The position numbers were made by a program, and so were the translations under genes. A stretch of 39,013 nucleotides of DNA. Origin: Gammaproteobacteria bacterium (GTDB lineage: Bacteria; Pseudomonadota; Gammaproteobacteria; Ga0077554; Ga007554). Position 1 is the stretch's first letter. Every line of letters starts with the position of its first letter. This document shows positions 1-39,013 of this stretch, piece by piece. The notes under the pieces are model-generated. The model worked only from the letters and a program-made list of their open reading frames with translations. It was not told the origin of the DNA and searched no databases. Where the stretch lies: NCBI GenBank assembly GCA_005240065.1, contig SBBG01000047.1, forward strand, positions 1-39,013, given 5' to 3'.

Positions 1-1181
1 AGTTTGATGTGTTCGTTCTCCGCCGCCAAGTTGGTGTCCGTCACCAAGGCCTGCAAATCCTCATCGTAGATTTCGTGTTTTTTATCGGCGAGTTCTTTGA
101 AACGCACGAAGGCGCTGTTGAGTTCCTCTTCCGAGGCGAAGTCGATGCCGAGTTCCTTTAAGCGGGTGCGGAAGGCGTTGCGCCCCGAGTGTTTACCCAG
201 CACCATGCGGTTGGCGCTCCAGCCCACGTCTTGCGCGCGCATGATTTCGTAGGTCTCGCGGCTCTTGAGCACGCCGTCCTGATGAATACCGGACTCGTGG
301 GCGAAGGCATTGGCGCCGACGATCGCCTTGTTCGGTTGCACAGCAAAGCCGGTGATACTGGACACAAGGCGCGAACACGGCACGATCTGGGTGGTGTCGA
401 GATCGACATGACAGGGAAAGATATCCTGGCGCGTGCGCACCGCCATCACGATCTCTTCCAGCGCGGCATTGCCGGCGCGCTCGCCCAGGCCGTTGATGGT
501 GCACTCCACCTGACGCGCGCCATTCAACACCGCCGAAAGCGAGTTGGCCACCGCCAGACCGAGGTCGTTGTGGCAATGCACGGAAAACACCGCCTTGCCG
601 GCATTGGGCACGCGCTCAAGCAGGGTGCGAATCAGGTTGCCGAACTGGTGCGGCACGTTGTAACCCACAGTATCGGGAATGTTCACGGTACGCGCGCCGG
701 CATCAATCACCGCCTCGATCACACGGCAGAGAAAATCGATTTCCGAACGCCCGGCGTCTTCCGGCGAAAATTCCACGTCATCGGTGTACTGCCGGGCGCG
801 CTTGACCGCCTTCACCGCCTGCTCAACCACCTGGTCGGGCTCCATGCGCAATTTCATCTTCATGTGAATCGGCGAAGTGGCGATGAAGGTGTGGATACGC
901 GCCGCGTTGGCTCCGCGCAAGGCCGCGCCGGCGCTGTCGATATCCTTGTCCAGCGCCCGCGCCAGCCCACAGATCCGGCTGTCCTTGACGGCGTTCGCCA
1001 CCGCCTGCACCGCTTCGAAATCACCGGGGCTGGCGACAGGGAACCCGGCCTCGATCACATCCACCCGCATCCGTTCCAGCGCCTTGGCAATGCGCACCTT
1101 CTCCTCCTTGGTCATCGACGCGCCAGGACTCTGCTCGCCATCACGCAAGGTGGTATCGAAAATAATCAATTTGTCGATCAT
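1..1181 (-). CDS. leuA: 2-isopropylmalate synthase, partial (3' end outside window)
   Basis: LeuA condenses acetyl-CoA with 2-oxoisovalerate, the first committed step of leucine synthesis in the cytoplasm. Translating the minus strand from the ATG at 1181 gives [20 protein letters not shown], the HMGL-like TIM-barrel start with the metal-binding Asp and catalytic Arg (TTLRDGEQ). Further on, [13 protein letters not shown] carries the metal-binding histidines and [14 protein letters not shown] follows. About 393 residues are present. The frame runs off position 1, so the C-terminal regulatory domain is mostly missing. The start is supported by GGAG about 6 bases upstream. The ORF track misses this gene because it is open at the window edge. 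A leucine-rich leader ORF upstream suggests attenuation control. Confidence 0.96.
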
Positions 1182-1326
1182 GATGTACTCCAATTTTGAG
1201 TGTCATGTTACTTGAACACCCTAGCGCCAGCAACGCTCGCAAGTATATTGACCGTATCGGACGGCGCGGGAACTTTGTAAGTTGGTTGGCTCGCCGGAGG
1301 AGAGCCCAAAGAGATAGTCGCCTGCC

Positions 1327-1449
1327 TTACGGCAGCAGCAGTCGCAGGTGTGATAGCGGGAGGAAGGATGAAAAAGGGCGTGACACCGCGCCGCTGAGGG
1401 CGGCGGCGATGGGTGAATCGCGGTGATCATGAACGCGGGCTGATGACAT
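1327..1449 (-). CDS. putative leucine leader peptide of leuA
   Basis: This short ORF is below the track's size limit. It encodes 40 residues (MSSARVHDHRDSPIAAALSG...) ending in FLPLSHLRLLLP and a TAA stop. The last nine sense codons include CTG CGA CTG CTG CTG, so leucine codons cluster just before the stop, as in amino-acid attenuator leaders. AGGG lies 8 bases before the ATG at 1449; an in-frame ATG at 1455 is an alternative start. The stop is about 145 bases upstream of leuA on the same strand, which is the right place for attenuation. I do not see a classic GC-rich stem with a U-run before leuA, so the mechanism is inferred. An overlapping 69-residue ORF in another frame (Cys-rich) looks like a frame shadow. 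Confidence 0.45.
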   Translation of the reverse strand: MSSARVHDHRDSPIAAALSGAVSRPFSSFLPLSHLRLLLP

Positions 1450-1533
1450 ATTCATTACCCTACTACAAACCTGGGATAAAAACAATCACCTCTATCGCGC
1501 TCGCGATGATCTGAACAGATTCTATAAAAGATC

Positions 1534-1992
1534 TCATCCACCCCATCCGCCATCCTCTTCGACGCCAAAAGGGTTGATGATCCTCACCCCATCCAAAACT
1601 TGCCCGTCCTGAAAATCCTCAGACAGCAACATCGTCACCCCCGCCTCCCGGGCCGTGGCCCACAACATGGCGTCCCAGAACGATAGATGATGCATCCGCG
1701 CTACCTCGATGGCGCGGCCAAGGGTCGCGGGCTTGGTGGAAACCACCGAAAACAGCGTCTGCCATCCATCGACTTGTATCCTCGCCACATCCGCTTCCAA
1801 TTTCCCCTTACGAGTGACGGTGAAATAAAACTCTGCCAAAGATTGTAGTGTCAGAACGCAGTCGCGTTCCAACAGGGTTTCAATCACGCGCTGCGCTCGA
1901 CAGTGTTTTTCACCTGCTCCGGTATCGACGGCATAGACCAGGACATGGGTATCAACACTAAATCGCTCGCGTCCCTTACTTGAGGTGGTCAT
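1534..1992 (-). CDS. PIN-domain toxin (VapC-type ribonuclease)
   Basis: Single-domain PIN protein of about 152 residues, expected to be the RNase toxin of a type II module. The acidic residues of the PIN fold are visible: Asp in SVDTHVLVYAVD near the N-terminus, Glu in SLAEFYF, Asp in SFWDAMLW and Asp in LLSEDFQDG. The track start at 2022 gives 10 extra residues. I prefer the ATG at 1992 (MTTSSKGRERF), which overlaps the antitoxin 3' end by 17 bases, a normal arrangement for translational coupling. The partner upstream is Phd/YefM-like rather than a classic VapB. The gene lies between leuA and pyrD, which read the same way. RNA target unknown. Confidence 0.85.
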   Translation of the reverse strand: MTTSSKGRERFSVDTHVLVYAVDTGAGEKHCRAQRVIETLLERDCVLTLQSLAEFYFTVTRKGKLEADVARIQVDGWQTLFSVVSTKPATLGRAIEVARMHHLSFWDAMLWATAREAGVTMLLSEDFQDGQVLDGVRIINPFGVEEDGGWGG

Positions 1993-2221
1993 AGCATTCA
2001 TCGCGGACGAATCTGCCAACATTCAAAGGCCGTGCGCTGGCCTTTAGACGCTCCCAAGCCGCTTGCTGCTCCGGCGCGACATGTCGTTCCTCCTCGATCG
2101 GAACAAGCTTCGCCACAGGCTTGCCACGGCGCGTAATAATAACTTCGTCCCCGCGACTAACCGCCTCGATATACTCGGAAAGATGCTGGTTAGCCTCACG
2201 CAGGCTGATTTGCTGTTTCAT
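1976..2221 (-). CDS. Phd/YefM-family antitoxin
   Basis: Small antitoxin of about 81 residues paired with the PIN toxin. The N-terminal half (ISLREANQHLSEYIEAVSRGDEVIITRRGKPVAKLVP) is the Phd/YefM DNA-binding fold with the usual 'RRGKPVA' turn. The C-terminal tail would bind and neutralise the toxin. The track start is 2227 (MAMKQQ). I prefer the third residue, ATG at 2221, because GAGG then sits 7 bases upstream, whereas it would crowd the first ATG. The promoter just upstream is spanned by a perfect 28-bp palindrome, the probable binding site for antitoxin or antitoxin-toxin complex. Confidence 0.88.
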   Translation of the reverse strand: MKQQISLREANQHLSEYIEAVSRGDEVIITRRGKPVAKLVPIEEERHVAPEQQAAWERLKASARPLNVGRFVRDECYDHLK

Positions 2222-2242
2222 GGCCATTCCTCACAGAGACGG

Positions 2243-2275
2243 GTTAATTGTAGAACGTTCTACAATTAACATCAA
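2243..2275 (-). promoter_or_regulatory. promoter and palindromic operator of the PIN toxin-antitoxin operon
   Basis: On the minus strand, TTGATG (2275-2270) and TACAAT (2252-2247) are separated by exactly 17 bases, a good sigma-70 promoter. A perfect 28-bp palindrome with half-site GTTAATTGTAGAAC occupies 2243-2270, covering the spacer and the -10 box. Antitoxin binding there would block RNA polymerase. The antitoxin ATG follows about 25 bases downstream of the -10. The palindrome and spacing are read directly; the operator role is inferred from how Phd/YefM modules autoregulate. Confidence 0.8.
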
Positions 2276-2294
2276 GCCAGATACCGGCAATGAA

Positions 2295-3380
2295 TCACCC
2301 GCTACTTCCAATTACTTCCCCGACATTCCTAACTCCCTCCCGCCGCAGCAGTTCCAGCAATTCCGCCTTGACCTTCCTCGCCACGGCCGGACCCTCATAA
2401 ATGAACGAGGTATAAAGCTGCACCAAGCTGGCCCCGGCGCGGAGTTTGTCGTAGGCATCCTGGCCGTTGGCGATGCCGCCGACGCCGATGATGGGCACGT
2501 CCTTGCCGGTGATGCGATAGAGAATGCGGATGATATCGGTGCTGCGCACGCGCAATGGCGCGCCGCTCAAGCCGCCGGCTTCATCACTGGGCTGGCTAAG
2601 GCCGTTGCGGCTGAGCGTGGTGTTGGTGGCGATCAGGCCGTCGATATCCGGCCCCAACGCAAGATGAGCGATGGCTTCGAGGTCTTCCTGCGCCAGATCG
2701 GGGGCGATCTTGAGCAGGCATGGCAATGGTGTGCGGTGATGCTGCGTGGCAAGACGGCGGTTGGCGGCCTGCACCTCGGCCATCAGCGCTCCCAGATAAT
2801 CCGCGCCCTGCAACAGGCGCAACCCCGGGGTATTGGGCGAGCTGACGTTAATCACACAATAATCGCCGTAAGGGAAAAGTTTCTCCAGTGCGGCAACATA
2901 GTCAGCAGCGGCGTCTTCCAGGGCGGTGTCCTTGTTTTTGCCGAGATTGATGCCGATGGGAACAGTCTGTTTGCCCAAGGCCGCCATGCGTGCCGCCACC
3001 ACCTCGGCTCCCTCGTTGGGAAAACCCATGCGATTGATCACGGCCCGATCGGCGGGCAAACGGAAGATGCGCGGTTTGGGGTTACCCGGCTGGGCGCGTG
3101 GAGTCACGGTACCGATTTCGATGAAGCCAAAACCCAGCGCCGTCAGGCCGGGCATGGCGCGGGCGTTCTTGTCGAAACCGGCCGCCATACCCACCGGGTT
3201 GGAAAAACGCAGCCCCCACAGCGTCTGGGCAAGCAAGGGATCTTCCAAATAATAAATCGATTTGGCGATATCGCGGGTGACGCGGCAACGGCCGGTTTTT
3301 TCCATCCAGCCGATGGCGAGGTCGTGGGCCTGTTCGGGATCGAGGAGAAAGAAGGCGGGTTTTATGAGTTCGTAGAACAT
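2295..3380 (-). CDS. pyrD: dihydroorotate dehydrogenase (quinone), class 2
   Basis: Oxidises dihydroorotate to orotate in pyrimidine synthesis, passing electrons to quinone at the inner membrane. The protein has 361 residues, normal for class 2. The N-terminal amphipathic part ([26 protein letters not shown]) is the membrane-association helix region. [15 protein letters not shown] is the FMN-binding start of the barrel. [11 protein letters not shown] contains the catalytic Ser loop typical of class 2, and [35 protein letters not shown] is the phosphate-binding end. It starts 9 bases after the hemH stop and probably shares its transcript, although the two pathways are unrelated. No strong Shine-Dalgarno is seen. 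Confidence 0.97.
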
Positions 3381-3389
3381 GGTTTTTGG

Positions 3390-4502
3390 CTACCGTTGCG
3401 CCCCCATCGCCAGCGCGCGGCGGCGGCTCGCCTCGGCCTCGGCAATCTGCTGCGCCGCATTCCAGGCGGGATCGGTCTCCGCCCAGCCCTGCGCATGCCT
3501 CATCACCAGCGCGGCGAGCGCCTGCATGTGATCGGGGCGGTCGTTAAGTGCCGGGATGTAGCGATATTTCTCCCCACCGGCCGCGAGAAAGATGCCGCGA
3601 TTGAGCATGGCGATCTCTTCCAGGGTTTCCAGGCAATCGGCGGAAAAACCCGGACACACCACGTCCACGCTTTTCACGCCTTCCTTGCCCCAGGCTTCCA
3701 GCGTTTTGTCGGTGTATGGCTTCAGCCACTCCGCCTTGCCAAGACGCGACTGGAACGACACTTGCCAGCGCTCCGCCGGCAACTGAAGTTGTTCGGCCAC
3801 CAGGCGCGCCGTTTTCTGGCATTCGCAGAAATAGGGATCGCCCGCCAGAAAACTGCGCTTGGGAATGCCATGAAAGGAAAACAGCAGGCGCTCGGCCGGG
3901 CCGTGCGCGGCCCAGCCCTCGCGGATGCTGGCGACCAGGGCGGCGATGTAACGGGGATCGTCGTGATAATGCTGAATCATACGCAGCTCCGGCACCCAGC
4001 GCCAGGTCTTCAGCTCATCGGCCACGGCATCGAAGGTCGAAGCGGTGGTCGCCGCGGCGTATTGCGGATAGAGCGGCAACACCAGGATGCGGCGCGCATG
4101 AGCCTCGCGCAGCTCCCGCAGCGCATCGGCGATCGAAGGATTGCCATAGCGCATCCCCAGCGCCACTTTCAGCGGCCCGCCGAATTGCTGTTCCAGCGCC
4201 GCTTGCAGGGCCGCCGCCTGCCGCCGCGAAATGGCCAGCAGCGGCGAACCTTCATCGGTCCAGATGCTTTGATAGGCATGCGCGGATCGCTTGGGGCGAA
4301 AAGGCAGGATCACGCCATGCAGAATCAGCCACCAGACCGGACGCGGAATCTCGACGATGCGCGGGTCCCACAGAAACTCGGCCAGATAGCGGCGCAGCGC
4401 CACCGTGGTGGGCGCATCGGGGGTGCCGAGATTGGCCACCAATACGCCGGTGAGCGATGGCGCGCCATGGGAGTAATCCGCCTCTCCTTGGTAAGCAGTC
4501 AT
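3390..4502 (-). CDS. hemH: ferrochelatase
   Basis: Inserts Fe2+ into protoporphyrin IX, the last step of protoheme synthesis. 370 residues. The start (GVLVANLGTPDAPT) and the signature LLFSFHGIPKRSFLAGDPYF, with the metal-binding His in SFHGIP, are clear. The second metal-site Glu lies in PGFSADCLETLEEI. GAGG 7 bases before the ATG supports the start. The C-terminal 40 residues are Ala/Arg-rich and form a short extension. It is first in a two-gene unit with pyrD and is divergent from rsmE, with about 138 bases between them. Confidence 0.97.
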   Translation of the reverse strand: MTAYQGEADYSHGAPSLTGVLVANLGTPDAPTTVALRRYLAEFLWDPRIVEIPRPVWWLILHGVILPFRPKRSAHAYQSIWTDEGSPLLAISRRQAAALQAALEQQFGGPLKVALGMRYGNPSIADALRELREAHARRILVLPLYPQYAAATTASTFDAVADELKTWRWVPELRMIQHYHDDPRYIAALVASIREGWAAHGPAERLLFSFHGIPKRSFLAGDPYFCECQKTARLVAEQLQLPAERWQVSFQSRLGKAEWLKPYTDKTLEAWGKEGVKSVDVVCPGFSADCLETLEEIAMLNRGIFLAAGGEKYRYIPALNDRPDHMQALAALVMRHAQGWAETDPAWNAAQQIAEAEASRRRALAMGAQR

Positions 4503-4640
4503 TTAATACCTCGTTTATGGGAAGTTCTTTTTTGTTTGACGGTGAGGGCAGAGTATACCCGCTACCCGCTTGCGGGGAAAAAGATATAATTCCGGCTTAT
4601 CCTAAAAACTCGAAAACTCGATCTCCGTTTTCTCCAACAC

Positions 4641-5375
4641 ATGCGCATTCCCCGAACCTATCTGCCCATCCCGCTCACCACTGGCGCCACCGTCATACTG
4701 GACGAAAACGCCGCCAACCACCTGATCCGCGTGCTGCGGCTCAAGCCCGGCGCGCCATTGATCCTGTTCAACGGCCAGGGCGGCGAATACCGGGCCGTGC
4801 TGCAAACAGCGGACAAAAAAGGCGGCACGGCGGTGATCGGAGAACACCTTGCCCACGACGCCGAATCACCGCTGCACATCACGCTGGCGCAAGGCATTTC
4901 CCGCGGTGAGCGCATGGATTATACCTTGCAGAAGGCTGTCGAACTGGGCGTGACGCGCATCGTGCCGCTGATCACCGAACGCTGCGAGGTGCGTCTGGAA
5001 GGCGAGCGTCTGCACAAACGCCTGCAACACTGGCAAGCGGTTGCGGCCAGTGCCTGTGAACAGTGCGGCCGCAACCGCGTGCCGCCAGTGGCTCAGGCTG
5101 GCTCTCTCGATGATTGGCTGGCGCAATCGCACGATGGCCTGCGCCTGGCGCTGGACCCGCTCGCGGCGCAGACGCTCACGCAACTCAGCCAGCCGGAAGA
5201 CCGGCGGATCACCCTGTTGATCGGTCCCGAAGGCGGCCTGAGCGACGCCGAGATCGAACATGCGCGACTGGCCGGGTTTGCGGGAATACGCCTTGGTCCC
5301 CGCATCCTGCGCACCGAAACGGCGGCCGTGACGGCACTGTCGGCGTTACAGGTGTTATGGGGGGATTTGGGGTAA
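4641..5375 (+). CDS. rsmE: 16S rRNA (uracil1498-N3)-methyltransferase
   Basis: SPOUT-class methyltransferase that modifies U1498 of 16S rRNA. 244 residues. The N-terminal PUA-like part begins MRIPRTYLPIPLTTGATVIL. The SPOUT core has GISRGERMDYTLQKAVELGVTRIVPL and the knotted SAM site LLIGPEGGLSDAEIE...LGPRILRTETAAVTALSALQ, which is diagnostic for the family. No good Shine-Dalgarno precedes the ATG. A TATAAT box at 4585-4590 could belong to its promoter, but I find no matching -35. It ends 7 bases from the stop of the convergent cytochrome gene. Confidence 0.95.
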   Translation: MRIPRTYLPIPLTTGATVILDENAANHLIRVLRLKPGAPLILFNGQGGEYRAVLQTADKKGGTAVIGEHLAHDAESPLHITLAQGISRGERMDYTLQKAVELGVTRIVPLITERCEVRLEGERLHKRLQHWQAVAASACEQCGRNRVPPVAQAGSLDDWLAQSHDGLRLALDPLAAQTLTQLSQPEDRRITLLIGPEGGLSDAEIEHARLAGFAGIRLGPRILRTETAAVTALSALQVLWGDLG

Positions 5376-5382
5376 AGGCGGG

Positions 5383-6009
5383 TTACTTCAACGACAAAAC
5401 GAACGTCACCAACTTCTCGATATCCGCGTCGGCAACGCGCGGCGAATAAGGCGGCATGGACATTCCGCCGGTAACCTCGGTCCAGTTGCCCTTGCCGCCG
5501 GTCTTGACCTTGGCGATCAGTTTGTCTTTGGCTCCGGCGTCGTCCTTATAGCGCGCCGCCACATCCTTCCACGCCGGGCCAACGATTTTTTTATCGATGC
5601 CGTGACAGGCCAGGCAGCCGCTCTTTTGCGCCAGAGACAGCGCAAGGGCATCGGCGCCATCCCCTGTCTTTTTCCCGGGAACAACGGTCACTTGCTCCGC
5701 AGCCGGTTTCTGCCCGGCGGACATAGCCGGGGCTTTCTTCTCTTCCTGCGCCACTGGAGCCTTGGGCGTGGCAGCTTGCTCTGTGACGGGCGCAGCGGTG
5801 GTCTCTTCGGGCGCCTTTGCTACAGGCTCGGTAACGGGCTGGACGGCAGGCGCCGGGGACGGCGCAGGCTCGGCTTGCGGCGCGGGCGCGCTGAGCGACG
5901 CCGCAGGCTCGGTGGCGCTGGGTTCTTCCTCTTGCTGCTGTTGCTTGCCGCAAGCACTCAGGAGCAGCGCCGCACAAAGCGTCGTGACGATAAATCCGGA
6001 ATTGTTCAT
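5383..6009 (-). CDS. lipoprotein-anchored class I cytochrome c (c5/c551 type)
   Basis: A 208-residue electron-transfer protein in three parts. Residues 1-20 are a lipoprotein signal with lipobox LLSAC (Cys20). Residues about 22-115 form a low-complexity linker rich in Pro, Ala, Glu and Lys. Residues about 120-208 form a compact cytochrome c with heme motif CLACH (Cys132, Cys135, His136) and axial Met in GGMSMPPYSP (about Met185). The family carries electrons in the periplasm. The lipobox and linker suggest tethering to a membrane with the heme domain reaching out into the periplasm. AAGGAG lies 7 bases before the ATG. Redox partner unknown. Confidence 0.9.
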   Translation of the reverse strand: MNNSGFIVTTLCAALLLSACGKQQQQEEEPSATEPAASLSAPAPQAEPAPSPAPAVQPVTEPVAKAPEETTAAPVTEQAATPKAPVAQEEKKAPAMSAGQKPAAEQVTVVPGKKTGDGADALALSLAQKSGCLACHGIDKKIVGPAWKDVAARYKDDAGAKDKLIAKVKTGGKGNWTEVTGGMSMPPYSPRVADADIEKLVTFVLSLK

Positions 6010-6093
6010 GGTGATACTCCTTGCAAGAAATCAGATTTTGATCGTCCACTATTTTACTATTGGGGCACTTCTAAAAATTCAAATTTTTGCAAA

Positions 6094-6229
6094 TTAACCC
6101 GGCAATCAAATTCATCTGCTTTTCCAGCTTTTCTCCCAGGCGTAGGGTGCGCCGCGCGCACCATCCGCGTGGTGCGTGAGACGCACCCTACGAAACACAG
6201 GGCAATGACGATCTATTTCGCCGGGTCAA
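6094..6229 (+). repeat. hairpin-core repeat element (MITE-like), copy 1
   Basis: A 136-bp element starting TTAACCCGGCAATCAAAT and ending ATTTCGCCGGGTCAA, so its ends are inverted. The 50-bp core at 6142-6191 runs from GTAGGGTGCG to CGCACCCTAC and can fold into a long hairpin with a small internal loop. The same core and arms recur elsewhere in this window. It has no coding capacity. It lies downstream of mnhG and upstream of the cytochrome gene. Calling it mobile is inference from the multiple copies and terminal repeats. Confidence 0.8.
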
Positions 6230-6259
6230 TAATGGCGAGGCCGCCACTTATTGACCCGG
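6221..6259. repeat. inverted repeat linking repeat end and mnhG stop
   Basis: CCGGGTCAATAA (6221-6232) and its exact complement TTATTGACCCGG (6248-6259) face each other across 15 bases, with further pairing (TGGCG/CGCCA) inside. The left arm is the right end of repeat copy 1. The right arm contains the last codons and stop of mnhG. The hairpin could act in transcript ending or 3' protection, but no U-run follows, so this is unproven. Confidence 0.65.
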
Positions 6260-6598
6260 ATGCTTCGACTTGTCAGCGCCCCCGGACACATCCCGCACCC
6301 TCAGATGCAGCGCCGCCTGAGCCAGCAGATATGCGCTGATCGGCGCGGTGATGAAGAGGAACATCGTGATCAGCAACTCATTCAGGCTCAACCACTCCCC
6401 GCGCGCGCTGAAATAAAGCACGGAGGCGACCAGCATGCCGCCCACGCCCAAGGTGGTGGCCTTGGTGGGGCCGTGCAAACGGGTATAAAAATCCGGAAGG
6501 CGCGCCAGACCGATGGAGCCCGCCAGGGTAAAAAATGCACTGGCCAGCAAGAACAGCGACACCAGGATTTCCAGCAACATCGCAGACATCGCGCTCAT
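6248..6598 (-). CDS. mnhG: Mrp/Mnh cation:proton antiporter subunit G
   Basis: Small membrane subunit (about 116 residues) of the multi-subunit Na+(K+)/H+ antiporter. Three hydrophobic stretches are visible. The family pattern includes AGSIGLARLPDFYTRLHGPTKATTLGVGGML. It overlaps mnhF by 4 bases (ATGA type). Two later ATGs (MSAMSAM) leave the exact start uncertain. The last codons (HPGQ, stop) fall in CCGGGTCAATAA, identical to the end of the neighbouring repeat element, so the C-terminus may have been set by a repeat insertion. Confidence 0.92.
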   Translation of the reverse strand: MSAMSAMLLEILVSLFLLASAFFTLAGSIGLARLPDFYTRLHGPTKATTLGVGGMLVASVLYFSARGEWLSLNELLITMFLFITAPISAYLLAQAALHLRVRDVSGGADKSKHPGQ

Positions 6599-6864
6599 TC
6601 GATCACATCTCCGCGCAACACATATTTGCTGAAGACCACAGTGCCGATGAAACCCATCATGGCAATGAGCAGTGAAACCTCGAAGTACACCAGACTATCG
6701 AAATGAATACCGAGCAACACCAGCAGCGCGATGGTATTGATGTATAGCGTATCCAGGGCAAGGATGCGATCCGGCAAATCCGGACCACACAGCAGACGCC
6801 ACAGGTTGAGCAGCATGGCAAGGCTGATGGCGGCAAGGGCAATGGTGATGGCGGCGGCTAGCAC
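6595..6864 (-). CDS. mnhF: Mrp/Mnh antiporter subunit F
   Basis: An 89-residue membrane protein with three predicted helices. The segment LLCGPDLPDRILALDTLYINTIALLVLLGI is the characteristic MnhF/MrpF pattern, with its conserved 'GP..pDRi.alD' stretch. It is one of the small subunits required for assembly of the antiporter in the inner membrane. It overlaps mnhE by 7 bases upstream and mnhG by 4 bases downstream, so translation is likely coupled along the operon. Confidence 0.93.
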   Translation of the reverse strand: MLAAAITIALAAISLAMLLNLWRLLCGPDLPDRILALDTLYINTIALLVLLGIHFDSLVYFEVSLLIAMMGFIGTVVFSKYVLRGDVIE

Positions 6865-7358
6865 TCGAATATCTCCTTGATGGGGGTTTCGTAACGTGTC
6901 TTGACGGAGCGGATCAGCTCCTCGGCATCCGGCACGTTCAGGCCGTGCAACAGTAAGCCTTTATTGTCATCGCTCAGCGATACCGATACAGTGCCCGGCG
7001 TCAATGAAATGATGCTGGCCAGCATGGCAATGGCATAAGGGTTGGTCATGTCCAGCGGAACCACGACAAAGCGAGGACGCAGCGCGGTTCCTGGCCCCAG
7101 TATCAGGCGGGTGACAACGATACTGGCGACCAGGATGTCCCACAGCACGATCCCGATCAGGCGCACCAGCACCCGATAGCGATGGAAGTAGATCTCTTCC
7201 ATCCACAACCGCGCCGTCAGCCGGGGGATGAACACAGCGAGAATGGCGCCAAGGGCGACATGGCCCCATGCCATGCTTTTCACCAGCAACAGCCAAATCA
7301 GCAGCAAAACCACGCTGAGCACGGGGTGAGGCAGCATCTTGCCAATCGCGCGCTTCAT
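6858..7358 (-). CDS. mnhE: Mrp/Mnh antiporter subunit E
   Basis: 166 residues. Two or three hydrophobic helices at the N-terminus (VLLLIWLLLV, WGHVALGAILAVFIPR) precede a soluble cytoplasmic part. SIISLTPGTVSVSL is the conserved MnhE signature. The subunit contributes to complex stability rather than to the proton path in studied homologues. The start overlaps the mnhD stop by 4 bases and the end overlaps the mnhF start by 7. Confidence 0.94.
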   Translation of the reverse strand: MKRAIGKMLPHPVLSVVLLLIWLLLVKSMAWGHVALGAILAVFIPRLTARLWMEEIYFHRYRVLVRLIGIVLWDILVASIVVTRLILGPGTALRPRFVVVPLDMTNPYAIAMLASIISLTPGTVSVSLSDDNKGLLLHGLNVPDAEELIRSVKTRYETPIKEIFEC

Positions 7359-8854
7359 CCCAAAACACTCCGGATATATCCCGCCGGATGCAATAGCTGG
7401 ACGGCCGCATCGCCGGCAAAACGCTTCATGGGTTGCGCCAGCGCCGACAGCGCGGCAATACCCGCCAACAGCGCGGCCACGGGCATGATCGCGGCTGCGG
7501 AGGCCGGCGCGGCCAGCGGCGGCTTCTCAGCCTTGACATCGGTATTCCAGAACAACAGGCTTCCGGCCTGCGACAAACTGATGATGGACAGCAACCCTCC
7601 TGCCAGCACCACGCCCCACACCCAGTAGACCGCGCCTGTGGCTGTGGCGCTCTGCAACACCATCACCTTGCCGATGAATCCGCTCAACGGCGGCAGTCCC
7701 GCAACGCCGATCGCGCCGGCAAAAAACAAAACCCCCAGCAAAACCGGCTGCGCCACCGGCGCGGCTCTCTCCAGATGATCGCGGTGATCGCCGCGCTGGC
7801 GAGCGATCAGATCGGACAGCAGGAACAGCACGGCGATGATCAGAGTACTGTGCGCCATGTAGTACAAGGCCGCGCCGATGCCATCGACACTGAACAATCC
7901 CACTGCGGCCATCAGCGTGCCCACGGAAGCGACCGTGAGATACGCGATCAATCCTTTCAGGCGGCGGCTGGCCAACGCCCCCAGCATTCCCAGTGCCAGC
8001 GTCGCCAGCGCGGCGGGAAGCAGCCATGGTGCGGCCACCCACTGTGCCGCGCCCGCCTCCGCGCCGAACACCAGGGTATACACGCGCAGAATGGAGTAGA
8101 CACCGGCTTTGGTCATGATGGAAAACAGCGCGGCCACCGGGGCGCTGGCGGAGCTGTAGGCATCGGGCAGCCAGAAGTAGAGCGGGAAAAGGGCGGCCTT
8201 GAGCGCGAACACCACCAGCAGCAAAAGCGCCGCGCTGCGGATCAGCGCGGCATCCTCGATGTCCGCCGCCGCCACCTTGAGCGCCAGATCGGCCATGTTG
8301 AGCGTGCCCAGCACGCCATACAACAGGCTCACCGCGATCAGAAACAGTGCCGAGCCGGCCAGGTTGATCACGACATAGTGAATGCCCGCGCGCAATCGTG
8401 CTTCGCCGCCGCCATGCGCCAGCAGGCCGTAGGACGCGATGAGGAACACCTCGAAAAAGACAAACAGATTGAACAAATCGCCGGTCAGGAAGGCGCCATT
8501 CAATCCCATCAGTTGAAACTGGAACAAGGCATGAAAATTTTTTCCTTGCTGATCGCAGCCCTGCACGGCGTATAAAAGGCTGCACACGCCAACGACGGCC
8601 GTAAGCAGCAGCATGAGGGCGCTCAGCCTGTCCAGCACCAGCACGATGCCGAAGGGCGCCGCCCACTGGCCCAGTGTGTATACCTGGTACTCGCCCGTGT
8701 CGGCGGCAATGAGAAGAGCAAGCGCCACGGCCGCCAACCCTGACGTCGATACGACACTGATCGCGCGCGTCAGCGTTTGCCGCCGCCCGGCCAGCAACAC
8801 CAGCACCGCTGCCAGTACCGGCAGAACAACAGGCGCGATGATCAAATGGCTCAT
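7355..8854 (-). CDS. mnhD: Mrp/Mnh antiporter subunit D (NuoN/M-like)
   Basis: A 499-residue polytopic membrane protein of the NADH-quinone oxidoreductase subunit family, one of the two large antiporter-like subunits. Conserved features include FNLFVFFEVFLIASYGLLAHGG, with the key TM5 glutamate, and ALKAALFPLYFWLPDAYSSASAPVAALFSIMTKAGVYSILR, with conserved lysines and the broken-helix region. About 14 hydrophobic segments fit the family. It overlaps mnhC and mnhE by 4 bases on each side. Confidence 0.95.
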   Translation of the reverse strand: MSHLIIAPVVLPVLAAVLVLLAGRRQTLTRAISVVSTSGLAAVALALLIAADTGEYQVYTLGQWAAPFGIVLVLDRLSALMLLLTAVVGVCSLLYAVQGCDQQGKNFHALFQFQLMGLNGAFLTGDLFNLFVFFEVFLIASYGLLAHGGGEARLRAGIHYVVINLAGSALFLIAVSLLYGVLGTLNMADLALKVAAADIEDAALIRSAALLLLVVFALKAALFPLYFWLPDAYSSASAPVAALFSIMTKAGVYSILRVYTLVFGAEAGAAQWVAAPWLLPAALATLALGMLGALASRRLKGLIAYLTVASVGTLMAAVGLFSVDGIGAALYYMAHSTLIIAVLFLLSDLIARQRGDHRDHLERAAPVAQPVLLGVLFFAGAIGVAGLPPLSGFIGKVMVLQSATATGAVYWVWGVVLAGGLLSIISLSQAGSLLFWNTDVKAEKPPLAAPASAAAIMPVAALLAGIAALSALAQPMKRFAGDAAVQLLHPAGYIRSVLG

Positions 8855-9198
8855 GGTACGCGCTCCGGCCCGGAACGCTCGACACCATCGACATGATCAT
8901 TGCCAAGCGCAAAACGAGCCTTCACCGCCAGCGCCAGGACAAATGCCGTCATGCCAAAACCGATCACGATGGCTGTCAACACCAGCGCTTGCGGCAAGGG
9001 GTCGGCATACCCTGCCGCACCCGGTTTAATGATGGGCGGCGCCCCGCTCTGCAACCGGCCCATGACGAAAATGAATACATTCACGCCATAGGATAACAGC
9101 GTCAACCCAAGCACCACGGGAAACGTGCGTCCACGCAGCAACAGATAAACGCCGCACGCGACGAGAACACCAATGGCGCTGGCAACCAGCAACTCCAT
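8851..9198 (-). CDS. mnhC: Mrp/Mnh antiporter subunit C (NuoK-like)
   Basis: 115 residues with three helices. VVLGLTLLSYGVNVFIFVMG is the NuoK-like core. The track shows a 263-residue ORF from 9642, but its first 147 residues are a frame shadow of mnhAB. The real start is the ATG at 9198 (MELLVASAIGVLVACGVYLLL), whose A is also the last base of the mnhAB TGA (TGATG junction), with GGAGG just upstream. That one-base overlap implies tight translational coupling. Confidence 0.94.
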   Translation of the reverse strand: MELLVASAIGVLVACGVYLLLRGRTFPVVLGLTLLSYGVNVFIFVMGRLQSGAPPIIKPGAAGYADPLPQALVLTAIVIGFGMTAFVLALAVKARFALGNDHVDGVERSGPERVP

Positions 9199-11978
9199 CA
9201 CACCTCCTCCCTGGCGCCAATCTTGCCCAGTGTCACCAGCATCAACATCGTCGTCGCTACCACAGTGAGGTAAACTCCCAGATCGAATATCATCGCGCTG
9301 GCGAGAGGCAACTCGCCCAGCACCGGCAGATGCCAATGCGCGAATGCGCTGGTGAGAAAGGGCGCGCCGAAAAACCAGCTCGCCACGCCCGTGAGAGCGG
9401 CGATCAGCACGCCAATGCCGATCATCCGCTGATGATCCAGGCGCAGGCGCGCCTCCGTCCAGGCAATGCCGCTGGCAAGGTATTGCGTGATCAGCGCGAC
9501 GGCGGTCACCAGGCCCGCGATGAATCCCCCGCCCGGCTCGTTGTGTCCGCGCAACAAGAGATACACGGATACCATCAAGGCCAACGGCAACAAGATCCGG
9601 GATGCCACCCTCAGCAACAAAGGATGACTGTCCGCCGCCCAAGGGCGTCTGGCGGGATCCAACGCCGGCCGCTCGACACGCAAGCCGCCGATCATGGCGT
9701 AGATACCCAGCGCCGCAATCGCCAGCACGATGATCTCACCGAAGGTATCGAAACCACGAAAGTCCACCAGGATCACATTCACCACATTACTGCCTCCGCC
9801 CCCCGGAACGCTCTGCTCCAGAAAGAAGCCGGAAATCGTGTCTTGCGGCCGCGTCAACACCGCCCACACCAGACCAGCCGCACCGAGTCCCGCCGCCACC
9901 GCCAGACCCGCATCGCGCATTCTGCGCGTCACGGAAGATTCGCGCGGCGTGGTTTGCGGCAGCAAGTAGAGCGCCAACAGCAACAGGATGATGGACACCA
10001 CTTCCACGAGAATCTGGGTCAGCGCCAGGTCCGGCGCGGAGAAACGGACAAATATCAGGGACACCATCAGACCGGTCACACCAACAAAAACCAGCGCCAG
10101 CAGCCGCTGGCGATGCCAGATCACCGTGCATGCCGCCGACACCACCAGCAGCAACCAGGCCACCCCGCTCCCCCCATCCATCATGCCGGGCGACCGGCTG
10201 CCGGAATACCAGCCAAGCTGCCAGAAAGGAAACGCGCCAGCCAACAGGATCACCGTCACGAGCAATGCCAGATAACGCTGCAAGGAGCCGTTCTGCAATC
10301 CGCCCGTGACGATCTCGGACAAGCCCGTCAACCAGGCCAGTCCCCGGTTATAGAAACGCCTGCCCGGAGAAGGCGATTGCACGATCATGTGCAGGTTGAA
10401 GCGATATTGCAGCGCGAAATAAACCAGCACACCCCCGCTCAAGGCCACCACGCTCATCAACAGCGGAAAGGTGAAACCATGCCAGATCGCCAGATCGAAT
10501 TCGGGCAGCGGCCCGCCCAGCACGCTCCCTGCCGCGACATTCAGCAAGGGCGCGACAGTATACGCCGGAAAGATACCCACCAGCAGACACAGCACCACCA
10601 GAATCTCCACCGGCACTTTCATCCAGCGCGGCGGCTCGTGCGGCGTGCGCGGCAAATCGACGGGTTCGCCGTTGAAAAAAACGTCATGAATGAAGCGCAG
10701 AGAATACGCCACGGCGAACACACCGGCCAGTGTCGCGGCGGCCGGGACGATCCACCACAGCGTTCCGGTCTGGTGCAATTCCAGCGCCTCGGTGAAGAAC
10801 ATCTCCTTGCTCAGAAATCCGTTGAACAGCGGCACACCGGCCATGCTCGCCGCCGCCACCATCGCCAGCGTCGCCGTGTGCGGCATGTACTTCCACAAAC
10901 CGTTCAAGCGGCGCATGTCGCGGCTGCCGCTCTCATGATCGATGATGCCCGCCGCCATGAACAGCGATGCCTTGAACGTGGCGTGATTGATGATATGGAA
11001 CACCCCCGCCACCGCCGCCAGTGGCGTGCTCAGACCGAACAGCAGCATGATGAGCCCCAGATGGCTAATGGTGGAATAGGCCAGCAAGCCCTTGAGATCG
11101 TGCTTGAACATCGCCACATAAGCCGCGAACACCAGCGTCACCAGACCCGTGCCGCTCACCAGATAAAACCACGCGTCGCTGCCCGACAATACCGGATAGA
11201 GCCGCGCCAGCAGGAACACCCCCGCCTTCACCATGGTCGCCGAGTGCAAATAGGCGCTTACCGGCGTGGGCGCCGACATGGCGTGCGGCAACCAGAAGTG
11301 GAAGGGGAACTGCGCTGATTTTGTGAACGCGCCGAGCAGAATCAGTGTCAGCATCGGCAGATACAGCGGGCTGCCCTGGATCAGCTCGCGCGATCGCAAA
11401 ACCACCGGCAACTCGAAACTGCCCACGATGTGGCCCAGCAGCAGCACCCCCGCCAGCAGCGCCAGCCCGCCGCCACCCGTAATGGCAAGCGCCATGCGCG
11501 CACCTTGACGCGCGTCGGCATGGTGCTTCCAGTAGCCGATGAGCAGAAAGGAACTCAGGCTGGTCAGCTCCCAGAACACCAGCAGCAACAGCAGGTTGTC
11601 CGACAGCACGATACCCAGCATCGCGCCCATGAACAGCAGCAGGAACACATAAAAGCGTCCCACGGGGTCGCGCTGCGACAGGTAGTAGCGGGCATACAGA
11701 ATGACCAGCAGCCCAATGCCCAGGATCAGCAGGGCGAATAAAAATCCCAGCCCGTCCAGCCTGAACGTCAGGTCGAGACCGATGGCGGGCACCCACCGCC
11801 AGCCGGCCTCGATCGTCCCTCCCGCAAGCACCCGTGGCGTCTCGAAAAGCAACAACGCCAAAGGAATCGCAGTCACCCCGGCAGCCGCTCCGGCACTGGC
11901 ATTGCGCCCCCAACGGACAGCGACAGCCGGCAGCGCCGCGCCCAGCAGAGGAAATAAAATGATTAACAATAATGTCAT
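9198..11978 (-). CDS. mnhAB: Mrp/Mnh antiporter fused subunit AB
   Basis: 926 residues, combining MrpA and MrpB as in group 2 Mrp operons. The N-terminal NuoL-like part has LLLLVFWELTSLSSFLLIGYW (TM5 Glu) and AFTKSAQFPFHFWLPHAMSAPTPVSAYLHSATMVKAGVFLL (conserved Lys and His). A middle segment matches the MrpA C-terminal DUF4040/MbhE region. From about residue 785 the MnhB domain appears, with LLRGHNEPGGGFIAGLVTAVALI. The complex exchanges Na+ or K+ for protons and serves alkali or salt homeostasis. I start at ATG 11978 rather than the track's TTG at 11984, because GGAAG lies 8 bases upstream. It is first in the operon. Confidence 0.95.
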   Translation of the reverse strand: MTLLLIILFPLLGAALPAVAVRWGRNASAGAAAGVTAIPLALLLFETPRVLAGGTIEAGWRWVPAIGLDLTFRLDGLGFLFALLILGIGLLVILYARYYLSQRDPVGRFYVFLLLFMGAMLGIVLSDNLLLLLVFWELTSLSSFLLIGYWKHHADARQGARMALAITGGGGLALLAGVLLLGHIVGSFELPVVLRSRELIQGSPLYLPMLTLILLGAFTKSAQFPFHFWLPHAMSAPTPVSAYLHSATMVKAGVFLLARLYPVLSGSDAWFYLVSGTGLVTLVFAAYVAMFKHDLKGLLAYSTISHLGLIMLLFGLSTPLAAVAGVFHIINHATFKASLFMAAGIIDHESGSRDMRRLNGLWKYMPHTATLAMVAAASMAGVPLFNGFLSKEMFFTEALELHQTGTLWWIVPAAATLAGVFAVAYSLRFIHDVFFNGEPVDLPRTPHEPPRWMKVPVEILVVLCLLVGIFPAYTVAPLLNVAAGSVLGGPLPEFDLAIWHGFTFPLLMSVVALSGGVLVYFALQYRFNLHMIVQSPSPGRRFYNRGLAWLTGLSEIVTGGLQNGSLQRYLALLVTVILLAGAFPFWQLGWYSGSRSPGMMDGGSGVAWLLLVVSAACTVIWHRQRLLALVFVGVTGLMVSLIFVRFSAPDLALTQILVEVVSIILLLLALYLLPQTTPRESSVTRRMRDAGLAVAAGLGAAGLVWAVLTRPQDTISGFFLEQSVPGGGGSNVVNVILVDFRGFDTFGEIIVLAIAALGIYAMIGGLRVERPALDPARRPWAADSHPLLLRVASRILLPLALMVSVYLLLRGHNEPGGGFIAGLVTAVALITQYLASGIAWTEARLRLDHQRMIGIGVLIAALTGVASWFFGAPFLTSAFAHWHLPVLGELPLASAMIFDLGVYLTVVATTMLMLVTLGKIGAREEV

Positions 11979-11999
11979 GCCCAATGCTTCCGAAGCTTG

Positions 12000-12138
12000 T
12001 TAATCCGGCAATCAAATAGATCGTCATACCCTGTTGTTTCGTAGGGTGAGTCTCACGCACCACACGGATGGTGCGCGCGGCGCACCCTACCCTTGGGAGA
12101 AAAGCCGGGAAAACAGATGGATTTGATTGCCGGGTTAA
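12000..12138 (-). repeat. hairpin-core repeat element (MITE-like), copy 2
   Basis: 139 bp with 18-bp terminal inverted repeats (TTAATCCGGCAATCAAAT and ATTTGATTGCCGGGTTAA) that differ at one position. The 50-bp hairpin core lies at 12041-12090, in the opposite orientation to copy 1. This is one of the best-preserved copies. It sits in the divergent gap between mnhAB and the first subtilase gene. The remaining gap, 12139-12357, holds a possible extended -10 box (TGCTAGAAT, 12203-12211) and no ORF that I trust. Confidence 0.85.
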
Positions 12139-12357
12139 TAATTCCCAGGTTTCACACCATCAAACATTACCATGAAAGATAAGGAGAAATCCTCATTGAA
12201 TTTGCTAGAATGCCGCTCAAAAAAATCCTCCTGCAGGGTACACAAACCTTTTCATCATGCGAAGTACATCACATCAACCCTGCGGCGTCCGCCGCATTAA
12301 TAACATATCTTTTTCACTACGCTGGACAGCATCGACAAACCAAGGAGGCAGTATCAC

Positions 12358-14124
12358 GTGAACACTCTCAGTACACCCGCCAGATCGCTTTTACCACGCC
12401 TGTTTTCCGCCGCAATGGCAACCCTGACCCTGTCAGTGATGGCGTCGCCCGCCAATGCCGCCGAACCGCCCGGCACATGGGTAAAACAACGGATACTGAT
12501 ACAGCCGCGCGCCGGCCTGTCCGACGCTGAACTCGACAAAATCATCAAACCCCACGGCGGACGCGCCATGCGCCGCATCCCGCATATCAACTTCCAGATC
12601 GTGGAGCTACCACCGCAGGCCAACGAAGCCGCGATCGCCCGCGTTCTGTCAAAGCATCGTCACATCAAATTCGCCGAACTGGATCGCCTGGTGCCGCTGG
12701 AACAGACGGCAAACGACCCCTACTACGGCAATGCCTGGCACCTGCCGAAGATTCAGGCCCCCGCCGCTTGGGATACCACGCTGGGCAACGGCGTCACCGT
12801 CGCCATTCTCGATACCGGCGTCGATCCCAATCACCCCGATCTGGCCGGACAAATGGTAGCGGGATGGAACATGTACGACAATAACAGCGACTCGTCGGAT
12901 GTGCATGGACACGGAACCCAGGTCGCCGGCGTCGTCGCGGCGGCCAGCAACAACGGCCAGGGCGTCGCCTCCATCGCCTGGCAGGCCAAAGTCATGCCGG
13001 TGCGCATCAGCCAGCCCGACGGCTACGCATCGTTCAGCACCATCGCCAACGGCCTGATCTGGGCGGCCGACAACGGCGCGCGTGTCGCCAACATCAGTTA
13101 TGGCGTATCCGGCAGCGCCGCGGTGCAAAGCGCCGCCCAATACATGAAAAACAAGGGCGGCGTGGTCGTCGTGGCGGGAGGGAACAGCGGCGTGTATGAC
13201 GCGACCGCGCCGAACGCGGCCATGATCTCCGTCGCCGCCACCAACAGCAGCGACACCCGGCCGAGCTGGTCGACCTATGGCGAGTTCATCGACATCTCCG
13301 CTCCCGGCGTCGGCATCTGGACCACCGCCAAAGGCGGCGGCTATTCCGCACCCTCCGGCACCTCCTTCGCCAGTCCGGCCACGGCGAGCGTGGTAACGCT
13401 GATCAAGGCGGCCAATCCCGCGCTTTCCCCGGCGCAAGTGGAAGACATTCTCAAATCGACCGCAGATGATCTGGGAAGCGCCGGTTATGACACGTATTAC
13501 GGCCATGGCCGGATCAATGCCGCCGCCGCGGTGCTCAAGGCCACCCAGACCCAGGCGCTGGACACCCAGGCACCCAGCGTCAGCATCGCATCGCCGACTG
13601 GCGGGACGGTGTCCGGCATCGTACCCGTCAGCGTCAACGCCAGCGATAACACCGGTGTGACGCGGGTCGATCTGTTCGCCAATGGCAAGCTGGTCGCCAG
13701 CGACATGACAGCGCCTTACGCCTTCAGTTGGGATTCCACCTTCACCCCGGACGGCACGGTCAAGCTGACGGCCGCTGCGGTGGATGCCGCGAACAACCAG
13801 GGCAGCTCATCGGGCGTCAGCGTCACCGTCGCCAACGCGGCGAAAACAGCCGATACCACCGTGCCTATCGTTGGCATCTCCAACCCCGTCAACGGCAGTA
13901 CGGTAAGCAGAACGGTAACCATCAATGTCGCCGCGAAGGACAATGTGGCCGTTGCCAAGCTGAGCCTGTACATCGACGGCGCCTTGAGAAGCGTCACCAA
14001 TGCCGGCAGCATGTCTTATAGCTGGAACACCCGCAGGATAGCAAGCGGCCTGCATACGCTCAGCGCCGTCGCCGAGGACGCGGCGGGGAACAAAGCAGCC
14101 GCCGTGGTTGAAGTGAGGAAATAG
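12358..14124 (+). CDS. secreted subtilisin-like serine protease with two Ig-like domains
   Basis: 588 residues, S8 family. A Sec signal peptide (cleavage likely after PANA, about residue 34) is followed by an I9-like prodomain (to about 115) and the catalytic domain. The triad is Asp152 (AILDTGVDPNHPDL), His185 (DVHGHGTQVAG) and Ser336 (SGTSFASP), with oxyanion Asn276 (VVAGGN). Residues about 399-490 and 497-588 are two bacterial Ig-like repeats (APSVSIASPTGGTVSG and VPIVGISNPVNGSTVS starts). The start codon is GTG with AAGGAGG 9 bases upstream. A strong terminator follows. It is the first of three subtilases in this region. Substrate unknown. Confidence 0.94.
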   Translation: MNTLSTPARSLLPRLFSAAMATLTLSVMASPANAAEPPGTWVKQRILIQPRAGLSDAELDKIIKPHGGRAMRRIPHINFQIVELPPQANEAAIARVLSKHRHIKFAELDRLVPLEQTANDPYYGNAWHLPKIQAPAAWDTTLGNGVTVAILDTGVDPNHPDLAGQMVAGWNMYDNNSDSSDVHGHGTQVAGVVAAASNNGQGVASIAWQAKVMPVRISQPDGYASFSTIANGLIWAADNGARVANISYGVSGSAAVQSAAQYMKNKGGVVVVAGGNSGVYDATAPNAAMISVAATNSSDTRPSWSTYGEFIDISAPGVGIWTTAKGGGYSAPSGTSFASPATASVVTLIKAANPALSPAQVEDILKSTADDLGSAGYDTYYGHGRINAAAAVLKATQTQALDTQAPSVSIASPTGGTVSGIVPVSVNASDNTGVTRVDLFANGKLVASDMTAPYAFSWDSTFTPDGTVKLTAAAVDAANNQGSSSGVSVTVANAAKTADTTVPIVGISNPVNGSTVSRTVTINVAAKDNVAVAKLSLYIDGALRSVTNAGSMSYSWNTRRIASGLHTLSAVAEDAAGNKAAAVVEVRK

Positions 14125-14139
14125 AATTTCCAACCGCAG

Positions 14140-14178
14140 AAGAAACGCGGGCATCTTGCGATGTCCCGCGTTTCTTTT
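14140..14178 (+). terminator. rho-independent terminator of the Ig-domain subtilase gene
   Basis: AAGAAACGCGGG (14140-14151) pairs perfectly with CCCGCGTTTCTT (14165-14176), giving a 12-bp stem followed by T residues. It begins 15 bases after the stop codon. Confidence 0.88.
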
Positions 14179-14328
14179 GGGATTGTCGGAAAACTTTACA
14201 GAATCGCCTTTTAATTTCCTTTCTTACGGAACATGGCAAAAATCGTCTCCTGCTCTACTTTTTACCATATAAAATATTGATATTAATCATTTTTATAAAT
14301 AAAGATCATGGCTATTGGCATAGCGAAG

Positions 14329-14345
14329 TGTCGGAATATTTTACA
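14329..14345 (+). promoter_or_regulatory. TGT-N11-ACA motif upstream of the PEP-CTERM gene
   Basis: TGTCGGAATATTTTACA has TGT/ACA ends and a central AATATT, an imperfect dyad. It lies about 75 bases upstream of the sigma-54-type promoter, where an enhancer-binding activator would sit. PEP-CTERM genes in Proteobacteria are known to be controlled by the PrsK/PrsR system with RpoN; assigning this site to PrsR is inference. The rest of 14179-14498 is markedly AT-rich and holds no gene that I can support. Confidence 0.4.
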
Positions 14346-14420
14346 CCACATGCTCCAGCCGAAAGCCAGCACAAGACGCATAAAAAAATAATAATCGCCA
14401 ATTCAATATGTTACTATTTA

Positions 14421-14436
14421 TGGCACAAATCATGCT
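14421..14436 (+). promoter_or_regulatory. sigma-54-type promoter of the PEP-CTERM gene
   Basis: TGGCACAAATCATGCT matches the -24/-12 consensus (TGGCAC-N5-TTGC) with one mismatch in the -12 element, and GG and GC are separated by exactly 10 bases. The predicted transcript start is near 14447, about 50 bases before the ATG. Activity would need RpoN and an enhancer-binding protein. Confidence 0.6.
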
Positions 14437-14498
14437 AATGTAGTCATAGAAGATATATCTACAAAACCACTTAAATTGCTTCAACAACAGGCGCTGTC

Positions 14499-15290
14499 AT
14501 GAACCCAATTTTACTTAAACCGCTGATCTTTTTTGCGGCGTTAGGGTTTGCAGGAAGCACATTCGCCATACCCACGCTTCAGGTCGGAGCGCCGGGTGGC
14601 ATAGGAGAGGGAACCTACGCCAATTACCAATCCAGTTTGACCAATCCCATCGAAACAGATACCGCCATCACCTTCGGCAATAAAATCTATGTCGGCGGGA
14701 TATATCAGAGCACGGATGTTCTCAACCTGGGGGGACAATATAGCACCGGGGACGACTGGTCGGATTTCGGCATGCCTGCGGCATTCGATACCCATGGAGC
14801 TATCCTCATCGCCTCGGTGCCGAATGGCGCCGTCGGCACCCTCACCATCAACGGCCAATCACCCTTCCATACTTCGGCGACGAACAGTTATTTCCCCAAC
14901 AATCACGACCCGGTAAAGAGCGCTGTCTCGGATTTCCTGTTTTTCGATATCGGCACCTTCGCTAAGAGCGGGACCGTACCCAATTTCGACAGTGAAACGG
15001 GATCCGATCCGGGCCAGATCAAAACCCTGATGATCGCGACCAGCGGCTTTCAGTGGATCCACTTCGATGTCATGGCACTCGAAACGAAAATGAAGAATGG
15101 GAAGCCCACCACCGGTTTGATTACCGGCCTCGAAAACAATCCGGGGTCGAAAGATGTCACCTGGAAAGACTCCGGCGGCCCGCCCTTCGGTATTCCCGAG
15201 CCCTCCTCCCACCTGCTGGTGGGTCTGGGGCTGTTAGGCTTGGCGTTCGCCCGCCGCACGACCATAAAAAAAGGATCAAAACAATCATAA
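14499..15290 (+). CDS. PEP-CTERM sorting-domain protein
   Basis: 263 residues. A signal peptide (cleavage after STFA, about residue 23) leads into an unrecognised extracellular region that begins IPTLQVGAPGGIGEGTYANY and has few charged clusters. The C-terminus is a typical PEP-CTERM signal: GIPEPSSHLLVGLGLLGLAFARRTTIKK, that is Pro-Glu-Pro, a hydrophobic helix and a basic tail. Exosortase (not in this window) would cleave near PEP and place the protein on the surface or in exopolysaccharide. It may belong to the choice-of-anchor N group, judging only from the start. The Shine-Dalgarno is weak. A sigma-54-type promoter lies upstream and a bidirectional terminator downstream. Confidence 0.92.
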   Translation: MNPILLKPLIFFAALGFAGSTFAIPTLQVGAPGGIGEGTYANYQSSLTNPIETDTAITFGNKIYVGGIYQSTDVLNLGGQYSTGDDWSDFGMPAAFDTHGAILIASVPNGAVGTLTINGQSPFHTSATNSYFPNNHDPVKSAVSDFLFFDIGTFAKSGTVPNFDSETGSDPGQIKTLMIATSGFQWIHFDVMALETKMKNGKPTTGLITGLENNPGSKDVTWKDSGGPPFGIPEPSSHLLVGLGLLGLAFARRTTIKKGSKQS

Positions 15291-15348
15291 CCGCCAAGGA
15301 ATCACCGGCGCGGAAATGAGAAGTGACAACAGGGAAATCAGAAGACTT

Positions 15349-15380
15349 AAAGCTCCCTCCCGCGCGGAGGGAGCTTTTTT
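15349..15380. terminator. bidirectional terminator between convergent genes
   Basis: AAAGCTCCCTCC-type arm pairs with GGAGGGAGCTTT across a short CGCGC loop, with A-rich sequence on the left and a T-run on the right. It lies between the PEP-CTERM gene (+) and the large subtilase (-), whose stop is 6 bases away. Confidence 0.88.
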
Positions 15381-15385
15381 ATTGT

Positions 15386-17701
15386 TCACCTCAAGTGCGC
15401 CATATACACCAGCGCATAATCCTGCGGCCCGTGCGGGATGTTCGAACCGATGACTTCGATTTTCCAATCGCCGGCTGCTGGCTTTTCAATCTGAACGACT
15501 TCAACATTATTTTTCGTATCGAGCATCATGCCCCCGCCCGCCGGCTGGTTGCCGACATAACGCGTTCCATCCGGCGCGGTGACGATGAGATTGAGATTGT
15601 TAACCAGCGCCGGGCCAGGATAATCGGTATACGCCATGACGATGCGCAGCGGAGCGTTGCCTGACTTTATCGTAATCGCCGTCGCGTGAACCTGCCCGGT
15701 GGCAAGGCCGCTTCTCTTGTCGATAAAGCAAGCCGATACCGGTGCGGGCGGGGTCAGCACGGCGTCGAGATTGACGCGGCCATAGCCTTGATGAAAATCG
15801 GCGATGGCGCCCTTGGCGGCAACCCCCGGCAGTCTCACCGCACCGGCGATCAGCGTCGCCTTGAGCAAGGCGGCGCTGGGGCTGCGCATTTTATGATGCT
15901 TGCGCAGATACTCGCGCAGCAGCGCCACCGCCCCGGCGGTGAGCGGCGTGGCCATGCTGGTGCCGCCCATGTAGAAATACATCTTGCTCGGCGGAAAGGC
16001 AGCCCATGCCTGATTGTTCGGTGCGATCTGGGTGGAACGCGTGGAAAGGATGAAAGTGCCCGGAGAGACTACATCGGGCTTGATACGGCCATCGCGGGTC
16101 GGTCCACGGCTGCTGAACGCCACCACCTGATCGGGATTGTTCGCCATCGGATCGTTGCGCAGCGGGGCAACGGGATAATCTCCCGGCCACCACTTGCCGT
16201 AGGTTTCGCTGTTGAACGCCGGGCGCAGATTTTCACAGGCGCCCACGGTGATGCAGTTTTTCGCCGTTCCAGGGGAGGTGACACTCATCAGGTTGATCCG
16301 GCCATCGCCATCCTTGTCCGTTCCATCATTGCCGGCGGCGAATAGAATGCAAAAATTCTTGCGCTGCCAGACAAAACGATCAAGCTGTTCGCAATAGCTA
16401 TCGTATGCGCCGGGATCACCGCCGCCCCACGAATTCGAATGAATCCTCACGCCCTTTTTGTAGGCATCGGCAAAGAGCGTAGACAGATCAAGAGGGATCC
16501 CGGCGAGTAGATAACGCGGATACTGTTGCTGATAGGGTGGTTTCCACTTCATCTCCTGCTCGATGGCCTGAAACCCGAGGCGCGCCTTGCAGGCCAGGCC
16601 GCGCACCAGCGCAGCCACACCGGGCAATCCAGCGCTGGCCGCGCCATTACCCAGCACGGAGCCGGCCACATGCGTGCCATGACCGCTGTCGACATCCGCC
16701 GCCCCATCATTACCACCGGGGTTGGTGATGTAGGGTGAAAAATCCGGCGTGATCGGGTAACTCTTGACCCAGGCAACACGACCGGCAAAATCCTGGTGGA
16801 TGGTTTGTGAATTACCGGTATCCAGCCCGGTATCGCATACCCCGATATATTCGCCTTGCCCATTCAGGCCCAGCCCTGTATTCGCCATCGACATCGCGGT
16901 CCCCATGATGCCGGCGGCCACATCGTTGCTGGTGCGTTTGAGCGTGCGCTCGCGAATCGATCGCACGCCATGAATGGCGGCCAGCGCACGAATCTTTTTT
17001 TCCAGCGCCGCGCCCCGGCCCGAGGCTCCGACAACCAGCACCTTCCCCTTGGCGTCTTTCCCCAGCACCTCCAAACCCAGTTTTTTTATCTCGGGCAGAC
17101 CAGCGGTCAAATCCGCCGCGCCGAAAAATTCAACGGCATAAGCGCCGGGAACGACGCGTGTCCGCGGCAGCGCCGAGGAGGTATCACCCGCCTTACGCCC
17201 CACGTTGGTGAATACCGAAGACGCCACGCGATCATTGGTCGGCAGATGCCCCGTCCATCGGATGAACGGCAAGGCGGCGATCCGCTTGATGGTCTCCTCG
17301 TCGGCCCTCACGACATAGGCAAACCCCTCGTAAGGCGCGCGCGGTTCGCCACCCGCCTTTTTCACCGCCTTCATCCAGGCATCCTTGATCGGGCCGATGA
17401 ACTGCACGAGATAATGATGGCGTCCCGGCGCGAGCGTCTTGACGCCTTTATAGGCCGGGTGGGAGCGGAGTTTCCCCTGCACATCCAGGCGGGGAAGCGA
17501 GGTGTCGATGATCTTCTCGCCTACCTGGATCGAATAAAGATCGGTGATGTCTTCGATGGGATAGCTGCGCGCGAGCCGGGACAGCGCCTTCTTTTCAACC
17601 TCGGCAAGCACAAAACCTTCATAGCGTTCGATGACGTGGAATTTGTCAGCGATTCCGTCCTGCTCCACACCTGTGCAGAATATTTTTACGATTCTGTTCA
17701 T
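15386..17701 (-). CDS. large subtilisin-like protease (KP-43-like S8)
   Basis: 771 residues. An N-terminal region of about 265 residues, probably prodomain-like, precedes the catalytic domain. The triad is Asp290 (YIGVCDTGLDTG), His341 (DSGHGTHVAGSVLG) and Ser582 (GGTSMATPLTAG), with oxyanion Asn458 (FAAGNDG). The layout and the C-terminal beta-sandwich (about 655-771, ending in PAAGDWKIEVIGSNIPHGPQDYALVYMAHLR) resemble KP-43-type alkaline proteases. Unlike its neighbours, it shows no signal peptide at the ATG; it begins MNRIVKIFCTGVEQDG. AAGGAG 8 bases upstream supports this start. Either it stays inside the cell or it leaves by another route. Confidence 0.92.
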   Translation of the reverse strand: MNRIVKIFCTGVEQDGIADKFHVIERYEGFVLAEVEKKALSRLARSYPIEDITDLYSIQVGEKIIDTSLPRLDVQGKLRSHPAYKGVKTLAPGRHHYLVQFIGPIKDAWMKAVKKAGGEPRAPYEGFAYVVRADEETIKRIAALPFIRWTGHLPTNDRVASSVFTNVGRKAGDTSSALPRTRVVPGAYAVEFFGAADLTAGLPEIKKLGLEVLGKDAKGKVLVVGASGRGAALEKKIRALAAIHGVRSIRERTLKRTSNDVAAGIMGTAMSMANTGLGLNGQGEYIGVCDTGLDTGNSQTIHQDFAGRVAWVKSYPITPDFSPYITNPGGNDGAADVDSGHGTHVAGSVLGNGAASAGLPGVAALVRGLACKARLGFQAIEQEMKWKPPYQQQYPRYLLAGIPLDLSTLFADAYKKGVRIHSNSWGGGDPGAYDSYCEQLDRFVWQRKNFCILFAAGNDGTDKDGDGRINLMSVTSPGTAKNCITVGACENLRPAFNSETYGKWWPGDYPVAPLRNDPMANNPDQVVAFSSRGPTRDGRIKPDVVSPGTFILSTRSTQIAPNNQAWAAFPPSKMYFYMGGTSMATPLTAGAVALLREYLRKHHKMRSPSAALLKATLIAGAVRLPGVAAKGAIADFHQGYGRVNLDAVLTPPAPVSACFIDKRSGLATGQVHATAITIKSGNAPLRIVMAYTDYPGPALVNNLNLIVTAPDGTRYVGNQPAGGGMMLDTKNNVEVVQIEKPAAGDWKIEVIGSNIPHGPQDYALVYMAHLR

Positions 17702-17917
17702 GGCACACTCCTTTTTTTATCGCTTGATGGTAATTGCTACTGTGATACGACAAAGATCCTCTCGTCTGTTGTGAATATTTCCGAATGTGACTCTCGGTAA
17801 AGCGGTGTTATATTTTTCTCCCTTTCGAATGTATACAATACCTCCTGCCACTCCTTGTCAATACTCATTCTAGCGATCACCAAAAATTCCGTCCCCGCAT
17901 CAACATTCCATCGCCTG

Positions 17918-18505
17918 ATGACATCGACCTTTTCCCACTGGCTTCATCGCCATAACCTTGCGGTTCCAGCAACACTCGTCTTGCCATCGGCCGCCATCGC
18001 CATCGCCGGCACACAGGCAAGCGCGTGGTTGCGTTATGAGCGCGAACAAATCCTGGCGGGAGAACTCTGGCGTCTGCTGACCGCCAGCTTCGTGCATCTG
18101 GGCTGGAGCCATTTGCTGATGAATCTTGCGGCGCTGGCGCTGATCTGGATGCTGTTCGGACGTTTGCTGACGACAAAGACATGGTTGTTGCTCAGTCTGG
18201 CGAGTCTGCTGAGCGTCAGCCTGGGCCTTCTGCTATTCAGTCCGGAGATTGGATGGTATGTAGGATTATCAGGAATGCTGCATGGCCTGTTCGCCGCGGG
18301 CGCCATGGCCAGTCTGCGCGCCGGGCACCGCCTTGAACTGGCGCTGCTGGCGCTGCTATTGGGCAAAATCGTTTGGGAACAAGCGTATGGACCGCTGCCG
18401 GGAACAGCGGAATTCGCGGGTGGCGCAGTGGTGACCGACGCGCACCTTTATGGCGCGGCCGGTGGTTTTATTTCTGTGCTGGCGTATATGCTGATGAAGC
18501 GCTGA
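17918..18505 (+). CDS. rrtA: rhombosortase (rhomboid-family GlyGly-CTERM processing protease)
   Basis: About 195 residues, a polytopic intramembrane serine protease. The rhomboid core is clear: GELWRLLTASFVHLGWSHLLMNLAALALIWMLFG, catalytic Ser in WYVGLSGMLHGLFAAGA, and catalytic His in DAHLYGAAGGFISVLAYML. Compact size, the HLGWSHLLMN/GLSGMLHG pattern and WEQ in the linker fit the rhombosortase subgroup, which processes proteins with GlyGly-CTERM tails. No protein in the window has such a tail. The track start is a TTG at 17855 without a ribosome site. The ATG at 17918 gives the usual length but also lacks a clear one. The preceding gap (17702-17917) holds no other gene. Confidence 0.87.
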   Translation: MTSTFSHWLHRHNLAVPATLVLPSAAIAIAGTQASAWLRYEREQILAGELWRLLTASFVHLGWSHLLMNLAALALIWMLFGRLLTTKTWLLLSLASLLSVSLGLLLFSPEIGWYVGLSGMLHGLFAAGAMASLRAGHRLELALLALLLGKIVWEQAYGPLPGTAEFAGGAVVTDAHLYGAAGGFISVLAYMLMKR

Positions 18506-18509
18506 CTTA

Positions 18510-18643
18510 TTGACCCGGCAACCAAAACCATCTGCTTTTCCAGCTTTTCTCCCACTGCAGGGTGCGCCGCGCGCACCATCGGTAGGGTGCGTGAGACGCA
18601 CCCTACAAAACTGATAAAGAAAGAGACTATTTCGCGGCTTCAA
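18510..18643 (+). repeat. hairpin-core repeat element (MITE-like), copy 3
   Basis: Starts TTGACCCGGCAACCAAAA just after the rrtA stop and runs to about TTTCGCGGCTTCAA. The 50-bp core is at 18557-18606, in the same orientation as copy 1. The right end overlaps the last codons of the convergent small gene. It fills the convergent gap and may form a hairpin in both transcripts. Confidence 0.75.
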
Positions 18644-18926
18644 TAACCTTTACCGACAAAGTTTCGCCCTGCATACAGAAGGAAGCCTCGACCTTTTCCC
18701 CGGCGATCCGCACCCGGTCGCCGTCTTTGAATCCCTTGAGATTGCCAAGCAAGGTATATTTTTTACCGCCGTTGGTCTGGAATAGCTGGCATTCCACGCC
18801 GCCCTCTATCAACGTACCGGTCAACTCAAGGCCGCCCGTCTTGCCCGCAACACCATTGGCACAAGCACAAGACGCGATACCCAACAACAGTACCGGCACA
18901 AACCGCGACAAGATACGCATCTTCAT
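18627..18926 (-). CDS. small exported DUF5818-like protein
   Basis: 99 residues. The N-terminus (MKMRILSRFVPVLLLGIASCACANG) is a signal sequence; IASC fits a lipobox, so it could be a lipoprotein, or it could be cut after CANA-like residues. The mature part (LELTGTLIEGGVECQLFQTNGGKKYTLLGNLKGFKDGDRVRIAGEKVE) reads as a small OB-like beta-barrel resembling DUF5818 proteins. Function unknown. It ends 9 bases after the stop of the downstream-facing subtilase gene on the same strand. The final residues (VIEAAK, stop) coincide with the right end of repeat copy 3. Confidence 0.8.
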   Translation of the reverse strand: MKMRILSRFVPVLLLGIASCACANGVAGKTGGLELTGTLIEGGVECQLFQTNGGKKYTLLGNLKGFKDGDRVRIAGEKVEASFCMQGETLSVKVIEAAK

Positions 18927-18935
18927 TCCTTCTTA

Positions 18936-20708
18936 TCAAAAGGCAGCCGCCGGTACAGCAAAACGCAACGCCCCGTTCCACCACATGCCACTCTGCCCCG
19001 CGATCACATCGACGCCATCGAAGGCCGCGTTGCCGGCGCCACGATCGTAAGTCACCCCTGAAGCTGTTGGCAACAATGCCGTCGCATTGACACGCAACGA
19101 TTGCACGATCAGGTTGCGATCTTCGGGGGGAAGGTAAGCATCGTTGGTAAACATCACATCGACACCATGCGCGATGCCTGGCGCCGCGAGCACAGCCATG
19201 GCATACTCGGCATAGGCGCCGGAGTTGACATTGAAACTGCCGATCAACTGCCCGTCAACACGCACGTGCATGATGGGATAGATACCGCTTACGGGCGTAC
19301 CCCTCGCCGTCACCGTGATCGCCGCAGCGGAAACCGCCCTGGCGACATTGAGCCTGCCACCGGTGACCGTCTTCCCCGTCAGCGCCGAAACTTTATCAAC
19401 CGAACTCATCAGAAGATTCTTGATGTCCACCGCGCCCAGCGCGGGGAACTGTGAGCGGACCAACGCCGCCGCGCCCGCCACATGCGGCGTGGCCATCGAC
19501 GTGCCGCTGGCAAAGCGATAACCGGAAGAACTGCACATGGCACAGGAAGCGGTGGGCACGGTGGAAAGAATCGACACGCCTGGCGCACCGAGATCGACAC
19601 TCAGCGCGCCATAATTGGAAAAGGAAGCTTTCTGATCGTTGCTGTCGGTCGCCGCGACACACAACACGTTTGGCTGTGTCGAGTTGCACGGAAAACTCGC
19701 CGTTGTATCGTTGTTCGTGTTCGCGTTACCGGCCGCGACAACGAACAACATGCCCATTTGATTGGCGGTCGCGATGGCATTCTCAATGGCTTGAGAAAAA
19801 GCGCCGCCACCCCAGCTATTGCTGGAAATCCTTGCACCCATCCTGGCCGCGTAAAGAATCGCCTGCGCCGCGCCGAACGAGGTACCGCTACCGTTGCCGC
19901 TGATGAACTTGAGCGGCATGATGCGCACGTTCCAGGCCACACCCGTAACACCGATGGCGTTGTTTCCGGCCGCGCCGATGGTTCCCGCCGTGTGCGTGCC
20001 ATGACCATGGTCATCCATCGGATTGTTGTCGTTGTTGGCAAAATCCCAGCCCCGCACATCGTCGATGAAACCATTACCATCATCGTCGATACCATTACCG
20101 GCAATCTCGCCAGGATTGACCCACATATTCGCAGCCAGGTCGGGATGTGTGTAATCCACCCCCGTATCGATGTCCGCGACGATAATGCTGGCGCCGCCCT
20201 TTTGCTTGTCCCATGCTCTTACCGCGCCAATGTCCGCCCCCGGCGTGCCGCCGGTTTGCCCGGTGTTATTGAGACTCCATTGCTCCGGGAAACGGGGATC
20301 ATTCGGTGTGGCCTGCACATGAAAAATGTAATTGGGTTCGACAAATTCGACATCCGCACGGCGCGCATAGGCTTCCATCAGTGCTTCAGCGGCCTGGCCG
20401 CGCGCGCCACGCACCCGCTGGACACGCGTGAGCGGCATTGTCGCAACCACCCGCGCCTCGAGCGCAGCATGCACGGCCGCGACATCTCTTGCCGCCGCCG
20501 GATTGTTCAGAGGCTTGTCGCGAAATTTGACGATGACTTCGCCAGGCACATGCTCGGCCTGGATTCTGAAAGAAGCGTTTGGAGAAGCCGCAGAAGGAAG
20601 TGGAAACGCCGCCGCGGTGAAAGATGATAGTGCCATCCCGAGAAAACATACGCCGGCACCGATGTCTCGGCGAAACAAGCTGGAGAGACGGCCAAGCAAG
20701 TGATCCAT
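18936..20708 (-). CDS. secreted subtilase with C-terminal CBM60-like domain
   Basis: 590 residues. An N-terminal signal segment (CFLGMALSSFTAAAF, cleavage about residue 34) is followed by a prodomain (VPGEVIVKFRDKPL...DVEFVEPNYIF) and an S8 catalytic domain. The triad is Asp181 (VADIDTGVDYTHPDL), His236 (DDHGHGTHTAG) and Ser404 (SGTSMATPHVAG), with oxyanion Asn328 (VAAGNAN). A Ca-binding-looking insert (NGIDDDGNGFIDD) follows the Asp. Residues about 463-590 (VTARGTPVSGIYPIMHVRVDGQLIG, MFTNDAYLPPEDRNLIVQSLRVN) match the Ca-dependent carbohydrate-binding CBM60-like pattern. GGAGG lies 8 bases before the ATG. Protease plus glycan-binding suggests action on glycoprotein, biofilm or plant material. 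Confidence 0.93.
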   Translation of the reverse strand: MDHLLGRLSSLFRRDIGAGVCFLGMALSSFTAAAFPLPSAASPNASFRIQAEHVPGEVIVKFRDKPLNNPAAARDVAAVHAALEARVVATMPLTRVQRVRGARGQAAEALMEAYARRADVEFVEPNYIFHVQATPNDPRFPEQWSLNNTGQTGGTPGADIGAVRAWDKQKGGASIIVADIDTGVDYTHPDLAANMWVNPGEIAGNGIDDDGNGFIDDVRGWDFANNDNNPMDDHGHGTHTAGTIGAAGNNAIGVTGVAWNVRIMPLKFISGNGSGTSFGAAQAILYAARMGARISSNSWGGGAFSQAIENAIATANQMGMLFVVAAGNANTNNDTTASFPCNSTQPNVLCVAATDSNDQKASFSNYGALSVDLGAPGVSILSTVPTASCAMCSSSGYRFASGTSMATPHVAGAAALVRSQFPALGAVDIKNLLMSSVDKVSALTGKTVTGGRLNVARAVSAAAITVTARGTPVSGIYPIMHVRVDGQLIGSFNVNSGAYAEYAMAVLAAPGIAHGVDVMFTNDAYLPPEDRNLIVQSLRVNATALLPTASGVTYDRGAGNAAFDGVDVIAGQSGMWWNGALRFAVPAAAF

Positions 20709-20749
20709 GCAACTATCCTCCTGTATTTCCTCCTTCCCTGGAAAAGCTC

Positions 20750-20774
20750 GCAGGGTGCGCCGTGCACACCCTAC
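20750..20774. repeat. short remnant of the hairpin-core repeat
   Basis: GCAGGGTGCGCCGTGCACACCCTAC is a 25-bp version that keeps only the outer arms of the 50-bp core. It lies in the gap between accD and the CBM60-type subtilase gene. It probably derives from a full copy by internal deletion. Confidence 0.65.
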
Positions 20775-20787
20775 GAATCCTCGACCC

Positions 20788-21648
20788 TTAAGGCGCGTGA
20801 CGCCCCGTCATTATCGCAAGCACCGACGCGATACGATCGCGCATCTCACGGCGATCGACGATCATGTCGATGGCGCCATGCTCCAGCAGAAATTCGCTGC
20901 GCTGGAAGCCTTCGGGCAGGGTCTGGCGCACGGTCTGCTCGATGACGCGCGGTCCGGCAAAGCCGATCAGTGCGCCGGGCTCGGCGATATTGATATCACC
21001 AAGCATGGCGAAGCTGGCCGAAACACCGCCCATGGTCGGGTCGGTGAGCACGGAAACATAGGGAATACTCTGCCTGCTCATGCGCGCCAGGGCGGCGCTG
21101 GTCTTGGCCATTTGCATCAACGAGAACAGCGCCTCCTGCATGCGCGCGCCACCGCTGGCGGAAAAACATACCAGGGGAATTTGGTGTTCGAGACAAGTGT
21201 TCACGGCACGCACGAATTTCTCGCCGACGACGGCGCCCATCGAGCCGCCCATGAAACTGAATTCGAAGGCGCAGACCACCACTGGAACGCCCTTGACCTG
21301 CCCTTTCATGACGATCAGCGCGTCCTTCTCGCCGGTTTCCTTTTTCGCTGCGGCAAGGCGATCACGGTATTTCCTGCTGTCACGGAACTTCAATTCATCC
21401 ACGGCAATGAGATCGGCGGCGATTTCCTCACGGGGCTCGGGGTCGAGAAAACTGTCGAGGCGCTTGCGCGCACCAATACGCATGTGGGTGGCGCACTTCG
21501 GGCACACGTCGAGATTGCGCTCCACTTCGGCACGATACAACACTGCGCCGCAGGTCTCGCATTTCGTCCACAACCCTTCGGGGATTGATTTCTTGCGGCG
21601 TGTCTCCGTCCTGATTTTCGAGGGGATGAGTTTTCCGAACCAGCTCAT
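20788..21648 (-). CDS. accD: acetyl-CoA carboxylase carboxyltransferase subunit beta
   Basis: 286 residues. AccD pairs with AccA to move the carboxyl group from biotin to acetyl-CoA, making malonyl-CoA for fatty acid synthesis. The N-terminal zinc ribbon is intact (Cys30, Cys33, Cys49, Cys52 in KCETCGAV...VCPKC). The crotonase-like core contains [26 protein letters not shown] and [37 protein letters not shown]. It is downstream of trpA in the conserved trp-accD order, but a degenerate repeat element fills the 127-base gap and abuts the ATG, which lacks a clear Shine-Dalgarno. Confidence 0.97.
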
Positions 21649-21649
21649 T

Positions 21650-21775
21650 TATTGGTCAATCGTTATGAATGTTGTCATTACACTTGTTCCGCAGGGCGCG
21701 TCTCACGCACCACGCGGATGGTGTGCATGGCGCACCCTACGGCGAAAAGCTCGAAAAGCATGCCCGCTTGACAGT
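21650..21775 (-). repeat. degenerate hairpin-core repeat between trpA and accD (copy 4)
   Basis: The 50-bp core at 21691-21740 (GCAGGGCGCG...CGCACCCTAC) is in the same orientation as copy 2. Flanking arms are eroded; the end by accD still shows TTATTGGTCAATC, close to the family end TTATTGACCCGGCAATC. It lies inside an operon, so its hairpin may reduce or separate accD expression from trpBA. Confidence 0.65.
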
Positions 21776-22585
21776 TCATTTTGCCGCATCGAGCGCACCG
21801 CGTATTTCGGCCAGCAGGGCTGTCACTTCTTTTTGAATCTTTTCCGGTTGCGCGGAAAATTCGGCGAATTTACGCACCAGGGCGCTGCCCACCACCACGG
21901 CATCCGCCACGGCGGCCACCTGCGCAGCCGATGCCGCGTCCTTGATACCGAATCCGACGCCGATGGGCAGATCCGTCATGGCGCGGATTTCCTTCACCTT
22001 GGCGGCGACAGCGCCAATATCAAGCCCGCCCGCGCCCGTCACGCCCTTCAGCGAGACATAATAGACAAAACCGCTCGCCGCCGCACAGATTTTGGCGATG
22101 CGCCCGGTGGAGCTGGTGGGCGCGACGAGGAAAACCGTGTCCAGTTGCTGGGCGCGCAATTCGCCCGCCAGTGCTTCCGCCTCCTCGGGCGGCATGTCCA
22201 CGGTCAGCACGCCGTCCACGCCAGCCTCGCGCGCGACGCGGGCGAATTCGCCATAGCCCATCGCTTCGACAGGATTGAGATATCCCATCAGCACCACCGG
22301 CGTGTGATCGTCACGCGCGCGGAACTCGCGCACCATCGCCAGCACCTGACGCAGGCTGACATGGTGTTCGAGCGCACGCTCGCACGCCGCCTGGATCACT
22401 GGACCATCGGCCATGGGGTCGGAAAACGGCACACCCAGCTCGATGATGTTCGCACCCGCCGCCACCATCGCGTGCATCAGCGGCACGGTGACGGCCGGCT
22501 GCGGGTCACCCGCGGTGATATATGGAATCAACACCTTGTGCCTGTCACGCCGCAGCGACTCGAAACAACCCTTGATACGGCTCAT
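21776..22585 (-). CDS. trpA: tryptophan synthase alpha subunit
   Basis: 269 residues. Cleaves indole-3-glycerol phosphate to indole, which is channelled to TrpB. The catalytic Glu and Asp lie in [20 protein letters not shown]. Other family landmarks are [30 protein letters not shown] and the phosphate-binding [14 protein letters not shown]. The ATG overlaps the trpB stop by 4 bases (ATGA), which suits the equal amounts needed for the alpha2beta2 complex. Confidence 0.97.
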
Positions 22586-23805
22586 ACCTTGATTCCTTCG
22601 CGCGCAGCCACAGTGTGGATGTCTTTGTCGCCGCGCCCGGACAGATTGGCAATGATAATTTTGTCCTTGTCCATGGCCGACGCGAGTTTGGCGGCATAGG
22701 CCAGCGCATGACTGGACTCCAGCGCCGGTATGATGCCCTCGATCCGCGTCAGCGCATGGAAAGCGGCGAGCGCTTCGTCATCGGTAACGGCAACATAACT
22801 GGCGCGGCCGTTGTCCTTGAGCCAAGCATGTTCGGGACCGACGCCGGGATAATCCAGCCCGGCGGAGATGGAGTGAGTCTCGATGATCTGACCATCGGCA
22901 TCTTCGATGAGATAGGTGCGGTTGCCGTGCAGCACGCCGGGCCGCCCCTTGCACAGGGTGGCGGCGTGATGGGCGGTGTCCAGCCCCTCGCCCGCCGCTT
23001 CGACGCCGTACATCGCCACGCCGGTATCGTTCAAAAAGGGATGGAACAGCCCGATGGCATTGGAACCGCCGCCGACACAGGCCACCAACGCATCGGGCAA
23101 ACGCCCTGCTTCTTCGAGTATCTGGGCGCGCGCCTCGCGGCCGATGATGGCCTGGAAATCGCGCACCATCATCGGATAGGGGTGCGGGCCAGCCACCGTG
23201 CCGATGATATAGAAGGTATTATCGACATTCGTCACCCAATCGCGCATCGCCTCGTTGAGCGCGTCCTTGAGCGTCTTGGAGCCCGACTCGACCGGCACCA
23301 CCTCGGCGCCGAGCAATTTCATGCGGTAGACGTTGATCGCCTGACGCTTGATATCCTCGGAGCCCATGTATACCACGCACTCCATGCCGAAGCGCGCCGC
23401 CACGGTGGCGGTGGCCACACCATGCTGGCCGGCGCCGGTCTCGGCGATCACGCGCTTCTTGCCCATGTGCCGCGCCAGTAGCGCCTGACCGATGGTATTG
23501 TTGATCTTGTGCGCCCCGGTGTGGTTGAGGTCCTCGCGCTTCAGGTAAATCTGCGCGCCGCCGAGCTGTTTGCTCCAGCGCTCGGCAAAGTAGAGCGGTG
23601 AAGGCCGACCGACGAATTTGGCGAGATCCGCGTCCATCTCGGCGAGAAATTGCGGGTCGGCACGGAAGCGCTCGTAGGCGAGCCGTAGTTCTTCCAGCGG
23701 ACTCATGAGCGTTTCGGAGGCGAAGATTCCGCCGTAAGGGCCGAAATGCCCACGCTCATCCGGCAGATCATGCTTCGTCAGCACGACGTTAACTGATGTT
23801 GACAC
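22582..23805 (-). CDS. trpB: tryptophan synthase beta subunit
   Basis: 407 residues. A PLP enzyme that joins indole and serine to form tryptophan. The PLP lysine is in [14 protein letters not shown] and the phosphate loop in [34 protein letters not shown] is the usual start of TrpB. The track begins at 23874, which adds 23 residues overlapping trpF. I choose the GTG at 23805 ([17 protein letters not shown]), with GAGGTG just upstream. That gives normal length and a 17-base overlap with the trpF end, so translation is likely coupled. Confidence 0.96.
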
Positions 23806-24445
23806 TATATACACCTCGCATGAATGCGGCGATTTTGTCCGCACTCTTGATTCCTTTGGCCGTTTCCACTCCACCGCTCACATCCACGGCGTAGGGTTGC
23901 ACTTGCCGGATGGCCTCGGCCACGTTTTCCGGCGTCAAGCCCCCGGCCAGAATAACCGGCTTGTCCAGATCGCGCGGCACGCGCGTCCAGTCGAATGTAT
24001 CCCCGGTACCGCCGGCCACCCCGGCGCGGTAGCTGTCGAGCAACAGGCCGCTGGCATCGGCATGCTGGCTGGCGATAGCGGCCACATCGACACCTCCGCG
24101 CATCCGCACCGCCTTGATGTAAGGCTTGCCATAACGGTTACAATCGCCCGGCGGCTCGTCGCCGTGGAACTGGAGAAGATCGACGCGCACCTGATCCAGC
24201 ACGGCGCGAACCTCCGGCTCGGGCGCATCGACGAACAGCCCGGTCACCGTCACAAATGGCGGCAGGGCGTGAACCATCGCCTGGGCCTGCGCAATGCTTA
24301 CGGCGCGCGGACTCTGGCGGTAAAACACCAGACCGATCGCATCCGCCCCCAGCGCCACCGCAGCAAGCGCGTCCTCACGGCGGGTAATGCCACAGATTTT
24401 AACACGCACGCGGGGGGAGTTTTGAGGAAAAAGGGGTTGATTCAT
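23789..24445 (-). CDS. trpF: phosphoribosylanthranilate isomerase
   Basis: About 218 residues. TIM-barrel isomerase of the tryptophan pathway. The catalytic Cys is in [17 protein letters not shown] and the catalytic Asp in [27 protein letters not shown] is the usual middle motif. The ATG at 24445 ([10 protein letters not shown]) gives normal length. The track's GTG at 24460 would overlap the upstream hicB-like stop by 4 bases and is a real alternative. In related genomes truA commonly precedes trpF; here a toxin-antitoxin cassette intervenes. Confidence 0.95.
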
Positions 24446-24456
24446 CCGCGATACAC

Positions 24457-24804
24457 TCACGAAACTTTTTCCAGCGCCTCGGTCACGAATTTGTTCAGAC
24501 TCAGGCCTTTTTTTGCCGCCGCCAAGGCGATCTTACGATGCAATTCACGCCCGATACGCACATTGAAGCTTCCCCTGAAAGGCTGCTCCGGCGTCACGCC
24601 TTCTTCCTGGCATAAATCCAGGTAATTGTTCACCGCCTGCTCAAAAGCCTTACGCAGCCCCTTGACGCTGGTGCCCTCGTAAGTCACCAGCACACGAACA
24701 AAGAGCAACTGACCGAAAAATACTTCATCCTCGTCAGTATACTCAACCGACCCATAATAACCCTTATAGAGCGCCAGAATATTATCCGGCAAATCGTCAC
24801 TCAT
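24457..24804 (-). CDS. HicB-family antitoxin without a hicA partner
   Basis: 115 residues. The N-terminal half ([52 protein letters not shown]) is the degenerate RNase-H-like HicB fold. The C-terminal half ([39 protein letters not shown]) is an RHH/Arc-like DNA-binding segment. The track start at 24834 is less likely; the ATG at 24804 overlaps the YoeB-like stop by 8 bases (ATGAGTGA). No HicA toxin ORF is present. It is the third gene of a yefM-yoeB-hicB string and runs directly into trpF. Confidence 0.85.
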
Positions 24805-25063
24805 AATGCGTCCACATCTGAATGACCTTAACAATTTGCTCTTGTTCGACTACCTGGCAAACCAGGCGATGCTGGATATTGATCCTTCGTGAACAAGCGC
24901 CTCTCAGATCCCCTGCCAATTTCTCATATGCCGGAGGATTTTGAAAAGGGTTTTCGGCAAGAACATTCAGCAGCGCCTCAGCTTTCGGTCGCAAGCCGGC
25001 GGCAACCAGCTTTTTGGCGTCCTTCTGCGCCTGTTTGGTATAGACAATCCGCCATTTCACCAA
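24797..25063 (-). CDS. Txe/YoeB-family mRNA interferase toxin
   Basis: 88 residues, RelE-superfamily fold, expected to cut mRNA on the ribosome. Family landmarks: PPAYEKLAGDLRGACSRRINIQHRLVCQVV, with the catalytic Glu and Arg region, and the C-terminal MWTHYE, with the His-Tyr pair near the end as in YoeB. The N-terminus (MVKWRIVYTKQAQKDAKKL) fits. It overlaps the YefM-like antitoxin by 7 bases and the HicB-like gene by 8, so all three are probably made from one transcript. Confidence 0.9.
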   Translation of the reverse strand: MVKWRIVYTKQAQKDAKKLVAAGLRPKAEALLNVLAENPFQNPPAYEKLAGDLRGACSRRINIQHRLVCQVVEQEQIVKVIQMWTHYE

Positions 25064-25299
25064 TCAAGCTCCGTCGCACACTCCTCGATAGGCGTAGTCA
25101 TTCCTTCTCGTATTGACTTTCTCATTCCTGGAACGGACAACAAGTACAAACTTTCCTGAATGGCGCGCCAGTCATCCTCTGAGACAAGCACGGCGTTCGA
25201 GCGTTTACTGGTAATCAGAATAGGCGCGTGCGTTACCGCTGCTTCATCTATCAAGCGATACAACTTTGATCTTGCCTCGCTTGCCGTTAAGGTGGTCAT
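25057..25299 (-). CDS. Phd/YefM-family antitoxin
   Basis: 80 residues. LTASEARSKLYRLIDEAAVTHAPILITSKRSNAVLVSEDDWRAIQESLYLLS is a textbook YefM DNA-binding half, followed by an acidic tail (PIEECATELDW) that would wrap the YoeB toxin. The track starts at 25311 (MEKAMTT). I prefer the ATG at 25299 because GGAG then lies 6 bases upstream. The promoter begins about 30 bases further up, immediately after the truA stop, and contains an inverted repeat for autoregulation. Confidence 0.9.
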   Translation of the reverse strand: MTTLTASEARSKLYRLIDEAAVTHAPILITSKRSNAVLVSEDDWRAIQESLYLLSVPGMRKSIREGMTTPIEECATELDW

Positions 25300-25328
25300 A
25301 GCTTTCTCCATACGAATGCAACAGAAAA

Positions 25329-25357
25329 ATAGTACGTTTTGTCGTACGCAATGTCAA
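25329..25357 (-). promoter_or_regulatory. promoter and operator of the yefM-yoeB-hicB cassette
   Basis: On the minus strand TTGACA (25357-25352) and TACTAT (25334-25329) are separated by exactly 17 bases, a near-consensus sigma-70 promoter. The inverted repeat GTACG-N6-CGTAC occupies 25332-25347, in the spacer and touching the -10, where an antitoxin complex would block transcription. It lies 4 bases beyond the truA stop. No terminator separates the cassette from trpF, so this promoter probably also transcribes trpFBA. Confidence 0.8.
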
Positions 25358-25360
25358 AAG

Positions 25361-26143
25361 TTACCAGACCATGGAAGTCGGCAAAACCCGCGGAATGCCA
25401 AACTCTTCGGGATAAGCCACGTCCATGAGGTACAGGCCATGCGGCGGGGCGGTGACACCGCCCAGGGTGCGGTCGCGCAGTTCCAGCACTTCGCGCGCCC
25501 ATACCGGCTCGCGCTCGCCGGCGCCGATCGTCATCAGGACGCCGGCGATATTGCGCACCATGTGGTGCAAAAAGGCATTGGCCTCGATGTCGATGAAGAT
25601 CAGATCATTCTGGCGCATCACGTCAAGGCGATATACCGTGCGCACCGGACTTTTCGCCTGGCAGCCCAGGGCGCGGTAGGAAGAAAAATCGTGCTCGCCG
25701 ATGAGATGGGCGCCCGCCTCAGCCATGCGGCGCTCATCCAGGGCGCGGTAATCCCAGGCCACACGCCAGGCGAGCACCGTGGGACGCACCGGACGGGTGA
25801 AAATCACGTAGCGATATCGCCTCCGCCGAGCGGAAAAGCGCGCATGAAAATCCTCGGCCACCGGCTGCGCCCATACCACGCTCGCCTCGTCGGGCAGATT
25901 GGCGTTGGCGCCGAATATCCAGGAACGCAGGGTGCGCGGCGCGTCACTGTCGAAGTGCACCACTTGGCCGATGGCATGCACACCGGCATCGGTACGGCCG
26001 GCGCAAGCCACACGCACCGGATGATTGGCGACCTTGGACAGCGCCGCCTCCAGACAGCCCTGCACCGTGCGCAATCCGCCATCCTGAATCTGCCAGCCGG
26101 AGAAGGCGGCGCCGTTGTATTCGATTCCCAACGCGATTCTCAT
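25361..26143 (-). CDS. truA: tRNA pseudouridine(38-40) synthase
   Basis: 260 residues. Converts uridines 38-40 of the tRNA anticodon stem to pseudouridine. The catalytic Asp is in VACAGRTDAGVHAIGQVVHF. Other landmarks are MRIALGIEYNGAAFSGWQ at the start, FHARFSARRRRYRYVIF and NAFLHHMVRNIAGVLMTIG. It belongs to the conserved truA-trpF-trpB-trpA-accD block, but its junction to trpF is interrupted by the toxin-antitoxin cassette. The gap to the divergent secreted-protein gene is 80 bases. Confidence 0.97.
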   Translation of the reverse strand: MRIALGIEYNGAAFSGWQIQDGGLRTVQGCLEAALSKVANHPVRVACAGRTDAGVHAIGQVVHFDSDAPRTLRSWIFGANANLPDEASVVWAQPVAEDFHARFSARRRRYRYVIFTRPVRPTVLAWRVAWDYRALDERRMAEAGAHLIGEHDFSSYRALGCQAKSPVRTVYRLDVMRQNDLIFIDIEANAFLHHMVRNIAGVLMTIGAGEREPVWAREVLELRDRTLGGVTAPPHGLYLMDVAYPEEFGIPRVLPTSMVW

Positions 26144-26223
26144 AGGTAGAAAAACGGCACGCTAAAGTTTCACAAAAACCAGCCGATACTCATAACAATA
26201 CCCCTCCTCAAAAAGGGCTTTTC

Positions 26224-27117
26224 ATGCCAAAGCCATTAGCGCCAAGGCTGGCCGTTCTAATCACTGGTATCGTGGCGTCGTCGATGCTTGGCACGAACAC
26301 CTCGCATGCCGAATTCGCACTGAATTGGGCGCCGGACATCGCCAATCGCGCCGCGTCACAAGGCCTCAGCTTTGCCGTCTGCAATTTCCCTGGCTATGCC
26401 AACCAGGGCAACTGCAGCTCTTTTGTTCCCAGCAATGAGGGCACGACCACCCCCTTCGTCAACGAACTGGTCACCGACGGAACAAAAACCTATTACCATC
26501 TGATCGTCGGCGACCCCAACAGCAATTTCGCCCAGGAAATCTATGTGGGGACGGGCACTGTGACCTATCAGGATGGCAAGCCCACTTCCGCCACGCTGGG
26601 ACAAACCGCCGGCAACGGTTGCTTCCCTGGTTCCCCCTTTTTCACGGGCGTCGCCGCCTGCGGCAACGCCTATAATAAACTGGGGGTCGATGCCAATGTC
26701 ACAGGCAACGGCTCGGGTAATCCCACAGTGGTACAGATGCAGCAATTCGTGAAAGATCCCGCTTCAGGATTCACCCTGGAGTTCGTCAAATCAAACTTCG
26801 CCCAGAAACCCAAAATCAGCCAAAGCATCGTCAACAGTGAACTAAATGCGCAATTCGTCATGGACATGAGCGGGACCAACTACAACACCAACACCACGCC
26901 GGCCGTCGTTACCAACACCGTCGACATTATCGATCCTGCAATCAAGGGCGACTTCGACATGGCCACCGATATTCAATCATCGACCGTGACGGGCGGCCGA
27001 TTCACCTTTACCCCCGCGCCTCTCAGCAATGGATACGGGGGCGCGGGGGGCACTTACAACTATATCGACGGCGGTTTCAATTTCAATGCCATCGACTGGC
27101 AGCAGTTCAAAAACTAG
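26224..27117 (+). CDS. exported protein of unknown function
   Basis: 297 residues. A signal peptide (MPKPLAPRLAVLITGIVASSMLGTNTSHA, cleavage about residue 29) precedes a mature region rich in Asn, Gly, Thr and Ser with few charges. Four cysteines occur as two close pairs (AVCNFPGYANQGNCSS and GNGCFPGSPFFTGVAACGN), which may form disulfides. No PEP-CTERM, GlyGly-CTERM or autotransporter tail is seen; it ends FNAIDWQQFKN. I do not recognise the family. Its 3' end overlaps the convergent RND gene by 11 bases, which favours a real, constrained gene end. Regular codon use and the clean signal peptide support coding. Confidence 0.78.
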   Translation: MPKPLAPRLAVLITGIVASSMLGTNTSHAEFALNWAPDIANRAASQGLSFAVCNFPGYANQGNCSSFVPSNEGTTTPFVNELVTDGTKTYYHLIVGDPNSNFAQEIYVGTGTVTYQDGKPTSATLGQTAGNGCFPGSPFFTGVAACGNAYNKLGVDANVTGNGSGNPTVVQMQQFVKDPASGFTLEFVKSNFAQKPKISQSIVNSELNAQFVMDMSGTNYNTNTTPAVVTNTVDIIDPAIKGDFDMATDIQSSTVTGGRFTFTPAPLSNGYGGAGGTYNYIDGGFNFNAIDWQQFKN

Positions 27118-30100
27118 AACCGCGCCACGCCTTCCACCGCACGATACCCCCCTCCACCAGCGAATACACCGCCGGCACTACCACCAGCGTCAAGAGCGTC
27201 GAACTGATCATGCCGCCGATCACAGCCACAGCGAGAGGGCCGTTGGTGTCGGAACCCGCGCCAATGCCGATGGCGGCGGGCAACAGCGCGAGAATGATGG
27301 TCGCCGAGGTCATCAGCACCGGGCGCATGCGGATCGGGCAAGCTTCCCGCAACGCGGTATCGACATCCTTGCCCGCGCTGCGCATCTGGTTGGTGAGATC
27401 CACCAGCAGGATGGAGTTTTTCGCCACCAGGCCGATCAGCAACACCAGGCCGATCATGGAATAGATATTCAGGGTATGGCCGAGCAGCCATAATCCGGCG
27501 ACGCCGCCGATGATCGCCAGCGGCTGCGCCAGCATGATGACCATGGGTTGAATGAACGAATTGAACTGACTGGCCAGCACCATGTAGACCAGCCCCAGCG
27601 CCAGCACGAAAGCGAAGATCATGTAATTCACGGTCTTGCCGAACTGCTCCGCCTGACCGGTGAACTTGATCGAGTACCCGGCGGGCAGAGTTTCGTCCGC
27701 CACCTGTTTGACTTTATTCACCGCCTCGCCGAGGGGAATGCTGGGCGAGCCGGCGAAGTTCGCCGCGTATTGCATGTCATAGCGGCTGATGATCGCGGGG
27801 CCGAGCGCCTGCTTGAATTTCGCCAGCGTATCCAGACGCACCATCTTGCCATCCTTGCCGCGCAGATAAATCCTGCTGAAATCGGCACGCTGCCTGAAAT
27901 TGCTTTCCACGCCCTTGAGGCGAATGTCGTAACGCTCGCCGTCGCCAGGCACATCGTTATAGCGCGCCACATCCACGCCCCCCACCATCACGTTCACCGC
28001 CTGCGCCACATCCCTGGAACTTATCCCGAGATCGGCGGCGCGAGTGCGATCGAGGATCATTTCGATCTGCGGCAGATCGAGCTGCAAATCGACATCCAAC
28101 CGTCCCAGCTCCTGCATGGCGCCGAGCTTCTCCTGCATCGCGGTGGTCAACCTGCCGACTTCCGTCAGATTGGGACCTGTCACGACAAACTGCAAGGGTT
28201 CGCCACGCATCCCGCCGATCGGCGGCACACCCGCGGCAAAGGCGCGCACGCCGGGAATTTGCATCAACTCCTTGCGCACCGCATCGATAATCTCGGACTG
28301 CTTGAGCGTGCGCTCGCTACGCGGCGCCAGCCGGACGAAGGCGATGCCTTGATTCACTTGGCCCGCCTGACCAAGACCGATCGCGGTGAAATAGGTAGTG
28401 ATTTCCTTATGGCTACCCAGCACTTTTTCGATCTTTTCCAAGCGGTCGTTAGTGTAGTCGATATTCACGCCCAAAGGCGTCTTGATGAACACCATGAAGC
28501 GCCCCTCGTCTTCCTCGGGGACAAAGCCTTTGCCGACCTTGGCGAAAAACCAGGCACTGGAGGCGATGATGATCACGGTCAAAAACACCACGCTCCAGCG
28601 GTATGCCAACGCCACATCGAGCAGCCGCCGATAGGCCCGGTCGAGTGCCCTGAACGCGCTTTCCAGCGCGCGATAGACCATGCCATGCTGCTGCGAAACC
28701 CTGAGATACCGGGAGCACAGCATTGGCGTCAGCGTCAGCGAAACAAACAGCGACACCAGCACACCGATGGTCACCACCGTGGCGAAGGACTCGAAGAAAC
28801 GCCCGACGATGCCCTGCATGAAAATCACCGGCGCGAAGATCGACACCAGGGTGAGCGAAGAGGCCAGTACGGCGAATTGCACCTGCTTCGAGCCTTCGAT
28901 GGCGGCGGTGACGGCATCAGCGTTGCCCCCTTCGCGATGGCGGAAAATATTTTCCAGCACCACAATGGCATCGTCCACCACCACGCCCACCAGCAACAGC
29001 ATCGCCAGCAGCGTCATCGAATTGAACGTGAAGCCGGAAAAATAGATCGCCGCGACCGCGCCCATCAGCGACACCGGAATCGCCACCGCGATGATGAGCG
29101 TGGAACGCACGCTCTTCAGGAACAGCCAGACGATGACGGCCGCGAGCAGCGTGCCGAGCAACAAATGTTCCTTGAGCGTCTTCACCATCTCCATGATGAA
29201 CAGCGAGTCATCCGAAGAAACCGTGATCTTCATGCCGGCGGGCAGTTGGGGGATGATCTCTTCATCGAGCCGTTTCTTCACCTCGTTGATGATCTCGACG
29301 CTATTGGTATTGGCAATCTTGACGATCCCCAGACCAACCGATGGCTCGCCCTTGAAATGTGCCAGTTGCCGATAATCCTCCATGCCGTCCTCGATGTCGG
29401 CCACGTCATCCAGCCGCACCGGCGCGGTATCATGGTAGGCGACGATCATGTCGCGCAATTCGCTCAGCGAATGAAATTCCACATCGAGCTTGATCAGGTT
29501 CTCCGTTTTTTCTCCCACCAGAAAACCGCCCGGCACCTGCACATGCTCTTTGTCGAAGGCTTCGATGATGTCTTTGACAGTGACCTGCAAGGCGGCCATG
29601 CGATCCGGCCGGATGTTCACCCGGATGTTCCTGTCGCGCCTGCCCCCTAGACGCACCTCGCCCACGCCGTCGATGGTCTCCAGCCTCTTCTTGATGACGT
29701 TGCGCGCATACTGGTTGAGCTGCTGCAAGGTGCGGTCGCCTTGCAGCGCCAGCCACAGGATGGGCTGGGCATTGGTCTCCACCTTCGACACGATGGGTGG
29801 CTCGACATCGGCCGGCAATTGGCGCAATACCTGGTTGACCTTGGTCTGCACCTCGTCGAAGGCGACGTTGATGTCTTTTTCGAGATCGAAGGTGATGGTG
29901 ACGACGGACACACCGGGAGACGAGGCGGACTGGATGTGGTCGATCCCTGGCACGGTGTTGACCTGTGACTCGATGACATTAGTGACGCTGGAGTCGATGA
30001 TTTCGGGATTGGCGCCACGCAATACCGTGGTCACCGTCAACACGGGAAATTCAACACGGGGAAGACGGTCGACGCCGAGCCGCTCGGCGCTGATCACGCC

Positions 30101-30172
30101 GAACAGCACCAGCACGGCGGACAGCATGTACGCCAGCACATGGCGCTTGATGGACAGCGCGGGCAGACTCAT
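27107..30172 (-). CDS. RND efflux transporter permease (HAE1 family)
   Basis: 1021 residues with 12 expected helices and two large periplasmic loops. The start (MSLPALSIKRHVLAYMLSAVLVLFGV) and the proton-relay helix GVVVDDAIVVLENIFRHREGG, with the paired aspartates, identify an AcrB-type pump; PVSLMGAVAAIYFSGFTFNSMTLLAMLLLVG is the adjoining helix. NTVPGIDHIQSASSPGVSVVTITFDLEKD is typical of the porter domain. Drugs or other hydrophobic compounds are the likely cargo, but substrate cannot be read from sequence. Its ATG overlaps the adaptor stop by one base (TAATG). No outer-membrane channel gene is present here. Confidence 0.95.
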   Translation of the reverse strand: MSLPALSIKRHVLAYMLSAVLVLFGVISAERLGVDRLPRVEFPVLTVTTVLRGANPEIIDSSVTNVIESQVNTVPGIDHIQSASSPGVSVVTITFDLEKDINVAFDEVQTKVNQVLRQLPADVEPPIVSKVETNAQPILWLALQGDRTLQQLNQYARNVIKKRLETIDGVGEVRLGGRRDRNIRVNIRPDRMAALQVTVKDIIEAFDKEHVQVPGGFLVGEKTENLIKLDVEFHSLSELRDMIVAYHDTAPVRLDDVADIEDGMEDYRQLAHFKGEPSVGLGIVKIANTNSVEIINEVKKRLDEEIIPQLPAGMKITVSSDDSLFIMEMVKTLKEHLLLGTLLAAVIVWLFLKSVRSTLIIAVAIPVSLMGAVAAIYFSGFTFNSMTLLAMLLLVGVVVDDAIVVLENIFRHREGGNADAVTAAIEGSKQVQFAVLASSLTLVSIFAPVIFMQGIVGRFFESFATVVTIGVLVSLFVSLTLTPMLCSRYLRVSQQHGMVYRALESAFRALDRAYRRLLDVALAYRWSVVFLTVIIIASSAWFFAKVGKGFVPEEDEGRFMVFIKTPLGVNIDYTNDRLEKIEKVLGSHKEITTYFTAIGLGQAGQVNQGIAFVRLAPRSERTLKQSEIIDAVRKELMQIPGVRAFAAGVPPIGGMRGEPLQFVVTGPNLTEVGRLTTAMQEKLGAMQELGRLDVDLQLDLPQIEMILDRTRAADLGISSRDVAQAVNVMVGGVDVARYNDVPGDGERYDIRLKGVESNFRQRADFSRIYLRGKDGKMVRLDTLAKFKQALGPAIISRYDMQYAANFAGSPSIPLGEAVNKVKQVADETLPAGYSIKFTGQAEQFGKTVNYMIFAFVLALGLVYMVLASQFNSFIQPMVIMLAQPLAIIGGVAGLWLLGHTLNIYSMIGLVLLIGLVAKNSILLVDLTNQMRSAGKDVDTALREACPIRMRPVLMTSATIILALLPAAIGIGAGSDTNGPLAVAVIGGMISSTLLTLVVVPAVYSLVEGGIVRWKAWRGSSF

Positions 30173-31257
30173 TATTTTTGGTCTTTCTTGATATTGACCT
30201 TGGCCTTGTCCGTCAGGAACGCCGCGCCATCCAGCGCCACGACCGTCCCCGCCGCGAGACCTTCAAGGATTTCGACACCGCCGTTCGAGCGGTAGCCGGT
30301 TTTCACCACTTGCTGTTCGGCTTTGCCTTCCCTTATGACATACACCACCTCGCCGGCGGGGCGCATCACCACGCTTTGCTCGGGCACCGTCACGGCCTGT
30401 CCGTGCTCCGCCACCACCAGCGTACCATTAACGCTGGCGCCGGGCTTCCATCCACCGGGATTGGCGAGTTCCACAATCGCCTCCACGGCATGGCTCTTGG
30501 CATCCACGTCAGGGCGTACTTCCTTGATCCGGCTTTCGATCGTCCGCCCCGGCGCGGTGGAACTGGACAGGCGCACGGTCCCCCCTGGCCGCAGCGCTGA
30601 GGCCATGTCCTCCGGGAAGGGCAAATGCACACGCAAGGTCTGCTGGGAAGAAATCAGGAACAGCGGCTTGCCGAGGGTGACATAATCCCCTGTCGAGACC
30701 ATGCGCTGGTCGATACGGCCCGCCACCGGCGCGACGATGCGCGCCTTGGCGAGATTATGCTCGGCAGCCTGCAATTGCGCCCGCGCCCCCGCCAGTTGTT
30801 CGCGCAACACGGCAAGCTGCGCCTGGGCGTCTTCCAGTTGCGTGACAGGGATGAATTTGTCCCGCACCAGCTTCTCATAGCGCTGCACCAGGCGTTCCTG
30901 ATTGGCAAGCGACGCCTCGACGCGCGCCACCTCGGCCTGCGCCGCCGCGCGCGCAATGCGCTCGTCCTGCGCATCCAGCTCGGCCAGCAGTTGGCCCTTG
31001 CTCACGGCCTGGCCGATGTCCGCCCCGACCCGCACCACACGTCCCGCCACCTCGGCGGCCACCGAAGGAAAGGTCTCGCTTTCGATCCAGCCGACCGACT
31101 CCTGAACATGCTGCACCGCCTGGAGCTTCGCCTCGGTCACGGTAATCAGGGTGCCCATCGGCCGCTTGCCCGATTTTTCCTCCTCGGCCTTTTTGCCGCA
31201 ACCGGAAAGCGCAACGATCACGCACAACCCAACGGCCCATGCGCTGCTTTTTTTCAT
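30172..31257 (-). CDS. RND efflux periplasmic adaptor lipoprotein
   Basis: 361 residues. A lipoprotein signal with lipobox ALSGC (Cys20) anchors it to the inner membrane. The order is lipoyl-like halves, coiled-coil hairpin (about 95-165; RAAAQAEVARVEASLANQERLVQRYEKLV) and beta-barrel with membrane-proximal domain (VTVPEQSVVMRPAGEVVYVIREGKAEQQVVKTGYRSNGGVEILEGLAAGTVVALDG). It bridges the permease to an outer-membrane channel. It is first in a two-gene operon. A truncated repeat element lies upstream. Confidence 0.95.
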   Translation of the reverse strand: MKKSSAWAVGLCVIVALSGCGKKAEEEKSGKRPMGTLITVTEAKLQAVQHVQESVGWIESETFPSVAAEVAGRVVRVGADIGQAVSKGQLLAELDAQDERIARAAAQAEVARVEASLANQERLVQRYEKLVRDKFIPVTQLEDAQAQLAVLREQLAGARAQLQAAEHNLAKARIVAPVAGRIDQRMVSTGDYVTLGKPLFLISSQQTLRVHLPFPEDMASALRPGGTVRLSSSTAPGRTIESRIKEVRPDVDAKSHAVEAIVELANPGGWKPGASVNGTLVVAEHGQAVTVPEQSVVMRPAGEVVYVIREGKAEQQVVKTGYRSNGGVEILEGLAAGTVVALDGAAFLTDKAKVNIKKDQK

Positions 31258-31294
31258 TCATTGATCCTTACAACAGGGAGGTACTTCGATTTTA

Positions 31295-31395
31295 TTAACC
31301 CGGCAATCAAATTCATCCGCTTTTCCAGCTTTTCCCCCACCGTAGGGTGCGCCGCGCGCACCATCCGTGCGGTGCGTAAGACGCACCCTACGAAA
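31295..31395 (+). repeat. hairpin-core repeat element, right end missing (copy 5)
   Basis: Left end TTAACCCGGCAATCAAAT and the left arm are intact, and the 50-bp core is at 31342-31391 in the copy 1 orientation. After the core only a few bases match before unrelated sequence. It lies between the peroxiredoxin gene and the RND adaptor gene. Confidence 0.75.
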
Positions 31396-31443
31396 TGGGG
31401 TGGTTTGACTTTTAGTCCAGGCGGGGATAAAAAGGTTCGCCTC

Positions 31444-31917
31444 TCACAGCGCCGCAAGCGCCTCCAGCACCTCGGCAACGTGCCCTTCAACCTTCACCTT
31501 GCGCCACTCCCGCCGCAACACGCCTTCCTTGTCGATAAGAAAGGTGCTGCGCTCCACACCCATCACTTCCTTGCCGTACATGTTCTTGGGCTTGATAACA
31601 TCGAACAACCTGCACAGATGCTCGTCCTCGTCCGTCAGCAAATCGAACTGGAAACCTTGTTCTTCCTTGAACTTCTCATGGGAATTGAGGCTGTCGCGCG
31701 ATATACCGAGGATCACGGTATCGAACCTCGAAAATTCCTCATAGTGATCACGGAAATCCTGTCCCTCGCGGGTACATCCCGGCGTGTTGTCCTTGGGATA
31801 GAAATACAGCACGACGTGCTTGCCCTTCAAATTCGAAAGGTTAATGGTTTTGCCACCTGTGGCGGGAAGCGCGAAATCCGGGACGGGCTTGCCGATAGCG
31901 ATATTGGACATGGACAA
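31444..31917 (-). CDS. bcp: thioredoxin-dependent peroxiredoxin (Bcp/PrxQ type)
   Basis: 157 residues. Reduces hydroperoxides in the cytoplasm. The peroxidatic Cys48 is in YFYPKDNTPGCTREGQDFRDH, the PrxQ/Bcp signature. In E. coli Bcp a second Cys lies five residues on; here that position is not Cys (EGQDF), so this is a one-Cys-like member or uses another thiol (Cys near position 101, EHLCRLF). TFLIDKEGVLRREWRKVKVEGHVAEVLEAL is the typical C-terminus. A possible shorter start is the second Met (MSNIAIG). Confidence 0.93.
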   Translation of the reverse strand: MSMSNIAIGKPVPDFALPATGGKTINLSNLKGKHVVLYFYPKDNTPGCTREGQDFRDHYEEFSRFDTVILGISRDSLNSHEKFKEEQGFQFDLLTDEDEHLCRLFDVIKPKNMYGKEVMGVERSTFLIDKEGVLRREWRKVKVEGHVAEVLEALAAL

Positions 31918-31982
31918 TCTCCTTGAGATTCAACTGAAAAACCTGCCCATGATACGCTAAAAAGAATGGAAAGATCACCGCC

Positions 31983-33005
31983 TCACGCGTAATAGTCGAC
32001 CAGCCCAGCGGCTGAAACGCCACGCCCGCCCGCCGATGATTCATCGGCGGCGAGCGGCCCCGCGCCCCCCATGTATTCCGCATATTGCTGAGGAACGGTT
32101 TGCTGTCCGCGCTGGTCAGCGAAGGACTGCGACTGCGAGGAAACGTTGATACTGGCCAGATTCAGGCCGCTGTCACCCAGCATGTCACGCAGCCGCGGAA
32201 TAGCCGCTTCGATGGCATCGCGGGTAACAGAATGCTGAGTGGTGAATGACACACTGGCCTGGTCCTGATCGATGGCGATGCGTATTTCCACCGGGCCGAG
32301 GTGTGGCGGATTGATGCGTAACTCGGCGGTCTGCACGCTTTGATTGACCAGCCATTGAACGCGATCTCCCAGTTCCTGCCCCCATCCTTCCGCGCCCAGA
32401 GGAAGGGTCATGGCAGCGGTGGCATGACCAGCCGGGCTTTGTGAATTAACCTGCGAACCTGCCGGTATCGCCGGCTGAGAGACAAGAGAAACCTGCGTTA
32501 CACCGGCAGGCGTATCGTCAAGGACAGACGCGAAATTGGCCGATGACATGGCGGATTCGGATGCAAGTACCGGCAACATGGGCTGGGAAAGATCGGAAAG
32601 TGCGCGGGGATTTTCCCCTGCCGGCGAGGAGGTAATCGACGGGCTCCCGGCGGTCATCGCCATGGTAGCCATGTGCGCGGCATCGGGTGTCACTCCTGGA
32701 TTATCATCCGCGGAAACGTTCATGCCATTCTGAACACCGGGATTGACCGGCACAGGCACCGATGCGGCATAGGGCGGCAAGACGTTGCCGTCCGGCGAGG
32801 CCTCTTGCCGCGGCGCCGGCGCCTCGCCCTGAGAAAGAACGGGCAACGCGGGCGCGGAACTCGCGGCATCGCCATTCGCCACGCCAAGCAGCGCCGCCAG
32901 CGCATCGTAGAACAGGCCTGAGTACCCGCTATCTTTTTGTGACGTTGTGGCAACCGCAGCCGGACGGCCATCGTTCGCTTGCACCAAGGGCATCATCTCG
33001 GGCAT
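31983..33005 (-). CDS. fliK: flagellar hook-length control protein
   Basis: 340 residues. The N-terminal 210 residues are low-complexity (Ala, Pro, Ser, Met), as usual for the FliK ruler region. The C-terminal domain (GWGQELGDRVQWLVNQSVQTAELRINPPHLGPVEIRIAIDQDQASVSFTTQHSVTRDAIEAAIPRLRDML) is the conserved Flg_hook domain that switches export specificity when the hook reaches full length. The Gln-rich tail (SSQSQSFADQRGQQ) also fits. It stands alone between a peroxiredoxin gene and a kinase gene, not in a flagellar operon. Confidence 0.9.
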   Translation of the reverse strand: MPEMMPLVQANDGRPAAVATTSQKDSGYSGLFYDALAALLGVANGDAASSAPALPVLSQGEAPAPRQEASPDGNVLPPYAASVPVPVNPGVQNGMNVSADDNPGVTPDAAHMATMAMTAGSPSITSSPAGENPRALSDLSQPMLPVLASESAMSSANFASVLDDTPAGVTQVSLVSQPAIPAGSQVNSQSPAGHATAAMTLPLGAEGWGQELGDRVQWLVNQSVQTAELRINPPHLGPVEIRIAIDQDQASVSFTTQHSVTRDAIEAAIPRLRDMLGDSGLNLASINVSSQSQSFADQRGQQTVPQQYAEYMGGAGPLAADESSAGGRGVSAAGLVDYYA

Positions 33006-33091
33006 CGTGTAACCTCGTCAGTCGTACCTCCCGGGGAAGAAGCAAGATACAGGCCACAAGAAGCGAAAGGACACACCCTGCGTGTATGCTA

Positions 33092-33228
33092 TTAAACCGG
33101 CGATAAAATAGACCGTGATTGCCCTGTGTTTCGTAGGGTGCGTCTCACGCACCGCGCGGATGGTGCGCACGGCGCACCCTACACCGGGAGAAAGCTGGAA
33201 AAGCAGATGAATTTGATTGCCGGGTTAA
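33092..33228 (-). repeat. hairpin-core repeat element (MITE-like), copy 6
   Basis: 137 bp, ends TTAAACCGGCGATAAAAT and ATTTGATTGCCGGGTTAA, hairpin core at 33133-33182 in the copy 2 orientation. It lies between fliK and the kinase gene, whose stop codon is 7 bases from the element's end. Confidence 0.83.
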
Positions 33229-33235
33229 TACCCAC

Positions 33236-36200
33236 CTACCCGCCCGCCGAGGCAACTTCCGCCGGCAACTCCGTTTCACGGCGCAAGACGCTCTCGACAT
33301 GGCCGTATTCCTCGACGATTTTCTCCAGGCGAAATAGCGCATCGGCAGGCATCCCGTCCCGGCAGGATTCTTCCAATCCCTTGCACAGATTCGACAGCGC
33401 CACCGCGCCGAGATTCGCGCTGCTTCCCTTCAGGGTATGCGCCTCGCGCAATAATGCCTGACTCTCCCCGCTCTGCGCCATCTCGCGCATCGCCGCCAAG
33501 CGCTGAGGAACCGCCGCCAGGAACACCTTGATCAAATCAGGAAAACCGGCCCCCATCAGATCACGAAGGGTGTCCAGGGTAGCGTGATCCACCGTAGGCG
33601 GCTTGGGTTCATCGATGGACCCGGACACGATATTCGCGTCGTGCCGGCTCTCGGCCTGAACGCTTTTCGTCTCACCCGCCGGCAGCCAGCGCGCCAGGAT
33701 CTCTCGTAATGTCTCGATCTTGGCGGGTTTGGTCAGATAATCATCCATGCCGCAATCCAGACATTTCTTGCAGACATCTTCCATGGCGTTGGCGGTCATG
33801 GCGATGATCGGAACATGCTCGCCGTCGCCCTCGTTGCCGCGAATCACCGCCGTGGTTTCATAACCGTCCAGCCCGGGCATCTGTAAATCCATGAGAATCA
33901 GGCCATAACGCCGGCCGGCCAGCAGCGCCAGCGCCTCACCGCCATGATTCGCCACATCGGCGGCATACCCCAGCCTTTGCAACATGCCCAACGCGACTTT
34001 CTGGTTCACGACATTGTCTTCAACCACGAGAATACGGGCATCATGCGCAACCAGGGGTTCGGCTTCGACGGGAAACCCCTCTTGCCCGGCACTCGCATCG
34101 CGGGTATCGCTCAGGCAATCGTGGAAATGGGCCAATCGGACCGGCTTCGCCAAACTACCCGCGATGCCCGCCCGCCGCGCCGCTTCGGCATCGGAGACAT
34201 GCCGCCCATAAGACGCCAGCATGATCAGCCGTGTCGTTGCGATGGCCGGATCGTTTTTTATCGTGCGCGGCAACTGCCATTCGGCCATTTCCGGCATATC
34301 CGCATCCAGAATGGCGAGATCGTAAGGCTTGCCGCTCGCCTGAGCGGAGCGCAGCATGGACAGCACTTCTTCGGCGCCGCCAGCGACATCGCTCACCCCG
34401 CCCCAGGCAACGATCTGATGACTGAGGGCGGTGCGGTAGGCGGCATTTTCGTCCGCGACCAGCACCCTGATATCCTTGATGTTCTCCAGTGTGTGATTCA
34501 TGGACGGAGCCACTCCTTCCTGCTTTTGAAAAGGCAGATCGACCCGGAAGGAACTTCCCGCGCCCTGCTCGCTTTCCACGCCGATCTCGCCCCCCATGAG
34601 CTCCGCCAACTGCTTTGAAATGGCAAGACCCAAACCTGTCCCGCCATACTTGCGGGTGATCGACCCGTCAGCCTGGGTGAAGGGCTGAAACAGCAGGCGC
34701 AGCGTTTCGGGCGCAATACCGATGCCGGTGTCGGAGACCTCGAAGCGAAGCGAAACCTGATCCTCCGACTCCCTGACGAGGGTGACACGTATCACAACCT
34801 CACCCCAATCGGTGAATTTGATGGCATTGCCGATGAGATTGGAAAGAATCTGCCGCAAACGCCCGGGGTCACCGAGCAACAACACGGGAACATCGGCGGG
34901 AATCAGCGAGATCAGCTCCAGACCCTTGCCATAGGCGCGCGCGGCGAACAGATGAATCACGTCCTCGACGACTTGCCGCAGATCGAAGCCGATGATTTCC
35001 ACGCGCATCTTCCCGGCCTCGATTTTCGAGAAATCGAGGATGTCATTGATGATGGAGAGCAAGGCTTCGGCCGAGCTGTTCACGGTCTCGGCGAAATCGC
35101 GCTGATCCGGCGTCAACTTCGTTTCGAGCAGCATCCGCGTCATACCGATCACCCCGTTCATCGGCGTGCGTATTTCATGGCTCATGTTGGCGAGAAATTC
35201 CGACTTGAGACGGGCGGCCTCCAGCGCCATGTCCCGCGCCTGTTTCAGATCCTTTTCTATCTGTTTTCGCTCGGTCACGTCGCGCAAAACGCCGACGAAC
35301 AGACGCCTGTTATCAAGCGTCATTTCCGTGATACCGATCTCTACCGGAAAGACGCGGCCATCCCTGTGCTGCGCGGGAATTTCCCGCCCCACGCCAATGA
35401 TCCTGGAAACGCCCGTATTCAGATAATTGGCGAGATATTGCTGGTGTCTGCCCTGATGATCGGGGGTGGCCAGCATGCCGATGTTTCTCCCCACCAATTC
35501 ATCACGGCCATAACCGAAAAGCCGCTCCACGGACGGATTGACCAGCTCGATCAATCCCTGCTCATTGATGATAACAATGCCGTCGATGACATTATTGATA
35601 ATGGCACGCAAGCGTTCCTCGCTCTCCTTCAGGGTCTTCTGCACCCTGGAACGTTGCTCGACCTCGCTTTCCAGCATGATTTTCTGTTGAGTCAAATCCT
35701 CATCCCTCTCCGCCAGGGACAACATCATATTGTTGAATGCCTCGGATATTTTGGATATCTCCCTGGTTCCCGACATTTCCGCGCGCACCTGCGGCCCGAT
35801 GTCCTTGGCATGCTCCATCAGGTCGGCAAGCTCATTCAGCGGCTGGGTCATACGGCCGACGATGAAACGCAGCAACCATAAAACGATAACCACGGCCACC
35901 AGCGTGGTCAAACCTATGCGAACCAAAATATCCAACCGCAACGTATGGAGCGTGTCCTTGCTCATTGCAACATGAACATAGCCCAGAAATTCGGGACGGG
36001 TTTCACCGCTGGCAAAGGGAGATGCCTCATTTCCGGCAGGCGCATTCGAATATACCGGAGCGAGGAAGTGCCACGCGCGGGAGGTTTCACTGGCCAGGAT
36101 GGTCTCACCAGGCAACACAGGATGTAGTGGTGGCTCCCAGTCCGCAACCTCGCCCTTGCGCATAAGCACCTTGCCATTGCCTTCGTAAATGGACACATAG

Positions 36201-36493
36201 CCGATATCGGGAAATGCCAGCGTCGCGGCGGCGGGAATATGGGCATTCTCGGCCGAGCCATACAAAAGTGCGAGCATGCTCTGCCGGGAAAAACCGCTGG
36301 TCACTTGCATACCCTGCCGGATCAGCGCGTCACGGATACCAAGACTCGCCTGCCAGGAAGTGATCAGGGAAGATGCCAGGGCAAGACCGGCGATGACGAA
36401 GGTGAAGGCGATGGATAACTGACGCCGCAAACCCATCGACGGCGGGAAGATCCGCGCCGCCCATCCATCGAGCCATTTCATATTGATCTTCAT
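33236..36493 (-). CDS. hybrid sensor histidine kinase/response regulator (BarA-like architecture)
   Basis: 1085 residues from the ATG at 36493 (MKINMKWLDGW); the track's 38 extra residues read through a repeat element and are unlikely. Order: TM helix (about 28-45), periplasmic sensor region of about 145 residues, TM helix (about 193-212), HAMP, coiled coil, PAS (RLRAIINNVIDGIVIINEQGLIELVNPSVERLFGYG), HisKA with phospho-His about 439 (FLANMSHEIRTPMNGVIGM), HATPase (NLIGNAIKFT, DTGIGI, GTGLGLAI), REC1 (AILDADMPEM), REC2 (LILMDLQMPGLDG) and HPt (EAHTLKGSSANLG). The signal is unknown. It follows a periplasmic binding-protein gene on the same strand. Confidence 0.94.
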   Translation of the reverse strand: MKINMKWLDGWAARIFPPSMGLRRQLSIAFTFVIAGLALASSLITSWQASLGIRDALIRQGMQVTSGFSRQSMLALLYGSAENAHIPAAATLAFPDIGYVSIYEGNGKVLMRKGEVADWEPPLHPVLPGETILASETSRAWHFLAPVYSNAPAGNEASPFASGETRPEFLGYVHVAMSKDTLHTLRLDILVRIGLTTLVAVVIVLWLLRFIVGRMTQPLNELADLMEHAKDIGPQVRAEMSGTREISKISEAFNNMMLSLAERDEDLTQQKIMLESEVEQRSRVQKTLKESEERLRAIINNVIDGIVIINEQGLIELVNPSVERLFGYGRDELVGRNIGMLATPDHQGRHQQYLANYLNTGVSRIIGVGREIPAQHRDGRVFPVEIGITEMTLDNRRLFVGVLRDVTERKQIEKDLKQARDMALEAARLKSEFLANMSHEIRTPMNGVIGMTRMLLETKLTPDQRDFAETVNSSAEALLSIINDILDFSKIEAGKMRVEIIGFDLRQVVEDVIHLFAARAYGKGLELISLIPADVPVLLLGDPGRLRQILSNLIGNAIKFTDWGEVVIRVTLVRESEDQVSLRFEVSDTGIGIAPETLRLLFQPFTQADGSITRKYGGTGLGLAISKQLAELMGGEIGVESEQGAGSSFRVDLPFQKQEGVAPSMNHTLENIKDIRVLVADENAAYRTALSHQIVAWGGVSDVAGGAEEVLSMLRSAQASGKPYDLAILDADMPEMAEWQLPRTIKNDPAIATTRLIMLASYGRHVSDAEAARRAGIAGSLAKPVRLAHFHDCLSDTRDASAGQEGFPVEAEPLVAHDARILVVEDNVVNQKVALGMLQRLGYAADVANHGGEALALLAGRRYGLILMDLQMPGLDGYETTAVIRGNEGDGEHVPIIAMTANAMEDVCKKCLDCGMDDYLTKPAKIETLREILARWLPAGETKSVQAESRHDANIVSGSIDEPKPPTVDHATLDTLRDLMGAGFPDLIKVFLAAVPQRLAAMREMAQSGESQALLREAHTLKGSSANLGAVALSNLCKGLEESCRDGMPADALFRLEKIVEEYGHVESVLRRETELPAEVASAGG

Positions 36494-36500
36494 ACGGAAT

Positions 36501-36667
36501 CTCAGAACCTGTTTACGATCTCGATCAAGGGAAGAGCGAAGCGAAGGGTTCCCAGCGCAAGGCGAAAATGGCCGAAAAAGCGGAGCATACACGGAGTATG
36601 TGAGCATTTTGAGGTCATTTTCAACGCCGTGATGCGCCCTTCAGCGAGACCGTAAACAGGTTCTCAG
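36501..36667. repeat. second MITE-like element with 23-bp terminal inverted repeats
   Basis: CTCAGAACCTGTTTACGATC (plus TCG) at 36501-36523 and its inverted partner at 36645-36667 match at 21 of 23 positions. The 121 bases between them carry no ORF that I trust. The sequence is unrelated to the hairpin-core family. The left end lies just upstream of the kinase ATG and the right end contains the stop codon of the binding-protein gene. Mobility is inferred from structure; no other copy is in this window. Confidence 0.72.
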
Positions 36668-37623
36668 GGGAATACCGCGTCGAAGCTGGCCCGCTTATGC
36701 ACCAGCGCCTGGAGATTGAGATGTTCCGCGGTGCGCAGGTTCACCGCGGCCAGCAAGTCTCCCAGAGGAATCACCCCGGCGCCGCGGCCTTTGGCCAATT
36801 CCAGCGCCATCTTCGCCAGGCTGCGCCCAAGCATGTAATTATCGGGATACAACGCGAACAATGCGCCGCGCTTGACATGCAGGGGATTGCCAGAGAATAC
36901 CACCACCTCGCGCTGCCACGCCTCTTGCAGCACCGCCGGCAAGACAGCGATCTCATCGAGCGTGCCATCCTCCGGCGGCAGCCATAGCGCATCTGCGACG
37001 CCGCTCACCGCGCCGGACACATCCCGGTAAAGACGCGCCGCCGTGCGCAAGTCGCGCGCCTCATGACCGATCAACTCCACACCATGACTTCGCGCCGCCT
37101 CCCGCGCCAGAGCCATCAGCCAGCCGTTCGCTTCGGGATTGAAAATCACATGAACACGCCGCACTTGCGGCGCCAACTGGTGCAAGCGGGAAAACAGGAT
37201 AACGGGATCGGGAACGAGACTGATACCGGCAAAACCCGGCGGAAGGGATTGCGGCGTTATGTTCACCGCACCGATCACCACCGGCCTGCTTGGCCGCAAC
37301 GCCTTCAATGCATCGAAGCCGCGCCGCCCCAGGCCGATCACCGCACCACCCGGTTGACGTTCGAGCTGTTGCTGCAAGGCACTCGTATCGTGCCCGGAGG
37401 GCACGGGATAATTGACCGCCTGACCTCGGATCTGATCCGCGATGCCCGCCATCACCTGATCGAGCACGGCGCGATAAGGTGCCTGAATGTCGGGATACAC
37501 GACGGTGACCGGCGGCAGACTTTCAGCGGAGGCGATGAAAGCGGGAAAGGAACAGAAAAAAATGACGCACAGCCCTATCGAGCGGCGTACAGCGGCATGT
37601 GTTTTCTTTATCGTTGTCGACAT
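36664..37623 (-). CDS. ABC-transporter-type periplasmic substrate-binding protein
   Basis: About 319 residues. A signal peptide (RRSIGLCVIFFCSFPAFIASA) is followed by a two-lobe periplasmic-binding fold: PPVTVVYPDIQAPYRAVLDQVMAGI, GGAVIGLGRRGFDAL, RPVVIGAVNITPQSLP, VRRVHVIFNPEANGWL and the closing GVIPLGDLLAAVNLRTAEHLNL. This resembles the ABC_sub_bind family. The track start 37659 is a GTG with weak GAGG upstream; the ATG at 37623 gives a better signal peptide. No ATPase or permease genes are adjacent; its neighbours are a TonB receptor and a sensor kinase, so it may serve sensing rather than transport. The stop lies in a repeat end. Confidence 0.82.
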   Translation of the reverse strand: MSTTIKKTHAAVRRSIGLCVIFFCSFPAFIASAESLPPVTVVYPDIQAPYRAVLDQVMAGIADQIRGQAVNYPVPSGHDTSALQQQLERQPGGAVIGLGRRGFDALKALRPSRPVVIGAVNITPQSLPPGFAGISLVPDPVILFSRLHQLAPQVRRVHVIFNPEANGWLMALAREAARSHGVELIGHEARDLRTAARLYRDVSGAVSGVADALWLPPEDGTLDEIAVLPAVLQEAWQREVVVFSGNPLHVKRGALFALYPDNYMLGRSLAKMALELAKGRGAGVIPLGDLLAAVNLRTAEHLNLQALVHKRASFDAVFP

Positions 37624-37698
37624 GGGGAAAATCAATAACCATTCCATATAGATCGGCACGCCATCCTCTGGCCATTAGAGAAGCGTCGCCCCGGCCCG

Positions 37699-38007
37699 CA
37701 TGACACACCCTGCGACCGGATACAGCAACCGTAGGGTGCGCCGCGCGCACCGCGATAACATGCCTTGCCGGAAACCACTGCCATGGTGCGTATGACGCAC
37801 CCTGCAAGCCGATACACCACGCACAACCACCGTAGGGTGCGCCGCGCGCACCGCAATAACATGCCTTACCGGAAACCATCACCATGGTGCGTATGACGCA
37901 CCCTACAAGCCGATACACCACGCACAACCACCGTAGGGTGCGCCGCGCGCACCGCGATAACATGCCTCACCGGAAACCACTGCCATGGTGCGTATGACGC
38001 ACCCTAC
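37699..38007. repeat. tandem hairpin array, 101-bp period
   Basis: Three units start with GTAGGGTGCGCCGCGCGCAC at 37731, 37832 and 37933, exactly 101 bases apart, with a decayed partial unit at 37699-37730. Each has a 75-bp core ending CGCACCCTAC (or CTGC) and a 26-bp linker (AAGCCGATACACCACGCACA...). The arms are those of the 50-bp dispersed core, but the loop is 25 bases longer. The last unit runs into the TonB receptor gene, whose TAG stop is part of the repeat. The period is not a multiple of three and the reading frames are not conserved, so it is non-coding. Confidence 0.88.
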
Positions 38008-39013
38008 AACCTGTACCGCACTTCCAGATACACGCTGCGGCCCGGCAGGGGCAGGTCGTAGCGAATGAACCCCGGCGCGGGGCTGGGTTCGCGCGCGTCG
38101 GCGTTCAGCAGGTTGTGGACCAGCAGCGCCACGTCCCACGCGCGCGCTATTTCATTGCGGCGCAGCGTCATGTTCACCAGCGTGTAATCGGACACGGGCG
38201 GGCGGCTGTCGCCCGGCGCGCGCACGCGATCCATGATGTGTTTGACCTGGATGTTCCATTGCCAATCCGGCAGGAAACGCCAGTCCGCCTGGGCATAGAG
38301 CTGCTGGCGTGGCACGGCCGGCACGGCCCGATCCGTGAGAATGTCCGTGGCGCGCTGCCAGACGTAGTTGGCCTTCACATCCAGCGCGCGGCTGGCGGCC
38401 CAGCGCAGCTCCCATTCCAGCCCGTGGCCATCCTGGCCGCCGCTGTTGACCGCCGGGGCGCCGGCGACGAAGCGGATGACATCGCGCATCTCGTAACGAT
38501 AGACATTGAAGCGCGTGGTGACATCGCCCGTGGGCTGGTAATCGAAGGCCATCTCCAGCGTGTCGATGGTCTCCGGCTTGAGGCTGGCATTGCCCCGCGC
38601 CACGGGATTGTTGATGTTGTAGAGTTCGGCGAAGGCCGGGGCGCGGAAGGCGCGGCCGTAGAGCAGCTTCGCCGTCAGGTTGTAGCGGGCCGCCCACACC
38701 AGCGCCAGGCGCGGATTGGTGGTGGAACCGAAATCGGAGTAATGGTCGTAACGCAGCCCGGCGGTGAGATTCCAGTCGGGCAGGACAGACCACTCGTCCT
38801 GCGCCAGGGCATACACCACTTGCCGGCTGTGGGGGCGGATGAACACCAGATTGGGATCATTGCTAACGTCGATCACCGGGCCGATCGGATTGAATTGGGC
38901 ATCGTAATTCTTCGACTCGCGCACCTTGTACAACTCGCCGTTGTTGAAGCCCGTGCCGAGGCGGATGCGGTGGCGGGGGATACCGGTGTACACGCCCGCG
39001 GCGGAGAGGCGGG
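38004..39013 (-). CDS. TonB-dependent outer-membrane receptor, C-terminal part
   Basis: The minus-strand frame is open to the window edge, so the 5' part is missing. About 336 residues of beta-barrel are present. ARYNLTAKLLYGRAFRAPAFAELYNINNPVARGNASLKPETIDTLEMAFDYQPTG is the usual barrel segment with the 'FRAP.f.eLY' and 'NP.LKPE' landmarks of BtuB/siderophore-type receptors. Alternating hydrophobic strands continue to the C-terminal SVYLEVRYRL. It would import a ligand such as a siderophore, vitamin or metal complex; the ligand cannot be told from this part. The stop codon falls in the tandem hairpin array. Confidence 0.92.
   Translation of the reverse strand, partial: RLSAAGVYTGIPRHRIRLGTGFNNGELYKVRESKNYDAQFNPIGPVIDVSNDPNLVFIRPHSRQVVYALAQDEWSVLPDWNLTAGLRYDHYSDFGSTTNPRLALVWAARYNLTAKLLYGRAFRAPAFAELYNINNPVARGNASLKPETIDTLEMAFDYQPTGDVTTRFNVYRYEMRDVIRFVAGAPAVNSGGQDGHGLEWELRWAASRALDVKANYVWQRATDILTDRAVPAVPRQQLYAQADWRFLPDWQWNIQVKHIMDRVRAPGDSRPPVSDYTLVNMTLRRNEIARAWDVALLVHNLLNADAREPSPAPGFIRYDLPLPGRSVYLEVRYRL

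Follow-up and report, generated by a model that had tools for sequence, protein, structure and literature searches.

A tandem array of GTAG-tagged REP dimers at the stop codon of a TonB-dependent receptor gene

Results

A tandem array between a receptor gene and a binding-protein gene

The DNA analyzed, hereafter the window, is a 39,013-nt stretch (contig SBBG01000047.1, positions 1 to 39,013; assembly GCA_005240065.1) of a gammaproteobacterial genome available as a 2.68-Mb draft assembly of 243 contigs, which is the genome searched below. The minus strand of the window encodes a TonB-dependent receptor, an ABC-type substrate-binding protein and a hybrid sensor histidine kinase, and between the first two genes lies an array of three full 101-bp units and a degenerate partial unit (about 3.3 units; minus strand, 37700-38007; Table 1). 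A first-pass annotation had described three near-identical 101-bp units, each with a 75-nt core and a 26-nt linker, between the receptor and binding-protein genes of a same-strand gene group. The units are borne out by Tandem Repeats Finder (37728-38009, period 101, 2.8 copies, 93% matches, score 515), and the gene group is borne out both by the Pfam matches of the receptor and the binding protein on one strand and by relatives that indicate an ancestral operon.

Each core consists of two inverted 21-nt REPs, GTAGGGTGCG-N5-CGCACC, with the GTAG ends outward and a 33-nt spacer between them. The three cores vary at 7 positions, 6 in the spacer and 1 in an arm of unit A, where GTAG has become GCAG; the linkers vary at 0 positions. 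The array accordingly shows the regular, alternating tandem REPs (period 101), identical linkers and near-identical spacers by which BIME-2 elements and modular BIMEs are recognized. The spacer of unit B carries one coupled change, at positions 24 and 48, which represents a single event.

Table 1. Window coordinates of the array, of the gene group around it and of related elements
Feature	Position	Strand	Basis or remarks
TonB-dependent receptor gene, C-terminal part	38004..39013	-	PF00593, 1.4e-41; gene cut by contig end
TAG stop codon of receptor gene	38004..38006	-	TAG portion of the GTAG tag in the outermost REP
Unit C core	37933..38007	-	REP 37987-38007 (-) and REP 37933-37953 (+), 33-nt spacer; both arms exact to REP pattern
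26-nt linker, units B/C	37907..37932	.	identical to units A/B linker
Unit B core	37832..37906	-	REP 37886-37906 (-) and REP 37832-37852 (+), 33-nt spacer; both arms exact to REP pattern
26-nt linker, units A/B	37806..37831	.	sequence comparison of units
Unit A core	37731..37805	-	REP 37785-37805 (-), tag degenerated to GCAG, and REP 37731-37751 (+)
Degenerate partial unit	37700..37730	.	right-arm remnant 37700-37713 and shortened linker 37714-37730; sequence comparison
ABC-type substrate-binding protein gene	36664..37623	-	319 aa from relative-aligned start; PF04392, 1.3e-7; 41-59% identity to relatives in alignment
MITE-like element, 159 bp	36505..36663		binding-protein/kinase junction
Hybrid sensor histidine kinase gene, third of group	33236..36607	-	likely true start, in-frame ATG 36493, inferred from boundary of 159-bp element
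REP dimers with TTATTAACCCGGCAATCAAATTCATCTGCTTTTCCAGCTTTTC flank	6093-6139, 12094-12141, 18507-18555, 31292-31340, 33186-33230		

The REP is dispersed across the genome and is tandemly repeated only at the array

The first-pass annotation had assigned the core arms to a dispersed family, and the genome search agrees: exact 21-nt arms occur 96 + 92 = 188 times, over many contigs, as against 0 occurrences of a reversed control pattern, and the window holds seven REP sites besides the array. Exact arms form 49 head-to-head dimers (GTAG outward) and meet tail to tail at 2 sites, namely the array and one short single pair on contig C88, such that in this exact-arm search the array is the one locus at which the dimer is repeated in tandem. 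Elements of the GTAG REP superfamily carry GTAG beside a short palindrome (stem about 5-13 bp), are dispersed at high copy number and occur mostly as dimers with GTAG outward; the GTAG-GGTGCG-N5-CGCACC element displays all three features. In 94 of the 98 arms of the 49 dimers, the first and last bases of the N5 loop can pair (54 T-A, 40 C-G), and we conclude that each arm by itself is kept palindromic, with a stem of 7 bp and a loop of 3 nt. Both arms have identical loops in only 18 of 49 dimers, which indicates that the large dimer hairpin is imperfectly maintained.

The two REPs are separated by 8 nt in 31 of the 49 dimers and by 7 to 35 nt in the rest. The first-pass annotation had singled out a constant 25-bp insert in the array, that is, a 33-nt spacer instead of the usual 8 nt, as a special feature; given this variation, the spacer loses that distinction and is one value in the spread, at its long end. 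A genome search for other arrays with the 26-nt linker, as the same annotation had proposed, returned none: as part of a full unit, the linker occurs nowhere else in the genome. A literature search with the GTAGGGTGCG string found no paper that appears to concern such a repeat.

Some dispersed dimers carry a conserved flank of about 45 nt (TTATTAACCCGGCAATCAAATTCATCTGCTTTTCCAGCTTTTC) and together with it make up a composite repeat of roughly 100-126 bp. The core of this flank accompanies 13 of 41 distinct dimers among the examined loci, and five dimers with the flank lie in the window (Table 1); the tandem array is without it.

The outermost REP supplies the receptor stop codon at a junction that is REP-free in same-family genomes

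The first-pass annotation had placed the array at the 3' end of the receptor gene. The location is correct, but the array does not merely follow the gene, since the terminal GTAG contains its TAG stop codon; the distance from REP to stop is 0 nt, within the 15 nt that characterize translation-regulating REPs. The receptor frame here ends in LEVRYRL-TAG, and in three same-family genomes it ends in LEVRYSM-TGA with no REP. GTAG REPs often supply the TAG stop codon of flanking ORFs (PMC3733652). Across the examined loci of the genome, GTAG stops end frames of 150 or more codons in 12 of 102 cases, vs. 23 of 403 for control TAGs, an excess of about twofold (p = 0.03) that agrees with this published statement.

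The genus is represented by a single genome. Loci of relatives were found by searching genome contigs with an alignment as query; a single-protein query gave no match. In the relatives the genes for receptor, binding protein and kinase are packed closely together, and the first two have no REP between them; of 55 named loci drawn from diverse proteobacteria, 35 have the receptor immediately upstream of the binding protein. The gap between receptor and binding protein is 380 nt here, vs. 65-68 nt with no REP in the three same-family genomes. We conclude that the receptor/binding-protein group is ancestral, that the array literally separates the two genes, and that its insertion into this old operon took place at a stop codon. 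The remaining stretch on the binding-protein side of the array does not align with relatives, so that the insertion junction on that side has no exact placement. A clear REP is present in one of the 35 adjacent pairs, and a weak 2-mismatch match in one more; one of the named loci, from a Gallionella sp. MAG that is a distant relative, carries a REP dimer of independent origin in the receptor/binding-protein junction (locus L172, 5905-5948). The same-family relative G006 has an inserted 140-aa ORF in the binding-protein/kinase junction (locus L136, 627-1049), which suggests that the junctions of this operon seem to tolerate insertions.

RAYT genes flanked by the array-type REP occur in relatives

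In G006, an intact gene for a REP-associated tyrosine transposase (RAYT), with matches to NF047646 (5.9e-62) and to TnpAREP (PDB 4er8, 4e-50), is directly flanked by the array-type REP. The intact RAYT and further REP clusters (locus L136, 5048-6904) lie upstream of the orthologous receptor, beyond two citryl-CoA-lyase-like genes. The array-type REP also flanks RAYTs in G089 and G107, more distant genomes of the same class; the remaining RAYTs with readable flanking palindromes have other REPs. A RAYT gene flanked by the matching REP, the arrangement that identifies a RAYT-mobilized REP or REPIN, is therefore present in three genomes, and we conclude that the REP family is RAYT-associated. At the place matching that of the G006 RAYT, the relative G004 has a different RAYT.

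The draft assembly of the genome that carries the array contains no intact cognate RAYT. It contains a broken relative on contig C98 (locus L167, about 1071-1667), with 60% identity to the G006 cognate RAYT, one in-frame stop and split frames; a degenerate REP adjoins it. The intact RAYT on contig C227 has a different REP and was rejected as the cognate transposase, being flanked by GTAGGTTGGGCT palindromes. Contig C52 carries a contig-end fragment of another Y1-type gene, without REPs.

Discussion

Identity and origin of the array

The REP-free gaps of the relatives and the dimer architecture of the array lead us to identify it as very probably a tandem REPIN cluster (modular BIME) that belongs to a GTAG-tagged REP family and was inserted into an operon that predates it. 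Although well formed, it is an ordinary representative of a class already known. Comparison with relatives shows the starting point: a compact trio of receptor, binding-protein and kinase genes, the first two without an intervening REP. A REP dimer, mobilized by a RAYT, would then have entered the receptor stop, such that GTAG now provides the TAG. The sequence of the units shows that the dimer, its spacer and a 26-nt flanking segment were finally amplified locally to three-plus units, probably by slippage, unequal exchange or RAYT-driven copying. Unit A and the partial unit have decayed and same-family orthologues lack the array, which favors the reading that the insertion is probably recent and weakly constrained. 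Three observations count against the best explanation: the assembly contains no intact cognate RAYT, the insertion junction on the binding-protein side has no exact placement, and the coincidence of GTAG tags with long-frame stops is only about twofold over control.

The preferred reading agrees with known systems in several respects. The GTAG REP families of Di Nocera 2013 (PMC3733652) share the GTAG tag, a 7-bp stem with a 3-nt loop, a predominance of head-to-head dimers, location at 3' ends and use of the TAG of GTAG as stop, and their clusters consist of dimers that recur in tandem together with adjacent DNA; the likeness to these 24 consensus families is one of described features. The BIME-2 elements and modular BIMEs of Escherichia coli and Stenotrophomonas (PMC2817692) share regular tandem alternating REPs with identical inter-REP segments, but the REP sequence of the array differs and no intact rayt adjoins the array in its own genome. 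Tandem REPIN clusters of Pseudomonas fluorescens SBW25 (PMC3116915) likewise have a REPIN and a flanking segment repeated head to tail, but belong to different REP families and form larger arrays (up to 12 REPs). The REPtron of TnpAREP (PMC8266576; PDB 4er8) is paralleled by the G006 RAYT, a homologue of TnpAREP flanked by the array-type REP, whereas the genome of the array shows just a broken gene for the cognate RAYT.

Possible effects on expression and alternative readings

In the operon transcript, each unit could fold to a hairpin, the first starting at the receptor stop. Such hairpins would be expected to protect the receptor message, which lies upstream, from degradation in the 3'-to-5' direction; they may also delay termination at the receptor stop and reduce expression of the downstream binding protein. 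The transcript strand of the array has a predicted fold of -143 kcal/mol, vs. -126 +/- 5.6 for shuffles (z = -3.0). In E. coli, transcripts that bear REPs are protected from 3' exonucleolytic decay (PMC10100675) and, according to the account of Liang 2015 in PMC12306157, REPs less than 16 nt from a stop codon down-regulate translation; ribosomes can stall where a REP lies within 15 nt of the stop. Because stop-adjacent REPs can stall E. coli ribosomes, effects of the array on mRNA or translation are plausible. That such an effect is measurable and matters to the cell is conceivable, and on balance doubtful; we judge the array to be primarily a mobile-element by-product, with an effect that would be modest and possibly neutral.

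The likeliest of the alternatives casts the array as a 3' regulatory element under selection, whose hairpins at the receptor stop would stall ribosomes or stabilize receptor mRNA and so uncouple the binding-protein gene. We consider this unlikely. The position of the REP at the stop, the published E. coli and decay-protection results, the strong fold, and the independent dimer in the matching junction of the Gallionella MAG are all consistent with it. However, same-family orthologues lack the array, the junction is nearly always REP-free among the adjacent pairs, the array is degenerating at its binding-protein end (GCAG tag, partial unit), and REPs of this family lie at many unrelated genes. 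A dedicated regulatory design is not supported, since the REP occupies well over 100 sites and the array arose by amplifying a single mobile-element dimer in place. The regulatory roles proposed in the first-pass annotation, namely separate expression of the two genes, an RNA-stabilizing 3' end and nucleoid-protein binding, are possible, and are supported as far as position and structure go.

A narrower proposal, which we regard as improbable, is that the array is an acquired translational brake: the stop-fused REP hairpin would stall the terminating ribosome, and the copy number of the units would tune the receptor/binding-protein ratio. If it were true, tandem expansion would act as a contingency-style rheostat in a nutrient-uptake operon.

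It is also quite improbable that the array serves as a binding site for a nucleoid protein or DNA gyrase and acts on intergenic supercoiling. Binding of DNA gyrase or IHF is a trait of BIME-2 elements and modular BIMEs. The tandem alternating REPs recall BIME-2 of E. coli, which binds gyrase (PMC2817692), but the array REP is unrelated to the E. coli Y/Z units beyond GTAG, and one such array in the genome (by exact arms) would suit a general chromosome function poorly. The stable GC-rich hairpins directly after the stop codon might instead be taken for an intrinsic terminator that ends the receptor message, a reading made highly improbable by the lack of a U-tract: a search of 37500-38200 for a GC-rich hairpin followed by a U-tract gave 0 sites, and the same interval contains 0 promoter-like sites for a restart. 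Rfam gave 0 matches above gathering score in the whole window. Although assemblers fail at repeats and the draft has many contigs, an assembly artefact is almost certainly the wrong explanation, since the units differ from one another and can be followed into unique sequence at either end, the partial unit has diverged in its own way, and collapse would lower copy number, not make units.

As a modular BIME or tandem REPIN cluster, the array provides a comparative example of a tandem REPIN array that enters a conserved operon exactly at a stop codon. REP-free same-family genomes are available for comparison, as is a relative in which an intact cognate RAYT precedes the orthologous receptor, and the array makes testable the question whether stop-adjacent REPs are tolerated or selected.

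A second miniature element in the same operon

The MITE-like element at the next junction of the operon (Table 1) has inverted ends GAACCTGTTTACG(A/G)TCTCG and is flanked by a 3-bp direct repeat, TCA (36502-36504 and 36664-36666), one copy of which forms, on the gene strand, the TGA with which the binding-protein gene ends. Consecutive genes of the operon hence each have a miniature element at the stop codon, the REP array at one and the unrelated 159-bp element at the other. Same-family orthologues lack the 159-bp element. Its end sequence has 20 matches in the genome (with up to 2 mismatches), and several copies are full, including one on contig C78 that is flanked by TAA repeats. The TNA-type target suggests, as we infer, an IS5-type transposase. 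Elsewhere, the window encodes two subtilase-family proteases (PF00082; 15386-17701 and 18936-20708), the second with a CBM60 module.
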